Of a stretch of DNA of 64,000 nt, positions 1-64,000 are shown piece after piece; position 1 is the stretch's first letter; each line of letters starts with the position of its first letter. The DNA is taken from the NCBI RefSeq assembly GCF_026342405.1, contig NZ_JAPEMU010000001.1:5890001-5954000 (forward strand), in the 5' to 3' direction. This DNA comes from Kitasatospora sp. NBC_00240 (GTDB taxonomy: Bacteria > Actinomycetota > Actinomycetes > Streptomycetales > Streptomycetaceae). Made by a program: the position numbers and the translations under genes. The notes below the pieces were generated by a model, which was given only the letters and a program-made list of their open reading frames with translations, did no database searches and was not told the origin of the DNA.

Positions 1-1546
1 GCACCACGATCCGGGCCGAGCGGACGCCCTCGCCCGCCAGCTGGTAGCGCAGGCCGTCGGTGGGCGGCAGGTCGGCCGAGCCGGCCGTCAGGTCGTCCGC
101 CTGGGTGACCCGGAGCCCGGCCAGCACGGTCGGCGGCCGCTCGCGCAGCCGGCGCATGGCGTCGGCGATCAGCGACAGGTCGCTCACCCGGACGGAGAGC
201 TGGTCGGTGGCGTGCAGCCCGTGCTCGACGGCCAGGTCGTCGAGCAGGTCGCCGAGGGTGCGCCCGGCGCGCTTGAGGCCGGCGGCGAGCTCGGCGACCA
301 GCAGGGCGGCGCTGATGCCGTCCTTGTCGCGGACGCCCTCCGGGTCGACGCAGTAGCCGAGCGCCTCCTCGTAGCCGTAGCGCAGGCCCTCGGCGCGGGA
401 GATCCACTTGAAGCCGGTCAGCGTCTCGGCGTAGCCCAGCCCGGCGGCGGCCGCGATCCGGCCGAGCAGGGTGGAGGAGACGATGGTGGTGGCGAAGGTG
501 CCGACGGCCTTCTTGGCGACCAGGGCCTCGCCCAGCAGCGCGCCGACCTCGTCGCCGCGCAGCATCCGCCAGCCGCCCTCGGCGTCCGGGTCGGGGACGG
601 CCACCGCGCAGCGGTCGGCGTCCGGGTCGTTGGCGATGACGATGTCGGGGCCGGCCGCGGCGGCGGTCCGGAAGGCGAGGTCCATCGCCCCGGGCTCCTC
701 CGGGTTGGGGAAGGCCACCGTCGGGAAGTCGGGGTCGGGCTCGGCCTGCTCGGCGACCACGGTCGGGGCGGGGAAGCCGGCCTTGGCGAAGGCGGCGACC
801 AGGACGTCCCGGCCGACCCCGTGCAGCGGGGTGTAGACGACGTCGAGATCGCGCGGGCCGCCCGGTTCGAGAACGCCGGCGGCCCGGGCGAGGTACGCCT
901 CGACGACCTCCTCGCCGAGCACCTCCCAGCCCTCCTCGGCGCGCGGGACGTCGGCGAGCGCGACGATCGCGTCGATCTCGTCCGCGATGCCGGCGTCGGC
1001 GGGCGGGACGATCTGGGCGCCGTCGCCCAGGTAGACCTTGTAGCCGTTGTCCTGGGGCGGGTTGTGGCTGGCGGTGACGGTGACGCCGGCGGCGGCGCCC
1101 AGGTGCCGGACGGCGAACGCGAGCACGGGGGTCGGCAGCGCGCGCGGCAGCAGGGCGGCGCGCAGGCCGGCGCCGACCATCACGGCGGCGGTGTCGCGGG
1201 CGAAGTCGTACGACTTGTGGCGGGCGTCGTAGCCGATCACCACGAGGTCGCCCAGCTGCTCGCGCTTGACGTACGCGGCGAGGCCGGCGGCGGCGCGGAC
1301 GACCACGGCGCGGTTCATCCGCATCGGGCCGGCGCCGAGTTCGCCGCGCAGGCCGGCGGTGCCGAACTGGAGCCGGCCGGCGAAGCGCTCGCTCAGCTGG
1401 GACCAGGCGATCCGGTTGCCGGACTCGGTCTCGCCCTCGGCCTCGGCCAGCAGGGCCGACAGCTCCTCGCGGGTCTGCGGGTCGGGGTCCTCGGCCAGCC
1501 AGGCCCGGGCCCGGGCGAGGAGGTCGGTGGTGGGTGCCTGGGTCAT
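1..1546 (-). CDS. phosphoglucomutase/phosphomannomutase family protein (3' end outside window)
   Basis: Alpha-D-phosphohexomutase of the PGM2/ManB kind, which interconverts hexose or pentose 1- and 6(5)-phosphates in the cytoplasm. About 515 codons are present from ATG 1546; the C-terminus lies beyond base 1. The phosphoserine loop TASHNPP puts the catalytic serine at residue 160, and the metal loop DPDADR has its three aspartates at 307, 309 and 311. An EEALGYC sugar-binding loop follows. It is the gene downstream of purine nucleoside phosphorylase on the same strand, a pairing that makes sense if it isomerises ribose or deoxyribose 1-phosphate released from nucleosides, but a strong hairpin separates the two. 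Substrate preference cannot be read from the sequence. Confidence 0.92.
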   Translation of the reverse strand, partial: MTQAPTTDLLARARAWLAEDPDPQTREELSALLAEAEGETESGNRIAWSQLSERFAGRLQFGTAGLRGELGAGPMRMNRAVVVRAAAGLAAYVKREQLGDLVVIGYDARHKSYDFARDTAAVMVGAGLRAALLPRALPTPVLAFAVRHLGAAAGVTVTASHNPPQDNGYKVYLGDGAQIVPPADAGIADEIDAIVALADVPRAEEGWEVLGEEVVEAYLARAAGVLEPGGPRDLDVVYTPLHGVGRDVLVAAFAKAGFPAPTVVAEQAEPDPDFPTVAFPNPEEPGAMDLAFRTAAAAGPDIVIANDPDADRCAVAVPDPDAEGGWRMLRGDEVGALLGEALVAKKAVGTFATTIVSSTLLGRIAAAAGLGYAETLTGFKWISRAEGLRYGYEEALGYCVDPEGVRDKDGISAALLVAELAAGLKRAGRTLGDLLDDLAVEHGLHATDQLSVRVSDLSLIADAMRRLRERPPTVLAGLRVTQADDLTAGSADLPPTDGLRYQLAGEGVRSARIVV

Positions 1547-1669
1547 CGCTTCCAGCTCCAACGGGGACGTCGTGCGGATGTCGGCGGGTGCGCCCGGGGA
1601 CCGGGTCCGGGGGCGTTGTTCGGGGCCCGTGGCCGGCGAGGGCGTGCGGGCGGAGGGGGCGGGCGGACC

Positions 1670-1705
1670 GACGGGGTCCGCGGGAGGCGTCCCGCGGACC
1701 CCGTC
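1670..1705 (-). terminator. strong hairpin after purine nucleoside phosphorylase
   Basis: Perfect 15-base inverted repeat (arms 1670-1684 and 1691-1705, 6-base loop) starting 27 bases past the stop of the phosphorylase gene and ending about 120 bases before the mutase start. There is no U tract, as is usual for actinomycete terminators. It probably ends or attenuates the phosphorylase transcript. Confidence 0.75.
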
Positions 1706-1731
1706 AGTGCTGATTCTGCGCCGCGGGCGGC

Positions 1732-2565
1732 TCAGATCCGCTCAAGGACCTTCGCCAGCAGCGCGCCCATGCGCTCGGCGGAGGCCTTGCCGGCCTCCAG
1801 CACCTCGGCGTGGTTGAGCGGCTCGCCGGTGATGCCGGCCGCCAGGTTGGTCACCAGGGAGATGCCGAGCACCTCGGCGCCGGCCTCGCGGGCGGCGATG
1901 GCCTCCAGCGTGGTGGACATGCCGACCAGCTCGCCGCCGATCACCCGGGCCATGTGCACCTCGGCCGGGGTCTCGTAGTGCGGGCCGCGGAACTGGACGT
2001 ACACGGCCTCGTCGAGGGACGGGTCCACCTCGCGGCACAGCTCGCGCAGCCGCTTGGAGTAGAGGTCCGTCAGGTCGACGAAGTTGGCGCCGACGATCGG
2101 GGAGTCCGCGGTGAGGTTGATGTGGTCGCTGATCAGGACCGGCTGGCCGGGGACCCAGCCCTGGCGCAGGCCGCCGCAGCCGTTGGTCAGCACGATGGTC
2201 CCGCAGCCGGCGGCCGCGGCGGTGCGCACGCCGTGCACCACGGTGGCCACGCCGTGGCCCTCGTAGTAGTGGTTGCGGCCGAGGAAGATCAGGGCGCGCC
2301 GCTCGCCGTCCGGACCGGGGATCCGCACGGACCGGATCTTGCCGGAGTGGCCGGCCACGGCCGGGGCGGGGAAGCCGGGGAGCTCGGTGACCGCGAACTC
2401 GGCCACCGTCTCTCCGAGGGCGTCGGCGGCGGGCACCCAGCCGGAGCCCATCACCAGGGCGACGTCGTGGCGCTCGGCACCGGTCAGCTCGCGCAGGCGC
2501 TCGGCGGCGGCCTGGGCGGCGGCATAGGGGTCGGCGAAGACGACCGACTGAGGAGATACGTTCAC
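1732..2565 (-). CDS. purine nucleoside phosphorylase (trimeric class)
   Basis: Phosphorolysis of purine (deoxy)ribonucleosides to base plus (deoxy)ribose 1-phosphate; cytoplasmic purine salvage. The 277-residue protein has the class signature GPHYETPAE and the downstream [11 protein letters not shown] and [12 protein letters not shown] segments that bind phosphate and base. The GTG at 2565 is chosen because homology begins right after it ([13 protein letters not shown]) and 277 residues is the usual family size; a longer reading to 2697 adds a low-complexity leader with no family match. The neighbouring hexomutase could process the sugar phosphate product. Confidence 0.93.
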
Positions 2566-2847
2566 GGGTCCGAGGATAGACGGGAATCGACTACGCGCGT
2601 AGAAAACCCTCTCAGGCCATGCCGGATTGTTACCCGGATGACCCAAAACCACAGGTCGAGGCCGGATCTGACCGTGCCCGTCCGGCAATACCCACAAACG
2701 TGGCCGCCCCGGCCGGCGCCACCCGCTCCGGACGGGGGCGTCCGGCCGCCCGGCGAACCTGCCCGGCCGCCGCCGAACCTGCCCGGCCGCCCGCCGAACC
2801 CGTCCGGTCCGTCCGGCCCGGTGGCCGGGTGCGGCCGGGGCGGCCGG
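2566..2847. other. intergenic region, no gene seen
   Basis: This stretch lies between the phosphorylase start and the stop of the NlpC/P60 gene. It is extremely proline-codon rich (CCGGCC runs) in several frames but shows no start, ribosome site or family match. The promoter of the phosphorylase gene should be in the less GC-rich part near 2570-2660. Confidence 0.5.
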
Positions 2848-3927
2848 TCAGAGCCGCTTCGCGCTGCGCAGGCCCTTGGCGTACATCCCGTTGTCGTCCA
2901 GGCGCGCGGTGCCGCCCTTGTCGCCGAAGGTCGGGCCGTCGGCCTCCTCCCGGCTGGAGATGTAACGCGGGTGCCCGTCGGTGTCGATGCCCAGGAAGAT
3001 CCCGGTGTGGTCCAGCCTGGCGCCCGTCCGGGTGTCGATCTCGAAGAAGACCAGGTCACCGGGCTGCAGGGCGTCGATCGACGCCGGCCGCACCGTCACG
3101 TCGGAGCCGGGCAGCGTGGTCAGCGGCAGGACGGGCACACCGGGCGAGAACCGGGCCAGGCCGTTGGCACTGCGGGCCAGGCCGGCGCCCGCCACGTCCT
3201 TGCTGAGCAGTGGGTACCCCGACCGGTAGCCGTAGACCATCCGGACGAAGCCGGAGCAGTCGAAGGCGCCGTAGCGGGTCTTGTCCGGCTGCTTGGTGGC
3301 CTTGTCGGCGAAGGTGTACGGGATCCCCAGGTAGTCGAAGAAGTCGGTTTGCTCCAGCCGGAAGTCCTGGCCGGTGGAGCCGTCCGGGTTGATCGGCCCG
3401 AACGAGGCGTCACCCCGGTAGCGGACGCCCTTGGCGTCCTTCTCGGGCGCCGCGCCGGCCATGTACTGGGTGGCGATCGCCAGCACGTCGTCCGCGGTGC
3501 TGCCCAGCGACTGCTGGAACCACGTCCGGAACCACGCCTCGCCCTCGGCCCCGGCCCGCCACGGCTGGGGCAGCAGCCGCACCCAGGAGTCCCCCGTGAC
3601 CGTCGCCGAGGTGGTGCCCGGCTCGGCGAAGACCCGGCCGGGGCCGGTCAGCACGGCCGTCCTGGCCTTGTCGGTGAGGGTCGCCAGCACCGCGCCGCCG
3701 GCGTCCCGGACGACCGTGCGGTCGGGGGCGGCCAGCCGCTCGTAGCGGTAGGTGCCGGCCTGCGGCGCGGCCCCCGCGGCCTGGTGGGTGGCGTGGGCGA
3801 CCAGCGGGGCCGCCGCGGCCACGGGCTGCTCCGCGCGCCGCCGGAGCTCCACGGTCAGGTAGCCGCTGGTGGCCAGCAGCGTCAGCGCGAGCGCGCCACT
3901 GAACACGGACTTGCGGGAGACGCTCAT
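2848..3927 (-). CDS. NlpC/P60 (C40) cysteine peptidase, exported or membrane-anchored
   Basis: A 359-residue protein with an N-terminal hydrophobic signal or anchor (residues 8-26, after a short basic start). A roughly 180-residue region of unknown fold follows, then a C-terminal NlpC/P60 domain. Cys224 in AFDCSGFV and His307 in LDHTGIFLG match the catalytic Cys and His. NlpC/P60 enzymes cut gamma-D-glutamyl bonds, normally in peptidoglycan peptides; the Bacillus polyglutamate hydrolase PgdS belongs to the same superfamily. It is the last gene of a minus-strand set, 72 bases after pgsC, so release or trimming of a gamma-linked polymer is a reasonable idea, though ordinary wall remodelling is not excluded. 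Confidence 0.85.
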   Translation of the reverse strand: MSVSRKSVFSGALALTLLATSGYLTVELRRRAEQPVAAAAPLVAHATHQAAGAAPQAGTYRYERLAAPDRTVVRDAGGAVLATLTDKARTAVLTGPGRVFAEPGTTSATVTGDSWVRLLPQPWRAGAEGEAWFRTWFQQSLGSTADDVLAIATQYMAGAAPEKDAKGVRYRGDASFGPINPDGSTGQDFRLEQTDFFDYLGIPYTFADKATKQPDKTRYGAFDCSGFVRMVYGYRSGYPLLSKDVAGAGLARSANGLARFSPGVPVLPLTTLPGSDVTVRPASIDALQPGDLVFFEIDTRTGARLDHTGIFLGIDTDGHPRYISSREEADGPTFGDKGGTARLDDNGMYAKGLRSAKRL

Positions 3928-3999
3928 TGCGGGGTCCTCGGGAGGAGACGGGGCCGGGCCGGCCGGGAGCGGGCGGTGCGGCGGGGGCGTGCGGGCTGC

Positions 4000-4482
4000 T
4001 CAGCTGCCGGGCAGGGCGCCGAGCAGCAGGCCGGCGGTGAGCACCACGTAGTTCGCCAGGGTCACCGTGCTGGTGGCCATCAGCGTCGCCGCGCGCGGCT
4101 GGCGGACCAGCTGGTAGGCGATCAGGCCGGGCACGATGAAGCCCAGCGTCTGGTTGGCGTACAGGGTCGGCAGCTCGCGCTGCAGCACCAGCATCACCGT
4201 CGCCTGGAGCACGACCCCGGTGAGCACCACGGCGGCGAACAGCCGCTTGCCGTAGAGGATCACCAGCTTCTGGACCAGCCGGGTCGCCAGGTAGGTGAGC
4301 AGCGTGACCCCGATCACGATGCCGACCCGCTGGAGGTCCTCGACCAGGGTCAGCGCCAGCCAGCCCGGGGTGATCATGCCGCCGGGGGAGAGGTTGGTGG
4401 TCAGGTAGCAGACGAGCGAGAAGACCAGGCCGAGCGCGATGCCGATGGCGGCGATCTCGGGGGTGAGCTCGGTGGGTATCAC
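4000..4482 (-). CDS. pgsC: PgsC/CapC-like polyglutamate synthase membrane subunit
   Basis: A 160-residue very hydrophobic protein with about five membrane segments and the family hallmarks GLVFSLVCYLTTNLSPGG near the N-terminus and QTLGFIVPGLIAYQLVRQ near the C-terminus. Bacillus PgsC/CapC (about 149 residues) partners PgsB/CapB in making and exporting poly-gamma-glutamate. The GTG at 4482 overlaps the pgsB stop by 4 bases (GTGA), so translation is coupled and a stoichiometric complex is expected. No PgsA/CapA or PgsE homologue is present in the window. Confidence 0.9.
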   Translation of the reverse strand: MIPTELTPEIAAIGIALGLVFSLVCYLTTNLSPGGMITPGWLALTLVEDLQRVGIVIGVTLLTYLATRLVQKLVILYGKRLFAAVVLTGVVLQATVMLVLQRELPTLYANQTLGFIVPGLIAYQLVRQPRAATLMATSTVTLANYVVLTAGLLLGALPGS

Positions 4483-6281
4483 TGCTGGTCTCCGTACTGG
4501 TACTGGAACTGGTCCGGCGCGGGCGGCCGCGGCTGCTGGTGCTGGTCCGGCGTGGTGTCCGGCCGCTGCCGGTACGGGCCGGGCGGCTGGTACCGGCCGG
4601 GCTGGGAGTACTGGCCGGGCTGGGGGAACCGGTCCGGCTGCCGGTACCGGTCCGGCTCCGGGTACTGGTCGGGCTGCCGGTACCGGTCCGTTGCGGGGTA
4701 GGGCGACGGCTCCCCGGACCGGTCCGCCGGGTGCTGCTGCCGGGGCCCCTGCCGGTGCGCTGCCGGGTACCCCTGCTGGGCCTGGTCCGGGTACGCCTGC
4801 GGGTGGGGGTGACCCGGCTGCGCGTACGGCGCCTGGCGCCCGTAAGGCTGCGGCTGTCCGTACGGCTCCGGCTGCGCGTACGGCTCCGGGTACGGACGGG
4901 CCTGCGGGGTCGCCTGCGACGGGACGCCGTCCCCGGGCCAGGGCGCGCCGCGGCGGGGCCGGGCGGGCCCGGGCACCGGTGCGAACACGTCGGCCGCCGG
5001 GGGGAACGGGTCCGCGGCCGGGGGGAACGGGTCCGCCGCCCGGGGCGCGAAGAGGTCCGCCGCCGTGGGCGCGTCCTCGTCCGCCGCCTCGTCCGCCTCG
5101 TCGTCGGGGGCGAGGTGGGTGAGCTCCTCCAGGAAGAGCTCGCCCTGGCCGTGGATGTTGCCGACCGCGACCAGCGAGGTGTCGGGGCCGAGCGCGGCCA
5201 GCAGTTCGGCGGTGAGCTCGGCCGGGTCGCGCCGGTCGCCGCCCAGGTCCACCACCCGGCCCTGCCAGTCGGCGGGGATGCCGTCCCGGGCGCTTCTGGT
5301 CGGGTGGCCGATCAGGAAGACCGTGTCCGGGTCCAGGTCGGGCACGATGCCGCCCATCTGGCCGTTGCGCTCGACCCGGTCCGGGCGGCAGTTGATCACC
5401 ACGTTCAGCGGCCGGTGGATCGCCCCGAGGTCCAGCAGCTGCTGCACGTTCATCAGCGTCGACTCCGGGTCGTTCGCCGCGAAGACGTTGGCGAAGCGCA
5501 GCCGCTTGCCGTCCGCGGTGCGGTAGCGGTCGACGGACAGCACGCCCGGGTCCGGCGGGGCCTCCCACATGCCGCGCAGGGCCGTCCCGCGCTCCACGCC
5601 GAGCAGTTCGGCGACGGCCAGCGCGATCGCCACGTTCTCCTTGAAGGTGAACCAGCTGAAGCCGCGCAGCTCCTCGTCGCTCACCGTCTCCGGGTCGACC
5701 ACGATCAGCTCGCAGTTCCGGCGGGCGGCCTCCTCGCGCAGGATGTCCACCCGGTCGCGCTCGGCCGTCACGCAGACACCGCCGACGGGCATCGAGCGGG
5801 AGAGGGAGCGCGCCACGTCGTCCAGGGTCGGCCCCATCTCGGCGAGGTGGTCCTCGCGGACGTTGCAGAGCACGCCGATGGTCGAGCGGATCAGCTTGGT
5901 CTGGTTGACCTCCTGGAGGGCCGGCATCACCGCCATGCACTCGATCACCAGGGCGTCGGGCCGGTAGGTGGCGGCCCGCCGGACGATGCCGATCTGCTCC
6001 ACCACGTTGGCGATGCCGAACTTGCGGTAGACCGGCTCCTCGGTCGCGTCGGGGTGGATGAACCGGGCCGCCGTGCCGGTGGTCTTGGCGACCGTCACCA
6101 GGTCGCCGCCGCGCAGCGCGCCGGCGCACAGCCGGGTGATCGAGCTCTTGCCCCGGATGCCGTTGACCAGCACCCGGACCGGGATCTGCTCCAGGGCCGC
6201 GAAGTGCCGGCGCTGTTCGACGATGCCCGCCACCAGCAGCACGGCGCAGCACACCACCAGCACGATGTAGAGGAAGAGCAC
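4479..6281 (-). CDS. pgsB: PgsB/CapB-like polyglutamate synthase with a 210-residue repetitive tail
   Basis: ATP-dependent amide ligase of the Mur-ligase-like CapB family, 600 residues. A membrane anchor (1-21) is followed by the nucleotide-binding loop NGIRGKSSIT (40-49) and the conserved TTGTAARFIHPD and NVREDHLAEMG stretches. The first ~390 residues correspond to a whole CapB protein. The rest (about 391-600) is an acidic DPFPPAAD segment followed by a low-complexity tail of Tyr, Gln, Pro, Arg and Asp in units such as DRYRQPD and DQYPEPD, probably disordered. The GTG at 6281 is preceded by AAGGA at good spacing; longer readings add only Arg/Pro-rich sequence. The tail is not part of the known enzymes. 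Confidence 0.9.
   Translation of the reverse strand: MLFLYIVLVVCCAVLLVAGIVEQRRHFAALEQIPVRVLVNGIRGKSSITRLCAGALRGGDLVTVAKTTGTAARFIHPDATEEPVYRKFGIANVVEQIGIVRRAATYRPDALVIECMAVMPALQEVNQTKLIRSTIGVLCNVREDHLAEMGPTLDDVARSLSRSMPVGGVCVTAERDRVDILREEAARRNCELIVVDPETVSDEELRGFSWFTFKENVAIALAVAELLGVERGTALRGMWEAPPDPGVLSVDRYRTADGKRLRFANVFAANDPESTLMNVQQLLDLGAIHRPLNVVINCRPDRVERNGQMGGIVPDLDPDTVFLIGHPTRSARDGIPADWQGRVVDLGGDRRDPAELTAELLAALGPDTSLVAVGNIHGQGELFLEELTHLAPDDEADEAADEDAPTAADLFAPRAADPFPPAADPFPPAADVFAPVPGPARPRRGAPWPGDGVPSQATPQARPYPEPYAQPEPYGQPQPYGRQAPYAQPGHPHPQAYPDQAQQGYPAAHRQGPRQQHPADRSGEPSPYPATDRYRQPDQYPEPDRYRQPDRFPQPGQYSQPGRYQPPGPYRQRPDTTPDQHQQPRPPAPDQFQYQYGDQQ
4555..4700 (-). repeat. imperfect tandem repeats encoding the Tyr/Gln/Pro tail of PgsB
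   Basis: Units built on CCGGTACCGGTCCGGCT and GGGTACTGGTCGGGCTG recur at roughly 18-36-base intervals. They encode the YRQPD, YPEPD and YSQPG motifs at the end of PgsB. Such slipping repeats are likely to vary in copy number between strains. Confidence 0.7.
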
Positions 6282-6394
6282 GGGGTTCCTTCGGCCGGTC
6301 CGATCGGTCGGCGGCGCGGGGGTCTCGGGTCGTACGGCGGGCGTACGGCGGTCGGTCGTACGGCGGGTCGCGGGTGGTGCCGGGCGGCGGGGCC

Positions 6395-8656
6395 CTAGCG
6401 GTGTCCGGCACCGGCCGGGGTGGGCGGGGCCGCCGGCGGCCCTGGCGCCCGGGCCGCCCGGGCCGCCCGGCGGCCGGCGGACGGCCGGCCCAGCAGTTCC
6501 AGCTCCTGCCGGAGCAGTTCCAGGCTGCGGGCGACCGCCCCCACCTCGTCGTGGTGCGCGGGGTACAGCACCGTCCGGCGGTCGCCCGCGGCCAGCGCCT
6601 CCGCGCTCGCGGCGAGCCGGCGCAGCGGGATGCCGACCGCGACGAACAGCCAGCCGAGGCAGAGCGCGGCCGCGGCGAGGCCGAGCATCCCGGCCAGCAC
6701 GGCCCGCCGGTCGGCCTTGTTCTGGTCCAGGTGGAGCCAGGCCACCGGCTGGGCGCTGACCACGGACCAGCCGAGCCTGGCCACCGTGCCGTTGCCGCCG
6801 AGCGGGGCCGCCGCCAGCACGGCCGGGTCGCCGCCGTGGCGGACCACGTCGGCGGCGGCGCCCTTGCCGGCCGAGGTGAGCACCGCCTCGGCGCGGGCCT
6901 CGGGCAGGTCGCCGAAGGAGCTGAAGGCCTCGTTGGCGGAGAGCACCTTGTGCCGGTCGTCGATCAGCCAGACCCGGCCGAGGCCGGGGCGGGTCAGCAG
7001 GCCGTCGAGGAACTCGCGCTTGAACTCCCCGACCACCACGGCGGTCGGCGGGGCGGCGGCCGCGGCCGCCTCGGCGGCCGGGTCGGCGCTCTCGCCCTGG
7101 GCCTGCGGGCCGAGCCCGACCCGGGCGGCCACCTGCGGCTCCTTGCCGGACTTGTTGAGGAGCAGGACGCCGTCCGGCCCGACCGTCCCGGCGCCCGCGT
7201 GCCGCGGCGCCTCGCCGGCCCGGGCCACCACGGCGCCGGTGGGGCCGAGTACGTACAGCGACCGGTAGCGGCCGTGCTCGGCGAGGGTGCCGCGGAGCAC
7301 CGCCTCGATCGGTTTGGCCTCGGTACCGTCGCCGAGCGCCGGGGCGATCGACCTGAGGTCGGCGTAGCCCTCGTTGAGCGCCTGCCGGATCCGGTCCGCG
7401 GCGGTGTCGGTGCGGTCCCGCTGGGCGGAGACCACCTGGCCGGGTACCCGGATCGCGCCCTTGTCGCCGCTCAGCAGCAGCAGCGGGCCGGACCAGCTGA
7501 GGACGACCACCGCGCAGAGGGCGAGCGGCAGGGCGATGCCGGGGGCGAACCGGCGCCGGCGGCCCGCGGTGGCCGGCGGCTCGGTGGCCGGCGGCCTGGC
7601 GGGGTCGAGCAGTTGGAGGCGGACCTCCTCCAGGGCGCGGGTGATCCGGCCGGCCTCGCCCCGGGCGGGTCCGGAGACCGGCTGGTCGAGCCGCTCGCCG
7701 CGGGTCAGCCGGCGGGACTCCAGGAAGAGCCGCAGCAGCGGGCGCTGCAGGGTGAGCACGAGCAGGCCGGCGACCAGCAGGGCGACCAGCAGCAGGGCGC
7801 CGGTGGCGGCCAGCCCGAGCAGCGGGTGCCGCAGGCTGCCGGCCTGCCGGTCGACCGTGGTGCTGGAGACCAGGGTGAGGCCGAGCGGGGCGGCCAGGTC
7901 CTGGGCGGTGGTGCCGGCGACGGCCGAGTAGCCGACGATCCGGCGGGTCCCGTGCTGGTCCGGCGGGCCGACCAGGCTGCCGGAGGTGACCTCCGCGGTG
8001 CCTGCGGGCTGCCGCGCGACGCGGGTGCGGGCGGCGCCGACGATCCGCTTGTCGGGCTCGGAGGTGAGCGGCGGGCCGGCGCTGTCGAGCACGGCTCCGG
8101 TGTTGTCGAGCACCTGCAGGCTCTGGGACTTCCCGGTGGTGATGCCGGGCAGCCGCAGGCCGCCGGACGCGACCAGCAGGGCCCGCTCCCCGGTAGGGGT
8201 GGCCACCAGGGCGAAGGTCAGCAGTCGGGGGCCGCCGGCGGTGCCGGTGAGCACGGGGGCGGGCGCGGTGTCGCCGAGCGCGCCGAGGTCGAGCAGTCCG
8301 GCCAGCGGCACGGTCTCGCCGCGGGCGGCGAGCAGCTTGCCGCTGCCGGGCTGGAGGATCACGGTGCCGCGCCACTTCTGGTAGGCCTGGCCGAGGGCGC
8401 CGAGCACGGCGGCCGGCTCGGCGGGCGCGGTGTCGAAGCGGGCGGCGGCGCGGCGCAGGTCGGTGGCGTTCTCGTTGACGGCGGCGCGCAGCGCGGTGGC
8501 CCCGTCCTCGGCCGCGTACTGCTGGGACTCCCGGACGGCCTGCGGGGCGTCGTCCAGGCGCAGCCCGCCGACGGCGACGGCGGTGAGCGCGGAGACGGCC
8601 AGCAGCAGGACCAGCAGGAGGGCGATGGGTGGCCGGATCCCGCCGAGCAGGGGCAT
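6395..8656 (-). CDS. double extracytoplasmic-sensor membrane protein with HAMP regions, no output domain
   Basis: A 753-residue protein made of two similar halves. Each half has a membrane segment, an extracytoplasmic Cache-like region of roughly 200 residues, a second membrane segment and a HAMP-like linker; the second linker is seen after GWLFVAVGIPLRRLA and runs on to DEVGAVARSLELLRQELELL. The chain then ends in a short Ala/Pro/Arg tail, so there is no kinase, cyclase, GGDEF or methyl-accepting domain. It starts at ATG 8656 and lies 113 bases upstream of pgsB on the same strand, so it probably belongs to the polymer operon as a sensor or scaffold. The family name is inferred from layout only. 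Confidence 0.7.
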   Translation of the reverse strand: MPLLGGIRPPIALLLVLLLAVSALTAVAVGGLRLDDAPQAVRESQQYAAEDGATALRAAVNENATDLRRAAARFDTAPAEPAAVLGALGQAYQKWRGTVILQPGSGKLLAARGETVPLAGLLDLGALGDTAPAPVLTGTAGGPRLLTFALVATPTGERALLVASGGLRLPGITTGKSQSLQVLDNTGAVLDSAGPPLTSEPDKRIVGAARTRVARQPAGTAEVTSGSLVGPPDQHGTRRIVGYSAVAGTTAQDLAAPLGLTLVSSTTVDRQAGSLRHPLLGLAATGALLLVALLVAGLLVLTLQRPLLRLFLESRRLTRGERLDQPVSGPARGEAGRITRALEEVRLQLLDPARPPATEPPATAGRRRRFAPGIALPLALCAVVVLSWSGPLLLLSGDKGAIRVPGQVVSAQRDRTDTAADRIRQALNEGYADLRSIAPALGDGTEAKPIEAVLRGTLAEHGRYRSLYVLGPTGAVVARAGEAPRHAGAGTVGPDGVLLLNKSGKEPQVAARVGLGPQAQGESADPAAEAAAAAAPPTAVVVGEFKREFLDGLLTRPGLGRVWLIDDRHKVLSANEAFSSFGDLPEARAEAVLTSAGKGAAADVVRHGGDPAVLAAAPLGGNGTVARLGWSVVSAQPVAWLHLDQNKADRRAVLAGMLGLAAAALCLGWLFVAVGIPLRRLAASAEALAAGDRRTVLYPAHHDEVGAVARSLELLRQELELLGRPSAGRRAARAARAPGPPAAPPTPAGAGHR

Positions 8657-8963
8657 GTCCGCCCGGCGGCGGTAGCGGTGCTGGCGAGGCGGTGACGCGG
8701 CCGTGCTCAAGGAATGCCTCGATGTCGAAGGTGGGCGGCCTGCCCGCTCCGGACAGCTCGCATACGCAGTTTTACAACCTGAAAAGCATACGTATCCACG
8801 GTGGCTTGAGCGGACCGGAGGGGTCACAGCTGGATACCGATCCGCCCGGTCGGTCGGTTTTTCCACGTCCGGGCGCCGCGCGAGGGGTGTGCGGCCGGCG
8901 TCCCGCCCGGCGGCCGCGGCGGCCGCGGCGGTCGTGGCCCGCGGGGCCGGTAGGTTCTCCGGC
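8657..8963. other. divergent intergenic region between sensor gene and secreted hydrolase gene
   Basis: About 300 bases serve as the shared upstream region of the polymer operon (minus) and the 8964 gene (plus). An unusually AT-rich patch at about 8763-8802 (TTTTACAACCTGAAAAGCATACGTATCC) is the likely promoter zone. I see no small gene here. Confidence 0.5.
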
Positions 8964-9959
8964 ATGGAGATACGGGTTTCCCGGCGCCGGGTGCTGCCGG
9001 TGGTGCTGCTGCTGGCGCTGGCGGCGCTGGCGGGGGTGCTGACCGCGACGCTGCTCGGCGCCGGCCCGTCCGGGGCGAACGGCCGGGCCGGCGCCGGCAA
9101 GGCCTCCGCCGCCGGGCGCGCCACCGGCCCGGAGCAGGTGGACCTGGCGGCCCGGGTGGACGCCTGGACCGCCGGGTTCGGGCCCTCGACGCCCTACAGC
9201 TCCCCCGACGAGGGGCAGCGCCGGGCGGTCGTCGACGGCGTGGCGCAGGCGGTGGAGGGGCACCCGGACCAGGCGGACCGGAGCCTGCGGACGGTCGGCT
9301 ACCGGCTGACCGAGTTCGTGGACAGCGGCTCCGGGCGGCGGCTGGCCGAGATCGCCGACGGCTCCGGACACGAGGCCGAGCGCGGCTGGGGCCGGGTGTA
9401 CGTGGACCTGTCCGCGAAGGCGTCCTGGTCGGTGCAGGTGCCGCACCCGGTCTTCGACACCCGGACCGAACTGCTCGGCGTCGAGGTCTTCCGGGACGCG
9501 CCGGGCGGGGTGCTGGTGCTGGCCGGGGCGCACCGCAAGGCCGGGGCCGGCGGCTCCTCCGACCCGGCGCACCGGACGGACACCGTGTTCGACGCGGTGC
9601 TCCAGGCGACGGCGGCGCGCGGACTGCCGGGTCTCCAGGTGCACGGTTTCGACGAGGGCAGCCTGCCGGGGCAGGACGCGGTGCTGTCCGGCGGGACCGC
9701 GCCCCCCGGGCCGGCCCTCCGGTCGACCGCCGACGGCCTGGAGGGGGCCGGGTTCGCCGTCTGCCGGGCCTGGCGCGACAAGTGCGGCCACCTGGAGGGG
9801 ACCACCAACGTGCAGGGCCGTTTCGCGGCCGGCCTGGGCCTGCCCTGGCTGCACGTCGAGCTGGGCAACGGGCTGCGCACCGATCCGGAGCGGCGCGCGG
9901 AGGTGGCGGCCGTGCTGGCGGTCACCGCGCGGTCCTGGGGCGGCGGCGCCACACCGTGA
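8964..9959 (+). CDS. secreted putative metal-dependent hydrolase of unknown specificity
   Basis: A 331-residue exported protein: arginine-rich start, hydrophobic stretch at about residues 12-34, then a low-complexity Ala/Gly linker. The conserved-looking part contains QVPHPVFDTRTELLGVE, LAGAHRKAG, DPAHRTDTVFDAV and LQVHGFDEG. These are His- and Asp-rich islands in the order expected of a zinc amidohydrolase or carboxypeptidase-like fold. A similar His/Asp pattern reminds me of N-formylglutamate or polyglutamate hydrolases, but I cannot confirm this by eye. It diverges from the polyglutamate-synthase-like operon, so a polymer-degrading role is attractive but inferred. ATG 8964 is chosen because the signal sequence starts there. 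Confidence 0.55.
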   Translation: MEIRVSRRRVLPVVLLLALAALAGVLTATLLGAGPSGANGRAGAGKASAAGRATGPEQVDLAARVDAWTAGFGPSTPYSSPDEGQRRAVVDGVAQAVEGHPDQADRSLRTVGYRLTEFVDSGSGRRLAEIADGSGHEAERGWGRVYVDLSAKASWSVQVPHPVFDTRTELLGVEVFRDAPGGVLVLAGAHRKAGAGGSSDPAHRTDTVFDAVLQATAARGLPGLQVHGFDEGSLPGQDAVLSGGTAPPGPALRSTADGLEGAGFAVCRAWRDKCGHLEGTTNVQGRFAAGLGLPWLHVELGNGLRTDPERRAEVAAVLAVTARSWGGGATP

Positions 9960-10017
9960 ACGGGGGCGCCGGCCCGGGTGGTCCCGGCACGGCGGGCCGT
10001 CCGGCCGGTGGGAGCCG

Positions 10018-10455
10018 TCAGCAGGGCCGGCGGCGCAGGTCCAGCACGTAGTCGTGGGGGGCGCCGGCGCTCTCGGCCGCGTCCGCGATCAGCCCGAGGT
10101 AGCGGGCGGCGGGCAGGCCGCCCTCGTAGTCGTTCAGGACGTACGTCCAGACCTGGATGTCGCCGTCCAGGGTGTGCGCCCGCAGCTTCATCTTGCGGTA
10201 GATGCCGAGCTGCACGCCCTCCCAGCGGTCCAGCCCCTCCTCGTCCATCGGGGCGACGTCGTAGAGCGAGACGAAGACCTGCTCCTTCTCGTCCTCCACC
10301 ACGGTGGCCAGCGAGCCCTCCCAGCCGAGCTGCTCGCCGCCGAAGGTCAGCCGCCAGCCGTCCAGCCAGCCCGTGCCGCGCAGCGGGGAGTGCGGGGCAC
10401 GGCGGGTCATCTGCCGGGCATCGAGGTTGGTGGCATACGCGGCGTAGAGGGGCAT
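10018..10455 (-). CDS. gamma-glutamylcyclotransferase-like (AIG2/GGCT fold) protein
   Basis: A 145-residue cytoplasmic protein that opens with the fold's substrate-loop pattern (LYAAYATNLD) followed by an RGTGWLDGWRLTFGG strand, and has the acidic segment DVAPMDEEGLDRWEGVQ. GGCT enzymes release 5-oxoproline from gamma-glutamyl amines; many bacterial members have unknown substrates. ATG 10455 begins exactly at the conserved region. The gene is convergent with the 8964 gene and divergent from lpdA. Confidence 0.8.
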   Translation of the reverse strand: MPLYAAYATNLDARQMTRRAPHSPLRGTGWLDGWRLTFGGEQLGWEGSLATVVEDEKEQVFVSLYDVAPMDEEGLDRWEGVQLGIYRKMKLRAHTLDGDIQVWTYVLNDYEGGLPAARYLGLIADAAESAGAPHDYVLDLRRRPC

Positions 10456-10601
10456 GGGCGCCAGCCTACGGGAGTTGAACGCGGGAACCGGTCGGGGGAG
10501 CGTCCACGGGTGCGCCGGGCCGCCGCCGACCGGGGATCGTCGCCCGGCGCCGGCAGGGCAGCCGTGACCCCGGCGTGGCGGCGGGGTCGGCGTGCGGGAC
10601 A

Positions 10602-12056
10602 ATGGTGCACGTGACTCGGATCGTGATCATCGGTGGCGGACCTGGCGGATACGAGGCAGCCCTGGTGGCGGCCCAGCTCGGCGCGGAGGTGACCGTCGTC
10701 GACCGCGACGGCCTCGGCGGATCGGCGGTGCTCACGGACTGCGTGCCGTCGAAGACCCTGATCGCGACCGCGGAGGTGATGACCACCTTCGACAGCTCGT
10801 ACGAGGAACTCGGCATCATCGTCGCGGACGACACGCCCCCGATCGAGGGATCGGCCCGGGTCGTCGGCGTGGACCTCGGCAAGGTCAACCGACGCGTCAA
10901 GCGCCTGGCGATCGCGCAGTCGCACGACATCACCCAGTCCGTGACCCGGGCCGGCGTGACGGTGCTGCGCGGCAAGGGCCGGCTCGGCGGCGGCGGGCAG
11001 GCCGCGGACGGCTCCCGCGAGGTGCTGGTGGACGGCCCCGACGGCGGCGTCCAGACGCTGCGCGCCGACGCGGTGCTGATCGCCACCGGTGCCCACCCGC
11101 GCGAGCTGCCCGACGCGCAGCCCGACGGCGAGCGGATCCTGACCTGGACCCAGGTCTACGACCTGGAGGAGCTGCCGCGCGAGCTGATCGTGGTCGGCTC
11201 CGGCGTCACCGGCGCCGAGTTCGCCGGCGCGTACCAGGCGCTCGGCTCCAAGGTCACGCTGGTCTCCAGCCGCGACCGGGTGCTGCCGGGTGAGGACCCG
11301 GACGCCGCCGAGGTGCTGGAGGAGGTCTTCCGGCGCCGCGGCATGAACGTGATGAGCCGCTCGCGGGCCGAGGGCGCCAAGCGGGTGGGCGACCACGTGG
11401 AGGTCACTCTCGCCGACGGCCAGGTGATCCGGGGCACGCACTGCCTGATGGCGGTCGGCTCGATCCCCAACACCGCGGAGATGGGGCTGGAGGAGGCCGG
11501 GGTCAAGCTCAACGACTGGGGCCAGATCCAGGTCGACCGGGTCTCCCGCACCAGCGCCCCGGGCGTCTACGCGGCGGGCGACTGCACCGGCGTCTTCATG
11601 CTGGCCTCGGTGGCCGCGATGCAGGGCCGGATCGCGATGTACCACGCGCTCGGCGACGCGGTGCAGCCGCTGAACCTCAAGACGGTGGCGTCCAACGTCT
11701 TCACCGACCCGGAGATCGCCACGGTCGGCTACACCGCCGCCGACGTCTCCTGCGGAAAGATGGACGCGGTCGAGGTGAAGCTCCCGCTGCGCGGCAACCC
11801 GCGGGCCAAGATGCAGGGCATCAGGGACGGCTTCGTGAAGCTGTTCTGCCGCCCGGGCACCGGCATCGTGGTCGGCGGCGTCGTGGTGGCACCGCGCGCG
11901 AGCGAACTGATTCACCCGATTTCGCTCGCCGTGGACGCCAATTTGACGGTCGAACAGGTGGCCAGTGCGTTCACGGTCTACCCCTCGGTGTCCGGTTCCA
12001 CCGCCGAGGCCGCCCGGCAGCTGCACATCCGCAAGCGGGCCGAGGGCGAATCCTGA
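10602..12056 (+). CDS. lpdA: NAD(P)H-quinone dehydrogenase-like flavoprotein (LpdA type)
   Basis: A 484-residue pyridine-nucleotide-disulfide oxidoreductase family protein with the FAD motif GGGPGG (residues 11-16), an NAD(P)H-binding GSGVTGAEFAG and the AAGDCTG FAD motif. The redox pair of true disulfide reductases (CxxxxC) is incomplete: only Cys47 of LTDCVPSK remains, and Ala42 stands at the first cysteine. The C-terminal His-Glu pair is also replaced (VYPSVSGS). This is the pattern of Mycobacterium LpdA (Rv3303c), an NAD(P)H:quinone reductase rather than lipoamide dehydrogenase. Starts are possible at ATG 10602 or GTG 10611 (VTRIVIIGG). Confidence 0.88.
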   Translation: MVHVTRIVIIGGGPGGYEAALVAAQLGAEVTVVDRDGLGGSAVLTDCVPSKTLIATAEVMTTFDSSYEELGIIVADDTPPIEGSARVVGVDLGKVNRRVKRLAIAQSHDITQSVTRAGVTVLRGKGRLGGGGQAADGSREVLVDGPDGGVQTLRADAVLIATGAHPRELPDAQPDGERILTWTQVYDLEELPRELIVVGSGVTGAEFAGAYQALGSKVTLVSSRDRVLPGEDPDAAEVLEEVFRRRGMNVMSRSRAEGAKRVGDHVEVTLADGQVIRGTHCLMAVGSIPNTAEMGLEEAGVKLNDWGQIQVDRVSRTSAPGVYAAGDCTGVFMLASVAAMQGRIAMYHALGDAVQPLNLKTVASNVFTDPEIATVGYTAADVSCGKMDAVEVKLPLRGNPRAKMQGIRDGFVKLFCRPGTGIVVGGVVVAPRASELIHPISLAVDANLTVEQVASAFTVYPSVSGSTAEAARQLHIRKRAEGES

Positions 12057-12073
12057 GCGGGGAACGACCAGTT

Positions 12074-12101
12074 GAGGCGGCCGCCGCGGGGTGGCCGCCT
12101 C
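12074..12101 (+). terminator. hairpin after lpdA
   Basis: Nine-base perfect stem GAGGCGGCC (12074-12082) and GGCCGCCTC (12093-12101) with a 10-base loop, 17 bases past the lpdA stop. It fits a factor-independent-type terminator without a U tract. Confidence 0.75.
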
Positions 12102-12254
12102 CTGCGCGCGCCGGCGCATCACCCGTACGGCGGGCGTGCTCCCCGGGGGCTGACGGCGCGTAGTGTACGGTCACGCGCCGCCCTTGTGTGAGCATTTCCC
12201 GTTACCAGGAGCAAACGCCTGAAAGCAGACGGTCATTCAGTTACCGTCGGTTCT

Positions 12255-13214
12255 GTGTTTGCAGCAGAACGTCGCCAGTTGATCCTCGAAATGGTGCGCG
12301 CCAACGGAGCAGTGTCGCTCCGTGAACTGGCCCGCGTCGTCCAGACCTCCGAAGTGACCGTCCGCAGGGACGTACGGGCACTGGAGGCAGAAGGGCTCCT
12401 CGACCGCCGTCACGGCGGCGCGGTGCTCCCCGGCGGCTTCAGCCGCGAACCCGGATATCCGCAGAAGACCCACCTCGCCGCCGCCGAGAAGAGCGCCATC
12501 GCCGACCTCGCGGCCGGCCTGGTGGCCGAGGGCGACGCCGTCGTGGTGGGCGCCGGCACCACCACCCAGGAGCTGGCCCGCCGGCTCGCCCGGGTGCCGG
12601 GGCTGACGGTGGTGACCAACTCCCTGCTGGTCGCCCAGGCCCTGGCGCACGCCAACCGGGTGGAGGTGGTGATGACCGGGGGCACCCTCCGGGGGTCCAA
12701 CTACGCCCTGGTCGGCAGCGGCGCCGAGCAGTCGCTGCAGGGGCTGCGGGTCACCAAGGCCTTCATCTCCGGCAGCGGCCTGACCGCCGAGCGCGGGCTG
12801 TCGACCACGAACATGCTCTCCGCGAGCGTGGACCGGGCTCTGGTGCAGTCGGCCGCCGAGGTCATCGTCCTCGCCGACCACACCAAGCTCGGCGCGGACA
12901 CCATGTTCCAGACCGTCCCGACCGACGCCATCACCCGCCTGGTGACGGACGAGCACGCCACCGCGGACGACCTCACCGCCCGCGAGCTGGACGCGCTGGC
13001 CGACTGCGGCGTCCAGATCGACGTCGCCCCGCTCGGACTGCCGGTCGAGCAGCCGGTGCACGGCACCGGCCCGGTGCAGCACCAGGCGCCGCTCGGCGTC
13101 GGCCCGCGCCGGGCCGCCCCGTCGCCGCCCGGTGGCGCGCCGCTGCCCGGCCAGCGCCGCCCCGGCGCACACAGCGGCATGATCGTCCGCCCGCTGGCCT
13201 CCGGGCGCCCCTGA
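12255..13214 (+). CDS. DeoR/GlpR-family transcriptional regulator
   Basis: A 319-residue protein starting at GTG 12255. The N-terminal winged helix is clear (ERRQLILEMVRANGAVSLRELA then TSEVTVRRDVRALE, residues about 4-50). The DeoR sensor domain follows (VVVGAGTTTQELARRL, TNSLLVAQAL, and a phosphosugar-isomerase-like core to about residue 250). Such proteins repress sugar-phosphate genes and release DNA on binding a phosphorylated sugar. The last ~60 residues are Pro/Gly-rich and unlike the family. No obvious target lies next to it; autoregulation through the 12102-12254 region is possible. Confidence 0.88.
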   Translation: MFAAERRQLILEMVRANGAVSLRELARVVQTSEVTVRRDVRALEAEGLLDRRHGGAVLPGGFSREPGYPQKTHLAAAEKSAIADLAAGLVAEGDAVVVGAGTTTQELARRLARVPGLTVVTNSLLVAQALAHANRVEVVMTGGTLRGSNYALVGSGAEQSLQGLRVTKAFISGSGLTAERGLSTTNMLSASVDRALVQSAAEVIVLADHTKLGADTMFQTVPTDAITRLVTDEHATADDLTARELDALADCGVQIDVAPLGLPVEQPVHGTGPVQHQAPLGVGPRRAAPSPPGGAPLPGQRRPGAHSGMIVRPLASGRP

Positions 13215-13328
13215 GCCGGCGTCGGCCGGGGGCCCGGTACGCCGGGGCCTCGGCGCCGGGTCCGCCCGGTCGGAGGCACCGGCACGTCGGGCGCCGGCAC
13301 GGGCGCGCCGATGAGTGCCGCCGGCGCG

Positions 13329-14681
13329 TCAGTCCCCGCGCGGGAAGGGGAAGGTGCGGCCGTACGAGCCCCAGAGCCGTATGTCGCGGCCGTCCGTCCG
13401 GCCGTCGCCGTTCAGGTCGCCGGCCCGGCCGGAGCGGAGCAGCCGTCGCAGGTCCGCCCGGTCGACGGACCCGTCGTGGTCGACGTCCGGGCTGTGCACG
13501 GCCAACAGTCCCGGGCGGACGGCCAGCAGGTGGAACGCCGTGCCCGGGCTGCCGAAGGCGCCGAAGTTGTCGTCGGTGACCAGTACCAGCGACCGGGAGC
13601 CGTCGGCCAGCACCGGCCCCCAGGTGAGGCCCTCGACGTTGCCCGGGGCGACCCCGGCGGACGCGAAGTCGAACAGCAGCCGCTTGCGCATCGTCCGCTC
13701 GCTGCCGGCCAGGGCCGGCCTGCCGTTGACATCGGTGGCGCCGACCGTGGTGGTCCACCAGATCCGGATGCCGAAGTCGGTGCCGGACCGGGCGGTCCGC
13801 TCCACCACCAGGTAGTCGGTCTCGTTGACCGCGAGGATCTCCGACGCGCCGCGCTGCGCGGTGGCCGGTACGGGGCCGGCGTCGTTCAGCGGGCCGAGCG
13901 GGTAGACGAACTCGCCCAGCGCGCGGCCGTCGGCGCGGGCCTGCACCAGCAGGCGGCAGCGGCTGCCGGCCCCGGCGGTCGGCGCCGGACCGTCCTGGAC
14001 CAGCGGGTCCTCGGTCAGCGTGACCACCTTGGAGCCGTCCAGGGAGAGGGTCAGCCCCTCGAAGGCCTGGTTGTCGCGGACCCCGGAGACCGGTGTGCCG
14101 TCCGGCCCGAGCACCGGCCGGTATGCCGCCGGCAGCGGCAGTTCGCGCCGGTGGCCGCCGTCCGGAGCGGCCTCACGGACGAACGGCGGCAGGCCCGGCG
14201 CCGCGCTGCCCTCGCTCGCCCACAGCAGGCCCTTGCCGCCGGGGGTCCAGCGGATCGCCTCCGGGGCCACCGTCCGCCGGGGGAACGGCTTGCCGTCGGC
14301 GCCGGCCAGGACGGTGCTGCCGGCCCACTGCGGGGCGCGGACCGCGAATCCCTTGGCGTCCAGCGGCAGCCGCAGGAGCTGGAAGCGGGCCGGGGCCAGC
14401 TCGGAGCGGTCGTCGCTGAGGGCCACGTACCGGCCGGAGCGCGGGTCGTAGTCGATGCCGGACATGCCGCCGAAGGGCACCCCGTCCAGCACGGTGCCCA
14501 CCGGGACGGTGATGGTGTCCAGCAGCCGGACGTCCGGGCGGTGGCCGCCGTCGGCGCCGCGGGCCGGCCGCTCCGGCGCCGCCGTGGCCGGCCCGCCGCC
14601 CAGGCAGAGGACGGCGAGGACGAGCGTGCCGGCGGCCGCCGCGCACCGGTGGTACGGACGGGGGCCTTGGGGCTGGGGCAT
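13329..14681 (-). CDS. secreted esterase-like/phytase-like beta-propeller protein with C-terminal dockerin-type EF hands
   Basis: A 450-residue exported protein. A Sec signal peptide (about 1-35, AGTLVLAVLCLGG then TAAPERP) is followed by an esterase-like-activity-of-phytase domain (GMSGIDYDPRSGRYVALSDDR, then repeated blades). The C-terminus has two calcium-loop repeats, DVDHDGSVDRADL and DLNGDGRTDGRDI, which is the arrangement of a type I dockerin. The ATG at 14681 has GGAG eight bases upstream; a further 18-codon extension lacks a ribosome site. The enzymatic substrate is unknown (phosphoesters are a guess from the family). Confidence 0.82.
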   Translation of the reverse strand: MPQPQGPRPYHRCAAAAGTLVLAVLCLGGGPATAAPERPARGADGGHRPDVRLLDTITVPVGTVLDGVPFGGMSGIDYDPRSGRYVALSDDRSELAPARFQLLRLPLDAKGFAVRAPQWAGSTVLAGADGKPFPRRTVAPEAIRWTPGGKGLLWASEGSAAPGLPPFVREAAPDGGHRRELPLPAAYRPVLGPDGTPVSGVRDNQAFEGLTLSLDGSKVVTLTEDPLVQDGPAPTAGAGSRCRLLVQARADGRALGEFVYPLGPLNDAGPVPATAQRGASEILAVNETDYLVVERTARSGTDFGIRIWWTTTVGATDVNGRPALAGSERTMRKRLLFDFASAGVAPGNVEGLTWGPVLADGSRSLVLVTDDNFGAFGSPGTAFHLLAVRPGLLAVHSPDVDHDGSVDRADLRRLLRSGRAGDLNGDGRTDGRDIRLWGSYGRTFPFPRGD

Positions 14682-15077
14682 GGACGACTCCGGAGGAGCG
14701 GACCCGGCGCGGACCGGCCCCTCGGCCGTGGGCACGGGGAGCCCGGCCGACGCCGGGACCGGCGGGTGGGGCGAGCTGGGTTCGGGCCCGCGGCGGCGCG
14801 CAGCCGTCCGGACGCGGATCGCCCGGGCGGCGCGGTGGCCGCCCGCCCGGCGATGACGGGTGCGTCGCCGAGCCCGTGCCCGGGGCCTCGTGACGACACG
14901 CCGTCAATCTAGCGGAAGGGTACGGGGCGGACCGAGCCGGAGCGTGACGACAGCATGAATTCGGCCGGAAGCGGACGCCGCCGCAGCGCGGTCGCAGCGC
15001 CCCGCGCGGGCCCGGGAACGACGGGGCGGCCCGCACACCCTGAGGTGTACGGGCCGCCCACCGGCGCGGATCCCGCG
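14682..15077. other. intergenic region upstream of the dockerin-like gene
   Basis: It holds the promoter region of the 13329-14681 gene (a TAGATT minus-strand -10-like hexamer at 14906-14911) and the accA2 terminator at 15024-15059. I see no supported coding sequence. Confidence 0.45.
15024..15059 (-). terminator. terminator of accA2
   Basis: Inverted repeat with 16-base arms (15024-15039 and 15044-15059), one mismatch and a 4-base loop, beginning 18 bases beyond the accA2 stop. Confidence 0.85.
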
Positions 15078-16853
15078 TCAGTTGTCCTTGATCTCGCAGA
15101 GCGCCGCGCCACTGCTGACGCTCGCACCGACCTCGGCCTTCAGACCGACGATCGTGCCGGCCTTGTGCGCGTTCAGCGGCTGCTCCATCTTCATGGCCTC
15201 CAGGACGACGATCAGCTCGCCCTCCGCGACGACCTGGCCCTCCTCGACGGCGACCTTGACGATGGTGCCCTGCATCGGCGACGCCAGGGTGTCACCGCTG
15301 ACCGCCGAACCGGCCTTCTTGGCGCCGACCCGGCGCTTGGCCTTGGCACCCGCGGCGCCGCCGGCCGGAGCGGCCGAGACACCGAGGGACGAGGGCAGCG
15401 AGACCTCGATCCGCTTGCCGCCCACCTCGACCACCACGGTCTCGCGGGCGTCGGCCTCGTCGGCCTCGCCGCCCGCGCCCGAGAACGCCGGGATGGTGTT
15501 CCGGAACTCGGTCTCGATCCAGCGGGTGAAGACCGTGAAGGGCCCCTCGCCGCCGTGCACCTCGGGCGCGAACGCCGGGTCGACGACCACGGCCTGGTGG
15601 AACGGGATGGCCGTGGCCATGCCCTCCACCTTGAACTCGGCCAGCGCACGCGCGGCGCGCTGCAGCGCCTGCTTGCGGCTGGCGCCGGTGACGATCAGCT
15701 TCGCCAGCAGCGAGTCCCAGGCCGGGCCGATGACCGAGCCGGTCTCGACGCCGGCGTCCAGCCGGACACCCGGGCCGGACGGCGGCGAGAACAGCGTGAC
15801 GCTGCCGGGGGCGGGCAGGAAGCCGCGGCCCGGGTCCTCGCCGTTGATCCGGAACTCGATCGAGTGACCGCGCACCGCGGGGTCGTCGTAGCCGAGCGCC
15901 TCGCCGTCGGCGATCCGGAACATCTCGCGGACCAGGTCGATCCCGGTGACCTCCTCGGAGACCGGGTGCTCGACCTGCAGGCGGGTGTTGACCTCCAGGA
16001 AGGAGATCAGGCCGTCCTGCGACACCAGGAACTCGCAGGTGCCCGCGCCGACGTAGCCGGCCTCGCGCAGGATCGCCTTGGACGCCCGGTACAGCTCGGC
16101 GTTCTGCTCGTCGGTCAGGAACGGCGCGGGCGCCTCCTCGACCAGCTTCTGGTGGCGGCGCTGCAGCGAGCAGTCGCGGGTGGAGACCACGACCACGTTG
16201 CCGTGCTGGTCGGCGAGGCACTGGGTCTCGACGTGCCGCGGGTTGTCGAGGTACTGCTCGACGAAGCACTCGCCGCGCCCGAAGGCGGCGACCGCCTCGC
16301 GGACGGCCGAGTCGAACAGCTCCGGGATCTCCTCCAGCGTGCGGGCGACCTTCAGGCCGCGGCCGCCGCCGCCGAACGCCGCCTTGATGGCGACCGGCAG
16401 GCCGTGCTCGCGGGCGAAGGCGACGACCTCGTCGGCGCCGGCGACCGGCTCCGGCGTGCCGGCCACCAGCGGGGCACCGGCGCGCTGCGCCACGTGCCGC
16501 GCGGTGACCTTGTCACCGAGGTCGCGGATGGCCTGCGGCGGCGGGCCGATCCAGGTCAGGCCCGCGTCGATGACGGCCTGGGCGAATTCGGCGTTCTCGG
16601 AGAGGAAGCCGTAGCCCGGGTGGACGGCGTCCGCACCGGAGTCGGCGGCCGCCTTGAGCACCTTGGCGATGTCCAGGTAGCTGGTGCCGGGGGTGTCGCC
16701 GCCGAGCGCGTACGCCTCGTCGGCCACGCGGACGTGCAGCGCATCCCGGTCCGGCTCGGCGTAGACGGCGACGCTGGCGATACCGGCATCCGAGCAGGCC
16801 CGGGCGACGCGGACGGCGATTTCTCCGCGGTTGGCGATGAGCACCTTGCGCAC
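15078..16853 (-). CDS. accA2: acetyl/propionyl-CoA carboxylase alpha subunit (biotin carboxylase plus biotin carrier)
   Basis: A 591-residue bifunctional subunit. The biotin carboxylase N-domain starts at [19 protein letters not shown], the ATP-grasp loop GGGGRGLKV is present, and [12 protein letters not shown] follows. The C-terminal biotinyl domain carries EAMKMEQP with the biotinylated Lys555. It supplies carboxybiotin to carboxyltransferase beta subunits such as PccB (19220-20809), making malonyl- and methylmalonyl-CoA for fatty acid and polyketide synthesis. BirA at 21154 would attach the biotin. A sequence shared with the pccB promoter lies 46-61 bases upstream of its start. Confidence 0.95.
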
Positions 16854-16898
16854 AATGGCTCCCTTCTTGAACCTCGTCGAGTCTAGGGATTACAGGGT

Positions 16899-16914
16899 GG
16901 TACCGGCGAGTAGC
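16899..16914 (-). promoter_or_regulatory. candidate shared acyl-CoA regulon site, accA2 copy
   Basis: Plus-strand GGTACCGGCGAGTAGC. Its core, TACCG-NN-GAGTAGC, is identical outside the two central bases to the sequence in front of pccB (20878-20892) and resembles the one in front of the acyl-CoA dehydrogenase (63495-63510). Confidence 0.45.
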
Positions 16915-17072
16915 CCAAGGTGGTGAGCTATCCCACACGGAGGGTGACGCGATTGCGTGACCGGTCGGGCACGGAACGGGACGCTCCGCAGGTCGTGGGT
17001 GGTGACAGTGTCAGGCCTGGGCCTTGCGGGGTGGTCGTGCCGCCGCCCCGCCGTGCCGTGGCCTTCGCCACA

Positions 17073-17858
17073 TCATGTCGAGGGCGCCGGGGCCTGGGCC
17101 GGTACGACGGTCGGCGTGGCGCCGGTGTCCGGTCGGGCGAGGGCCTGGCGGGTGACGTCCGCGACCGGCTCGACCAGGTCCGGCCCGTAGGCGCTGGAGT
17201 TGATCAGCTCCAGCACCAGGGCGAACGTCCCGTCCGTGCCGTACTTGCGGGCCAGCTTCCGGTGGTTGGCCACCAGGTAGCGCACGGCCGCGTGGTTGGA
17301 GGTCGCGGTCTGCCCGGCGATCAGGAAGGCCGGCCGGCCGCCGTGCCCGGTCCGGATCCGGGCCAGCAGCATGTAGACCCGGCCGCCCGGGGTCTCGGAC
17401 GGACTCTGGTAGCGGTACTCCTCGGACCCGACGGTGAGGCGCATCTCGTGATGCTTGACCGGGTCCTGGACGAAGGAGACGCCCGGCAGCCAGGAGATCA
17501 GGTGGGCGGCCGTCCGGTCGTTGCTGGCGGGCCCGCCGAGGCAGAACTCGGCCTTGTGACCGAGCCCTTGGCGTACCTCGTCGTGGCCGACCAGCTCGGC
17601 CCGCGCGCCGCACTCGCGCACCAGGGCGGAGAGCTCCATCAGGGCGAACACGTCGCCCCGCGAGACGCTCTTCGAACTGGAGGACGCCGCATGGCGGTTC
17701 ACCACCAGCAGGCACTCCGTCCCGCCGGGCATGCCGAAGAACTCGCGGACCCGGCCGAGCCGTCGCCGGCGGCGCAGGTTCTGGGCGAGCCAGCCGAGCG
17801 AGGCGCTGATCGCGGTGGCGACCAGGCCGAGCACCACGTTGAGCACGCTGTCGGTCAT
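17073..17858 (-). CDS. conserved actinomycete hypothetical protein with N-terminal membrane anchor
   Basis: A 261-residue protein. Residues 5-25 form a membrane segment followed by a basic RRRRR stretch, so the bulk is probably cytoplasmic. The soluble part has a Rossmann-like beginning (ECLLVVNRHAAS), then DVFALMELSALVRECGARAELV, CLGGPASNDRTAAHL and a late NHAAVRYLVANHRKLARKYG segment. I do not recognise a characterised family. ATG 17858 has GCAGGG just upstream. It stands between accA2 and maf on the same strand, an arrangement I recall from Streptomyces chromosomes. Confidence 0.75.
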   Translation of the reverse strand: MTDSVLNVVLGLVATAISASLGWLAQNLRRRRRLGRVREFFGMPGGTECLLVVNRHAASSSSKSVSRGDVFALMELSALVRECGARAELVGHDEVRQGLGHKAEFCLGGPASNDRTAAHLISWLPGVSFVQDPVKHHEMRLTVGSEEYRYQSPSETPGGRVYMLLARIRTGHGGRPAFLIAGQTATSNHAAVRYLVANHRKLARKYGTDGTFALVLELINSSAYGPDLVEPVADVTRQALARPDTGATPTVVPAQAPAPST

Positions 17859-18026
17859 CCCTGCATGTCCTCTCCGGGTCGGCGGCCCGGCCAGCCTATC
17901 GGCGCGGCCCGGCCACGGGGGCTGGATCACCGGGACAGATGTCCGGCCGGGTATCTGTCGGAATCGGCAGGGCCGGGGCAGCCCGGATGTGTTCCGGTGC
18001 CGCGGCCGGCGGCCGCCCGGGGCGGG

Positions 18027-18626
18027 TCAGACCCAGAGGTCGGTGATCCGTACCCCGAGATCGGCGAGCAGCCGGCGCAGCAGCGGCAGCGACAGGCCGA
18101 TCACGTTGCCCGGGTCGCCGTCGATCCCCTCGACGAACGGCGCCGACCGGCCGTCCAGGGTGAACGCGCCGGCCACGTGCAGCGGCTCGCCGGAGGCGAC
18201 GTACGCGGCGATCTCGGCGTCGTCCGGAGTGCCGAAGCGGACCGTGGTGGAGGCGGTCGCCGAGGACTGCCGGCCGGTGGCGGTGTCGATCACGCAGTGC
18301 CCGGTGCGCAGTACGCCGGCGCGGCCGCGCATCGACTGCCAGCGGGCGAGTGCCTCGGCGGCGTCGGCGGGCTTGCCGAGCGCCTCGCCGTCCAGCTCCA
18401 GCACGGAGTCGCAGCCGATCACCAGCTCCCCGCCGGCGAGCTCGGCCGCCACGGCCTTGGCCTTGGCCTCGGCGAGCACCAGGGCGAGCTCGGACGGCGT
18501 GGCGGCGGTGACGGCGTCCTCGTCGACCCCGCTGACGACCACCTGCGGGTCGAGGCCGGCTTGACGCAGCAGTCCGAGCCGGGCGGGGGAGGCGGAGGCG
18601 AGCACGAGGGTGCGGCGGTCGGTCAT
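18027..18626 (-). CDS. maf: Maf-family nucleoside triphosphate pyrophosphatase
   Basis: A 199-residue house-cleaning enzyme that hydrolyses non-canonical or modified NTPs to NMP and pyrophosphate. It has the family N-terminal loop [18 protein letters not shown], the catalytic region [17 protein letters not shown] and the late [18 protein letters not shown] 18626 begins precisely at conserved sequence. It is one gene away from the carboxylase epsilon subunit, a constant neighbour in actinomycetes. Confidence 0.93.
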
Positions 18627-18720
18627 GGGCACCAGGGTAGGGGGTGCCGGCCGGCCGCCGGCCGCGCCGGTGGGGGCGCACGGCCCGCTCAGAGCATCAG
18701 CGGTTCCGGGCATCAGCGGT

Positions 18721-18846
18721 TCAGAGCATCAGCAGGACGGCCATCACCAGCGCGAGGGCCGCGAGCAGCGGTCCGGCACGGCGCAGCCGTTCCTGCAGTT
18801 GACGAGTGTCGGGGGAGGGCTCGTCGCGGGGGTCTGACCAGAGCAC
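18721..18846 (-). CDS. mmpB: morphogenic membrane protein MmpB-like microprotein
   Basis: A 41-residue reading frame starting at GTG 18846 with TGGAGAA immediately upstream. The protein opens LWSDPRDEP, has a charged helix ([12 protein letters not shown]) and ends in one membrane segment of Leu/Ala/Val/Met running to the last residue. Start and topology match what I remember of the Streptomyces MmpB family (LWSDP near the N-terminus, a single C-terminal membrane helix, location between maf and the carboxylase epsilon gene). It is too short for ordinary ORF thresholds. The very close Shine-Dalgarno is a small caveat. Confidence 0.68.
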
Positions 18847-18977
18847 TTCTCCAGGGTGCCCCGCGCGGCCCGCGGGGCGCCTGAGTATCCGTACTCAGGT
18901 TTCGGGGCAATCCGGGCCATCCGGCCCGGACCGCGCGCACCCGTGTCCCCTGGGTGGGCGCGGTGGGACGGGCCGGG

Positions 18978-19196
18978 TCAGTGGGCCCAGCCCGAGGTGC
19001 GCCAGACGTCGGGGCCCGGCTTCGGGGTGGTACGAAGGCGCCGGGCGCGGTCGTTCCAGGGGGTCGCCGGGCCGGCGCCGGTGCGGGCCGCCACGGCGGC
19101 GGCCTGCGCGGCGGCGGCCCGGGCTGAGACCACCGCCAGGACGGTGGCCAGCTCCTCGGGGGTCGGCTGCCCGTGCAGCACGTGGATCGGGGCCAT
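18978..19196 (-). CDS. acyl-CoA carboxylase epsilon subunit
   Basis: A 72-residue protein starting at ATG 19196 with GGAGAGGA upstream. It has the pattern of actinomycete AccE/PccE: an N-terminal VLHGQPTPEELATVLAVVSA segment, an Ala-rich helix and a basic C-terminus ending near WRTSGWAH. The epsilon subunit stabilises the AccA2-PccB/AccB holoenzyme. It lies 23 bases after pccB on the same strand and is surely co-transcribed with it. Confidence 0.88.
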   Translation of the reverse strand: MAPIHVLHGQPTPEELATVLAVVSARAAAAQAAAVAARTGAGPATPWNDRARRLRTTPKPGPDVWRTSGWAH

Positions 19197-19219
19197 GCTC
19201 AATCCTCTCCCAAAGCTGC

Positions 19220-20809
<1,590 letters not shown>

Positions 20810-21153
20810 CCGGTGGCTCTCCCTGATCCTGGGCCGCGACCTGTCAGTACTGGGTGAGGGCAGGGCGGCGCAACGAACTACCGTTGAGTAGCGTAGCCAG
20901 CGCGGACCGTTTCCTGTTATGGCCAGCGACACAGTGTGTTAACGGGCGTTATGCGGGACGATGGGGCGGCCTACGCGCTGGGGCGACCACCCGCCACCAT
21001 CCTGTCCCGGCCGCCCGCCGGCCCGCCGCCGCCACGCGCGGTCACCGGAACCGGCCCGGCGGCCCGCCTGCCGCCGTCGCCCCCGTCACCCGCCGTCACC
21101 GGCATCCGCCGGTCTGCGTGCCGCGGCCACCCGCCGGCCCTAGGCTCGGCCCC
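20810..21153. other. divergent pccB-birA intergenic region
   Basis: It contains the pccB promoter and a candidate operator (20878-20892) and, on the other side, the birA promoter. The segment 20985-21140 is GC-rich and shows nothing further. Confidence 0.5.
20878..20892 (-). promoter_or_regulatory. candidate shared acyl-CoA regulon site, pccB copy
   Basis: Plus-strand CTACCGTTGAGTAGC, a partial dyad (CTAC-N6-GTAG). Read on the minus strand it is CTACTCAACGGTAG, which matches the acyl-CoA dehydrogenase promoter sequence CTACTTAACGGTAA at 12 of 14 positions. Confidence 0.5.
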
Positions 21154-22068
21154 ATGAGCGAGTCACTGAGCGAACCTGCCGACGAGTCCGCCCCCCGCCG
21201 CAGCGGACTGCGCGGCTTCGGCGGAGCCGGGCCGTCCCCCTGGACCGACCTGGACCGCCCGCCGCTGGACGCCGCGGCCCTGCGCCGCGACCTGGTGGGC
21301 CCCGGCGGCCTCTGGACCTCCCTCGACGTGGTCGCCGCGACCGGCTCCACCAACACCGACCTGGCCGCCCGCGCCCGCGAGGGCCTGCCCGAGGGGGCGG
21401 TGCTGATCGCCGAGGAGCAGAGCGCGGGACGCGGCCGGCTGGAGCGCACGTGGACGGCGCCCGCCCGCTCCGGGATCTTCCTCTCCGTCCTGCTGCGTCC
21501 CGGCGCCGTCCCGGTCGAGCGCTACGGCTGGCTGCCGATCCTGGTCGGCGTGGCGGCCGCCAGCACCCTCGGCCGGGTCGCCGAGGTGGACGTCTCGCTG
21601 AAGTGGCCCAACGACCTCCAGGTGACGATCGACGGCACGGAGCGCAAGGTCGGCGGCATCCTCACCGAACTCGGCGGCGGCGCCGTGGTCGCGGGCCTGG
21701 GCGTCAACGTCTCGCTGCGCGCCGACGAGCTGCCGGTGCCCGCCGCCGCCTCGCTCGTCCTGGCCGGCGCCGCCGTCACCGAGCGCGACACCCTGCTGCG
21801 GGCCCTGCTGCGCGAGTTCGCCGACCTGTACGGCGAGTGGAAGGCCGCCTCCGGCGACCCGCACGCGAGCGGACTGCTGTCCGCGTACACCGACCGCTGC
21901 GCCACCCTCGGCCGGGCGGTCCGGGTCCAGCTGCCGGGCGGGCGCGAGCTGGTGGGCGAGGCGGTGGCGATCGACGGCGACGGCCGCCTGGTGGTCCGGA
22001 CGGCCGACGGGACGCGGCAGCCGGTCGCGGCGGGGGACGTCGTACACGTACGGCCGGAGAGTGGCTGA
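21154..22068 (+). CDS. birA: biotin--[acyl-CoA carboxylase] ligase (class I BirA)
   Basis: A 304-residue enzyme that makes biotinyl-AMP and transfers biotin to the carrier lysine of AccA-type proteins. The catalytic loop GRGRLERTW is present, as are SLKWPNDLQV (biotin and ATP binding), KVGGILTE and the C-terminal SH3-like domain. There is no N-terminal helix-turn-helix, so it is not a repressor. It is placed divergently from pccB, within reach of its substrate genes. Confidence 0.94.
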   Translation: MSESLSEPADESAPRRSGLRGFGGAGPSPWTDLDRPPLDAAALRRDLVGPGGLWTSLDVVAATGSTNTDLAARAREGLPEGAVLIAEEQSAGRGRLERTWTAPARSGIFLSVLLRPGAVPVERYGWLPILVGVAAASTLGRVAEVDVSLKWPNDLQVTIDGTERKVGGILTELGGGAVVAGLGVNVSLRADELPVPAAASLVLAGAAVTERDTLLRALLREFADLYGEWKAASGDPHASGLLSAYTDRCATLGRAVRVQLPGGRELVGEAVAIDGDGRLVVRTADGTRQPVAAGDVVHVRPESG

Positions 22069-22149
22069 GTCGGCACCCCCGGGCCCCCTCGCCCCGGCCG
22101 GATGCCCCGGATTACGCGATTTCGTGCGAACATTCCACCTGGCAGCGGT

Positions 22150-22163
22150 GTGAGGCGCGCCAC
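22150..22163 (+). promoter_or_regulatory. weak Crp-type match in front of cya
   Basis: GTGAGGCGCGCCAC fits the loose Streptomyces Crp pattern GTG-N6-GNCAC, 65 bases before the cya start. The pattern is short enough to occur by chance in GC-rich DNA. Confidence 0.25.
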
Positions 22164-22205
22164 TACCCCCTGGGGGTGGGCGGTGCGCGCCACCGCCGGG
22201 GTAGT
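22162..22205 (+). promoter_or_regulatory. nested hairpin in the birA-cya gap
   Basis: The outer stem is ACTACCCC (22162-22169) with GGGGTAGT (22198-22205). The inner stem is GGCGGTG (22179-22185) with CACCGCC (22191-22197). The two stems stack directly on the 3' side. It may end the birA transcript or form part of the cya leader. Confidence 0.45.
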
Positions 22206-22227
22206 CGAGTAGGCGGGACATGAGCGA

Positions 22228-23367
22228 GTGCGGCGACCGCACGGGGACGGACCGGTGGCAGAGGACGGCAACGGCGGCGCCAAGGACGATTCGGACGACC
22301 AGACGGTCGCGCTGGATCTTGAGCGGCTGATCCTGGACGCACCACGCCGCTACACCCCGTACCAGGCCGCCCGGGCCGCCGACGTGCCGATGGAGCTGGC
22401 CACCCGCTTCTGGCGGGCGATGGGCTTCCCGGACATCGGGCAGTCCCGGGCACTGACCGACGGCGACGTGATCGCCCTGCGGCGACTGGCCGGCCTGGTG
22501 GAGTCCGGGCTGCTGAGCGAGTCGATGGCGATCCAGGTGGCGCGCTCCACCGGCCAGACCACCGCGCGGCTGGCCGGCTGGCAGATGGACACCTTCCTGG
22601 ACAGCCTCACCCAGGCCGTCGAGCCCGGCCTGACCCGCGCCGACGTCGCGTACCCGCTGGTCGAGCTGCTGCTGCCGGAGTTGGAGCAGTTCCTGGTCTA
22701 CGTCTGGCGCCGGCAGCTGGCGGCCGTCACCGGCCGGGTGGTGCAGGCCGCCGAGGACGCCGAGATCACCAGCGGCCGGCTCGCCGTCGGCTTCGCCGAC
22801 CTGGTCGGCTTCACCCGGCTGTCGCGCCGGCTGGAGGAGGAGGAGCTCGGCGAGCTGGTCGAGACCTTCGAGAACACCTGCTCGGACCTGATCGCGGGCC
22901 TCGGCGGCCGGGTCATCAAGACCCTCGGCGACGAGATCCTGTACGTCTCGGAGGACCCGGTGACGGCCGCCGAGATCGCCCTCGGCCTGGTCGAGACGCT
23001 GGCGGACGACGACACCATGCCCGAACTGCGGGTCGGCCTCGCCTTCGGCACCGTGACCTCCCGGATGGGAGACGTCTTCGGCACCACGGTCAACCTGGCC
23101 AGCCGGCTCACCTCGATCGCGCCCAAGGACGCGGTGCTGATCGACGGCGAGTTCGCGGCCGTGCTTGAGCAGAACGGCAGCGTCGCGCCCGCCGAGCTGG
23201 ACGGTCCGGACCTCGCCGACGCGATCTCGGCCGCGGCGGGGATGCCGGTCGGGGTGGACGTCAACGCCGGGCACCGGTTCCGGCTGCAGCCCATGTGGCG
23301 CCGCCCGGTACGCGGTCTCGGCCTGGTCGAGCCCTGGCTGCTCTCCCGCCGGGTCCGCACGGACTGA
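22228..23367 (+). CDS. cya: class III adenylate cyclase
   Basis: Makes cAMP from ATP. The 379-residue protein has an N-terminal regulatory region of about 180 residues with a MerR-like winged-helix flavour (YTPYQAARAADVP...ALTDGDVIALRRL). The catalytic domain follows: first metal Asp191 in FADLVGF, adenine-selecting Lys231 and second metal Asp235 in KTLGDE, then GTTVNLASRL with the transition-state Asn and Arg. Start choice is uncertain between GTG 22228 and GTG 22255; nothing before VAEDGN is conserved in memory. Streptomyces Cya influences germination and development. It sits next to a GGDEF protein. Confidence 0.92.
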   Translation: MRRPHGDGPVAEDGNGGAKDDSDDQTVALDLERLILDAPRRYTPYQAARAADVPMELATRFWRAMGFPDIGQSRALTDGDVIALRRLAGLVESGLLSESMAIQVARSTGQTTARLAGWQMDTFLDSLTQAVEPGLTRADVAYPLVELLLPELEQFLVYVWRRQLAAVTGRVVQAAEDAEITSGRLAVGFADLVGFTRLSRRLEEEELGELVETFENTCSDLIAGLGGRVIKTLGDEILYVSEDPVTAAEIALGLVETLADDDTMPELRVGLAFGTVTSRMGDVFGTTVNLASRLTSIAPKDAVLIDGEFAAVLEQNGSVAPAELDGPDLADAISAAAGMPVGVDVNAGHRFRLQPMWRRPVRGLGLVEPWLLSRRVRTD

Positions 23368-23725
23368 CGGCCGCCGGGCGGTACGCGGGTACGGCCGCGG
23401 TACCCGGGTACGACCGGGCGGTACGCGGGTACGGCCGGGCGGCAGGCCGGCCTGGTACGGCCGGACGCGGCTGCGGGACACCGCGCTCCACGGGTACCCG
23501 GCCCCGTCCGCCCGCCCGGCGGATCCCCCCGGGGTACGCGCAACGACTGAAGCCGCCGCGCGGTCGGACGCGTCGTCCGGGACAAATGGGGCATACGCCC
23601 GGGGAGTCGCCCTAGTCTTGGGGCACCGCGGTCGTGCCCCGGCCGAGGCGGGCCCGGCCCGCCAGGCCGCGAGCGGGAGCGACCACGACCGACCACAGGA
23701 CCGACCACAGGATCGAGGCGAGCCG
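23368..23725. other. intergenic region with GTAC-rich direct repeats
   Basis: It separates cya from the GGDEF gene. The first 100 bases hold a 40-base-period repeat; a less GC-rich stretch around 23575-23610 (GGGACAAATGGGGCATACG) may hold the downstream promoter. No gene is seen. Confidence 0.45.
23374..23436. repeat. two 23-base direct repeats
   Basis: The 23-base unit beginning CCGGGCGGTACGCGGG occupies 23374-23396 and recurs exactly at 23414-23436 (40-base period); partial copies of GGTACGNGGGTACG lie between and after. Confidence 0.7.
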
Positions 23726-25555
23726 GTGAGCGGTGAGGCCAGCGTCACGGAGCGCGAGCAGTCCGCGCCCTCCCCCGACCTGCGGCTGCAGTCGGTGGTC
23801 GAGCTGGCCCAGGACATGGCCGGCGCCCTCACCCCGCTGGAGGCCGTCCGGGTCGCCGCCGTCCGCGCCACCGCCGCCCTCGACGCCACCATGGCGGCCG
23901 TCTCGGTCTGGGACCGCGAGTCCGGCCGGCTGCGGGTGCTGGTCAACCACGGCGACCTGGCGCCCGGCGAGGAGGAGCTGCCGGAGGACGAGTCCTACCC
24001 GGTGGCCGACTTCCCCGAGATCGTCACCTACCTGGAGGAGCGCTGGACCACCGGCCGGCTGCCGCGTGCCTGGCTGCAGACCGCCGAACCGGCCGAATCC
24101 GAGGACGGCGGCGAACCCGCCGGCCACGCCCAGCCGGGCGCCGGCGCGTTCCGCCAGCACCGCGCCGCCGGGCTGCGCCGGCGCGGGCGCGAGTGCTGCC
24201 TGGTCGCGCCGATCGTGCTGCACGGCCAGGCCTGGGGCGAGCTGTACCTGGCCCGCACCGCCGGCCTGCCGGTGTTCACCGAGGGCGACGCCGACTACGC
24301 CACCCTGCTGGCCGCCCAGATCTCGGCCGGCCTCGCCCAGACCGAACGGCTCGCCGACCTGCGCCGGCTCGCCTTCACCGACCCGCTCACCGGGCTGGCC
24401 AACCGGCGCGCCGTCGACGCCCGGCTGGAGAGCGCGCTGGAGGCCCACAACCGGGACAGCACCGTCGTCTCGCTGGTGGTCTGCGACGTCAACGGCCTGA
24501 AGCGGGTCAACGACCAGCTCGGCCACGAGGTCGGCGACCGGCTGCTGGAACGATTCGCCCACCAGCTCTCGCTGGCCGCCGCCAAACTCCCCGGCAGCCT
24601 CGCCGCCCGGCTCGGCGGCGACGAGTTCTGCCTGCTCGCGGAGGGCCAGAAGGCCGACGAGGTGGTCGCCGTCGCCGAGGAGCTCTGCGCCCGGGCGCTC
24701 GCCCTGGCCGAGGGCGAGGGCGTGGCCTGCGGCGTCGCCTCCACCGGCGACTCGATCGGCCCGGTCACCACCCCCGACCGGCTGTTCCGGCTCGCCGACG
24801 CCGCCCAGTACCGCGCCAAGGCCGCCCGCGCCGCCCACCCCGTGGTGGCCGGCCGCAGCCACGGCCCCGGCTTCACCCCCGACCCGACCGTCCTGCTCGC
24901 CGACGCGGCCGACCCGCACCACCGCGCGGACAGCCGTGGCCGCGGCTCTTCCGCGCGTGCCGCCGGGGACCGCCGCCGGATCCGCGGCGCCGCTCACAGC
25001 GCCGACCCCGGCCAGCTGCTCACCGCCGTGCTCGCCACCCTCGACCAGGCCGGCGCGGTGCGGTCCCACCACCCCGCCGACACCCTGGGCCGGCTGGCCG
25101 GCGTGGCCGAGACCGCGGCCCGGCTGCTGGACGCGGTCGGCTGGTGGATCTCCTACGTCCCGCCGGGCTCGCACCTGATGCGCACCGTCCAGCACGCCGT
25201 CTACCGGATGACCAGCGGCCCCAGCAGCTCGCGGGCCGAGACCCAGCGCGCCCAGATCGAGGCCCCGGACGCCATCTTCGACCTGCGCCACTACCCCCTC
25301 ACCCGGCGCGCCGTCCGCGGCGGCTCCTTCGCCCTGCGCGCGGGGGCGGCCGGCAACGACCCCGCCGAGGAGGCCATGCTGGTGGTCAGCGGCTACCGGG
25401 GGATGGTGGCGGCCGGCGGTCAGAACGTGGCGGGCGGCTGGCTGGTCGAACTCTTCGCCGACGACGCCACCCTGCCGCTGGGTCAGATCGCCTCCGCGAT
25501 GCGGGCCCTGGTCGCGGTGGCCCTCTCCGGACCGGCCTCCCCGCCGCCGTCCTGA
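23726..25555 (+). CDS. GAF-GGDEF-GAF diguanylate cyclase-type protein
   Basis: A 609-residue cytoplasmic protein. A GAF-like sensor (about 20-205) is joined by a short signalling helix (ERLADLRRLAFTDPLTGLANRR) to a GGDEF domain with intact RLGGDEF (residues 295-301), so c-di-GMP synthesis is expected. I see no RxxD inhibitory site just upstream. After a His/Arg-rich linker, a second GAF-like domain (about 430-600, LLDAVGWWISYVPPGSH) ends the chain. The GTG at 23726 has GAGG seven bases upstream; readings from further 5' lack similarity. In Streptomyces, c-di-GMP from such enzymes controls BldD and development. Confidence 0.9.
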   Translation: MSGEASVTEREQSAPSPDLRLQSVVELAQDMAGALTPLEAVRVAAVRATAALDATMAAVSVWDRESGRLRVLVNHGDLAPGEEELPEDESYPVADFPEIVTYLEERWTTGRLPRAWLQTAEPAESEDGGEPAGHAQPGAGAFRQHRAAGLRRRGRECCLVAPIVLHGQAWGELYLARTAGLPVFTEGDADYATLLAAQISAGLAQTERLADLRRLAFTDPLTGLANRRAVDARLESALEAHNRDSTVVSLVVCDVNGLKRVNDQLGHEVGDRLLERFAHQLSLAAAKLPGSLAARLGGDEFCLLAEGQKADEVVAVAEELCARALALAEGEGVACGVASTGDSIGPVTTPDRLFRLADAAQYRAKAARAAHPVVAGRSHGPGFTPDPTVLLADAADPHHRADSRGRGSSARAAGDRRRIRGAAHSADPGQLLTAVLATLDQAGAVRSHHPADTLGRLAGVAETAARLLDAVGWWISYVPPGSHLMRTVQHAVYRMTSGPSSSRAETQRAQIEAPDAIFDLRHYPLTRRAVRGGSFALRAGAAGNDPAEEAMLVVSGYRGMVAAGGQNVAGGWLVELFADDATLPLGQIASAMRALVAVALSGPASPPPS

Positions 25556-25883
25556 GCCTCGGGCGACCCGGACCCGCACCGCCGCGGAGATCCGCCGGTG
25601 CCGGCCCGCGTCGTCCGGGCGCCCCGGCCCGGCCCGCGTCGTCCGGGCCGCCCGGCTCGGCCCCGGCCGCCGGACGGCCGCGCGGTGGCCCGCGCCGTGC
25701 TTCGTACCGGCGAATGGACCGGGGCGGACGGGGTAGCCGGGGCGTGTCGGTGACCGCTCTGTGCCGGGCAGGTCGCGGTCCGGGAACAGTCGGGGACGCA
25801 GGCCTGTCGCGCCGTCGTGGCTCATGGCACAGTGAGCGCGATCGGCGGCCATGTGGGCCCGGCCGGATCGGGGAGATGAGTCG
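25556..25883. other. intergenic region
   Basis: GC-rich, with a duplicated GGCCCGCGTCGTCCGGGC (near 25604 and 25630). The segment 25780-25880 upstream of the small membrane protein probably carries its promoter. No gene is supported. Confidence 0.4.
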
Positions 25884-26249
25884 ATGAGAGCACGTCTGGC
25901 GAGTGCGGTCCTGTCCATAACGCTGGCTTTCGGCGGTGCGGCGATCGCCGCGGCACCGGCGCAGGCCGCGCCTCGTACGGCCGTGGTCGGGGCCGTCCAG
26001 GGGGCGCCCGCGCAGGCCGCGCAGGCTGTTCAGGGCGCGCCGGCGGCCGCCGCGGCGAGCGACGGCACCGTAACCGTCGCGAAGCAGCGCACCCAGCTGG
26101 CGAAGTCGAAGTCCAAGTCCAAGTCCAAGAAGAAGTCGGGTTTCTTCGGCAAGCTGATCGGCGTGGTCGTCGGCATCGTGGTGCTGGTGGTGGTGATCGC
26201 CCTGATCATCGCGGTGGTGCTGATGCTCCGTCGTCGTAGCCGCGACTGA
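25884..26249 (+). CDS. small secreted/membrane protein with Lys-Ser repeat and C-terminal membrane helix
   Basis: A 121-residue protein preceded by GGGGAG. It has a signal peptide (1-28, ending AQAAP), then an Ala/Gln/Val-rich stretch with a duplicated VQGAPAQAAQ/VQGAPAAAAA. A cationic run KSKSKSKSKKKS comes next, a 25-residue membrane helix (IGVVVGIVVLVVVIALIIAVVLML), and RRRSRD at the end. This predicts a type I membrane protein with a short outer domain bearing the basic run against the membrane face. Function unknown; I do not recognise a named family. Confidence 0.75.
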   Translation: MRARLASAVLSITLAFGGAAIAAAPAQAAPRTAVVGAVQGAPAQAAQAVQGAPAAAAASDGTVTVAKQRTQLAKSKSKSKSKKKSGFFGKLIGVVVGIVVLVVVIALIIAVVLMLRRRSRD

Positions 26250-26299
26250 CGGCAGGTCCGTGGTCGACGCCTGCCGCGTGCAGGCACGGAGCTGTTCCC

Positions 26300-26328
26300 G
26301 TCCCCGTCCGCCGTGTGCGGCCGGGGAC
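26300..26328. terminator. hairpin between convergent genes
   Basis: Outer stem GTCCCCG/CGGGGAC (26300-26306, 26322-26328) enclosing GCCG-TGTG-CGGC, between the Lys-Ser protein gene (+) and the TetR gene (-). It probably works in both directions. Confidence 0.6.
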
Positions 26329-26344
26329 GGTCGCGTTCGGTGCG

Positions 26345-26944
26345 TCAGCTCCGGAACGCGCGCAGGAACAGCTCGACCACGCTGTCGGCGTAGGCGTCGT
26401 CGAGCGGGCCGAGGTGGTGGATCCAGCGGTAGTACAGCGGGCCGTAGAGCAGTTCGACAGCGAGGTCCAGGTCGGCGTCCGCGGGGAGCCCGCCGGTCCG
26501 GCGGGCGCTGCGCAGACGCTCCTTGGTCACCTCCAGCAGCGGGGCGAGCAGGCGTTCCCGGTACTCGCGCAGCAGGGCCGGATCGAGTTGGGTCTCGGCG
26601 ACGAGGGCCCGGGCGGGGTTGTTGAAGACCGGGTCGGCGAGTTGGCGGACGGTCGGGCGGAGCAGGCTCCTGAGGTCGGCGGCCAGGTCGCCGGTGTCGG
26701 GTACGGCGAGGCTGCCGCCCTCGTCCTCCTCGGCGGCGAGGAAGGCGTCGAAGACGACCGCGCCCTTGGAGGGCCACCAGCGGTAGATCGTCTGCTTGCC
26801 GACGCCGGCCCGGGCGGCGATCGCCTCGATGCTGACCTTGGCGTAGCCGAGTTCGGTGACGAGTTCGGCGGCCGCAGCGAGGACGGCCTTGCGTGAGCGT
26901 TCGCTGCGGCGGGCGGGGTCGGGGGTGCTGCTGCGGGTGGCCAT
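26345..26944 (-). CDS. TetR/AcrR-family repressor
   Basis: A 199-residue regulator with an N-terminal helix-turn-helix (VLAAAAELVTELGYAKVSIEAIAARAGVGKQTIYRWWPSKG, residues 20-61) and a TetR C-terminal ligand domain. It is divergent from a macrolide-type glycosyltransferase gene. The intergenic space holds two near-identical dyads (26967-26981 and 27027-27041) that are very likely its operators. The expected behaviour is repression of itself and of the glycosyltransferase until a ligand, perhaps the drug to be modified, binds. Confidence 0.9.
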   Translation of the reverse strand: MATRSSTPDPARRSERSRKAVLAAAAELVTELGYAKVSIEAIAARAGVGKQTIYRWWPSKGAVVFDAFLAAEEDEGGSLAVPDTGDLAADLRSLLRPTVRQLADPVFNNPARALVAETQLDPALLREYRERLLAPLLEVTKERLRSARRTGGLPADADLDLAVELLYGPLYYRWIHHLGPLDDAYADSVVELFLRAFRS

Positions 26945-26966
26945 GGGGCGATTCTAGGCATTCAAC

Positions 26967-26981
26967 GAAACGGACCGTCTC
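26967..26981. promoter_or_regulatory. TetR operator O1
   Basis: GAAACGGACCGTCTC, an imperfect dyad that lies 23 bases in front of the tetR start codon and a few bases upstream of the glycosyltransferase -35 hexamer. It matches O2 at 12 of 15 positions. Confidence 0.7.
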
Positions 26982-26984
26982 GTC

Positions 26985-27014
26985 TTGACGGGTCCGACGG
27001 GGCGTGGTCATGAT
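26985..27014 (+). promoter_or_regulatory. promoter of the glycosyltransferase gene
   Basis: TTGACG (26985-26990), an 18-base spacer and CATGAT (27009-27014). It is flanked by the two TetR dyads, so the repressor would cover the -35 side and the start region. Confidence 0.5.
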
Positions 27015-27026
27015 GGTGAGCATTGC

Positions 27027-27041
27027 GAGACGATCCGTCTC
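27027..27041. promoter_or_regulatory. TetR operator O2
   Basis: GAGACGATCCGTCTC, perfect six-base arms around ATC, exactly 60 bases from O1. Confidence 0.75.
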
Positions 27042-27069
27042 GTCTCGCTATCCCGGGAGAGGACCTCAC

Positions 27070-28257
27070 ATGACCCGCCCCGCACACATCGCCATGGTCT
27101 CCATCCCGGCCCACGGCCACGTCAACCCCAGCCTGGAGGTGATCCGCGAGCTCGTCGCCCGCGGACACCGCGTCAGCTACGCCAACGACCCGTCCTTCGG
27201 CCCCGCGATCGAGGCCACCGGCGCCCGTCTCGTCCCGTACGCCACCACGCTTCCGCTCGCCGGGGACTCGTCCGCCTGGCCGCAGGACCCGATCGCCGTC
27301 CAGGACCTCTTCCTCGACGACGCGATCGCGATGCTGCCCGCCCTGCGGGCCGCCTTCGACGGGGACCGGCCCGACCTCTTCCTCCACGACATCGCCGCCG
27401 GCCCCGCGCGGGTGCTCGCCGAGAACTGGGACGTACCTGCCCTCCAGCTGTCCCCGGCGTTCGTGGCCTGGGAGGGCTACGAACAGGACCTGGCGCCGAT
27501 GCTGAAGGCGATGCGGGAGGGCCCGGGCGGTCCCGAGCACCAGGCCCGCTTCGCCGGGTGGCTCACCGCGAACGGCGTGACCCCGGCCGATCCGGCCGCG
27601 TTCCTGGGTCGTCCGCGCGGGGCCCTGGCCCTGATCCCGAGCGCCCTGCAGCCGCACGCCGACCGGGTCGACCGGGAGCGGTACACCTTCGTCGGCCCGT
27701 GCTTCGGCGCGCGTACCGACCAGGGCGGCTGGTCCCGTCCGGCGGGAGCCGGGAAGGTCCTGCTGGTCTCGCTCGGCTCCGCCTTCACCCGCCGGCCCGC
27801 CTTCTACCGCGCCTGCGTCGAGGCGTTCGGCGCTCTGCCCGGCTGGCACGTGGTGCTCCAGATCGGCCGGGAGACCGACCCGGCGGAGCTCGGCGAGATC
27901 CCCGGCAACGTCGAGGTGCACCGCTGGGTGCCGCAGCTCGCCGTCCTGGAGCAGGCCGACGCCTTCGTCACGCACGCCGGGATGGGCGGTACCGGCGAGG
28001 GCCTGTACTGCGGCGTGCCGATGATCGCCGTACCGCAGGCGGCCGACCAGTTCGCCAACGCCGACCGGATCGTCGAACTCGGCGTCGGTCGCCGGCTGGA
28101 CACCGATCGGGCCACGCCGGCGGCGCTGCGCGCCGCGCTGCTGGAGCTCACCGGCGACCCCGCGGTCGCGGGCCGGCTGGCCGCCCTGCGCGCCGAACTG
28201 CGGGCGGAGGGCGGCACCGTACGGGCGGCGGACCTGATCGAGGCTCAGCTCCCGTGA
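27070..28257 (+). CDS. macrolide-type UDP-glycosyltransferase (MGT family, GT1)
   Basis: A 395-residue GT-B enzyme. The N-terminal acceptor domain opens AHIAMVSIPAHGHVNPSLEV with the catalytic His in PAHGHVNP. The C-terminal donor motif HRWVPQLAVLEQADAFVTHAGMGG...VPQAADQFANA binds the UDP-sugar. Related Streptomyces enzymes (OleD, Mgt) inactivate macrolides by glucosylation, and the divergent TetR gene with twin operators supports a ligand-induced detoxification unit. The acceptor cannot be predicted. ATG 27070 has GGGAGAGGACC upstream. Its 3' end overlaps the convergent fdhD by 13 bases. Confidence 0.9.
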   Translation: MTRPAHIAMVSIPAHGHVNPSLEVIRELVARGHRVSYANDPSFGPAIEATGARLVPYATTLPLAGDSSAWPQDPIAVQDLFLDDAIAMLPALRAAFDGDRPDLFLHDIAAGPARVLAENWDVPALQLSPAFVAWEGYEQDLAPMLKAMREGPGGPEHQARFAGWLTANGVTPADPAAFLGRPRGALALIPSALQPHADRVDRERYTFVGPCFGARTDQGGWSRPAGAGKVLLVSLGSAFTRRPAFYRACVEAFGALPGWHVVLQIGRETDPAELGEIPGNVEVHRWVPQLAVLEQADAFVTHAGMGGTGEGLYCGVPMIAVPQAADQFANADRIVELGVGRRLDTDRATPAALRAALLELTGDPAVAGRLAALRAELRAEGGTVRAADLIEAQLP

Positions 28258-29156
28258 GCGTGCTCGGGAGCGGCGGTGGCGGCGCGAGCGGTGGCGGTGG
28301 CGGGATCGGGGGCGATGGCGGGATCGGGGGCCGGTGCCGCCGTCACCCGGTCGGGGCGGGTGTACACGTTGGCGCTCTCGCCGCGCAGGAAGCCGACCAG
28401 GGTCAGGCCCAGTTCCTCGGCCAGGTCGGCCGCCAGCGAGGACGGCGCCGAGACGGCGGCCAGCAGCGGTATGCCGGCCAGTGCCGCCTTCTGGGTCAGC
28501 TCGAACGAGGCCCGGCCGCTGACCAGCAGGAGGTGCCCGGTCAGCGGCAGGCGGCCTTCGCGCAGGGCCCAGCCGATCACCTTGTCCACGGCGTTGTGCC
28601 GGCCGACGTCCTCGCGGGCGCAGAGCAGCCGGCCGGTGGCGTCGAAGAGGCCGGCGGCGTGCAGGCCGCCGGTCGAGTCGAAGGTCCGCTGGGCCGCGCG
28701 GAGCAGGTCCGGCAGCCCGTAGAGCAGGCTCGGGGTGACCAGCAGCGGGTCGGCGGCGACCGGCCAGCGGACGTGGGTGCGGACCGCCTCGACGGTGTCG
28801 CGTCCGCACAGGCCGCAGGCGCTGGTGGTCAGCAGGTTGCGGTGGGCGGAGAGGGGCAGGGCGGCGGCGCCGCGCAGGGTCGCGTCCACCACGTTGTAGG
28901 TGTTGGCGCCGTCCTCGTCGGTGCCCGCGCAGTACCGCAGGGCCGCCAGGGCGTCCGCCGTGTGCACCAGCCCCTCGCCGACCAGGAACCCGGCGACCAG
29001 GTCGAAGTCGTGTCCGGGGGTGCGCATGGTGACGGTCAGCGGCTCGCCGCCGACCCGGATCTCCAGGGGTTCCTCCGCCGCCAGGGCGTCCGGCCGCGCG
29101 CCGGACGCGTCCCCTCGCAGCCGGACCACCCGGCGCCGTGCTGTCGCTCGCCCCAT
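28245..29156 (-). CDS. fdhD: FdhD sulfur-carrier protein for formate dehydrogenase
   Basis: A 303-residue protein that transfers sulfur from a cysteine desulfurase to the molybdenum/bis-MGD cofactor of formate dehydrogenase. It has the catalytic cysteines in TSACGLCGRD and the conserved RTPGHDFDLVAGFLVGEG, AREDVGRHNAVDKVIG and SGRASFELTQKAALAG. ATG 29156 has GGAGAG upstream. The last ~30 residues (Ala/Pro/His-rich) are extra to the family. No formate dehydrogenase gene lies in the window. Confidence 0.93.
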   Translation of the reverse strand: MGRATARRRVVRLRGDASGARPDALAAEEPLEIRVGGEPLTVTMRTPGHDFDLVAGFLVGEGLVHTADALAALRYCAGTDEDGANTYNVVDATLRGAAALPLSAHRNLLTTSACGLCGRDTVEAVRTHVRWPVAADPLLVTPSLLYGLPDLLRAAQRTFDSTGGLHAAGLFDATGRLLCAREDVGRHNAVDKVIGWALREGRLPLTGHLLLVSGRASFELTQKAALAGIPLLAAVSAPSSLAADLAEELGLTLVGFLRGESANVYTRPDRVTAAPAPDPAIAPDPATATARAATAAPEHAHGS

Positions 29157-29268
29157 CAGCTCTCCGCCTTCGTTCGCTCTGCCCCACCAGCCTGCGCCAC
29201 TCGGGGGCGGACCGGGTAATCCGGGGTGGCGGCGCGGATCACCCGACCAGGGTCGCGCCACCAGTTGT

Positions 29269-29309
29269 CATATCTTCATTCACCTGATGTGATGGTGTAT
29301 ATGGATATG
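29269..29309 (+). promoter_or_regulatory. dyad operator over the hutH start
   Basis: CATATC-N6-CACC-N9-GGTG-N6-GATATG, two nested pairs of arms with one common centre, spanning the three possible hutH ATG codons. Part of it (TTCATTCA, 29275-29282) is also found in front of hutU. Confidence 0.55.
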
Positions 29310-30884
29310 CACAGTGCTGTGGCCCCCGACGCGCCGCTCGTCCAGGTCGGCAAGGCCGACGTCAGCGCCGAGGACGTCCTCGCCGTCGCCCGGGGCAACG
29401 CCCGGGTCGAGATCGGCCCGGACGCGCTCGCCGAGATGGCGGCCGCCCGCGCCACCATCGAGGCCCTCGCCGCCGAGCCGCGCCCCGTCTACGGAGTCTC
29501 CACCGGTTTCGGCGCGCTCGCCGTCCGCCACATCAGCCCCGAGCTGCGCGCCCAGCTGCAGCGCTCGCTGGTCCGCTCGCACGCCGCCGGCATGGGCCCG
29601 GCCGTGGAGCGCGAGGTGGTCCGGGCGCTGATGTTCCTCCGGATGAAGACCCTCGCCTCCGGCCGTACGGGCGTCCGCCCGCTGGTCGCGCAGACCATCG
29701 CCGCCCTGCTCAACGCCGGTATCACCCCGGTCGTCCGGGAGTTCGGCTCGCTCGGCTGCTCGGGCGACCTCGCACCGCTCTCGCACTGCGCGCTCGCCCT
29801 GATGGGCGAGGGCGTCTCGTACGGTCCGGACGGTGCCGAGCGGCCGTCCGGCGAACTGCTCGCGGAGGCCGGCATCACCCCGGTCGAGCTGCTGGAGAAG
29901 GAGGGCCTGGCCCTCATCAACGGCACCGACGGCATGCTCGGCATGCTGGTGATGGCCATCGCCGACCTGTCCCGCCTGTTCACCACCGCCGACATCACCG
30001 CCGCGATGTCGCTGGAGGCCCTGCTCGGCAGCGACAAGGTGCTCGCCCCCGAGCTGCACGGCCCGATCCGCCCGCACCCGGGCCAGGCGCTCAGCGCCGC
30101 CAACATGCTCGCCGTGCTCAAGGGCTCCGGCCTCACCGGCCACCACCAGGACGACGCCCCGCGCGTCCAGGACGCCTACTCGATCCGCTGCGCCCCGCAG
30201 GTGGCCGGCGCCGGCCGCGACACCCTGGCGCACGCCCAGCTGGTCGCCTCCCGCGAGCTGGCCGCCTCGGTCGACAACCCGGTGGTGCTGGCGGACGGCC
30301 GGGTGGAGTCCAACGGCAACTTCCACGGCGCCCCGGTCGCGTACGTGCTGGACTTCCTCGCCATCGCAGCCGCCGACCTCGGCTCGATCTCCGAGCGCCG
30401 TACCGACCGGCTGCTCGACAAGGCCCGCTCGCACGGCCTGCCGGCCTTCCTGGCCGACGACCCGGGCGTGGACTCCGGTCTGATGATCGCGCAGTACACC
30501 CAGGCGGCGCTGGTCAGCGAGAACAAGCGGCTGGCCGTCCCGGCCTCGGTCGACTCGATCCCGTCCTCCGCGATGCAGGAGGACCACGTGTCGATGGGCT
30601 GGTCGGCCGCCCGCAAGCTGCGCCAGGCCGTGGAGAACCTGGGCCGGATCGTCGCGGTCGAGCTGACCGCCGCCGCCCGCGCGCTGGAGATCCGCCAGCA
30701 GGCCGACGGCAGCGGGCCGCTGGCCCCCGCCACCGCCGCCGCGCTCGCCGCCGCCCGTTCGGCGGGCGTGGGCGGGGCGGGCCGGGACCGCTTCCTCTCG
30801 CCGGACCTGGAGGCCGCCGCCGAGCTGGTCGCCTCCGGCGAGCTGGTGCGGGCCGTCGAGCGCGTCACCGGGCCGCTGGCCTGA
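29292..30884 (+). CDS. hutH: histidine ammonia-lyase
   Basis: First step of histidine breakdown: L-histidine to urocanate plus ammonia. The protein is about 530 residues with the aromatic amino acid lyase signature around GSLGCSGDLAPLSH. The MIO-forming triad is Cys156-Ser157-Gly158 rather than the textbook Ala-Ser-Gly. YGVSTGFGAL (catalytic Tyr loop) and SSAMQEDHVSMG are intact. ATG codons at 29292, 29301 and 29307 are all possible; no clear ribosome site precedes any, and the homology starts after 29307, so a leaderless transcript is plausible. A dyad covers the start. It stands apart from the hutU operon 2.8 kb downstream. Confidence 0.95.
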   Translation: MVYMDMHSAVAPDAPLVQVGKADVSAEDVLAVARGNARVEIGPDALAEMAAARATIEALAAEPRPVYGVSTGFGALAVRHISPELRAQLQRSLVRSHAAGMGPAVEREVVRALMFLRMKTLASGRTGVRPLVAQTIAALLNAGITPVVREFGSLGCSGDLAPLSHCALALMGEGVSYGPDGAERPSGELLAEAGITPVELLEKEGLALINGTDGMLGMLVMAIADLSRLFTTADITAAMSLEALLGSDKVLAPELHGPIRPHPGQALSAANMLAVLKGSGLTGHHQDDAPRVQDAYSIRCAPQVAGAGRDTLAHAQLVASRELAASVDNPVVLADGRVESNGNFHGAPVAYVLDFLAIAAADLGSISERRTDRLLDKARSHGLPAFLADDPGVDSGLMIAQYTQAALVSENKRLAVPASVDSIPSSAMQEDHVSMGWSAARKLRQAVENLGRIVAVELTAAARALEIRQQADGSGPLAPATAAALAAARSAGVGGAGRDRFLSPDLEAAAELVASGELVRAVERVTGPLA

Positions 30885-30927
30885 TCCGCCCGGGAGCGGG
30901 TGGGCCGGCCGCGGTACCGGCCGTCGG

Positions 30928-31377
30928 TCAGGCCCACTCGCTCCGGGCGGTCCCCTTGGCGTTCTGCTCCTCGCGCTTCTCGGCCTGCACGGCGGCGAAG
31001 TTCACCCCGACGATGCCGGCCCAGCACACCAGCAGGCCCATGAATCCGGAGGTGCCGGCGGCGATGGCGGACAGCGGCACGCCCATCACCAGGGACAGCG
31101 TCGGCATCCGGCCCGCGCCGCCGAACCGGCCCCGGCGCCGGCCGGGGTGCCCGTGCGGCCCGCCCTGCGCGTACGCGTCGGCCTGCGGGTACGCCCCGGC
31201 CGGCCCGTACCCGCCGAGCCGCTCGGCGACCCGCTGCTCGACCCGGGCGTCCAGTCGCGCGTCGATCCGGGCGAGGAAGGAGTCGACGAGCTCGGACTCG
31301 AACTCCTTCCCGAGCTCCTTGCGGGCCTGTACGGCGGCGTCGAGGTCCTTCTTGAGTTCGTCCTGGCGAGTGTCCAT
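30928..31377 (-). CDS. small conserved membrane protein with coiled-coil N-terminus
   Basis: A 149-residue protein (ATG 31377). Residues 1-50 are charged and helical (TRQDELKKDLDAAVQARKEL, then DSFLARIDARLDARVEQRVAERL), likely a coiled coil. A Gly/Pro/His linker (PQADAYAQGGPHGHPGRRRGR) follows, then one or two membrane helices (LSLVMGVPLSAIAAGTSGFMGLLVCWAGIVGVNFAA) and a charged tail. I know such proteins only as Streptomyces hypotheticals beside hutH. Convergent with hutH, 43 bases apart. Confidence 0.75.
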   Translation of the reverse strand: MDTRQDELKKDLDAAVQARKELGKEFESELVDSFLARIDARLDARVEQRVAERLGGYGPAGAYPQADAYAQGGPHGHPGRRRGRFGGAGRMPTLSLVMGVPLSAIAAGTSGFMGLLVCWAGIVGVNFAAVQAEKREEQNAKGTARSEWA

Positions 31378-31560
31378 ACCGGCCACTCTGGGGTCGGCGG
31401 ATCGTCAGGGTCCACCGGAAGGGGCCGGATTCGGGGGTGGATCAGGGAGAAATCAGGGTCACCCCGAGGCCGCTGCCGTCCCGGCGGTCGAGACGTCTTT
31501 GCCCACGGGGCGAGACTGCTGCACAGTCGTCCGAACAGCCCGCATCCGGAGGAAAAGCCG

Positions 31561-32430
31561 ATGACCGCCACCGACGACGCCGGCACCGTCGGCCCCTCCG
31601 CCCGGTTGCTCCAGCTGTTCGAGGGGCACCGGCTCACCCCGACCCAGCGCCGGATCGCCCATTCGCTGGTCCGGCACGCCCCCGAGGCGCCCTTCCTCTC
31701 CAGCGTCGAGGTCGCCGAACTGGCCGGGGTCAGCCAGCCCTCGGTGACCCGCTTCGCGGTCGCCCTCGGCTACGACGGCTACCCCGCGCTGCGCAAGCAG
31801 CTGCGCGAGCTGGGCGCCGGGGAGCCGGCCGCGCCGGAGAGCCCGGACGACGCCGTCCGCAACGAGCACCAGCAGGCGGTCCTCGCGGAGATCGCCCACC
31901 TGCGTCACCTCGCCGAGCTGCTCGCCGACCCCGGGCCGATCCTGCGCGCCGCCCGGGTGCTGGCCGCCTCGCGGCCGCTGCCGGTGCTGGGCCTGCGCGC
32001 CGCCTCGGCCCAGGCGCGCGGCTTCGCCTACTTCGCGGCCAAGGTGCACCCGGACATCCGGCTCATCGACGAGGGCGGCTCGATGCTCGCCGACCGTCTC
32101 GAACAGGCCGCGGCGGCCGGGGCCAGCGCCTTGCTCTGCTTCGCCCTGCCGCGCTACCCGCGCGAACTGATGGACGCTCTGACCGCCGCCCGTGACTGCG
32201 GGCTGACCGTTCTCACGGTCGCGGACAGCGCCTTCGCGCCGGTCGCCAAGCTCTCCGACATGCTGCTGCCGGCGGCCGTGGGCACCGGCCTGGTCTTCGA
32301 CACCGCCTGCGCCCCGATGATGCTGGGCCGGGTGCTGCTGCAGGCCATGTGCGACGAACTGCCCGGCGCGGAGGCCCGGCTGGAGGGCCTCGAACAGTCG
32401 GCGACGGCCCGCGGGCTGTTCCTGGAGTGA
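31561..32430 (+). CDS. MurR/RpiR-family transcriptional regulator with SIS domain
   Basis: A 289-residue protein. The RpiR helix-turn-helix is clear (LTPTQRRIAHSLVRHAP, then SVEVAELAGVSQPSVTRFAVALGYDGYPALRKQLREL), followed by a C-terminal SIS-type sugar-phosphate-isomerase fold (about 130-270). GGAGGAAAA precedes ATG 31561. It stands between hutH and the hutU operon. The hut promoters share TTCATTCA-containing dyads, which makes this protein the best candidate in the window for a hut regulator, though RpiR ligands are usually phosphosugars. Confidence 0.88.
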   Translation: MTATDDAGTVGPSARLLQLFEGHRLTPTQRRIAHSLVRHAPEAPFLSSVEVAELAGVSQPSVTRFAVALGYDGYPALRKQLRELGAGEPAAPESPDDAVRNEHQQAVLAEIAHLRHLAELLADPGPILRAARVLAASRPLPVLGLRAASAQARGFAYFAAKVHPDIRLIDEGGSMLADRLEQAAAAGASALLCFALPRYPRELMDALTAARDCGLTVLTVADSAFAPVAKLSDMLLPAAVGTGLVFDTACAPMMLGRVLLQAMCDELPGAEARLEGLEQSATARGLFLE

Positions 32431-32691
32431 GTCGCGGGAGTCCTGACGGGAGGGCCCGCCGGGAGTGACCGGTGGGAGCGGTGGGGCCGGAGTCACCGTC
32501 ACCGGGGCGGCGCGGGAGGCGGGTAGGGGCCGGCGGCGGCCGCACCGGGCACAGTTCGGTGTAGAGCGGCCCCGGACCGGCCCCGCCGGGAGTGAGTCCA
32601 CCCAAACCCGGGCATCCCCTCCACAGGCCCTGTTGACGGGGCCACCAGAACGGCGGGGTCTCCCTCGCCGATGGCTGGGGGAGTGCACGAC
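32431..32691. other. intergenic region
   Basis: It lies upstream of the CxxC protein gene; TTGACG at about 32633 is a possible -35 element. I see no gene or strong structure. Confidence 0.35.
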
Positions 32692-33060
32692 ATGCGTGTG
32701 ATCCACGAGATGAAGCTGGTCGGCCGGCTCGGTACGGGCGCCGACGAGTGGACCTGCCCCACCTGCGGCCGCCGGGTCTCCCTGCGCAGGCTGCCCGAGC
32801 CCGAACTCATCGTCCTCGACCCCGGAGACGAGAGCGCCGTCCACGTCGGCGTGATCGAACCCGACGCCGCCTCGACCGCCGCCGCCGAACGCTACGGCCT
32901 CGGCCCGATCCAGGAGATCCCGCGCTCACCCCGGACGCCGGACCCGGCCGCCCCGGCGGCGGCCCGCCAGGACCAGCCGGCCCGGCCCGCCCCGCACGCC
33001 GACGACCGCCGCTGGCTCGCGGAGATCGGCATCGACTGGGACGGCGAGACGGCGGCGTAG
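32692..33060 (+). CDS. conserved hypothetical protein with a single CPTC knuckle
   Basis: A 122-residue cytoplasmic protein. Residues 1-35 contain WTCPTCGRRVSLRR, one zinc-knuckle pair without an obvious second pair, then a beta-rich part (ELIVLDPGDESAVHVGVIEP). An Ala/Pro linker and a conserved-looking C-terminal RRWLAEIGIDWDGE end it. Possibly dimeric zinc binding. No named family recognised. It precedes hutU by two genes; co-expression is not evident. Confidence 0.7.
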   Translation: MRVIHEMKLVGRLGTGADEWTCPTCGRRVSLRRLPEPELIVLDPGDESAVHVGVIEPDAASTAAAERYGLGPIQEIPRSPRTPDPAAPAAARQDQPARPAPHADDRRWLAEIGIDWDGETAA

Positions 33061-33200
33061 CGCCGCCCGCAGGCCGGGTGCCCCGGGCCGTCCCGCGGGC
33101 GCCCGGCGCCCGGCCGCCCTTATGCGCAGCACAGCGCTGCGGGCGCACACTGGATCGTGCGGATATCCACCTGACCCACGGTCTGTGACAGGTGAGCAAG

Positions 33201-33554
33201 ATGAGGCATTACTGGCATGACGGGCACAGCACGGCGTGGACATGGATCGTGCCCGGGATCTTCACGCTGCTGTTCGGGCTGGTGCTGATCGGCGTCCTGG
33301 TGCTGCTGTGGCGGGCGATCACGCACCGCGCCGCGGGCCCGGTCGCCGCGCCGCCGCACTGGCAGGGCGCCGCCGCGCCGCCCACGCCCGAGCAGGTGCT
33401 CGCGGGCCGGCTGGCGTCCGGCGAGATCGACGTCGACGAGTACCGGCTCAGGGTGGCCGCCCTGCGCGGCGGGGCCCCGCCGCCGGCGCCTCCGCCCGTG
33501 CCCCCGCCGCCCCCGCCGTCCGCGCCCCCGCCGTCCGCGGGTCCGCCGGGCTGA
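33201..33554 (+). CDS. SHOCT-domain membrane protein
   Basis: A 117-residue protein with one membrane helix (about 15-38), then a SHOCT motif (TPEQVLAGRLASGEIDVDEYRLRVAAL) and a poly-Pro/Ala tail of about 30 residues. ATG 33201 has AGGTGAG five bases upstream; GTG 33192 would add three residues and lose that site. SHOCT domains are short helical oligomerisation modules of unknown role. Confidence 0.8.
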   Translation: MRHYWHDGHSTAWTWIVPGIFTLLFGLVLIGVLVLLWRAITHRAAGPVAAPPHWQGAAAPPTPEQVLAGRLASGEIDVDEYRLRVAALRGGAPPPAPPPVPPPPPPSAPPPSAGPPG

Positions 33555-33635
33555 CCGCGCACCGGGCCCGGCCGCCGCCTGAAGAGGGCTCTTCAGTGCC
33601 GATCCCCGTGCATGTCTGGCCGCCACCCGGATGTT

Positions 33636-33672
33636 TGGATATATTCAGTCTTATCAACCCTGAATGAATCCA
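33636..33672 (+). promoter_or_regulatory. operator-like dyad in front of hutU
   Basis: Arms TGGATATATTCAG (33636-33648) and CTGAATGAATCCA (33660-33672) match at 11 of 13 positions around an 11-base spacer. It ends 20 bases before the hutU start and just before its ribosome site. AT-rich in a very GC-rich context. Confidence 0.65.
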
Positions 33673-33692
33673 TCCGCAAGGAGGCCGGCAGC

Positions 33693-35366
33693 ATGGTGCA
33701 GCAGCAGACGGGCAGTGGTCCGCGCGAGGTGCGTGCCGCACGCGGGACGGGCCTGACCACCCAGGGGTGGCAGCAGGAGGGCGCCCTGCGGATGCTCATG
33801 AACAACCTCGACCCCGAGGTGGCCGAGCACCCGTCCAAGCTGGTCGTCTACGGCGGCACCGGCAAGGCCGCGCGGGACTGGCGCTCGTACGACGCCATGG
33901 TCCGCACCCTGCAGACGCTCAAGCAGGACGAGACCATGCTGGTCCAGTCCGGGCGCCCGGTCGGTGTGATGCAGACCCACGAGTGGGCGCCGCGCGTGCT
34001 GATCGCCAACTCCAACCTGGTCGGCGACTGGGCCAACTGGGAGGAGTTCCGCCGGCTGGAGAGCCTCGGGCTCACCATGTACGGGCAGATGACGGCCGGC
34101 TCCTGGATCTACATCGGCACCCAGGGCATCCTCCAGGGCACGTACGAGACCTTCGCCGCCGTCGCCAACAAGAAGTTCAACGGGACGCTGGCGGGCACCA
34201 TCACCCTCACCGCCGGCCTCGGCGGCATGGGCGGCGCCCAGCCGCTGGCCGTCACCATGAACGGCGGCGTGGCGATCTGCGTCGACTGCGACCCGTCCCG
34301 GATCTCGCGCCGGATCGAGCACCGCTACCTGGACGTCGAGGCGACCAGCCTCGCCCACGCGCTGGAGCTCGCCACCGACGCCCGCGACAAGAAGCAGCCG
34401 CTCTCGATCGGCCTGCTCGGCAACGCCGCGGACGTCTTCCCGCAGCTGCTCGCGATGGACGCGCCGATCGACATCGTCACCGACCAGACCAGCGCCCACG
34501 ACCCGCTGAGCTACCTCCCCGTCGGCGTCGCCTTCGACGACATGGCGGACTACGCGGCCGCCAAGCCCGCCGAGTTCACCACCCGCTCACGCGAGTCGAT
34601 GGCCCGCCACGTCGAGGCGATGGTCGGCTTCATGGACGCCGGCGCCGAGGTCTTCGACTACGGCAACTCGATCCGCGGCGAGGCCCAGCTGGCCGGCTAC
34701 GACCGGGCGTTCGCCTTCCCCGGCTTCGTCCCCGCGTACATCCGGCCGCTGTTCTGCGAGGGCAAGGGCCCGTTCCGCTGGGCGGCGCTCTCCGGTGACC
34801 CGCAGGACATCGCCAAGACCGACAAGGCCGTGCTGGACCTCTTCCCCGAGAACGAGTCGCTGCACCGCTGGATCAAGATGGCCCAGGAGAAGGTGCACTT
34901 CCAGGGCCTGCCGGCGCGGATCTGCTGGCTCGGCTACGGCGAGCGGGACAAGGCCGGCGAGCGGTTCAACGACATGGTGGCGTCCGGCGAGCTCGCCGCG
35001 CCGATCGTGATCGGCCGCGACCACCTGGACTGCGGCTCGGTCGCCTCCCCGTACCGCGAGACCGAGGCGATGCTGGACGGCTCGGACGCGATCGCCGACT
35101 GGCCGCTGCTGAACGCCATGGTCAACGTGGCCTCCGGCGCGTCCTGGGTCTCCATCCACCACGGCGGCGGCGTCGGCATCGGCCGCTCCATCCACGCGGG
35201 CCAGGTCACCGTCGCCGACGGTACGAAGCTGGCCGGCGAGAAGATCCGCCGGGTGCTCACCAACGACCCGGGCATGGGTGTCATCCGGCACGTCGATGCC
35301 GGCTACGACCGGGCCGACGAGGTCGGACGCGAGCGTGGGGTCCGCGTCCCCATGAACGAGCTGTGA
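33693..35366 (+). CDS. hutU: urocanate hydratase
   Basis: A 557-residue NAD-dependent urocanase converting urocanate to imidazolone propionate. Conserved stretches include [61 protein letters not shown] and [23 protein letters not shown] lies nine bases before ATG 33693. It heads an operon; its stop overlaps the next start by 4 bases. Confidence 0.96.
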
Positions 35367-36571
35367 GCGAGGACTCCTTCCGCCGGATGTGGGCGGAGCT
35401 GCTCCCCGTGGGCCGCTCCGCCGCCTCCGGCGGGTACCGCCGGCACGCCTGGAACTCCGCCGACGCCGAGTGCCGGGAGTGGTTCCGCGAGCAGGCCACC
35501 AGCCGCGGCCTGGCGTACGAACTGGACCGCAACGGCAACCAGTGGGCCTGGCTCGGCGACCCGGAGGCCGGCGACGCGGTGGTCACCGGTTCGCACCTGG
35601 ACTCGGTGCCGGACGGCGGCGCCTACGACGGCCCGCTCGGCGTGGTCTCCTCCTTCGCGGCGTTGGACGAACTGCGCTCGCGCGGCGCGGAGTTCCGCAG
35701 GCCGCTGGCCATCGTCAACTTCGGTGACGAGGAGGGCGCGCGGTTCGGCGTCGCCTGCATCGGCTCCCGGCTGAGCGCCGGTGTGCTCTCCAGGGAGCAG
35801 GCCTTCGAGCTGCGCGACGCCCGGGGCACCCGGCTGCCCGACGCGATGGAGCAGGCGGGCTACGACCCGGCCGCGATCGGCGCGGACGCCGAGCGGCTCG
35901 GCCGGGTCGGCGCGTTCGTCGAACTGCACGTCGAGCAGGGCCGCTACCTGACCGAGGACCAGCCGGTCGGCGTGGCCGGCGCGATCTGGCCGCACGGCCG
36001 CTGGCGGTTCGACTTCCACGGTGAGGCGAACCACGCCGGCACCACCCGGATCGAGGACCGCCGCGACCCGATGCTCAGCTACGCGAGCACGGTGCTCGCC
36101 GCGCGCGAGCGGGCCCGGTCGGCGGGCGCGCTGGCGACCTTCGGCAAGGTCGCGATCGAGCCGAACGGCACCAACGCGATCGCCTCCCTCGTCCGGGGCT
36201 GGCTGGACTCCCGGGCCGCCGACGAGGCCACCCTGCAGCGGGTGGTCGAGGAGATCAGGGCGGCGGCCGCCGAGCACGGCCTGCGCGACGGCGTCCGGGT
36301 CGAGCTGACCCGGGAGTCGTTCACCCCGGTCGTCGAGTTCGACCAGGCGCTGCGCGACCGACTCGCCGGCACCCTCGGCGGGGTGCCGGTACTGCCGACC
36401 GGCGCGGGACACGACGCCGGAATCCTGGCATCGGCCGTGCCGACCGCCATGCTGTTCGTACGTAACCCCACGGGCGTCTCGCACTCCCCGTCCGAGCACG
36501 CCGAGGAGGCCGACTGCCTCGCCGGGGTGGCCGCGCTGGCACACGTACTGGAGGACCTGGCGTGTCGGTAA
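35363..36571 (+). CDS. M20-family amidohydrolase of the allantoate/N-carbamoyl-amino-acid type
   Basis: A 402-residue dinuclear metallohydrolase: [19 protein letters not shown] (metal His and bridging Asp), DEEGARFG (catalytic Glu), ELHVEQG, the dimer-domain [17 protein letters not shown], and [12 protein letters not shown] (last metal His). Family members hydrolyse allantoate, N-carbamoyl-L-amino acids or similar N-acyl groups. It lies between hutU (GTGA overlap) and hutF (10-base overlap). HutF yields N-formyl-L-glutamate and no HutG-type deformylase is present, so the operon position suggests that this enzyme removes the formyl group. That is inference; annotation as allantoate amidohydrolase would be formally correct by family. 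Confidence 0.88.
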
Positions 36572-37911
36572 CCTTCTGGGCGCAGTACGCCTGGCTCCCG
36601 CACGTCAACGGCCCGGTGGTCGAGCAGGACGTGCTGATCGGCACCGTGGACGGCGGCCGGATCGCCAAGGTCACGCCGGACAGCGGGCCCTGCCCGCCCG
36701 GTGCCGTCCGGCTGGAGGGGCTGCTGGTGCCCGGCCAGGCGAACGCCCACTCGCACGCCTTCCACCGGGCGCTGCGCGGCACCGTCCAGGTCGGCTCCGG
36801 CACCTTCTGGACCTGGCGCGACACCATGTACAAGTTCGCCGGGGCGCTCGACCCGGACAGCTACCTGGCGCTCGCCACCGCCGTGTACGCCGAGATGGCG
36901 CTGGCCGGGATCACCGCGGTGGGGGAGTTCCACTATCTCCACCACGCGCCCGGCGGCGACCGCTACGACGATCCCAACGCGATGGGCGAGGCGCTGATCG
37001 AGGCCGCCGCCCGGGCCGGCATCCGGATCACCCTGCTGGACACCTGCTACCTGGCCTCCGGCTTCGGCACCGAGCCGACCAAGCCGCAACTGCGGTTCAG
37101 CGACGGTGACGCGGACGCCTGGGCGGCCCGCGCGGAGGCGCTGAAGCCGCGCGAGCACGCCAGGATCGGCGCGGCGGTGCACTCGGTGCGGGCGGTGCCG
37201 GCCGACCAGCTGGGCACCATCGCGCACTGGGCGTCGATGCGCCGGGCGCCGCTGCACGTGCACCTCTCCGAGCAGACCGCCGAGAACGACGCCTGCCTCA
37301 CCGCGCACGGCGTCACCCCGACCCGGCTGCTCGCCGACCACGGGGTGCTCGGCCCGCGCACCTCGGCCGTGCACGCGACCCACCTGACGGACGAGGATGT
37401 CCGGCTGCTGGCGGACTCCTCCACCACCATCTGCATGTGCCCGACCACCGAACGGGACCTCGCGGACGGCATCGGCCCGGCCCGCCGGCTCGCCTCGGCC
37501 GGCTGCCCGGTCAGCCTGGGCAGCGACAGCCACGCGGTGATCGACCCGTTCGAGGAGGCCCGCGCGCTGGAGCTCAACGAGCGGCTGCGGACCCGGACCA
37601 GGGGCCACTGGACGGCCAACGCGCTGCTCCGGGCCGGCAGCGAGGACGGCCACGCCTCGCTGGGCTGGCCCGAGGCCGGCCGGATCGAGGTGGGCGCCCT
37701 CGCCGACTTCACCGTCCTCGCGCTCGACTCGGTCCGCACCGCGGGCCCGCCGGCCCGGCTCGGCGCCGAGACCGCGGTCTTCGCCGCCTCGGCCGCGGAC
37801 GTGCGGCACGTGGTGGTCGGCGGGCGGCAGATCGTCCGGGACGGCGTGCACCAGCTGGTGCCGGACGTACCGGCGGCGCTGCGCGACTCGATCGCGGCGC
37901 TGAGCTCCTGA
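36562..37911 (+). CDS. hutF: formimidoylglutamate deiminase
   Basis: A 449-residue amidohydrolase-superfamily enzyme turning N-formimino-L-glutamate into N-formyl-L-glutamate plus ammonia. Metal ligands are visible as the HSH motif of NAHSHAFHR, His of HVHLSEQT, His of HATHLTDED and Asp of [14 protein letters not shown] 36562 lies inside the last codons of the M20 gene, so translation is coupled. A long perfect hairpin follows its stop before hutI. Confidence 0.93.
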
Positions 37912-37916
37912 AGACT

Positions 37917-37962
37917 CCCCGGGGGCGGGCGCAGGGGCTGATCCCGCCGCCCGCCCCCGGGG
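37917..37962 (+). promoter_or_regulatory. strong intra-operon hairpin between hutF and hutI
   Basis: Perfect 15-base arms CCCCGGGGGCGGGCG (37917-37931) and CGCCCGCCCCCGGGG (37948-37962). The 16-base loop itself contains GGG/CCC pairs. It ends 22 bases before the hutI start. It may attenuate hutI or stabilise the upstream mRNA. Confidence 0.7.
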
Positions 37963-37984
37963 CCACCACCTCGAAAGGGCTCCT

Positions 37985-39196
37985 GTGAGCACCCAGAGCA
38001 CCCCGACCGCGCCGGGCTCCCCGGCGTCGCCGAGCACCCTGATCACCGGCATCGGCAGCCTGGTCACCAACGACACCGCGCACGGGACGGGCCCGCTCGG
38101 GCTGCTCACCGACGCGGCCGTGGTGATCGACGCGGGCACCGTCGTCTGGGTCGGCCCGGCCGGCGCGGCGCCGGCCGCCGACGAGCGGTTCGACGCGGGC
38201 GGCCGCGCCCTGCTGCCCGGCTTCGTCGACTCGCACGCGCACCTGGTCTTCGCCGGCGACCGGACCGCCGAGTTCAACGCCCGGATGTCCGGGCAGGCCT
38301 ATTCGGCGGGCGGCATCCGCACCACGGTCGCCGCGACCCGCGCGGCCACCGACGCCGAGCTGGACGCCAACCTGGCCCGCTTCGTCCGCGAGGCGCTGCA
38401 CCAGGGCACCACCACACTGGAGTGCAAGTCCGGCTACGGCCTCACCGTCGAGGACGAGGCCCGGGCGCTGCGGATCGCGGCCGGGCACACCCCGGAGACC
38501 ACCTACCTCGGCGCGCACGTGGTCGCGCCGGAGTTCGCGGACGACCCGGCCGGCTACGTGGACCTGGTCACCGGCGAGATGCTGGACGCCTGCGCCCCGT
38601 ACGCCCGCTGGGTGGACGTGTTCTGCGAGAAGGGCGCCTTCGACGGCGACCAGGCCCGGGCCGTCCTGACGGCCGGCGTGGCGCGCGGCCTCACCCCCCG
38701 GGTGCACGCCAACCAGCTGTCGTACGGCCCGGGCGTGCAGCTCGCGGTGGAGCTGGGGGCGGCCTCCGCCGACCACTGCACCCATCTGACCGACGAGGAC
38801 GTGGCCGCGCTGGCCGGCTCGGCGACGGTGGCCACGCTGCTGCCCGGCGCGGAGTTCTCCACCCGCGCCGTCTACCCGGACGCCCGCCGGCTGCTCGACG
38901 CGGGCGCCACCGTCGCGCTGTCCACGGACTGCAATCCGGGCTCCAGCTTCACCAGCTCGATGGCCTTCTGCATCGCCGTGGCGGTCCGCGAGATGGGGAT
39001 GACCCCGGACGAGGCCGTGCACGCCGCGACCGCCGGCGGCGCCCGGGCGCTGCGCCGCTCGGACGTCGGCCTGATCACCCCGGGCGCCCGGGCCGACCTG
39101 CTGCTGCTGGACGCGCCCTCGCACGTGCACCTGGCCTACCGGCCGGGGGTGCCGCTGACCGCCGCCGTCTGGCGGGCCGGGGTGCGCGAGCTCTGA
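37985..39196 (+). CDS. hutI: imidazolonepropionase
   Basis: A 403-residue zinc or iron amidohydrolase opening imidazolone propionate to N-formimino-L-glutamate. It has [11 protein letters not shown] with the HxH pair, ECKSGYGL, the metal His in [20 protein letters not shown], and Asp in [12 protein letters not shown] 37985 is chosen because conserved sequence starts soon after and GAAAGGG lies just upstream. It is last in the hutU operon and convergent with the peptide transporter, with a long terminator between. Confidence 0.94.
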
Positions 39197-39221
39197 TCCG
39201 CGGGCGCGCCGCGCCTGGGAT

Positions 39222-39277
39222 CGCACATGCGTGAGGGCCGGTACGGACGAATCCGTACCGGCCCTCACGCATGTGCG
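39222..39277. terminator. bidirectional terminator with 26-base perfect arms
   Basis: Arms 39222-39247 and 39252-39277 are perfectly complementary around a CGAA loop, placed between the stops of hutI (+) and the POT transporter (-). It should serve both transcripts. Confidence 0.92.
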
Positions 39278-39290
39278 GGTGCGCGTGCCG

Positions 39291-40799
39291 TCAGTGCACG
39301 TCGCCCATCATCCGGACCACGTTCTTGCGGTACATCGTGAGCGCGATGCCCGCGATCACCGCGAGCACGCCCTGCGAGGCGAAGTACCAGGTGGAGCCGG
39401 TCGCGTCGCCGACCAGCAGCTGCATGATGGCGGCCACGCAGTCGCCCGCCGTGACGGCGAGGAACCACAGGCCCATCATCTGGCTGCCGTACTTGGCGGG
39501 GGCCAGCTTGGTGGTGACGGACAGGCCGACGGGGGAGAGCGTCAGCTCGCCGACGGTCTGGATCAGGTAGACCATCGCCAGCCAGAGCGGCGAGACCTTG
39601 GCGCCGCCGGCGGCCGCGCCCATCGCCAGCATCATGACCAGGAAGGACGCGCCGATCAGCAGCAGGCCGAAGGCGAACTTCATGGTGGTGCTGGGGTTCT
39701 TCCCGCGGCGGGAGAGCCAGACCCAGAGCCAGGCGAAGACCGGGGCCAGCGCCATGATGTAGAGCGGGTTGAGCGACTGGAACCAGCTGGACGGGAAGTC
39801 GAAGCCGAACAGCGTGGAGGCGGTCGAGTCGGTCGCGAAGATGTTGAGCGTCGAGCCGGACTGGTCGTAGATCATCCAGAACACGGCGGCGGCCACGAAG
39901 AACCAGATGAAGCCCTTCATCTTGGACTGCTCGGCCTCGTCGAGGTCCTTGTCCCGCCTGATCCGGGCGAAGTAGACGACGGGGACGGCGATGCCCGCGA
40001 TCGACAGCGGCCAGATGACCCAGTCGACCGACATCCGGCCGGACAGCGTCACGACGCCGAAGAACACCACGGCCAGGGCCGCCCAGAGCGCGGCCTTGCG
40101 GAGCACGGCGGTCTTCTCGGCGGGCGTGATCGGCGAGGCCACCACGTCGCTGCGGGCGCTCAGGTGGCGGGTGCCCAGCAGGTACTGGACCAGGCCGATC
40201 GCCATGCCGACGCCGGCGAGGGCGAAGCCGAAGTGCCAGCCGATGTTCTGGCCGACGGTGCCGATCACCAGCGGGGCCAGGAAGGCGCCGAGGTTGATGC
40301 CCATGTAGAAGATGGTGAAGCCGCCGTCGCGACGGGGGTCGTTCGGCCCGTCGTACAGGTGGCCGACCATCGTCGAGATGTTGGCCTTCAGCAGGCCGGA
40401 TCCGACCGCGATGAGGGCCAGACCGGCGAAGAAGGACGCGGTGGCCGGCACGGCCAGCAGGAAGTGACCGACCATGATGATGCCGCCGCCGACGGCCACC
40501 GTCCTGCGGGCGCCCCAGAAGCGGTCGGCCAGCCAGCCGCCGGGCAGGGCGAGCAGGTAGAGCATCGCGTTGTAGACGCTGTAGATCGCGGCGCCGACGG
40601 CGGCGGTGTACCCCAGGCCGCCTTCGGAGGTGCCTGCGACCAGGTAGAGCACCAGCAGGGCGCGCATTCCGTAGAAGCTGAAGCGTTCCCACATCTCGGT
40701 CATGAAGAGGGTGGCAAGGCCTCGGGGGTGGCCGAGGAAGGTCTTGCCGCCGGGGGACGTCGGGCGCTGTACGCCGACGTCCAGGGTCGATGACGCCAT
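39291..40799 (-). CDS. POT-family proton-coupled di/tripeptide transporter
   Basis: A 502-residue major-facilitator protein with 12-14 membrane helices. POT signatures: GLATLFMTEMWERFSFYGMR (ExxER on helix 1) and FTIFYMGINLGAFLAP. It imports small peptides with protons. ATG 40799 has AAGGAA upstream; earlier in-frame codons give a leader unlike the family. Adjacent to peptide- and amino-acid-catabolic genes, including a membrane dipeptidase further on. Confidence 0.93.
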   Translation of the reverse strand: MASSTLDVGVQRPTSPGGKTFLGHPRGLATLFMTEMWERFSFYGMRALLVLYLVAGTSEGGLGYTAAVGAAIYSVYNAMLYLLALPGGWLADRFWGARRTVAVGGGIIMVGHFLLAVPATASFFAGLALIAVGSGLLKANISTMVGHLYDGPNDPRRDGGFTIFYMGINLGAFLAPLVIGTVGQNIGWHFGFALAGVGMAIGLVQYLLGTRHLSARSDVVASPITPAEKTAVLRKAALWAALAVVFFGVVTLSGRMSVDWVIWPLSIAGIAVPVVYFARIRRDKDLDEAEQSKMKGFIWFFVAAAVFWMIYDQSGSTLNIFATDSTASTLFGFDFPSSWFQSLNPLYIMALAPVFAWLWVWLSRRGKNPSTTMKFAFGLLLIGASFLVMMLAMGAAAGGAKVSPLWLAMVYLIQTVGELTLSPVGLSVTTKLAPAKYGSQMMGLWFLAVTAGDCVAAIMQLLVGDATGSTWYFASQGVLAVIAGIALTMYRKNVVRMMGDVH

Positions 40800-41077
40800 G
40801 AGTAGAGGTTCCTTGCTGCGGGGGACCCGTCCGCCGAGGGTGGTGGACTGGACGGGGACCAAACCACTGTACGTGTGCGTTTTTGGCGACATCGGCTGAC
40901 AAATCACGCCGGAAAGGTATGGAGAAGGCAAAGCCCCCGAGCGCCTCGCATCGCCTATCAATGGTAAATGCGAGAATCTTCCTTAGAAATCAAGATCAAA
41001 TCACAAAATGTTCGACGAAGGACCGAAGGGTGCCGCCCTGCCCGACCGTGAGCGGGCTCCGCGAGATGATCACTCTC

Positions 41078-41093
41078 TGTGAAACACCTCACA
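41078..41093 (+). promoter_or_regulatory. perfect CRP/GlxR-type consensus site
   Basis: TGTGA-AACACC-TCACA, matching the full CRP consensus TGTGA-N6-TCACA. Its centre is about 46 bases before the response-regulator start codon. Confidence 0.6.
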
Positions 41094-41119
41094 GGGTCAA
41101 CGCGCAGTGCCGGGCGGAC

Positions 41120-41125
41120 TACGAT
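41120..41125 (+). promoter_or_regulatory. -10 element of the two-component operon
   Basis: TACGAT ends six bases before ATG 41132, the spacing expected when transcription begins at or next to the A of the start codon (leaderless mRNA). The -35 region is weak, which would suit an activator bound at 41078-41093. Confidence 0.45.
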
Positions 41126-41131
41126 CGCCCC

Positions 41132-41806
41132 ATGACCTGTGTGCTTCTCGCCGAGGACGATCCGGCGATCTCCGAACCGCTGGCCCGGGCCCTGCGACGC
41201 GAGGGCTACGAGGTGCTCGTCCGCGAGGACGGCCCCGCCGCGCTGGCCGCCGGCCTCACCGAGGAGGTCGATCTCGTCGTCCTGGACCTGGGCCTGCCCG
41301 AGATGGACGGCCTGGAGGTCTGCCGCCGGCTGCGCGCCGACGGCAAGAGCTGCCCCGTGCTGGTGCTCACCGCCCGCGCCGACGAGGTGGACACCGTGGT
41401 CGGCCTGGACGCCGGCGCGGACGACTACGTCACCAAGCCGTTCCGGCTCGCCGAGCTGCTGGCCCGGGTCCGGGCCCTGCTGCGCCGCGGTAACGTCGAC
41501 CAGCTGACCACCGGCGCCCACGGCGTCAAGATCGACATCGAGTCGCACCGGGCCTGGCTCGGCGAGGCGGAGCTGACCCTCTCCGCCAAGGAGTTCGAGC
41601 TGCTGCGGGTGCTGGTCCGGGACGCCGGCCGGGTGGTCACCCGCGAGGAGATCATGCGCCAGGTCTGGGACACCACCTGGTGGACCTCGACCAAGACCCT
41701 CGACATGCACATCTCCTGGCTGCGCAAGAAGCTGGGCGACGACGCGGCCAACCCCCGCTACATCGCGACCGTCCGCGGCGTGGGCTTCCGGTTCGAGAAG
41801 AACTGA
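41132..41806 (+). CDS. OmpR/PhoB-family response regulator
   Basis: A 224-residue protein: receiver domain with acidic pocket EDD (8-10), phosphoacceptor Asp52 in VLDLGLPEMDG and Lys102 region YVTKPF, then a winged-helix output domain (ELTLSAKEFELLRVLV to VRGVGFRFEKN). ATG 41132 begins at conserved sequence and is probably read from a leaderless mRNA. It pairs with the histidine kinase 98 bases downstream. Confidence 0.93.
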   Translation: MTCVLLAEDDPAISEPLARALRREGYEVLVREDGPAALAAGLTEEVDLVVLDLGLPEMDGLEVCRRLRADGKSCPVLVLTARADEVDTVVGLDAGADDYVTKPFRLAELLARVRALLRRGNVDQLTTGAHGVKIDIESHRAWLGEAELTLSAKEFELLRVLVRDAGRVVTREEIMRQVWDTTWWTSTKTLDMHISWLRKKLGDDAANPRYIATVRGVGFRFEKN

Positions 41807-41904
41807 CCGCCCGCCGGGGCCCGGCCCCGGGCCCCGGCCGCAGGACCGGAACGAACGAGTACGAGCCCGGGCCGGCCGGTCCGGACCACATCAGGAGCAG
41901 CAGC

Positions 41905-43155
41905 GTGAAACGCCGGATGATCAACTCGCTGCTGGGCGTGGTCCTGGTGGTGGTCGTGGTGTTCTGCGTGCCGCTCGCACTGGTCGAGAAGCGCACCATC
42001 GTCAACTCCGCCCAGGACCGCGTGGAGGCCACCGCGGCCCGGGTGCTGGCCCTGGTCGAGGACCGGCTCGCGGCGGGGGAGCCGGTCTCCGGCGACAAGT
42101 TCGCCAACCAGGTCACCGACGGCAGCTACGTCGAGGTGGACATCCCCGGCCAGGCGGTCGTCTCCACCGGCACCCGCCCGGCCGGTGACCATGTGCTCAA
42201 GGCCGTCGACAAGGGGGCCAGCGGCGAGACGGTGATCGTCGAGCAGTCCCGCGCGGACGTCGACCACGAGATCGCCAACATGCTGCTGCTGCTCGGCGTG
42301 GTCGCCCTGCTGGCCGTCCAGGCGGCCGTCGCCCTCGCGGTCTGGCAGGCCAAGCGCCTGGCCCGGCCGCTCACCGACCTCGCCGAGACCGCCGAGCGGC
42401 TCGGCTCGGGCGACCCCCGCCCGCGCGACCGCCGCTACGGCGTACCCGAGCTGGACCGGGTGGCCGAGGTGCTCGACCTCAGTGCGGAGCGGATCGCCCG
42501 GATGCTGACCGCGGAGCGCCGGCTCGCCGCCGACGCCTCCCACCAGCTGCGCACCCCCCTCACCGCGCTCTCCATGCGGCTGGAGGAGATCACCTCGGTC
42601 GCCGAGGACCCGGAGACGGTCAAGGAGGAGGCGACCATCGCCCTCCAGCAGGTCGAGCGGCTCACCGACGTCGTGCAGCGGCTGCTGACCAACCAGCGCG
42701 ACCCGCGCAGTCCGGCCGCGGTCTCCTTCGACCTGGACGAGGTGATCAAGCAGCAGGTGGAGGAGTGGGGGCCGTCCCTGCGCGGCACCGGCCGGCTGCT
42801 GGAGGTGGACGGCCTGCGCGGGGTGGCGGCGGTCGGCACGCCGGGCACGGTCGCCCAGGTGCTCGCCACGCTGATCGAGAACTCGCTGATGCACGGCGCG
42901 GGCATGATCACCCTGCGGGTCCGGCCGTCCGGCACCACCATCGTGGTGGAGGTCCAGGACCAGGGGCCCGGCGTCCCGCCGGAGCTGGGCAACCGGGTCT
43001 TCGAGCGGGCGGTCAGCGGCCGCAACTCCACCGGCATCGGCCTGGCCGTGGCCCGGGACCTCGCGGAGGCGGACGGCGGCCGGCTGGAGCTGCTCTCGCT
43101 GCGGCCGCCGGTGTTCGCGCTCTTCCTGGGGCGGAGTCACAAGGACGACGACTAG
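41905..43155 (+). CDS. HAMP-containing sensor histidine kinase
   Basis: A 416-residue membrane kinase: helix 1 at 7-27, an extracytoplasmic loop to about 122, helix 2 at 125-148, HAMP, then the phosphoacceptor His213 in ADASHQLRTPLTAL and the ATPase boxes NSLMHG, DQGPGVPPE and TGIGLAVAR. GTG 41905 has AGGAG upstream. Together with the preceding response regulator it forms a complete two-component system of unknown signal. A hairpin follows before the convergent gtrA. Confidence 0.93.
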   Translation: MKRRMINSLLGVVLVVVVVFCVPLALVEKRTIVNSAQDRVEATAARVLALVEDRLAAGEPVSGDKFANQVTDGSYVEVDIPGQAVVSTGTRPAGDHVLKAVDKGASGETVIVEQSRADVDHEIANMLLLLGVVALLAVQAAVALAVWQAKRLARPLTDLAETAERLGSGDPRPRDRRYGVPELDRVAEVLDLSAERIARMLTAERRLAADASHQLRTPLTALSMRLEEITSVAEDPETVKEEATIALQQVERLTDVVQRLLTNQRDPRSPAAVSFDLDEVIKQQVEEWGPSLRGTGRLLEVDGLRGVAAVGTPGTVAQVLATLIENSLMHGAGMITLRVRPSGTTIVVEVQDQGPGVPPELGNRVFERAVSGRNSTGIGLAVARDLAEADGGRLELLSLRPPVFALFLGRSHKDDD

Positions 43156-43212
43156 GACGCCGGGTCGGGCCGACCGGGACGCCGGGTCGACGCCGGGTCG
43201 GGTCGACGCCGA

Positions 43213-43243
43213 AGGTCCGGCTCGCTCCTCGCGAACCGGACCT
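43213..43243. terminator. hairpin between convergent kinase and GtrA genes
   Basis: Arms AGGTCCGG/CCGGACCT (43213-43220, 43236-43243) enclosing TCGC/GCGA with one mismatch. Confidence 0.75.
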
Positions 43244-43275
43244 CGGGTGCTGCGGGTGAATCGGTGCCGGACGGC

Positions 43276-43860
43276 TCAGCGCGCCGCGACCCGCTCGGTG
43301 GGGGCGGGAGCGGGAGCGGGGACGGAAGCGGCCGCGGGCGACGCGGTGGGGGCGGCCTGGCCCTCGGTGCCGTCCTGCGGGCCGGGCAGCTGCACGTCCT
43401 CGGGCTTCGGGATCTCGGGGATCGCCTTGAAGACCCAGGTGCGGTAGGAGAAGAACCGGAACAGCGTGCCGAGGCCCGTACCGAAGGCCTTGGAGACGTT
43501 GTAGGCGAGCGTGCCGTGCAGGCCCAGGGTGTAGGTGGAGAACCAGACCGTGCTGTTCTCGATCAGCATGCCGATGCCGCTGAAGATGAGGAACAGGGTG
43601 ATCTCGCGGCGGCGCGAGGCCGCGTCGCTGTCGCGGTAGACCCAGTAGCGGTAGCCGAGGTAGTTGGCCGCGATGGCGACCGCCGTGCCGATCACCGAGC
43701 AGCGTACGGGTGCCCAGCCGGTGAGGTGCAGGACGGCGTTGGAGACGCCGAAGTTGACGACGACGCCGATCAGGCCGACGATGCCGAACTTGACCACTTC
43801 ACCTCGGATGCCGCTGAGCCGCTCGGCGAGGGAAGGTCGCGAGGGGGCGGTCGTCGTCAT
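43276..43860 (-). CDS. GtrA-family membrane protein
   Basis: A 194-residue protein with four membrane helices (about residues 25-140) typical of GtrA (KFGIVGLIGVVVNFGVSN; LAYNVSKAFGTGLGTLFRFFSYRTWVF) and a Pro/Ala-rich C-terminal tail. GtrA proteins are thought to flip polyprenyl-linked sugars for cell-surface glycosylation. ATG 43860 gives the usual family length. Confidence 0.9.
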   Translation of the reverse strand: MTTTAPSRPSLAERLSGIRGEVVKFGIVGLIGVVVNFGVSNAVLHLTGWAPVRCSVIGTAVAIAANYLGYRYWVYRDSDAASRRREITLFLIFSGIGMLIENSTVWFSTYTLGLHGTLAYNVSKAFGTGLGTLFRFFSYRTWVFKAIPEIPKPEDVQLPGPQDGTEGQAAPTASPAAASVPAPAPAPTERVAAR

Positions 43861-44094
43861 ACCCGGCTGTCTCCTGTACCTGCGGACGAGAGGTACCTGC
43901 GCGGTCGCGCAGCACTCCGTGAACCCACCGCACACATGATCCGATCAGCGTGCTCCGGGACCCAGCGATCCAGGCTACTCGCTTCAGCCAGTTGGCTCAG
44001 CAGGGCCTCGGCCGGGGACCGCCCGGACGACCGGCCGGGAGGGCCCGCGGGCGACCTGTCCATCGGCCCTCACCGGCCCGGATATCCTTGCAGG

Positions 44095-45252
44095 GTGACT
44101 TTCCCGGGCAAGGCGAATTTTCCAGTGGTGGGCGTGATCGGCGGCGGGCAGCTGGCCCGCATGATGCATCAGGCGGGCATCCCGCTCGGTGTGCGCTTCA
44201 AGCTTCTCGCCGACACCCCCCAGGACTCCGCGGCGCAGGTGGTCTCCGAGGTCGTCCTCGGCGACTACCGCGACCTGGACACCCTGCGCCGCTTCGCGGC
44301 CGGCTGCGACGTCGTCACCTTCGACCACGAGCACGTCCCCACCGAGCACCTGCGGGCGCTGCAGGCCGACGGCATCGCCGTGCGGCCCGGCCCGGACGCG
44401 CTGGTCAACGCCCAGGACAAGGGCGTCATGCGGGCCAAGCTCGACTCCATCGGCGTGCCCTGCCCCCGGCACCGCCTGGTCGCCGACCCGGCGGACGTGA
44501 CCGCCTTCGCGAACGAGGGCGCCGGCTACCCCGTCGTGCTGAAGACCGTCCGGGGCGGCTACGACGGCAAGGGCGTCTGGGTCGTCGGCGACGAGCAGGA
44601 GGCGCACGCGCCGTTCCTGGCCGGGGTCCCGGTGCTGGCCGAGGAGAAGGTCGACTTCCTGCGCGAGCTGGCCGCCAACGTGGTGCGCTCGCCCAGCGGC
44701 CAGGCCGTCGCCTACCCGGTGGTGGAGAGCGTCCAGGAGAACGGCGTCTGCGCCGAGGTCACCGCCCCCGCGCCGGACCTCGACCCGGCGATGGCCGCCG
44801 AGGCCCAGGCGCTGGCCCTGCGGATCGCCGGCGACCTGGACATCACCGGCCACCTCGCGGTGGAGCTGTTCCAGACCCGCGACGGCCGGATCCTGGTCAA
44901 CGAGCTGGCGATGCGTCCGCACAACTCCGGCCACTGGACCCAGGACGGCTCGGTCACCTCGCAGTTCGAGAACCACCTGCGGGCCGTCCTCGACCTGCCG
45001 CTCGGCGACCCCCGCCCGCGCGCCCGGTGGACCGTCATGGTGAACGTCCTCGGCGGCGACTACCCGGACATGTACCACGCATTCCTGCACTGCATGGCCC
45101 GCGACCCCGGGCTGCGGATCCACATGTACGGGAAGGACGTGAAGCCCGGCCGCAAGGTCGGCCACGTCAACGTCTTCGGGGACGACCTCGACGACGTCCG
45201 CGAGCGCGCCCGCCACGCGGCCGCCTACCTGCGAGGAACGATCACCGAATGA
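44095..45252 (+). CDS. purK: 5-(carboxyamino)imidazole ribonucleotide synthase
   Basis: A 385-residue ATP-grasp enzyme converting AIR, bicarbonate and ATP to N5-CAIR. It has [25 protein letters not shown] (ATP-grasp loop), [13 protein letters not shown] and the metal-binding Glu residues. GTG 44095 follows a TATCCT -10-like element by only a few bases, so the mRNA may be leaderless. The stop overlaps purE by 4 bases. Confidence 0.95.
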
Positions 45253-45782
45253 CCAACCCCGCTGCTCCCGTCGTCGGCATCGTCATGGGCTCGGACTCCG
45301 ACTGGCCCGTGATGGAGGCCGCCGCCCAGGCGCTCGACGAGTTCGAGATCCCGTACGAGGTGGACGTCGTCTCCGCGCACCGGATGCCGCGCGAGATGGT
45401 CGCCTACGGCGAGAACGCCCACACCCGCGGCCTGAAGGCGATCATCGCGGGCGCCGGCGGCGCCGCCCACCTGCCGGGCATGCTCGCCTCGGTCACCCCG
45501 CTGCCGGTGATCGGCGTCCCGGTGCCGCTGCGCTACCTGGACGGTATGGACAGCCTGCTGTCGATCGTGCAGATGCCGGCCGGCGTGCCGGTGGCGACCG
45601 TCTCGGTCGCGGGCGCCCGCAACGCCGGTCTGCTGGCCGTCCGCATCCTGGCCGCGTTCGACCCCGAGCTGACCGAGCGGATGACCGACTTCCAGGCCGA
45701 GCTGAACAGCCAGGCCACCGAGAAGGGCAAGAAGCTGCGCGCCAAGGTGGCGGGCTCCACCGCCTTCGGTTTCGGAAAGTAG
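45249..45782 (+). CDS. purE: N5-carboxyaminoimidazole ribonucleotide mutase
   Basis: A 177-residue class I PurE that moves the carboxyl group of N5-CAIR to make CAIR. It has [16 protein letters not shown] with the catalytic His, and [14 protein letters not shown] 45249 overlaps the purK stop (ATGA), giving the standard purK-purE coupled pair. Class I fits with the presence of PurK. Confidence 0.96.
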
Positions 45783-45805
45783 CTCTTCGGGATACAAGAG
45801 GTCAT

Positions 45806-47074
45806 ATGACTTCTGAGCAGATCCCTGGGCAGGCCGACCGGCAGCACGACGGACCGGCCCCGGCCGGCGGGCCCGCCCCCGAGCTCGTCGACCGCGCCAG
45901 GGCCCTGCTCCGCGAGGCGCCGGTGGTGGACGGTCACAACGACCTCCCCTGGGCCATGCGGGCCCAGGCCGGGTACGACCTGGACGCCATCGACCTGGCG
46001 GCCGACCAGCGGGTACGGCTGCACACCGACCTCGCCCGCCTCGCCGCGGGCGGGGTCGGCGCCCAGTTCTGGTCGGTCTACGTCCGCTCCGACCTGGCCG
46101 GCGACCACGCCGTCAGCGCCACCCTGGAGCAGATCGACTTCGTCCGGGCGCTCACCGACCGCTACCCGGACCGGCTGCGGCTCGCCCTCACCGCCGACGA
46201 CATGGAGGCGGCCCGCGCCGAGGGCCGGATCGCCTCGCTGATGGGCGCCGAGGGCGGCCACAGCATCGACTGCTCGCTCGCCACCCTGCGCGCCCTGCAC
46301 CAGCTCGGCGTGCGCTACCTGACGCTCACCCACAACGACAACCTGCCGTGGGCCGACTCCGCCACCGACAAGCCGGTGGCCGGCGGGCTCACCCGCTTCG
46401 GCGAGGAGGTCGTCCGCGAGATGAACCGCCTCGGCATGCTGGTCGACCTCTCGCACGTCTCCGCCGACACCATGCGGGACGCCCTGCGGGTGAGCGAGGC
46501 GCCGGTGATCTTCTCGCACTCCTCCGCCCGCGCGGTCTGCGACCACCCGCGCAACGTCCCCGACGACGTGCTCGCCCAGCTGCCCGGCAACGGCGGCCTG
46601 GCGATGGCCACCTTCGTCCCCAAGTTCATCCTGCCCGCCGCCATCCGGTGGACCCTCGCCGCCGACGAGAACATGCGCGCCCACGGCTTCCACGCCCTGG
46701 AGACCACCCCGGCCGCGATGGACTGCCAGCGCGCCTTCGAGGCGGTCAGCCCCCGCCCGGTCGCCACCCCCGCGACCGTCGCCGACCACCTGGACCACAT
46801 GCGCGAGGTGGCCGGTATCGACCACATCGGCATCGGCGGCGACTTCGACGGCACCGCGTTCGTCCCGGCCGGCCTGGACGACGTCGCCGGCTACCCGAAC
46901 CTGATCGCCGAGCTCCTCCACCGGAGCTGGTCACCGGCCGACCTCGCCAAGCTGACCTGGCACAACGCCGTCCGCGTCCTGCGCGATGCCGAGGACGTCG
47001 CCCGCGGACTGCAGCGCACCCGCCGCCCGTCCATCGCCACCATCGAGCAGCTGGACGGCCCGGGCACGGACTGA
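45806..47074 (+). CDS. M19 membrane (renal-type) dipeptidase
   Basis: A 422-residue dinuclear zinc dipeptidase with ligands in DGHNDLPW, Glu of [13 protein letters not shown] and FSHSSARA, and the late [10 protein letters not shown]. No signal peptide is seen, so it is probably cytoplasmic despite the family name. Substrates include dipeptides with D- or dehydro-residues. It lies 23 bases after purE on the same strand, probably in the same transcript. Confidence 0.93.
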
Positions 47075-47130
47075 TCCCGGGCGGGGGCGCGCCGGTCGCC
47101 CGGCGCGCCCCGCTCCTGACTTCAGCCCCC

Positions 47131-47439
47131 GTGTTCGCCGACCTCCGGTTCGCCAACACCGAGGCCGCCGACGGCTGGGAGCAGCTGAGCCGTCAGGCCC
47201 CGGGCAACCTGCGTCGCGCCTTCGAGCGGATCCGGACCGCACCCAGGGCCGGCGACAACCCTGAGCGGCAGCACCGGCTCAAGGGCAAGCTCGGCTCCGC
47301 CCTGTTCAAGGGGCAGAACGTGGAACGGTGGCAGTACGAGGTCACCGGCGGCGGACGTCTCTGGTACCTGGTCGACGACACCAACCCCACTGCCTGGATC
47401 AGCTACGCGGGAGCCGGCCACCCGAAGGCCACGGACTGA
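47131..47439 (+). CDS. RelE-like toxin family protein, no antitoxin adjacent
   Basis: A 102-residue protein from GTG 47131. The pattern WEQLSRQAPGNLRRAFERIR ... HRLKGKLG ... ERWQYEVTGGGRLWYLVDD ... GAGHPKATD follows the RelE/YoeB ribonuclease fold (two helices then a four-strand sheet with basic and aromatic residues). RelE toxins cut mRNA in the ribosome. No antitoxin-sized reading frame precedes or follows it, so it is an orphan. A damaged relative lies at 50778-50850. The ribosome site is weak. The family assignment is by pattern only. Confidence 0.6.
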   Translation: MFADLRFANTEAADGWEQLSRQAPGNLRRAFERIRTAPRAGDNPERQHRLKGKLGSALFKGQNVERWQYEVTGGGRLWYLVDDTNPTAWISYAGAGHPKATD

Positions 47440-47574
47440 CCCGGAATCCCGGGCAACGGCCGATCGTCCCGCTGCGTCGCCGGGCCCTCGACGAGGACTC
47501 GAACTGCTGCACCACCCGGCCGCGACGGTCGAAACTCCATGGCACGGTTGACCGCCCCGTGCCGGAGTGGGCGG
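47440..47574. other. spacer before a broken gene
   Basis: Together with 47808-47973 this is a coding-poor gap in front of the ABC permease stop. Nothing else is recognised apart from the pseudogene at 47575-47807. Confidence 0.4.
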
Positions 47575-47807
47575 ATGGATCACGAAGAACTGCTTGCCCT
47601 GTTCGACCGCCGGTTGAGGCGCGACGCGAAGGCTGACGGGCCCGGTGCCCGGATCGAACGTGACGGCGATGTCGTGCGGCAGGTCGGCGCGGAGCGACCG
47701 ACGAGAGCCGCCCCGTCCTGCAACGGCTCGGGTTCGCGGTGCTGAGCACCACGACCCCCTACGTCTACCGGCCCGAGCACAACGACGGCGAAGCACGGAC
47801 CGGTTGA
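47575..47807 (+). pseudogene. remnant of a GNAT N-acetyltransferase gene
   Basis: Frame one from ATG 47575 reads MDHEELLALFDRRLRRDAK ... GARIERDGDVVRQVGAE, the usual N-terminus of a Streptomyces GNAT protein. After about 47695 the frame changes, and from 47700 it reads DESRPVLQRLGFAVLSTTTP and YVYRPEH to a stop at 47805-47807, the usual C-terminus. Around 100-200 codons of the middle (acetyl-CoA site) are missing. A single internal deletion with frame change explains it. Confidence 0.6.
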
Positions 47808-47973
47808 CGCGGCCGTCGGGCGAAGCCGGTGACGGGTCACCGCCCCGTCACGTTCCTGCCTCCGGACAGCCGTCCGCCCCGGGCCGGCGCGGGCCGACAT
47901 GGTGTCGGGTGCGCCGCCCTGGGGCGGGGGTGGGGCGGGGTGGTGCGGGTGTGGGTCGTGCCTGTCACGGTGG

Positions 47974-48759
47974 TTACTTGGGGTCGCGGTTGAAGGTGCT
48001 GGTGGACCAGCGGTAGCCGAGTGCGGTGAGGGCGACGGACCAGGCGAGGGTGAGCCATCCGTTGTTGCCGATGCCGGTGCCGAGGAGCAGGCCCCGCAGG
48101 GTTTCGATGGCGGGGGTGAACGGCTGGTACTGGGCGATGGGCTGGAACCAGCCGGGCATGGAGTGCAGCGGGGTGAAGGCGCTGGAGATGAGCGGCAGCA
48201 GGATCAGCGGCATCGCGCTGTTGCTGGCGGCCTCGGCGTTGGGGCTGACCAGGCCCATGCCGACGGCGATCCAGGTGAGGGCGGTGGCGAAGAGCACGAG
48301 CAGGCCGAGGGCGGCCAGCCATTCCAGGGCGGTGGCGTCGGTGGAGCGGAAGCCGATGGCCAGGGCGACGGCGCCGACGAGGACGACGCCGGCGATGGAC
48401 TGCAGGACGCTGCCGACGACGTGTCCGACCAGGACGGACGGGCGGTGGATGGCCATGGTGCGGAAGCGGGCGATGATGCCCTCGTTCATGTCGGTGGCGA
48501 CGGAGACGGCGGCGCCGATCACGCTGCTGCCGATGGTCATCAGCAGGATGCCGGGGACGACGTAGGCGATGTAGGCGGAGCGGTCGCCGCCGCCGATGCC
48601 CGCGCTCATCGTGTCGCCGAAGATGTAGACGAAGAGCAGCAGCAGCATCACCGGGGTGAGCAGCAGGTTGAGGGTGAGTGAGGGGTAGCGCCGGGCGTGC
48701 AGGAGGTTGCGGCGCAGCATGGTCCTCGAGTCGCGGACGGCGAGGGCGAGAGTACTCAT
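47974..48759 (-). CDS. ABC-2 type multidrug export permease
   Basis: A 261-residue protein with six membrane helices and the DrrB-like features RRYPSLTLNLLLTPVMLLLL, VPGILLMTIGSS, DMNEGIIARFRTM (the coupling segment) and a late GNNGWLTLAWS. ATG 48759 overlaps the ATPase stop (ATGA). The pair forms an exporter of the daunorubicin-resistance type; the substrate is unknown. Confidence 0.92.
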   Translation of the reverse strand: MSTLALAVRDSRTMLRRNLLHARRYPSLTLNLLLTPVMLLLLFVYIFGDTMSAGIGGGDRSAYIAYVVPGILLMTIGSSVIGAAVSVATDMNEGIIARFRTMAIHRPSVLVGHVVGSVLQSIAGVVLVGAVALAIGFRSTDATALEWLAALGLLVLFATALTWIAVGMGLVSPNAEAASNSAMPLILLPLISSAFTPLHSMPGWFQPIAQYQPFTPAIETLRGLLLGTGIGNNGWLTLAWSVALTALGYRWSTSTFNRDPK

Positions 48760-49733
48760 CGGGCGTTCTCCTCGGACTGGGTGGGCCGGGCGGCCTGGGT
48801 GGGGATGGCGGTGTCGGTGAGGGCGAAGAAGACGTCGTCGAGGTCGGGGGTGTGGACGGTGAGTTCGTCGGCCTCGATGCCGGCGGTGTCGAGCTGGTCG
48901 AGGAGGGCGCGCAGGTGGCGCTGGCTGCCGTCGCCGGGGTTGCGCAGGGTCAGGGCGTCGTCGTCGCGGGCGGAGTCGGGGAGGGCGAGCGTGGCCCGCC
49001 GGTAGGTGTCGGGGTCGGTGAAGCGCAGCCGCACGTGGCCGCCGGGGATCAGGCGCTTGAGTTCCTCGGCGGTGCCGTGGGCGGCGATCCTTCCGTTGTG
49101 GAGGACGGCGATGCGGTCGGCGAGCTGGTCGGCCTCCTCCAGGTACTGGGTGGTGAGCAGGACGGTGGTGCCGCCGGTGACCAGTTCGCGGATGATCTGC
49201 CACATGGTGTGGCGGGAGCGGGGGTCCAGGCCGGTGGTCGGCTCGTCGAGGAAGATGATCCGCGGGCTGCCGACCAGCGTCATGGCGATGTCCAGGCGGC
49301 GTTTCATGCCGCCGGAGTAGGTGGAGGCGGGCTTCTGCGCGGCGTCGGTGAGGTCGAAGCGCTCCAGCAGTTCGGCGGCGACCTGTCGTCCCTCGCGCTT
49401 GGAGAGGTGGTGCAGGTCGGCCATGAGGAGCATGTTCTCCTCGCCGGTGATCAGGCCGTCCACGGCGGAGAACTGGCCGGTGACGCCGATGGTGGCGCGT
49501 ACCGCCTGGGGGTGGGTGGCCAGGTTGTGGCCGCCGACGTGGATGTCGCCGGTGCCGGGGTCGGCGGTGATGAGGCTGGAGAGGATCTTGACGGCGGTGG
49601 TCTTGCCGGCGCCGTTCGGGCCGAGCAGGGAGAAGATCGTCCCTTCCGGGACGGCCAGGTCGACGCCGTCCAGGACGACCTTGTCGCCGTAGGACTTGCG
49701 CAGCCCGTTCGCCGCGATGGCCAGGTTGGTCAT
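48756..49733 (-). CDS. ABC exporter ATP-binding protein (DrrA type)
   Basis: A 325-residue ATPase: Walker A GPNGAGKTT, signature YSGGMKRRL, Walker B IIFLDEPTTGLDP, H-loop region TTQYLEEADQLAD, then the DrrA C-terminal extension that docks to DrrB. It powers the 47974-48759 permease. It follows a DUF4097 gene by 47 bases in one operon whose promoter carries the AACGCAA dyads. Confidence 0.94.
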   Translation of the reverse strand: MTNLAIAANGLRKSYGDKVVLDGVDLAVPEGTIFSLLGPNGAGKTTAVKILSSLITADPGTGDIHVGGHNLATHPQAVRATIGVTGQFSAVDGLITGEENMLLMADLHHLSKREGRQVAAELLERFDLTDAAQKPASTYSGGMKRRLDIAMTLVGSPRIIFLDEPTTGLDPRSRHTMWQIIRELVTGGTTVLLTTQYLEEADQLADRIAVLHNGRIAAHGTAEELKRLIPGGHVRLRFTDPDTYRRATLALPDSARDDDALTLRNPGDGSQRHLRALLDQLDTAGIEADELTVHTPDLDDVFFALTDTAIPTQAARPTQSEENAR

Positions 49734-49780
49734 GAGAAGTCGCTCCTTCGGGAGGCTGGGGGCGGGCGGAGACTGCGGGT

Positions 49781-50446
49781 TCAGAGGCTGCGGGCGGTGA
49801 TGTCGCCGTGGGCGGTGGTCGCGTGGACGGTCAACTCGGGGGCGCCGGTGTTCTGCAGGGCGTTGTCGATCCGGCCGTAGGAGGTGCCGGCGTCCAGGGC
49901 GGCGCTGACCCCGCGGGCGGCGCCGATCGTGATGTCACCGGCCTGGGTGCGCAGTTCGACGGTGCCGCGGACCGCCTCGGTGATCGTGATGTGGCCCTGC
50001 AGGGTGCTGATCCGTGCGGGGCCGCCGAGGCGGCCGACGGTGATGTCGCCGGCCTGGACGGTGAGGTGGGCGCCGGCGGTCTCGTCGAGCTTGACGGTGC
50101 CCTGCGCGCCCTCGAAGGTGACGTCGCCGAGGCGTCCGACGCCCCGCAGTTCGGCGGCGGCGGCCTTGGCCTCGACCCGGGAGCCGGACGGGAGTTGGAC
50201 GGTCACCTCCACGGACCCGGAGTGGCCGACGATCCGGTTCTTCGCCGGCGCGGCCCCGATCCGCAGCACGCCGTCGGCGTACTCGACGGTGACCCGCTCC
50301 GCCACCTGCACGTCCCGGCTCTTCGAGGCGTCTGCCGGCAGGACCTCCACCGTGCTGTCCGCCCGGTCGGCGGCGATGAACCGGATCCGCCCGGCGGGGA
50401 TGTCGAGGATGGTGGTGATCGGGGTGGGGGTGTCGAACTTCAGCAT
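49781..50446 (-). CDS. DUF4097-family beta-helix protein
   Basis: A 221-residue protein of repeated short beta strands (SVEVTVQLPSGSRVEAK, GDVTFEGAQGTVKLDET, GDITVGRLGGPARISTLQG, GDITIGAARG), typical of DUF4097/adhesin-like beta-solenoids. There is no signal peptide, so it is probably cytoplasmic. It is first gene of an ABC exporter operon. Many Streptomyces exporters of this kind are preceded by such a gene, with unknown role. ATG 50446 has AGAGGAGA upstream. Confidence 0.85.
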   Translation of the reverse strand: MLKFDTPTPITTILDIPAGRIRFIAADRADSTVEVLPADASKSRDVQVAERVTVEYADGVLRIGAAPAKNRIVGHSGSVEVTVQLPSGSRVEAKAAAAELRGVGRLGDVTFEGAQGTVKLDETAGAHLTVQAGDITVGRLGGPARISTLQGHITITEAVRGTVELRTQAGDITIGAARGVSAALDAGTSYGRIDNALQNTGAPELTVHATTAHGDITARSL

Positions 50447-50478
50447 CGCTGTCTCCTCTTGCGCTTCGCGTTTCTGAC

Positions 50479-50500
50479 AACGCAAACGCTACGTTGCGTT
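50479..50500. promoter_or_regulatory. operator dyad 1 of the DUF4097-ABC operon
   Basis: AACGCAA (50479-50485), 8-base spacer, TTGCGTT (50494-50500). The arms are perfect and flank the minus-strand -10 hexamer, so a bound protein would block RNA polymerase. Confidence 0.72.
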
Positions 50501-50514
50501 CGAAGATCCTTCAA
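50486..50514 (-). promoter_or_regulatory. promoter of the DUF4097-ABC operon
   Basis: Minus-strand TTGAAG (50514-50509), 17-base spacer, TAGCGT (50491-50486), about 40 bases before the DUF4097 start. Confidence 0.55.
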
Positions 50515-50584
50515 TGTCTTCATTGCGCTTGATTGGCATCATCCCAGGTCAAGGCTGCAAAATCATTGCAATGGATGCCGATTT

Positions 50585-50610
50585 AACGCAACGTCAGAGG
50601 GAGTTGCGTT
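50585..50610. promoter_or_regulatory. operator dyad 2
   Basis: AACGCAAC (50585-50592), 10-base spacer, GTTGCGTT (50603-50610), perfect arms, about 85 bases upstream of dyad 1's outer end. Confidence 0.65.
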
Positions 50611-50777
50611 GCAATGGAATGACGGTGAATGCTATGCGGAGGCAGCAAAGGACACCTTGCCGCCGCTGTTGGGGGGACTCGGCGTCGAGTGCGCCGCCTG
50701 CTGACCGGGCCGATCCGCGCCGGCATCGTCGAGGCGCCGCGGTCGACGGTGAGTGGTCGGCGGTGAGTGGTCGGCGC

Positions 50778-50850
50778 CGGCTGAGCCGTCAGGCGCCCGG
50801 CAGCCTGCGCCGCGCCTTGGACGGGATTCGCTCCGCAACCCGCCCGGATG
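50778..50850 (+). pseudogene. fragment of a RelE-like toxin gene
   Basis: Translates to RLSRQAPGSLRRALDGIRSATR, matching LSRQAPGNLRRAFERIRTAPR of the 47131 gene, with about four in five bases identical over roughly 60 bases. The rest of the gene (HRLKG, WQYEV, GHPKATD) is absent. A decayed paralogue. Confidence 0.55.
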
Positions 50851-51118
50851 ACTCCACGGGTCGAGGCGGTGCTCCTCGCGCTGCCTCCGGGGCACCCTCC
50901 GGCAGCGTGTCGAGTCCAATCATGCCTTGTCAGAGGCCTCTTGCGGTAGGACCGAGAGCACGTCGGTCCGAGCTTGTCCGGGCCGCCGCCGCCCCTCAGA
51001 CTCGACCCATCCACCTCGATCCCACGTGCCGACTTCTCCCCCCGGAGAGGCCGGTACGTCCGTCGCGCTGCCCTGGCGCCGGCGGGTACGGCCTCGGGTG
51101 GACGGACAAGGGGGAACG

Positions 51119-51487
51119 ATGAACAGCGAAGCGGTACTGCGGGCGCGGGTGTTGATGCTCGACGAGGGCCGGATCGCCCCGGTGCAGGAGCTGCGGGCGC
51201 TGCGGGTGCTCGCTCCGGTCGCCCCGGCGGCCTACCTCCCCAAGCTCTCCAGGGCGCTGGTGAAGTACGCCAAGGGCCGTACCGGCCCGGAGAGGCTGGC
51301 GCTGCTGGTGGAGGCGGTCGACGCGGCGGAGCGGATGGACGAGGCGGATCCGGTGCGCCCGGCCGTCCTGCTGAAGGCGCTGAACGCCTACCAGAAGCAA
51401 CTTGACGCGGCAGGGCGCCCGTCGGACGCGCTCGCGGCCCGGGGCCGGATGCTGGAGGCCGCCCGGGCCGCAGGCACCGGCCGGTAG
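51119..51487 (+). CDS. conserved hypothetical helical-repeat protein
   Basis: A 122-residue cytoplasmic, nearly all-helical protein from ATG 51119 with AAGGGGGAA upstream. Helix pairs such as LRALRVLAPVAPAAYLPKLSRALVKYAKG and RLALLVEAVDAAERMDEADPVRPAVLLKAL give a TPR-like impression, but no family is recognised. Confidence 0.65.
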   Translation: MNSEAVLRARVLMLDEGRIAPVQELRALRVLAPVAPAAYLPKLSRALVKYAKGRTGPERLALLVEAVDAAERMDEADPVRPAVLLKALNAYQKQLDAAGRPSDALAARGRMLEAARAAGTGR

Positions 51488-51545
51488 CCCCGGCCCGCCG
51501 GTGGGGAGGGCGGCGCCCCGGCCTCCCCACCGGGCCCGCCCCTCC

Positions 51546-52157
51546 TCACCGGCCCGCGCCACCCCGCTCGGCCCCGGCCGGGCGGGGTGGCGCGGGATGC
51601 CGGGTGTCCTCCGGCCCGGCAAGGAACACCCGGCGCCCCTGCCGGTCGACATCCGTGACGACGACCGAGATCTCGTCGCCGACCTGGAAGGCCTCCGGCA
51701 GACCGGCTACGGGCCTGCCGTGGACTTCCTTGAAGGGCACCAGCCCCACGACTTCGTCCCCGATGTCGACGAAGGCGCCGAAGAAGAGCATGTCGACGAC
51801 CGTGCCGCGCAGGGCCTGGCCGAGCGCCGTGCGGTCGGCGAAGGCCTGGAAGGGGTCGGGGAGCAGTGCGCGCAACGACAGCCTGGCCTCCGCGTTGTAC
51901 GTGTCGAACTGGAGGAACTCGCATGAGACGTGCTGTCCGACCTGGACGGCATCGGTCGGAGCTTCGTTCCGCCGCCAGGACAGTTCGGGGATGGTGATGA
52001 ACCCGACGCCGGGGAACAGGGGGTGGTCCGGTCCGTCGTCCAGGGCCACGAAGACCCCGAACCGCTCGATCGCCGCGACGGTGCCGGAAAGGATCTCGCC
52101 GGGCTGCAACGACTCCAGGAATGCCCAGAGGTCCGGGCTCTCAGACTGCCAATCCAT
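51546..52157 (-). CDS. protein with two S1 RNA-binding domains
   Basis: A 203-residue protein. S1 repeat one is about 19-90 (GEILSGTVAAIERFGVFVAL) and repeat two about 112-180 (LRGTVVDMLFFGAFVDIG, QVGDEISVVVTDVD), followed by a Pro/Arg/Gly tail. S1 modules bind single-stranded RNA; a small double-S1 protein like this could be a translation or RNA-decay accessory. It looks single-gene, with no operon partner. Confidence 0.82.
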   Translation of the reverse strand: MDWQSESPDLWAFLESLQPGEILSGTVAAIERFGVFVALDDGPDHPLFPGVGFITIPELSWRRNEAPTDAVQVGQHVSCEFLQFDTYNAEARLSLRALLPDPFQAFADRTALGQALRGTVVDMLFFGAFVDIGDEVVGLVPFKEVHGRPVAGLPEAFQVGDEISVVVTDVDRQGRRVFLAGPEDTRHPAPPRPAGAERGGAGR

Positions 52158-52309
52158 ATCCGCCAGCCTGGCACACGCGTCGTCTCACGGCGGTTCCGGC
52201 CAGGCCGTCCATGCCTGTGCCCCCCGCGAGAGTCTCGACGGCGGGAGGTCGAGCCGGCCAGGCCGTTCAGGGTCCGCTCCGAGGCCGGCGGGGGGTGCGG
52301 AGGACCGGA

Positions 52310-52828
52310 TCAGTGCGTGGGCGGGGTCCAGTCGGCGGGCAGGCCGGACTGGGCAAGGACGGTGTTGAGGCTGTAGTAGTCCTGGTCGGAGGCGATCAGG
52401 TGGTGCTCGCCGAGGTCGAGGAGGGTGGCCATCGGCACGGCGAACGGCTTGGGCGCGCCCTTGAGATGGCCGGAGTAGACGGCTTCGACGGTGATGTGGG
52501 CGCCGTCGCGGTGGGCTGCCTTCACGGTGACGTGGACGCCGTCGATGAGGCTGTCGGTACGGGCCTTCCAGCCGCCGATCTCCTGGCGGCCGTGGAAGGT
52601 GACCCCGATGCCCTGGTCCGTGTAGGTGCTGTCGGCGGTGAACAGGACACCGAGCGCCTGGGGGTCGCTGCCGTTCCAGGCGGCGGCCCATGCGGTGACG
52701 ACCTTCGGCAGGCGCTGCGCGGTGGACGGCACGGTGGGCTGCGCGGCGGCGGCGGTGGTGCCGAGGACGGCGCAGAGGGCCGTCGTACCGATCAGCGCGG
52801 TCAGGGTACGGCGTGAGCTGGACTTCAT
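52310..52828 (-). CDS. secreted SnoaL/NTF2-like protein
   Basis: A 172-residue exported protein with a signal peptide (1-29, cut near TAAAAQP) and an NTF2-like cone fold (VVTAWAAAWNGSDPQALGVLFTADSTYTDQGIG...FHGRQEIGGW). Similar to SgcJ/EcaC and SnoaL-like proteins, which are enzymes or ligand binders. It lies 63 bases downstream of the quinone-reductase-like gene on the same strand and probably shares its promoter. Confidence 0.82.
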   Translation of the reverse strand: MKSSSRRTLTALIGTTALCAVLGTTAAAAQPTVPSTAQRLPKVVTAWAAAWNGSDPQALGVLFTADSTYTDQGIGVTFHGRQEIGGWKARTDSLIDGVHVTVKAAHRDGAHITVEAVYSGHLKGAPKPFAVPMATLLDLGEHHLIASDQDYYSLNTVLAQSGLPADWTPPTH

Positions 52829-52891
52829 GGCGGGGCTCCTTCGGGCGAGCGGTGAGCGGTGAGCGAGGGTGACAGATGAGGGGGCAGGGGG

Positions 52892-53923
52892 TCAGGGGAC
52901 CAGGACGACCTTGCCGGAGACCGTGCCGGACTCGGCCAGGCGCAGGGCCTCGGCGGCCTCGGCGAGGGGGAGTTGGGCGGCGATGCGGGCGGTGACCTCG
53001 CCGCGCTGGACGGCGGCGAAGACCTGGGTGAGGTCCGTGCGCAGCCGGGCCCGGAACCGGTTCTTGTTGAGCGGCCGGCCGGCCCAGATGTTGTAGAAGT
53101 GGGCGCGGCGTCCGTTGGGCAGGGTGTTCCAGAGCCAGGTGCGGGCGAGGATCTTCAGGACGGGCCACTGCTTGGAGCCGGTGTCGTCGCGGGTGGAGGC
53201 GCTGCCGTAGGAGATGAGGGTGCCGCCGGGGGCGAGTAGGTGCCAGGAGTCGACGACGCTGCGGCCACCGACATGGTCGAAGACGGCGTTCACCCCGCCG
53301 GGTGCCAGTTCGCGCACCTGGGCGGGCACGTCGCCGGCGCGGTAGTCGACCGGGAGGACACCCAGTTCCCGCAGGGCGTCGTGGTGGCGGACGGAGGCCG
53401 TGCCGATCACCTTCGCACCTGCCGCGCGGGCGAGTTGGACCAGGACCGAGCCGACGCCGCCGTTGGCGCCGTGCACCAGGACGGTCTGACCGGCCCGCAC
53501 CCGGGCCTTGCGGTGCAGCATCTGCCAGGCCGTGATGCCGTTGACCACGACGGTCTCGGCCTGCGCCGCCGTGAGGCCCTGCGGGACCTCCACCGCGTCG
53601 CCGGCGTCGAGCACCACGTGGCTGGCCCATCCGCCGACCTTCACCAGCGCGGCCACCCGTCGACCGGCCAGGCCCGGGTCGACGCCCCGGCCGGTGGTCA
53701 GCACCCGGCCCACCAGGTCGTAGCCGGGGACGAACGGGAACGGCGGCTGGTCGTAGTACCGCCCGCGACGCATCTGCTGCTCGGCGAACGAGACGCCGGT
53801 GGCCTCCATGGCGACGACGATCTGCCCCGGGCCCGCCTGCGGTACGGCGCTCTCGCGGATCTCCAGGCCCTCCGGCGCCACGACACCCGGCAGGACGACC
53901 TCGATGCGACGTTCGGCGTTCAT
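52892..53923 (-). CDS. zinc-independent medium-chain dehydrogenase/reductase (quinone oxidoreductase type)
   Basis: A 343-residue MDR protein with an N-terminal GroES-like domain (VPGYDLVGRV), the nucleotide-binding AxxGxxG-like VHGANGGVGSVLVQLARAAGAKV, and FDHVGG. It lacks the zinc-ligand cysteines. It probably reduces quinones or enones with NADPH. Its promoter contains an AACGCAA half-site over the -10, as in the DUF4097-ABC promoter, hinting at a common regulator responding to an electrophile or drug. ATG 53923 has GAGAGG upstream. Confidence 0.9.
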   Translation of the reverse strand: MNAERRIEVVLPGVVAPEGLEIRESAVPQAGPGQIVVAMEATGVSFAEQQMRRGRYYDQPPFPFVPGYDLVGRVLTTGRGVDPGLAGRRVAALVKVGGWASHVVLDAGDAVEVPQGLTAAQAETVVVNGITAWQMLHRKARVRAGQTVLVHGANGGVGSVLVQLARAAGAKVIGTASVRHHDALRELGVLPVDYRAGDVPAQVRELAPGGVNAVFDHVGGRSVVDSWHLLAPGGTLISYGSASTRDDTGSKQWPVLKILARTWLWNTLPNGRRAHFYNIWAGRPLNKNRFRARLRTDLTQVFAAVQRGEVTARIAAQLPLAEAAEALRLAESGTVSGKVVLVP

Positions 53924-53965
53924 GATCGCCTCTCCCTCGGTAGATGATTTCGCGTTCGTTAGAAG

Positions 53966-53994
53966 TTGTAACGCAAATCAGTGGCGAGAGTCAA
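53966..53994 (-). promoter_or_regulatory. promoter with AACGCAA half-site upstream of the quinone-reductase-like gene
   Basis: Minus-strand TTGACT (53994-53989), 17-base spacer, TTACAA (53971-53966). AACGCAA lies at 53970-53976 over the -10. A partial mate (TTCGCGTT) is at 53949-53956, and GTTA-N7-TAAC at 53958-53972. Confidence 0.55.
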
Positions 53995-54161
53995 TAGCGA
54001 CAGTGACAACCTCTAACTATTGCTTTGATCGGATCGAGGGAGGGGCCGACTCGGTCCGCCCTGCAGGCCGGGCGCAGGGATGGCAGGCATGGCGGAGCGG
54101 ACCGGCGGAGGGCGGGAGCGGGCGCGAGAAAGCGGTGCAGAAGCCCCTTGGAAGCGGGCGT

Positions 54162-54449
54162 CTAGCCCTTGGTGGGGCGGATCGACACCCCGTGCAGGCG
54201 ACCCTCCATCCGGAACGAGAGGACCAACTCGCCGTCTCGGTCGAGGTGTTCGGTCACCCGTTGCACGGCGTTCGGGCGGGTGAGGAAGTACTGGTACGCG
54301 TCGTGCTGGGTCGCGCCGAGCGGCAGCGTACGCAGTGAGCCCCACAGCGCGGCCAGGGCGTCGGCGAGATGCTCGAAGGCGGCAGGCGGTGTCACGTCCT
54401 CGATCTCGACGGTGACGGGGGTCGGCGGCGGGGCGCTGTTTCTGGTCAC
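54162..54449 (-). CDS. small conserved protein coupled to an anti-sigma-type ATPase gene
   Basis: A 95-residue protein from GTG 54449, preceded by GGAGG and overlapping the ATPase stop by 4 bases (GTGA). It is mixed alpha/beta (VTVEIEDVTPPAAFEHLADALAALW, then QYFLTRPNAVQRVTEHLDRDGELVLSFRMEG). No family recognised; tight coupling suggests that it works with the ATPase. Confidence 0.68.
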   Translation of the reverse strand: MTRNSAPPPTPVTVEIEDVTPPAAFEHLADALAALWGSLRTLPLGATQHDAYQYFLTRPNAVQRVTEHLDRDGELVLSFRMEGRLHGVSIRPTKG

Positions 54450-55054
54450 GGCCGGCCTCCGACGGTCGTCGCTTCCGCCGCCCGCGCCCTGCACCGATGC
54501 CGACCGAGGGGTGGGCGGTGACCATCGAGGTCGCCGACGCCCGGTCTTGGCCGCAGGGCGCGGATGCGGTGGTCCAGGAGCTGCGACGGCAGCCGATCGG
54601 CCAGGTCGGGAAGGGAGTTGGCGGCCGGTCGTGGCACGGCCAGGGCGCGGAGTCGAGCTGCGGTCCCCGGCGCCATCCGCACCTCGACCCAGGTCTTCTT
54701 CCCGGAGTCCAGCCGGATGGTGCCCCGCTGCAGCGCCAGCGCGTCGACCAGGAGCAACCCGCGCCCGCCCTCGTCGTCCGCCTCCGGCTCCTGTTGCTGC
54801 GGTTCGGTCGGATTGGCGTCCTCGACCGTGAGAACGACCGTGCCGTCCTCGGTGCCGATGAGTTCGACGGTGGTGGTCTGCGTCTTGCCGTACCGCACCG
54901 CGTTGGTCACCAGTTCGGAGACCAGCAGTTCGATGACCGCCCGGTCGTCCGGATCCAGTTCCCCCACCCAGGTGCCCAGTTGGGCCACGGCGAGTCTTCG
55001 GGCGACGGCGACGGACGACTCGGACGCGGGGAGGCGGAAGCGGTTCTGGGGCAT
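54446..55054 (-). CDS. ATP-binding protein of the anti-sigma factor (HATPase) family
   Basis: A 202-residue protein. Residues about 10-135 form a GHKL ATPase domain like SpoIIAB/RsbW and the many Streptomyces regulatory ATPases (ELLVSELVTNAVRYGK as N-box, VEDANPTEP, DEGGRGLLLVDAL as G-box). The remaining ~65 residues are Arg/Pro-rich with no match and could reflect an old frameshift. It lies back to back with the XRE/DUF397 genes, an arrangement seen in AbaA/WhiJ-like clusters. ATG 55054 has AGGAGG upstream. Confidence 0.85.
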   Translation of the reverse strand: MPQNRFRLPASESSVAVARRLAVAQLGTWVGELDPDDRAVIELLVSELVTNAVRYGKTQTTTVELIGTEDGTVVLTVEDANPTEPQQQEPEADDEGGRGLLLVDALALQRGTIRLDSGKKTWVEVRMAPGTAARLRALAVPRPAANSLPDLADRLPSQLLDHRIRALRPRPGVGDLDGHRPPLGRHRCRARAAEATTVGGRP

Positions 55055-55382
55055 GGCGGAGGTCCTCCTGGCTGTGATCGCGGGGGCGAGGTTGCCGGTG
55101 GCGTTCGGCGAGGTGGCCGCAGAGGCCCCGGTTGTCTCGGCAGAAGTAGGCGGGCAGGGCATGTAGCTGCCGCTCCGCCCTATGGCGTGGCAGTGTGTAG
55201 CGGTTCGGTTGCCGCCCGTCATAGTGAGAATGATGCCTGATGTAGCGTCAGCGCAAGTCTCAAAAATGAGAATTCTCATTCAAGGGCGTCAGGCTGCCGC
55301 TCGGCTTGGGGTGAAAGTGGCGGTGGGTGTGCTCCAACGGGCAAACTGGCCGCCAGGGAGACCTGGGAAACGAGGAGGGCCA
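55055..55382. other. divergent region between ATPase and XRE genes
   Basis: It contains a repeated TGAGAAT (about 55224 and 55267) and the 16-base palindrome at 55265-55280; the promoters for both directions should be here. No gene is seen. Confidence 0.5.
55265..55280. promoter_or_regulatory. 16-base perfect palindrome upstream of the XRE gene
   Basis: AATGAGAATTCTCATT, in an AT-rich island about 100 bases before the XRE start. A candidate autoregulatory operator. Confidence 0.6.
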
Positions 55383-56228
55383 GTGACGCCACCCACGGTG
55401 CGTCGGCGTCAGCTCGGCAGCCAGCTGCGCCGGCTGCGTGAAGCGCTTGATCTCACGCTTGAGGATGTCGAGAAGCGCACAGGCCTGACTGCTGCGAAGC
55501 TGTCCCGCGTCGAACTCGCGAAGTCGGCGGCCAAGCCGGCGGACGTTGAACTCCTGGCGCGGGTCTACGGTTGTACGGACCAGCTGTGTGCAGCGCTGGT
55601 CGCCATCGCGAAGGACGGCGGCAAGCGGGGTTGGTGGCTCAACTACCTTGAGGACATGGCACCCTGGCTCGCAGACCAGATCAGTCTGGAGAGCTCGGCG
55701 AAGACCTTCCGCACCTATGAGGTCCAACTGGTTCCCGGACTGTTCCAGACCGCCGACTACGCCAGAGCGATCATCACCCGGCTCGGGCTGGGCATCGCCC
55801 CCAGCGACATCGAGGCTCGCGTCCGTGTGCGCCGTGAGCGACAGTCCGTCCTTACGCAGCCTCAGCCGCTGGAGGTCTCGGCGGTCATTCACGAGGCAGC
55901 GTTGGCGAGCCGAGTCGGCGGGGACCGGACGATGCGGGGCCAGTTGGAGAAGCTTCTTGAGCTCGCATCCCTGCCCAACGTCACCATCCAAGTCATGCCG
56001 TCGGCGACCGGGGCTCACCAGGGCATGACCGGGCCGTTCACCATACTGGGATTCCGGGAGAGCGACCTGGACGTGGTGCTCGTCGAGGGGATGCTGACCA
56101 GCGAGTGGCTGGAGGAGCCCGACCGGGTTTCGGTCTACGACCGCGCTTTTCGTGAGATCACGGCCGATGCTTGGCCGCTCGAAAGGTCCATCGAGTTCAT
56201 CGCCGCACAGAAGGACATCCTCACGTGA
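55383..56228 (+). CDS. XRE-family regulator with DUF5753 domain (WhiJ-like)
   Basis: A 281-residue protein from GTG 55383 (GAGGAGGG upstream). It has an N-terminal helix-turn-helix (LGSQLRRLREALDLTLEDVEKRTGLTAAKLSRVELAKS, about 9-46) and the DUF5753 sensor-like domain (ETYEVQLVPGLFQTADYARA-type stretch, MPSATGAHQGMTGPFTILGF). Its stop overlaps a DUF397 gene by 4 bases. In Streptomyces these pairs act in development and antibiotic control, the DUF397 protein modulating the XRE protein. Confidence 0.93.
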   Translation: MTPPTVRRRQLGSQLRRLREALDLTLEDVEKRTGLTAAKLSRVELAKSAAKPADVELLARVYGCTDQLCAALVAIAKDGGKRGWWLNYLEDMAPWLADQISLESSAKTFRTYEVQLVPGLFQTADYARAIITRLGLGIAPSDIEARVRVRRERQSVLTQPQPLEVSAVIHEAALASRVGGDRTMRGQLEKLLELASLPNVTIQVMPSATGAHQGMTGPFTILGFRESDLDVVLVEGMLTSEWLEEPDRVSVYDRAFREITADAWPLERSIEFIAAQKDILT

Positions 56229-56449
56229 ACAACTTCGTCCGCAATTCAGCCGAACTCGACGTGGCCTGGCAGAAGTCCAGCTTCAGCGGTGGCAACGGCA
56301 ACTGCGTGGAGATCGCTTCCGTCGGATCCTTTTCCTACGTTCGTGACTCCAAGGACAGCCAGGGCCCGGCACTGATCCTGGATGTCCGTGCGCGTCGAGA
56401 GTTCCTTGCCGCCGTTGCCACAGGCGAGTTCGACTTCGATCTCTTCTGA
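56225..56449 (+). CDS. DUF397 protein, partner of the XRE regulator
   Basis: A 74-residue protein from GTG 56225 with the hallmarks AWQKSSFSGGNGNCVEIA and VRDSKDSQGPAL then FLAAVATGEFD. Translation is coupled to the XRE gene through GTGA. Confidence 0.92.
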   Translation: MNNFVRNSAELDVAWQKSSFSGGNGNCVEIASVGSFSYVRDSKDSQGPALILDVRARREFLAAVATGEFDFDLF

Positions 56450-56528
56450 TGGAACTTGCATGTGCGCGGGTTGGACGGGGCACGCCTGGATGCGTGGCGT
56501 GATCCCTCCTCCTGAAGGTGAGTCCGAC

Positions 56529-56750
56529 GTGCCCTCTTTCCCCGCCGCTTCCGCCCTTCCCGTGCAGTGGAGGAAGGCGAGCTTCAGCGACCCCAACGAC
56601 AACTGCGTCGAGTGCGGTCCCTTGGGTACGGCCACCGCCGTCCGTGACAGCAAGAACCCCGACGGCCCCGCGCACCGCTACCCCGCTGAGGTCTTCGCGG
56701 ACTTCGCGCGGGCCGTGGGCGTCGGCGCGCTCGTCCGGGTCGACAACTGA
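56529..56750 (+). CDS. second DUF397 protein
   Basis: A 73-residue protein with VQWRKASFSDPNDNCVECG and AVRDSKNPDGPAHR then FADFARAVGVG. GTG 56529 has GAAGGTGAG nine bases upstream; ATG 56490 would add 13 residues. A tandem DUF397 pair behind one XRE gene suggests duplication and possibly divided roles. The cysteines in NCVECG differ from the first copy (NCVEIA). Confidence 0.85.
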   Translation: MPSFPAASALPVQWRKASFSDPNDNCVECGPLGTATAVRDSKNPDGPAHRYPAEVFADFARAVGVGALVRVDN

Positions 56751-56841
56751 CGCTTGTGGTCGAGCAGGTGGCCCGACGCCGGTACCCGTGGTGCGGGCTG
56801 CCCGCCGCCGGGCCAAGCGCCTGCCCGACGGCGGCGGCGCC

Positions 56842-58527
56842 TCAGCTTTCCCCGGTGGTCAGGCTCCTGGCGTCCGGAACCTGCTGGACCGGCAGCCGGA
56901 CGGCCCGCTTGCCGTTGTTGATCCAGTCGAAGGCCCATTCGGCGGACATCAGGGCGCCCTCCTGCCAGCCGGGGAGGGCGGAGACCTGGTCGCCGATCAC
57001 CATGAAGGTGTCCTGCCCCTGCGGGTAGATCAGGGTCGAGTACAGCGCCTTGTGCTCCACGACCCTGGGGTTCCAGTCGGCCCAGGCGCCCAACTGGTAC
57101 GGGACCTTGTGCCAGGCGATCGACAGACCCAGCGCGTCGGGCACGATCGCGTTGCCGGCGAACTCGGCGTGCAGCTTCGCCGCCGCCGCCCGGGCAAGGC
57201 TCAGCCGGTCCTCGTGCGAGCGGTCGCCGAACGTCCGGGCGCTCCCGTACGAGTTGTAGGCGCCGATCAGGGTGCCGTTGTCGGCGGGCGAGAACCAGTC
57301 GTGGGACGGGTACCAGATCTGCGAGATCTCGTGGTCGATCCAGCTGATGCCGCCGAAGATCTGGTACCGCTCGCCCTCCCAGAAGCGCCGGTCGGCCTGC
57401 CAGCCGAGCTTGCAGGCGGCGGCGAAGGGGGTGTCCTGGACGGCCGACCGGAAGTCCTCGGAGAAGTTCTGGAGGGTGACCTTCTGCCGCAGCACCGGGA
57501 TCGGGATGTTGCTGAGGCAGAAGTCGAAGCGGCCGGTGCGGGCGGCGCCGTCCTCCGTCCAGCCGACGATCACCCCGTCGCCGTCCAGTTGGACACCGGT
57601 GACCGGTGCGTCCGTCCTGACCGTTCCGCTCGGGAGCGCGGCGGCCGCGTGGCGCCAGATGGTGTCCATGCCGCCGACCGGCTGGAACGAGGTGGTGTGC
57701 CAGTAGAGGTTCGAGTCCTGCTGGACGCCGTGCTTCCAGAACTCGCTGGCCAGCAGGTCCGCCAGGGGCAGCGGGTCGGCGGGCTCCTCCATCTGCTGGA
57801 CGGTCAGGGTCCTGGCCAGGCCGGAGCGGGTGGAGCCGGTGTACGTGCGGTCGGCCCGAAGTGCGCCGAACTGGGTGAGCAGGTCGACGTACTGCGTGCG
57901 CTGCGCCGAGGTGAGCCCGTCCTCGGCCTCGGTCCCCTGGTGGACGACGGCGGCGAGGGCCTCGGCGAGGTGCCCCCGGGTGTCGTTGGCGATCCGGCGG
58001 TGGTGCCGGGGGCCGCCGCGCCACGCCTTGTCGGTCTGGTAGAGGTTGGCCGTGCTGGTGTGGATGTACGGCTCCAGCGGCACCTTGAGGCGGCGGCAGA
58101 GGTCGATGACCCGCTGGTGCATGTACGGGATCCGGCCGGCGCCGAGGTTGACGTAGAGGCCCTGGTCGAAGCCGCAGGTCTGGCGCCGGACCGAGCCGTC
58201 GGCCCACTCCTCGGTGAGCTGGTCGCCCGGGCGGGCGGTGAGGGTGCGGCCGCCGACCCGGCCGGTGGCCTCCAGGACGGTCACCCGGTAGCCGGCCTCG
58301 GTGAACCTGAGCGCGGCCGCCAGGCCGGCGGGGCCCGCGCCGAGGATCGCCACCGTTCTCCCGTCGCCCGCCCGGGCTGCGGACGGCGCGGCCACTGCGG
58401 AGGCGACGGGCCCCGCGGTGGCCGGCACCGCTCCGATCATGAGCTGCTGCAGGAGGGTCGCCGAGGCGGCGGCCCCGGCCACGGTCAGGAATGTGCGGCG
58501 GGACGTTCCCGACTCTGACTGGTCCAT
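56842..58527 (-). CDS. Tat-exported FAD-dependent amine/amino-acid oxidase
   Basis: A 561-residue flavoprotein of the monoamine oxidase/L-amino-acid oxidase family. It has a twin-arginine signal (SRRTFLTVAGAAASA at about 9-23), the FAD loop AILGAGPAGLAAALRF (about 60-75), VLEATGRVGGRT, NLGAGRIPYMH, and the C-terminal FAD segment VIGDQVSALPGWQEGALMSAEWAF. It would oxidise an amine or alpha-amino group outside the membrane, producing hydrogen peroxide. It is divergent from a small CxxC peptide gene plus MNIO oxidase, sharing a 161-base upstream region, so action on that pathway is possible. ATG 58527 has AAGGAG upstream. Confidence 0.92.
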   Translation of the reverse strand: MDQSESGTSRRTFLTVAGAAASATLLQQLMIGAVPATAGPVASAVAAPSAARAGDGRTVAILGAGPAGLAAALRFTEAGYRVTVLEATGRVGGRTLTARPGDQLTEEWADGSVRRQTCGFDQGLYVNLGAGRIPYMHQRVIDLCRRLKVPLEPYIHTSTANLYQTDKAWRGGPRHHRRIANDTRGHLAEALAAVVHQGTEAEDGLTSAQRTQYVDLLTQFGALRADRTYTGSTRSGLARTLTVQQMEEPADPLPLADLLASEFWKHGVQQDSNLYWHTTSFQPVGGMDTIWRHAAAALPSGTVRTDAPVTGVQLDGDGVIVGWTEDGAARTGRFDFCLSNIPIPVLRQKVTLQNFSEDFRSAVQDTPFAAACKLGWQADRRFWEGERYQIFGGISWIDHEISQIWYPSHDWFSPADNGTLIGAYNSYGSARTFGDRSHEDRLSLARAAAAKLHAEFAGNAIVPDALGLSIAWHKVPYQLGAWADWNPRVVEHKALYSTLIYPQGQDTFMVIGDQVSALPGWQEGALMSAEWAFDWINNGKRAVRLPVQQVPDARSLTTGES

Positions 58528-58688
58528 CGGAAGCTCCTTCGGCCAGGAATGACCGTGCTTGTTCTGTGCACGCGGCCCCAACCGGGCGCGCCTTTCACTC
58601 AGCGTGACGACTCGGTTGCATCATGACAGCGAGGGCGCAGTCACAGCGGCTCCGACGGGGCGGACTGCGGCCGGATCGGAGCACCAGG
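58528..58688. promoter_or_regulatory. shared divergent promoter region of amine oxidase and peptide-MNIO genes
   Basis: 161 bases between the two start codons. The less GC-rich middle (about 58590-58630, TTTCACTCAGCGTGACGACT then GGTTGCATCATGAC) is the probable promoter zone. No regulator gene is adjacent. Confidence 0.45.
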
Positions 58689-58931
58689 ATGGCGAACGTG
58701 ATCAACAGAGGGCCCCTCCCGGACCCGTGGCGGCCCGTCAACATCACCGTGCCGGTGTCGGTCGCGAACGACTTCGACCAGATGCAGAGCGTCATCAAGG
58801 AGGTGATGACGCAGTTGGGCTGCCCGACCTGTCACTCCGGGCGCGACCTGCGGATCAACATCGCCACGGACTTCGTGGTGAACCCGGCCGGCCAGGTGCA
58901 GCAGGCCGTCGGCGTCTCCTTCGGCGGTTAG
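58689..58931 (+). CDS. 80-residue CxxC peptide, candidate RiPP precursor for the MNIO enzyme
   Basis: Small protein from ATG 58689 (GGAG seven bases upstream). The first ~25 residues are Pro-rich (RGPLPDPWRPVNITVPVSV), then comes a short helix (DFDQMQSVIKEVMTQLG). GCPTCHSGRDLRI follows with the only cysteines, at 45 and 48, and then a hydrophobic C-terminal half ending VSFGG. No signal peptide. It sits 6 bases before an MNIO (DUF692) oxidase gene, the usual place of a precursor peptide; MNIO enzymes often act on cysteines. The assignment is from context and size, not from a known family. Confidence 0.65.
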   Translation: MANVINRGPLPDPWRPVNITVPVSVANDFDQMQSVIKEVMTQLGCPTCHSGRDLRINIATDFVVNPAGQVQQAVGVSFGG

Positions 58932-58937
58932 CCGGCC

Positions 58938-60452
58938 ATGACGCGTCTCGGCGTGGGCCTCACCTACGTACCCGGTCTCGACCGGATCATCGACGCCTGC
59001 GCCGACCTGCTGGACGTCGTCGAGATCGAACCGCAGACCCTCTGGCGGTCGCGCACCGACGGCGGGATCACCCTCGACGAGGAGGTGCTCCGCAGGATCG
59101 CCGACCTGCCCGGCGCCCGGCTGCTGCACGGGGTCGGCAACCCCGTCGGGGGTTGCCGACCGCCGGACCGCCGCCACACCGCCCTGGTCGGGGAGTTGGC
59201 CGAGCGGCTCGGCGCGCCCTGGGTGAGCGAGCACCTGGCGTTCAACCGGGTCGGCGGCCGGGGAGCGGATTTCCGCACCGGCTTCATGCTGCCGCCGTGC
59301 CCCACCCCCGGCGGCAGCCGCCGCGGGATCGGGTCGGTCCGGGCGATGGCGGCGGCGCTCCCGGTGCCGCTCGCCGTGGAGATCGGCGCCAACTACCTGC
59401 GGCCGCGCCCGGGGGAGCTGACCGACGGGGAGTTCGCCCGGCGGGTGGCCGAGGGCAGCGGCTGCGGCCTGCTGCTCGACCTGCACAACGTACTGGCCAA
59501 CGAACGCAACGGCCGGGGCAGTGTGGACGACCTGCTGGCCGCCCTCCCGCTGGAGCGGGTCTGGGAGGTTCACCTGGCCGGCGGCGTCGAGTACCGCGGG
59601 TACTGGCTGGACGCCCACAGCGGCCTCCCCGACGAGGAGTTGACCGCCCTCGCCGAACGGATCCTGCCCCGGCTGCCCTCGCTCCGGGCCGTCCTGTTCG
59701 AGGTGACCTCCTCGGCGGTGCCGCAGCTCGACCCGGTGGCCGTCCGGGAGTTGCTGGCCAGGATGCGCGCGATGTGGCCGGACGACGCCGGCGCTCCGCT
59801 GCCGCCGCTGCGTCCGCTGCCGCCGGCGCCGCCCGGGCAGTGCTCGCAGCCGCCGGACGGCCCGGTCGGTCCGGCCGACACCGTGGACCCGCAGGAGTGG
59901 GAGTACGCGCTGGGCAGCCTGGCGATCGGGCGCGAGCCCGGCACCCCGCTGGCCCGGGAGCTGTCGGCGGACCCGGCGATCGCGCTGATCCGCGACCTCG
60001 TCACCGAGTTCCGGGGCAGCGCCCTGGTCGGAGCCCTCCGCTGGACGATGCGGCTGCTGCTCCTCACGGTCGGCGGGGGCGGGACGCGCGAACTGCTCGA
60101 CGGCTATGTGCTCGCCTGCCCGCCGCAGCTCTTCGCCACCGAGGAGGCCTTCGCCTTCGCGGCGCACCTGCGCCAGGTCCGCCCCCGGGTCAGCTGGCTG
60201 GACGACGTCCTCGAACTGGACCTGGGCCTGCTCAGGGCGCAGGTCGACGGGCAGCCGTGCACCGTCCGCCTCGGCACCGATCCCACCGCCCTGATGACGG
60301 AGCTGGGGGCCGGCCGGCTGCCGGTCGACCCCCCGCGTGGCACCTTCCAGGTGCGGCTGGTGGACGACAGCCGCCCCGCCTGTGAGTCGGCCGCCCCGGG
60401 GGGTGGACCGGATCAGCCGGCACGCCTGGCCCGCTCGTACTCGGCCACGTAG
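58938..60452 (+). CDS. MNIO (DUF692) multinuclear iron oxidase fused to a partner-like domain
   Basis: A 504-residue protein. Residues 1-270 form the TIM-barrel DUF692/MbnB-type domain with every expected metal ligand position filled: His64 (LLHGVG), His99 (SEHLAF), Glu148, Asp181 and His183 (LLDLHN), His212 (EVHLAGG), Asp225 and His227 (LDAHSG), Glu255. These enzymes use two or three irons to modify Cys, Asn or Asp in peptides. Residues about 305-470 are a second domain resembling the separate partner proteins of MNIO systems (RVSWLDDVLELDLGLLRAQV then TVRLGTDPTALM). ATG 58938 follows the peptide gene by 6 bases, so co-translation is likely. Its 3' end overlaps the convergent 60413 gene by 40 bases. 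Confidence 0.88.
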   Translation: MTRLGVGLTYVPGLDRIIDACADLLDVVEIEPQTLWRSRTDGGITLDEEVLRRIADLPGARLLHGVGNPVGGCRPPDRRHTALVGELAERLGAPWVSEHLAFNRVGGRGADFRTGFMLPPCPTPGGSRRGIGSVRAMAAALPVPLAVEIGANYLRPRPGELTDGEFARRVAEGSGCGLLLDLHNVLANERNGRGSVDDLLAALPLERVWEVHLAGGVEYRGYWLDAHSGLPDEELTALAERILPRLPSLRAVLFEVTSSAVPQLDPVAVRELLARMRAMWPDDAGAPLPPLRPLPPAPPGQCSQPPDGPVGPADTVDPQEWEYALGSLAIGREPGTPLARELSADPAIALIRDLVTEFRGSALVGALRWTMRLLLLTVGGGGTRELLDGYVLACPPQLFATEEAFAFAAHLRQVRPRVSWLDDVLELDLGLLRAQVDGQPCTVRLGTDPTALMTELGAGRLPVDPPRGTFQVRLVDDSRPACESAAPGGGPDQPARLARSYSAT

Positions 60453-60739
60453 TGCTTCGGGCTCCGGCCGGTGCCGACCTGGTGGACCGTGCCTCTCTCG
60501 CGGTCCACCAGGAAGGGGCCGTTCCCGCCGAGCCGCGGGCCGGTCGCCCGGCCCTCGACGACCTCCCGGAGGGTCCAGTAGGCGATCCAGCCGAAGGAGA
60601 CCTGGTCCATCCGGCTGATCGCGAACAGGCACTCCGGCCCGGCCGGGCGCTCACGTTCGGGCCGGTTCCGCCAGTACTTCTCCTCCACCAGGGCCAGTTG
60701 CCCCATCACCAGCGCCGTCGCCTCGTCCTTGGTCAGCAT
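60413..60739 (-). CDS. YrhB/Imm35-domain protein
   Basis: A 108-residue cytoplasmic protein from ATG 60739: VEEKYWRNRPERERP, then FGWIAYWTLREVVEG, GNGPFLVDRERGTVHQVGTG and HYVAEYER. This is the pattern of the YrhB/immunity protein 35 family, found as immunity proteins of polymorphic toxins and in many stand-alone copies. No toxin is adjacent. Its last 40 bases overlap the convergent MNIO gene. Confidence 0.78.
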   Translation of the reverse strand: MLTKDEATALVMGQLALVEEKYWRNRPERERPAGPECLFAISRMDQVSFGWIAYWTLREVVEGRATGPRLGGNGPFLVDRERGTVHQVGTGRSPKHYVAEYERARRAG

Positions 60740-60792
60740 GAGGCGATGCTGCCAGGCCGGCCGCGGCCACCGTGGGGCGGGTCGGTCCTCCG

Positions 60793-61029
60793 TCAGCGGG
60801 ACTTCGGCACGTAGCCGATGTCGAACTCGCCGTCGGCGGCGCCCAGTCGGAACGCCTCCCACTCGCCCTGGGTGAAGACCAGCACCGGGCCCTCGGGGTC
60901 GGCGCCGTTGCGCATGGCGATGTGGTCGTCGACGAAGGCGATCTGCGGGCCGTCCGACTGGCCGGGGGCGGCCAGCCAGATCGCGTCCGTCAGGTCGAGC
61001 GTCGGCTTCGGCGAAGTCGCTTCCGTCAT
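60793..61029 (-). CDS. DUF397-like small protein
   Basis: A 78-residue protein (ATG 61029) with IWLAAPGQSDGPQIAFVDDHIAMRNGADPEGPVLVFTQGEWEAF, recalling the C-terminal half of DUF397 proteins (VxxRxSxxPxGPxLxFTxxEWxAF). It has no XRE partner next to it; the nearest is 5 kb away. Confidence 0.78.
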   Translation of the reverse strand: MTEATSPKPTLDLTDAIWLAAPGQSDGPQIAFVDDHIAMRNGADPEGPVLVFTQGEWEAFRLGAADGEFDIGYVPKSR

Positions 61030-61078
61030 CGTGCTGGTGCTCCTGGTGATAGGTCCGAGGACGGGCGAGGGGCCGGCC

Positions 61079-61489
61079 TCAGAGCAGCGGGATCTCGATC
61101 GCCGGGCAGCGGTTCATGACCATCTTCAGACCGGCCTCGGTGGTGCGAGCGTAGGCTGCCTCGTCCACCACGTCGAGCTGGAACCAGACGGCCTTCGCCC
61201 CGGCGGCCACCGCCTCGTCCGCCACCGCGCCGGCCAGCGAGGAGTTCACGAACACGTCCACCACGTCGACCGGGAACGGCACTTCGGAGAGGGTGGCGTA
61301 CCCCTGCTCGCCGAGGACGGTCTCCGCCTTCGGGTGCACCGGCACGATTCGCTTGCCGTAGCGCTGCAGCACCCGGGCCACCCCGTACGCCGCGCGGGCG
61401 GTGTTGTTGGACAGGCCGACCACCGCCCACACCTCGCCCGTGCCGGTGAGGATCTCGCGGACCGTCGCGTCGTCTCCGTAGCTCGTCAT
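61079..61489 (-). CDS. CoA-binding (YccU/succinyl-CoA-synthetase-like Rossmann) protein
   Basis: A 136-residue single-domain protein with VWAVVGLSNNTARAAYGVARVLQRYG (CoA-binding loop), IVPVHPKA, DVVDVFVNSS and AVWFQLDVVDE. The family binds CoA or acyl-CoA; function unknown. ATG 61489 starts at conserved sequence. Confidence 0.9.
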   Translation of the reverse strand: MTSYGDDATVREILTGTGEVWAVVGLSNNTARAAYGVARVLQRYGKRIVPVHPKAETVLGEQGYATLSEVPFPVDVVDVFVNSSLAGAVADEAVAAGAKAVWFQLDVVDEAAYARTTEAGLKMVMNRCPAIEIPLL

Positions 61490-61563
61490 GCCTGCTGCAA
61501 CGGACCGGCCGCCGCGGCAATTCCGGCTTTGGCGAAAGGGTCCCCCCGCCCGGGCGACCGGAG

Positions 61564-61602
61564 AGGAGAGCCCGCCCCGACACGGTCGGGACGGGCTCTC
61601 CT
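61564..61602 (-). terminator. terminator of the UDP-glucose dehydrogenase gene
   Basis: 18-base arms (61564-61581 and 61585-61602) with one mismatch and a 3-base loop, about 130 bases past the dehydrogenase stop. Confidence 0.8.
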
Positions 61603-61730
61603 CGCTCACCCGCGAGATTACGCGGCCATGTACCGCCGAACATCCGGGGGCGGACCCGGGCCGTCCTGCGGGGACGGCCCGGCGCCCGGCCGACGGCGGA
61701 TCACTCACCCGGCCGGCCTGGCGGGCAGGC

Positions 61731-63068
61731 CTAGCTCGGCCGCCCCATCGCGCGGTACGTCCAGCCGGCCGCGCGCCAGGCGGCGCCGTCCAGCACGTTG
61801 CGGCCGTCCAGCAACCGGCGCTCGGCCACGACGGTGCCCAGCTCCGCCGGGTCCAGCTCGCGGAACTCCTGCCATTCGGTCAGGTGCAGCACCACATGGG
61901 CGCCGTAGGCGGCCTCCAGCGGGCTGTCCGCGTACGCCAGGCTGGGGAACATCTTGCGGGCGTTGTCCATCGCCTTCGGGTCGTAGACCGTGACCTGGGC
62001 GCCCTGGAGCTGGATCTGCGCGGCGACGTTCAGCGCGGGGGAGTCCCGGATGTCGTCCGAGTTGGGCTTGAAGGCGGCGCCGAGGACGGCCACCTGGCGG
62101 CCCAGGAACCCGCCGCCGCACTGCTCGCGGGCCAGCTCCACCATCCGCGAGCGGCGCCGCATGTTGATCGAGTCGACCTCGCGCAGGAAGGTCAGCGCCT
62201 GGTCGGCGCCGAGCTCCCCGGCCCTGGCCATGAAGGCGCGGATGTCCTTCGGCAGGCAGCCGCCGCCGAAGCCGAGCCCGGCGTTGAGGAACTTGCCGCC
62301 GATCCGCTCGTCGTAGGAGAGGGCCTTGCTGAGCTGGGTGACATCGGCGCCGGCGCTCTCGCAGACCTCGGCCATCGCGTTGATGAACGAGATCTTGGTG
62401 GCCAGGAAGGAGTTCGCGGCGGCCTTGACCAGCTCCGCCGTGGCGAAGTCGGTGACCACGAACGGGACGCCCTCGGAGATCGGCGTCGCGTACACCTCGC
62501 GCAGCAGCTCCTCGGCCCGCTCGCTGCGGGTGCCGACCACGATCCGGTCCGGGTGCAGGGTGTCGCCGACGGCGAAGCCCTCCCGCAGGAACTCCGGGTT
62601 CCAGGCCAGTTCGGCACCCTCCCCGACGGGAGCCAGGGCGGCCAGCCGCTCCGCGAGGCGGCTCGCGGAGCCGACCGGCACGGTGGACTTGCCGACCACC
62701 AGCGTGGGCCGGGTCAGGAACGGCGCGATCGAGTCCACGGCGTCGTCGACATAGCTCATGTCGGCCGCGAACTCCCCCTTGCGCTGGGGAGTGTTCACGC
62801 AGATGAAGTGGACGTCGCCGAACTCGGCGGCCTCCTGCGGCGAGGTGGTGAACCGCAGCCGCCCGGACGAGCCCTCGTGTCCCGCCACGTGCTTGAGCAG
62901 CAACTCGGACAGCCCCGGTTCGTACATCGGGATCCGGCCGGCGGTCAGTGTGGCGATCTTGTCCGGGTCGATGTCCAGGCCGAGCACCTCGAAGCCGAAC
63001 TCCGCCAGGCAGGCGGCGTGTGTGGCACCGAGATAGCCGGTACCGATCACTGAGATGCGGAGGGCCAC
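61731..63068 (-). CDS. UDP-glucose 6-dehydrogenase
   Basis: A 445-residue enzyme oxidising UDP-glucose to UDP-glucuronate with two NAD: ISVIGTGYLGATHAACLA (NAD site), GKSTVPVGSA, WNPEFLREGFAV, and the catalytic Cys in FGGGCLPKD. GTG 63068 has AAGGGGAA upstream. UDP-glucuronate feeds surface polysaccharides or sugar nucleotide pathways. It looks like a single-gene unit with its own terminator. Confidence 0.94.
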   Translation of the reverse strand: MALRISVIGTGYLGATHAACLAEFGFEVLGLDIDPDKIATLTAGRIPMYEPGLSELLLKHVAGHEGSSGRLRFTTSPQEAAEFGDVHFICVNTPQRKGEFAADMSYVDDAVDSIAPFLTRPTLVVGKSTVPVGSASRLAERLAALAPVGEGAELAWNPEFLREGFAVGDTLHPDRIVVGTRSERAEELLREVYATPISEGVPFVVTDFATAELVKAAANSFLATKISFINAMAEVCESAGADVTQLSKALSYDERIGGKFLNAGLGFGGGCLPKDIRAFMARAGELGADQALTFLREVDSINMRRRSRMVELAREQCGGGFLGRQVAVLGAAFKPNSDDIRDSPALNVAAQIQLQGAQVTVYDPKAMDNARKMFPSLAYADSPLEAAYGAHVVLHLTEWQEFRELDPAELGTVVAERRLLDGRNVLDGAAWRAAGWTYRAMGRPS

Positions 63069-63530
63069 GGGTTCCCCTTTGCGGAATTTCGGACCAGTCG
63101 GGTGTCGCTGTGCGCGGGACGCAAGGACCGATGCTATCCGCACGCGGAAGCGGCGGAGCAGGTCGTGTCGCGCCGGGGACAAAACCGGGAAATCCGCCCG
63201 TTCCGTTCACCCGGCGTGCTCGCCGGGTACCGTCGCCGTGACCAAGGCCCGTACCGCGCGCGGCCGGTGGTGTGACCGGCGGCACAGTGGCCCGTCCGGC
63301 CCGGGCCGACCGGCCGCGCGGGCCCGACGAGTTCCACACCGATTCCCGCCCCGATCCTCACAAGGGGGCCGACGGCCCGGCCGCCCGCCGCCCGTCGTCC
63401 ACCGCCCGCGGCGCCACGGTGCGCCGCCGTACCGGTACGGAGTGTCGTGCATGTCACGTGCGGCCCGGGTGGGGGGCAACCCTAGGATGAGGAACTACTT
63501 AACGGTAATTAACTAAACGAGCGAGGCATC
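63069..63530. other. divergent intergenic region
   Basis: It lies between the UDP-glucose dehydrogenase and acyl-CoA dehydrogenase genes. It holds a 14-base palindrome CCGTACCGGTACGG (63427-63440), a CACGTG at about 63456, a TAGGAT -10-like hexamer (63483-63488) and the 63495-63510 candidate operator. No gene is seen. Confidence 0.5.
63495..63510 (+). promoter_or_regulatory. candidate shared acyl-CoA regulon site, acyl-CoA dehydrogenase copy
   Basis: CTACTTAACGGTAATT, matching the minus-strand pccB site (CTACTCAACGGTAGTT) at 14 of 16 positions, just downstream of a TAGGAT -10-like element and 20 bases before the start codon. Confidence 0.5.
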
Positions 63531-64000
63531 ATGGCGAGCAGCGCAGGAGCGGACTTCGATCTCTTCCGGACCACCGAGGAGCACGACATGCTCCGGGAGG
63601 CGGTGCGCTCGCTGGCCGAGGCGAAGATCGCTCCGTTCGCGGCCGAGGTGGACGAGCAGGGCCGGTTCCCGCACGAGGCGTTGGAGGCGCTGCAGGGCAG
63701 TGACCTGCACGCGGTGCACGTTCCGGAGGAGTTCGGGGGTGCGGGGGCGGACGCGCTGGCGACGGTGATCGTGATCGAGGAGGTCGCGCGGGTCTGCGCG
63801 TCGTCCTCGCTGATCCCGGCGGTGAACAAGCTGGGTTCGCTGCCGGTGCAGCTGTCCGGCTCCGAGGAGCTGAAGGCGAAGTACCTGGGGGCGCTGGCGC
63901 GCGGCGAGGGCATGTTCTCGTACTGCCTGTCGGAGCCGGACGCGGGTTCGGACGCGGCGGGGATGAAGACCCGCGCGGTGCGCGACGGCGATTTCTGGGT
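63531..64000 (+). CDS. acyl-CoA dehydrogenase (3' end outside window)
   Basis: The first 156 codons of a flavin acyl-CoA dehydrogenase: EEHDMLREAVRSLAEAKIAP, the helical N-domain, then YCLSEPDAGSDAAGMKTRA, the flavin-contacting signature. It catalyses the first step of beta-oxidation or branched-chain acyl-CoA oxidation; which substrate cannot be told from this part. ATG 63531 has GAGCGAGG upstream. Confidence 0.93.
   Translation, partial: MASSAGADFDLFRTTEEHDMLREAVRSLAEAKIAPFAAEVDEQGRFPHEALEALQGSDLHAVHVPEEFGGAGADALATVIVIEEVARVCASSSLIPAVNKLGSLPVQLSGSEELKAKYLGALARGEGMFSYCLSEPDAGSDAAGMKTRAVRDGDFW

Follow-up and report, generated by a model that had tools for sequence, protein, structure and literature searches.

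Described MNIO systems and the locus in the window

MNIO enzymes carry out unusual cysteine chemistry, and most of them need a separate partner protein, which is awkward to keep in a 1:1 complex. According to the text of one source, MbnBC and HvfBC have a mixed-valent diiron site as their active centre, with the substrate Cys believed to bind at the ferric iron, HvfC is required to reach the mixed-valent state, and an artificial HvfB-HvfC fusion, built to ensure a 1:1 ratio, is active (PMC13419390). Copper is bound by 5-thiooxazole peptides, as described in the text of a further paper (PMC13097082). In the bufferin and captophorin systems (BufB-BufC, HvfB-HvfC, and FonB-FonC), an MNIO and a separate DUF2063-type partner act on Cys residues of precursors with a Sec signal peptide and multiple Cys. 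In the TglH/TglI system, the DUF2063-related partner TglI is also a separate protein, and the target Cys of TglA is C-terminal, added from Cys-tRNA (PMC9016710). Fused MNIOs are named in the text of two sources, namely a nitroreductase fusion and MovX, which has a winged-helix domain (PMC12452194), and MovX and ChrH (PMC13419390); the extra domain is a C-terminal RRE or winged-helix domain in MovX and a domain of unknown function in ChrH (PMC13419390, PMC12452194). In addition, the text of a survey of about 14,000 MNIOs by Antoine et al. (2025) describes adjamnio-7, the CxxC precursors lacking a signal peptide that belong to MNIO cluster #7, reported in silico only and represented by WP_078758616 in Novilysobacter spongiicola (PMC12452194).

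The window analysed here is a stretch of 64,000 nucleotides from the genome of Kitasatospora sp. NBC_00240. As a preliminary description of this DNA had claimed, it contains a gene for an 80-residue precursor-like peptide with a CPTC motif (58689..58931, forward strand), followed after a gap of 6 nt by a gene for an MNIO, here recognised as an MNIO-partner fusion enzyme of 504 aa (58938..60452, forward strand). The locus had been taken to start at 58528; the pair itself is real, but the first 161 nt from that position belong to the intergenic region that adjoins a divergent flavin amine oxidase gene. The further claim that the peptide is unlike any recognised precursor type is open to doubt, since adjamnio-7 had already been reported (PMC12452194), the two being likened by the description in that text only. 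Like adjamnio-7, the window peptide is a small precursor-like CxxC peptide with no evident signal peptide, and its gene lies beside that of an MNIO; unlike adjamnio-7 as described in the survey's text (not its figures), the system here has an MNIO-partner fusion, His in place of the first Cys in some members, and a CHSG core (PMC12452194). On this comparison by description only, it is reasonably likely that the window pair belongs to the same family as adjamnio-7. The pair has probably already been listed in silico as a precursor family, and no remark on the self-partnered enzyme or the sharper motif was found: a literature search of limited depth gave no mention of a natural MNIO-DUF2063 fusion, and a literature text search found motif strings such as CHSGFD in no paper.

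The other described systems share single traits with the window locus. The enzyme resembles TglH in its barrel, TglH being the closest solved fold with all nine ligand residues including LDLHN, but its partner is fused where TglI is separate, and nothing similar to the C-terminal target Cys of TglA, as described in the text of PMC9016710, was seen in the window peptide. Like the bufferin and captophorin systems, it combines an MNIO with a DUF2063-type partner, whereas a Sec signal peptide together with several Cys was not found by reading in any of 19 precursor copies, and the window MNIO falls far below the BufB and HvfB-family cut-offs. As in MovX and ChrH, the MNIO carries an extra domain in the same chain, here DUF2063-like; the precursor of those systems differs from that of the window, and the likeness rests on description, save for a weak match to the ChrH model. 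The explanation favoured here, with moderate confidence, is a two-gene cassette in which a self-partnered enzyme oxidises Cys48 of a cytosolic peptide.

Conservation and distribution of the pair

The pair was found at 16 distinct loci in six phyla (the window, L010-L014, L017, L020-L025, L027, L057/L103, and L102), the distance between the peptide and MNIO genes ranging from -20 to +34 nt. The gaps computed for 14 loci were 6, 6, 6, 6, 10, 34, 13, 7, -20, -17, 2, 8, 19, and 2 nt, and those read from coordinates were 18 nt for L057 and 32 nt for L102. A peptide search of 150 relatives detected seven genomes, the own genome included, six of which had the MNIO gene directly downstream, the seventh being L015. 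Furthermore, a scan of genome contigs with a six-row peptide alignment revealed nine relatives among 33 pattern matches: three Streptomycetaceae (two on the same contigs as G028 and G008), an Anaerolineae MAG (Chloroflexota), two Chitinophagaceae MAGs, Fodinibius halophilus (Balneolota), a Proteobacteria MAG, and an Acidobacteriota MAG. In all nine, the peptide is closely followed by an MNIO of about 467-503 aa. The conservation of CHSG in these nine loci is partly by construction because the scan pattern contained CHSG, but the adjacency of peptide and MNIO is not.

The MNIO was also used as a query. Across 70 genomes of the genus, searched with an MNIO alignment and in which MNIO-domain matches as such are common (60 of 70 at E 1e-10 or better), six full-length matches scored 692-717 bits and all others 171 bits or less; these six genomes were exactly the six with peptide plus MNIO, the peptide gene lying directly upstream in each. 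Within the class (394 genomes), the own enzyme scored 979 bits and that of G487 329 bits, the rest reaching about 117 bits or less, and a peptide with CPGCHSG was found upstream of the G487 MNIO. Only G501 and G1521 matched at 1e-60 in the class of G501 (331 genomes), and G1521 has two peptides upstream of its MNIO. Both loci found via the MNIO alone (G487 and G1521) hence carry the peptide. The peptide lies upstream of a full-length MNIO homologue at 16 of the 16 loci found, as expected of the conserved adjacent pair foreseen in the preliminary description, and the six-of-six result in the genus shows the adjacency to be more than chance.

With the peptide, the weaker of the two search queries, 2 of 247 matched in the phylum of G502. 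The phylum of G501 gave 2 matches among 349, one of them judged due to chance, and further samples gave 1/149, 1/151, and 1/4. The family looks rare and scattered across bacterial phyla, and the relatives searches can miss members since limited numbers of first-look candidates were scored per genome (4 in the two class-wide MNIO searches, up to 23 in the phylum of G502, and 16 in that of G501). No match to the family was found on plasmids (E 0.1, 1e-20, and 0.01), and no relative on viral contigs. A candidate at L059 (G876) was rejected as a relative: it consisted of a 31-residue match (E 7.4e-4, or 6.6e-6 with an enlarged model) that lacks the motif Ser in a 3-kb locus with no MNIO, and was judged by reading to be due to chance.

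In a tree of 69 barrel domains, the 16 fused MNIOs formed one side of a branch (support 100/99, present in 100% of 200 bootstrap trees) and are a single lineage among the domains compared; the 53 non-fused members were class and genus loci, the second MNIO of the own genome, and the BufB of L102, with no named MbnB, TglH, or ChrH, and the tree carries a long-branch warning, also inside the fused group. The mirror-tree correlation was 0.66, with 0 of 300 permutations as high, and is not relied on because shared descent alone can produce it.

The peptide and its conserved motif

The start of the peptide gene was placed at 58689, and not at an alternative in-frame ATG upstream (58623), because the homologues begin at the equivalent of 58689. 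A second support for this start is a GGAG, read from the sequence as the likely ribosome-binding site, 7 nt ahead of the ATG (58678..58681, forward strand). A promoter and terminator scan found nothing. The absence of a signal peptide, claimed earlier, was agreed with by reading only, none being evident. Pfam returned just sub-threshold matches for the window peptide (Zn_ribbon_8, E 0.1, 13.1 of 34.4 bits; T4_baseplate, E 0.18) and no match up to E 0.01 for 16 members of the family; likewise, NCBIfam gave no match for the window peptide up to E 1 and none for six further peptides up to 0.1. The predicted structure is weak (pLDDT 62) and looks like a small folded strand-helix-strand unit, and a fold search with this weak model found nothing under E 0.001. 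Relative to its nearest homologue, the peptide gene is under purifying selection (dN/dS 0.17). The other pairs of the window peptide gave dN/dS 0.25-0.78, indicating fast evolution there, and the value near 1 of the L012/L013 pair (1.03) counts against the favoured explanation.

The core motif of the window peptide, defined by alignment of homologues, is CPTCHSG (residues 45-51; 58821..58841, forward strand), in which the one CPTC occupies residues 45-48, and the motif of the family is [C/H]-x-x-C-[H/C/F/Y]-S-G. Cys48, Ser50, and Gly51 were invariant in the 16 alignment rows. When the two copies of L102 and the second copy of L103 were counted with these rows and L015 was left out (19 copies), position 45 was Cys in 16, His in two, and Tyr in one (Cys or His in 18 of 19), position 48 was Cys in 18 and Gly in one, and position 49 was His in 14, Tyr in two, Cys in two, and Phe in one. 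Position 50 was Ser in 18 and Ala in one, position 51 Gly in all 19, position 53 Asp in 17 and Lys in two, and position 62 Phe in 17, conservation thus extending to Phe62. CxxC as such is not a constant feature, because the first Cys swaps with His, as in metal sites; as judged from the alignment, the family core is Cys48-x-Ser-Gly and not CxxC. The original reading of an MNIO locus is strongly supported as regards a conserved adjacent MNIO and small Cys peptide, whereas its CxxC does not stand as an invariant (the first Cys being His in 2 of 19 copies), and its single CPTC is true of the window copy but not of the family.

The precursor is duplicated at three loci (L020, L102, and L103). At L020, two tandem precursor repeats, with HxxCFSG and CxxCHSG, share one ORF (4241-4699) that overlaps the MNIO start by 20 nt, and L102 has two precursor genes (CTACCSGWDIRF). 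The second precursor paralogue of L103 (G603; 9339-9605, minus strand) keeps the rest of the pattern with no motif Cys (LGYPDGYAGFKFHF), its only Cys lying near an uncertain start. A degenerate peptide copy at L015 (G015; 9363-9569) keeps GPLPDPW without the motif Cys, and no MNIO was called alongside. Haem attachment via CPTCH was considered and rejected, as residue 49 may be H, C, F, or Y and no export signal was seen by reading.

Cys48, together with Ser50, is the most constant reactive side chain of the peptide, and known MNIO substrates are mostly Cys according to the survey's text (PMC12452194). The MNIO could instead modify the backbone of the peptide or one of the residues Cys45, His49, Ser50, and Asp53: the conservation of Ser50 and Gly51 equals that of Cys48, the Cys-less L103 paralogue retains the remaining pattern, and the text of one paper describes reactions in which MNIOs act on Phe, Asn, Asp, and homocitrulline (PMC13174530). 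Given that His49 and Asp53 vary and that Cys45 is replaced by His in two copies, modification at one of these other sites is considered improbable, although the variation of residue 49 and Asp53, the Cys-less L103 copy, and the degenerate L015 copy are also points against the favoured explanation. Cys48 is regarded as the likely target.

The enzyme and its fused partner domain

The 504-aa ORF matched PF05114 over residues 61-264 (2.9e-33, 115.7 bits against a cut-off of 25), and its AlphaFold model (pLDDT 86.9, pTM 0.85) consists of a barrel (1-283), a linker (about 285-311), a helical domain (312-437), and a strand-helix-strand piece (441-474). The MNIO TIM-barrel domain was delimited as residues 1-285 (58938..59792, forward strand). 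All nine metal-ligand positions had been reported as filled, which is borne out: H64, H99, E148, D181, H183, H212, D225, H227, and E255 are the same in all 15 fused homologues compared, and each aligns to an identical TglH residue (9/9; HMMER alignment, by eye); they form the predicted iron-ligand set. Structural comparison revealed TglH as the closest fold of the barrel (8hi7_B, Z 28.1, rmsd 2.7, 274 residues aligned, 26% identity); 8hci_B reached Z 26.5, MbnB Z 25-26, and 3bww Z 24.2, and no other barrel exceeded Z 17. No NCBIfam maturase model was matched above its cut-off, the scores being 92.5 of 310 bits for BufB, 53.2 of 360 for the HvfB family, 82.5 of 400 for ApyH, and 27.4 of 600 for ChrH. 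The MbnB model TIGR04159 was not among the matches of the window MNIO up to 0.01, and it matched 4 of 15 MNIO homologues (best 3.2e-8).

Behind the barrel, a Pro-rich, low-confidence linker (residues 286-311; 59793..59870, forward strand; pLDDT under 50 at 289-293 and 295-310) leads to residues ~312-475 (59871..60362, forward strand), in which DUF2063-like helices are followed by the short strand-helix-strand piece. A profile of this C-terminal domain aligned over 138 columns with one built from eight DUF2063 partner proteins (hhalign probability 93, E 3.5e-7, score 52.2), compared with scores of 15.1 for the reversed DUF2063 profile, 15.0 for the reversed C-terminal profile, and 17.2 for the best of 100 column shuffles; the peptide profile against the DUF2063-partner profile, a further control, gave a probability of 0.1 over one column. 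The C-terminal profile comprised 14 rows, without L027, whose protein ends early, and L102, which was found later. On this profile evidence, residues ~312-475 are a fused DUF2063/PME-type partner domain, and since that domain is homologous to DUF2063 proteins, enzyme and partner are concluded to be one chain here. The name DUF692/MNIO oxidase in the preliminary description was accordingly right as to the MNIO and left out the partner-like second half of the chain.

PF09836 (DUF2063) itself did not match the window MNIO up to E 1, so that the partner domain is PME-type-2-like at most, and no Pfam call for the C-terminal domain exceeded its cut-off. A RAMPs match to the C-terminal half of the MNIO was set aside because it was below the cut-off (E 0.016, 16.1 of 22.1 bits). 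As for an RRE region after the helical domain, the model shows the short strand-helix-strand (441-474) only. Against the PDB, the domain sequence found nothing up to E 5 and the domain profile only unrelated chains (E 0.46 and 0.47); the domain is missing from the whole-enzyme PDB fold lists because the barrel fills the list, which is uninformative either way. The fused homologue of L027 ends early, without the last part of the partner domain, which counts against the favoured explanation.

The fused domain already fills the partner role, and this argues against the possibility that the peptide is an accessory, such as an iron/copper chaperone or an activator, of an MNIO acting on something else. 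In the text of the survey, moreover, the order of precursor and then MNIO is that of bufferin clusters (PMC12452194), and precursor-like duplications were found. An accessory role would fit a cassette without protease or exporter, the resemblance of the peptide to a small folded unit in its weak strand-helix-strand model, the Cys/His at position 45 with its likeness to a metal site, the sub-threshold Zn_ribbon_8 match (E 0.1), and the existence of a copy without the motif Cys; weighing both sides, we consider it quite unlikely. It is instead highly likely that the peptide is the substrate of the MNIO.

Gene surroundings and proposed function

Flanking ORFs (up to 6 kb on each side) of the 16 loci revealed no shared operon gene beyond window/L010 synteny, and four weak flank cross-matches were, by reading, of common types (kinase/regulator, ABC ATPase, and methyltransferase). 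At 4 of the 16 loci (L020, L023, L025, and L027), one flank or both were shorter than 3 kb, which leaves room for a shared distant gene. The divergent flavin amine oxidase gene (56842-58527, minus strand; Amino_oxidase 4.6e-33), with a twin-arginine-like N-terminus (SRRTFL, by reading), was rejected as part of the cassette, since tblastn against the flanks of the 16 loci (up to 8 kb, short for the same four loci) found it in the window and its nearest relative L010 only. Genes for exporters or proteases do not recur next to the pair at the 16 loci, and no metal gene is common to them, a bufferin neighbour occurring at one of the 16. Other neighbours include a methyltransferase in L011 and a mycothiol-S-transferase-like gene in L012; at L103, an HMA-domain gene (4936-5436) lies ~2 kb beyond the MNIO. 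In the window, a small gene convergent with the MNIO gene (60413-60862, minus strand) has a sub-threshold match to Imm35, an immunity protein (22.7 of 27.5 bits).

A biosynthetic cluster for a small secreted, methanobactin-like product, with unlinked enzymes excising the modified core and exporting it, has RiPP precedent in that exporters and peptidases can be unlinked, but is distinctly improbable here given the lack of any recurring flanking gene apart from the window/L010 synteny and a few weak common-domain matches, the central and not C-terminal position of the motif, and conservation reaching Phe62 (17/19).

Under the favoured explanation of a self-partnered enzyme acting on Cys48, the two genes would form a minimal peptide-modification cassette, with the MNIO-partner fusion as a self-contained maturase. 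Its C-terminal DUF2063-like domain would hold the precursor and support the active iron state, elsewhere the job of a separate protein, while the barrel would use O2 and a site of two or three irons to oxidise Cys48 within [C/H]xxC[H/C/F/Y]SG. Cys48 would most likely become a 5-thiooxazole or a related Cys-derived group; a thiooxazole-type product in particular is a tentative guess from family resemblance. The product is probably cytosolic, given the lack of a recurring exporter or protease gene and of any evident signal peptide, and it would stay full-length. There it might bind a soft metal, probably copper, via the altered Cys48 and Cys/His45, often with residue 49, metal binding by the product in the cytosol being conceivable but somewhat doubtful. 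An intracellular metalloprotein of the thiooxazole type, in which a single Cys of a folded cytosolic protein is modified and the MNIO serves cofactor building instead of natural-product synthesis, appears rather unlikely. If the product stays in the cytosol, MNIO chemistry would be extended from secreted metallophores to intracellular proteins. As a natural fusion with no recurring tailoring genes and a short putative substrate in which one Cys is nearly invariant, the cassette may offer a simple test-bed for the role of the partner and for a single-site MNIO product.

Other MNIO loci

At L102 (G1521; 6517-10914), a bufferin-like bufABC operon and, behind it, the two precursor copies and the fused MNIO lie back to back. 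The operon comprises a short Cys-rich ORF, whose N-terminus is signal-like and which matched nothing in Pfam, together with genes for an MNIO (PF05114, 8.4e-115) and for a DUF2063 protein (5.3e-22), and by these domain matches it is of the bufferin type, Buf2-like by reading. L072 (G064), from the same genus as the window, is a decayed locus: the MNIO is reduced to its C-terminal, partner-like part (148-1881), directly behind an IS605 OrfB/TnpB-type gene, and the peptide model found no nearby copy. The own genome has two PF05114 places, the second of which, near 3260300 (contig C1), is a single-domain MNIO of 278 aa. At this second locus (L016, 6265-7600), the next ORF, of 168 aa, may be a short partner protein, and a later ORF (9804-10571) presumably resembles a TIGR04222 protein.
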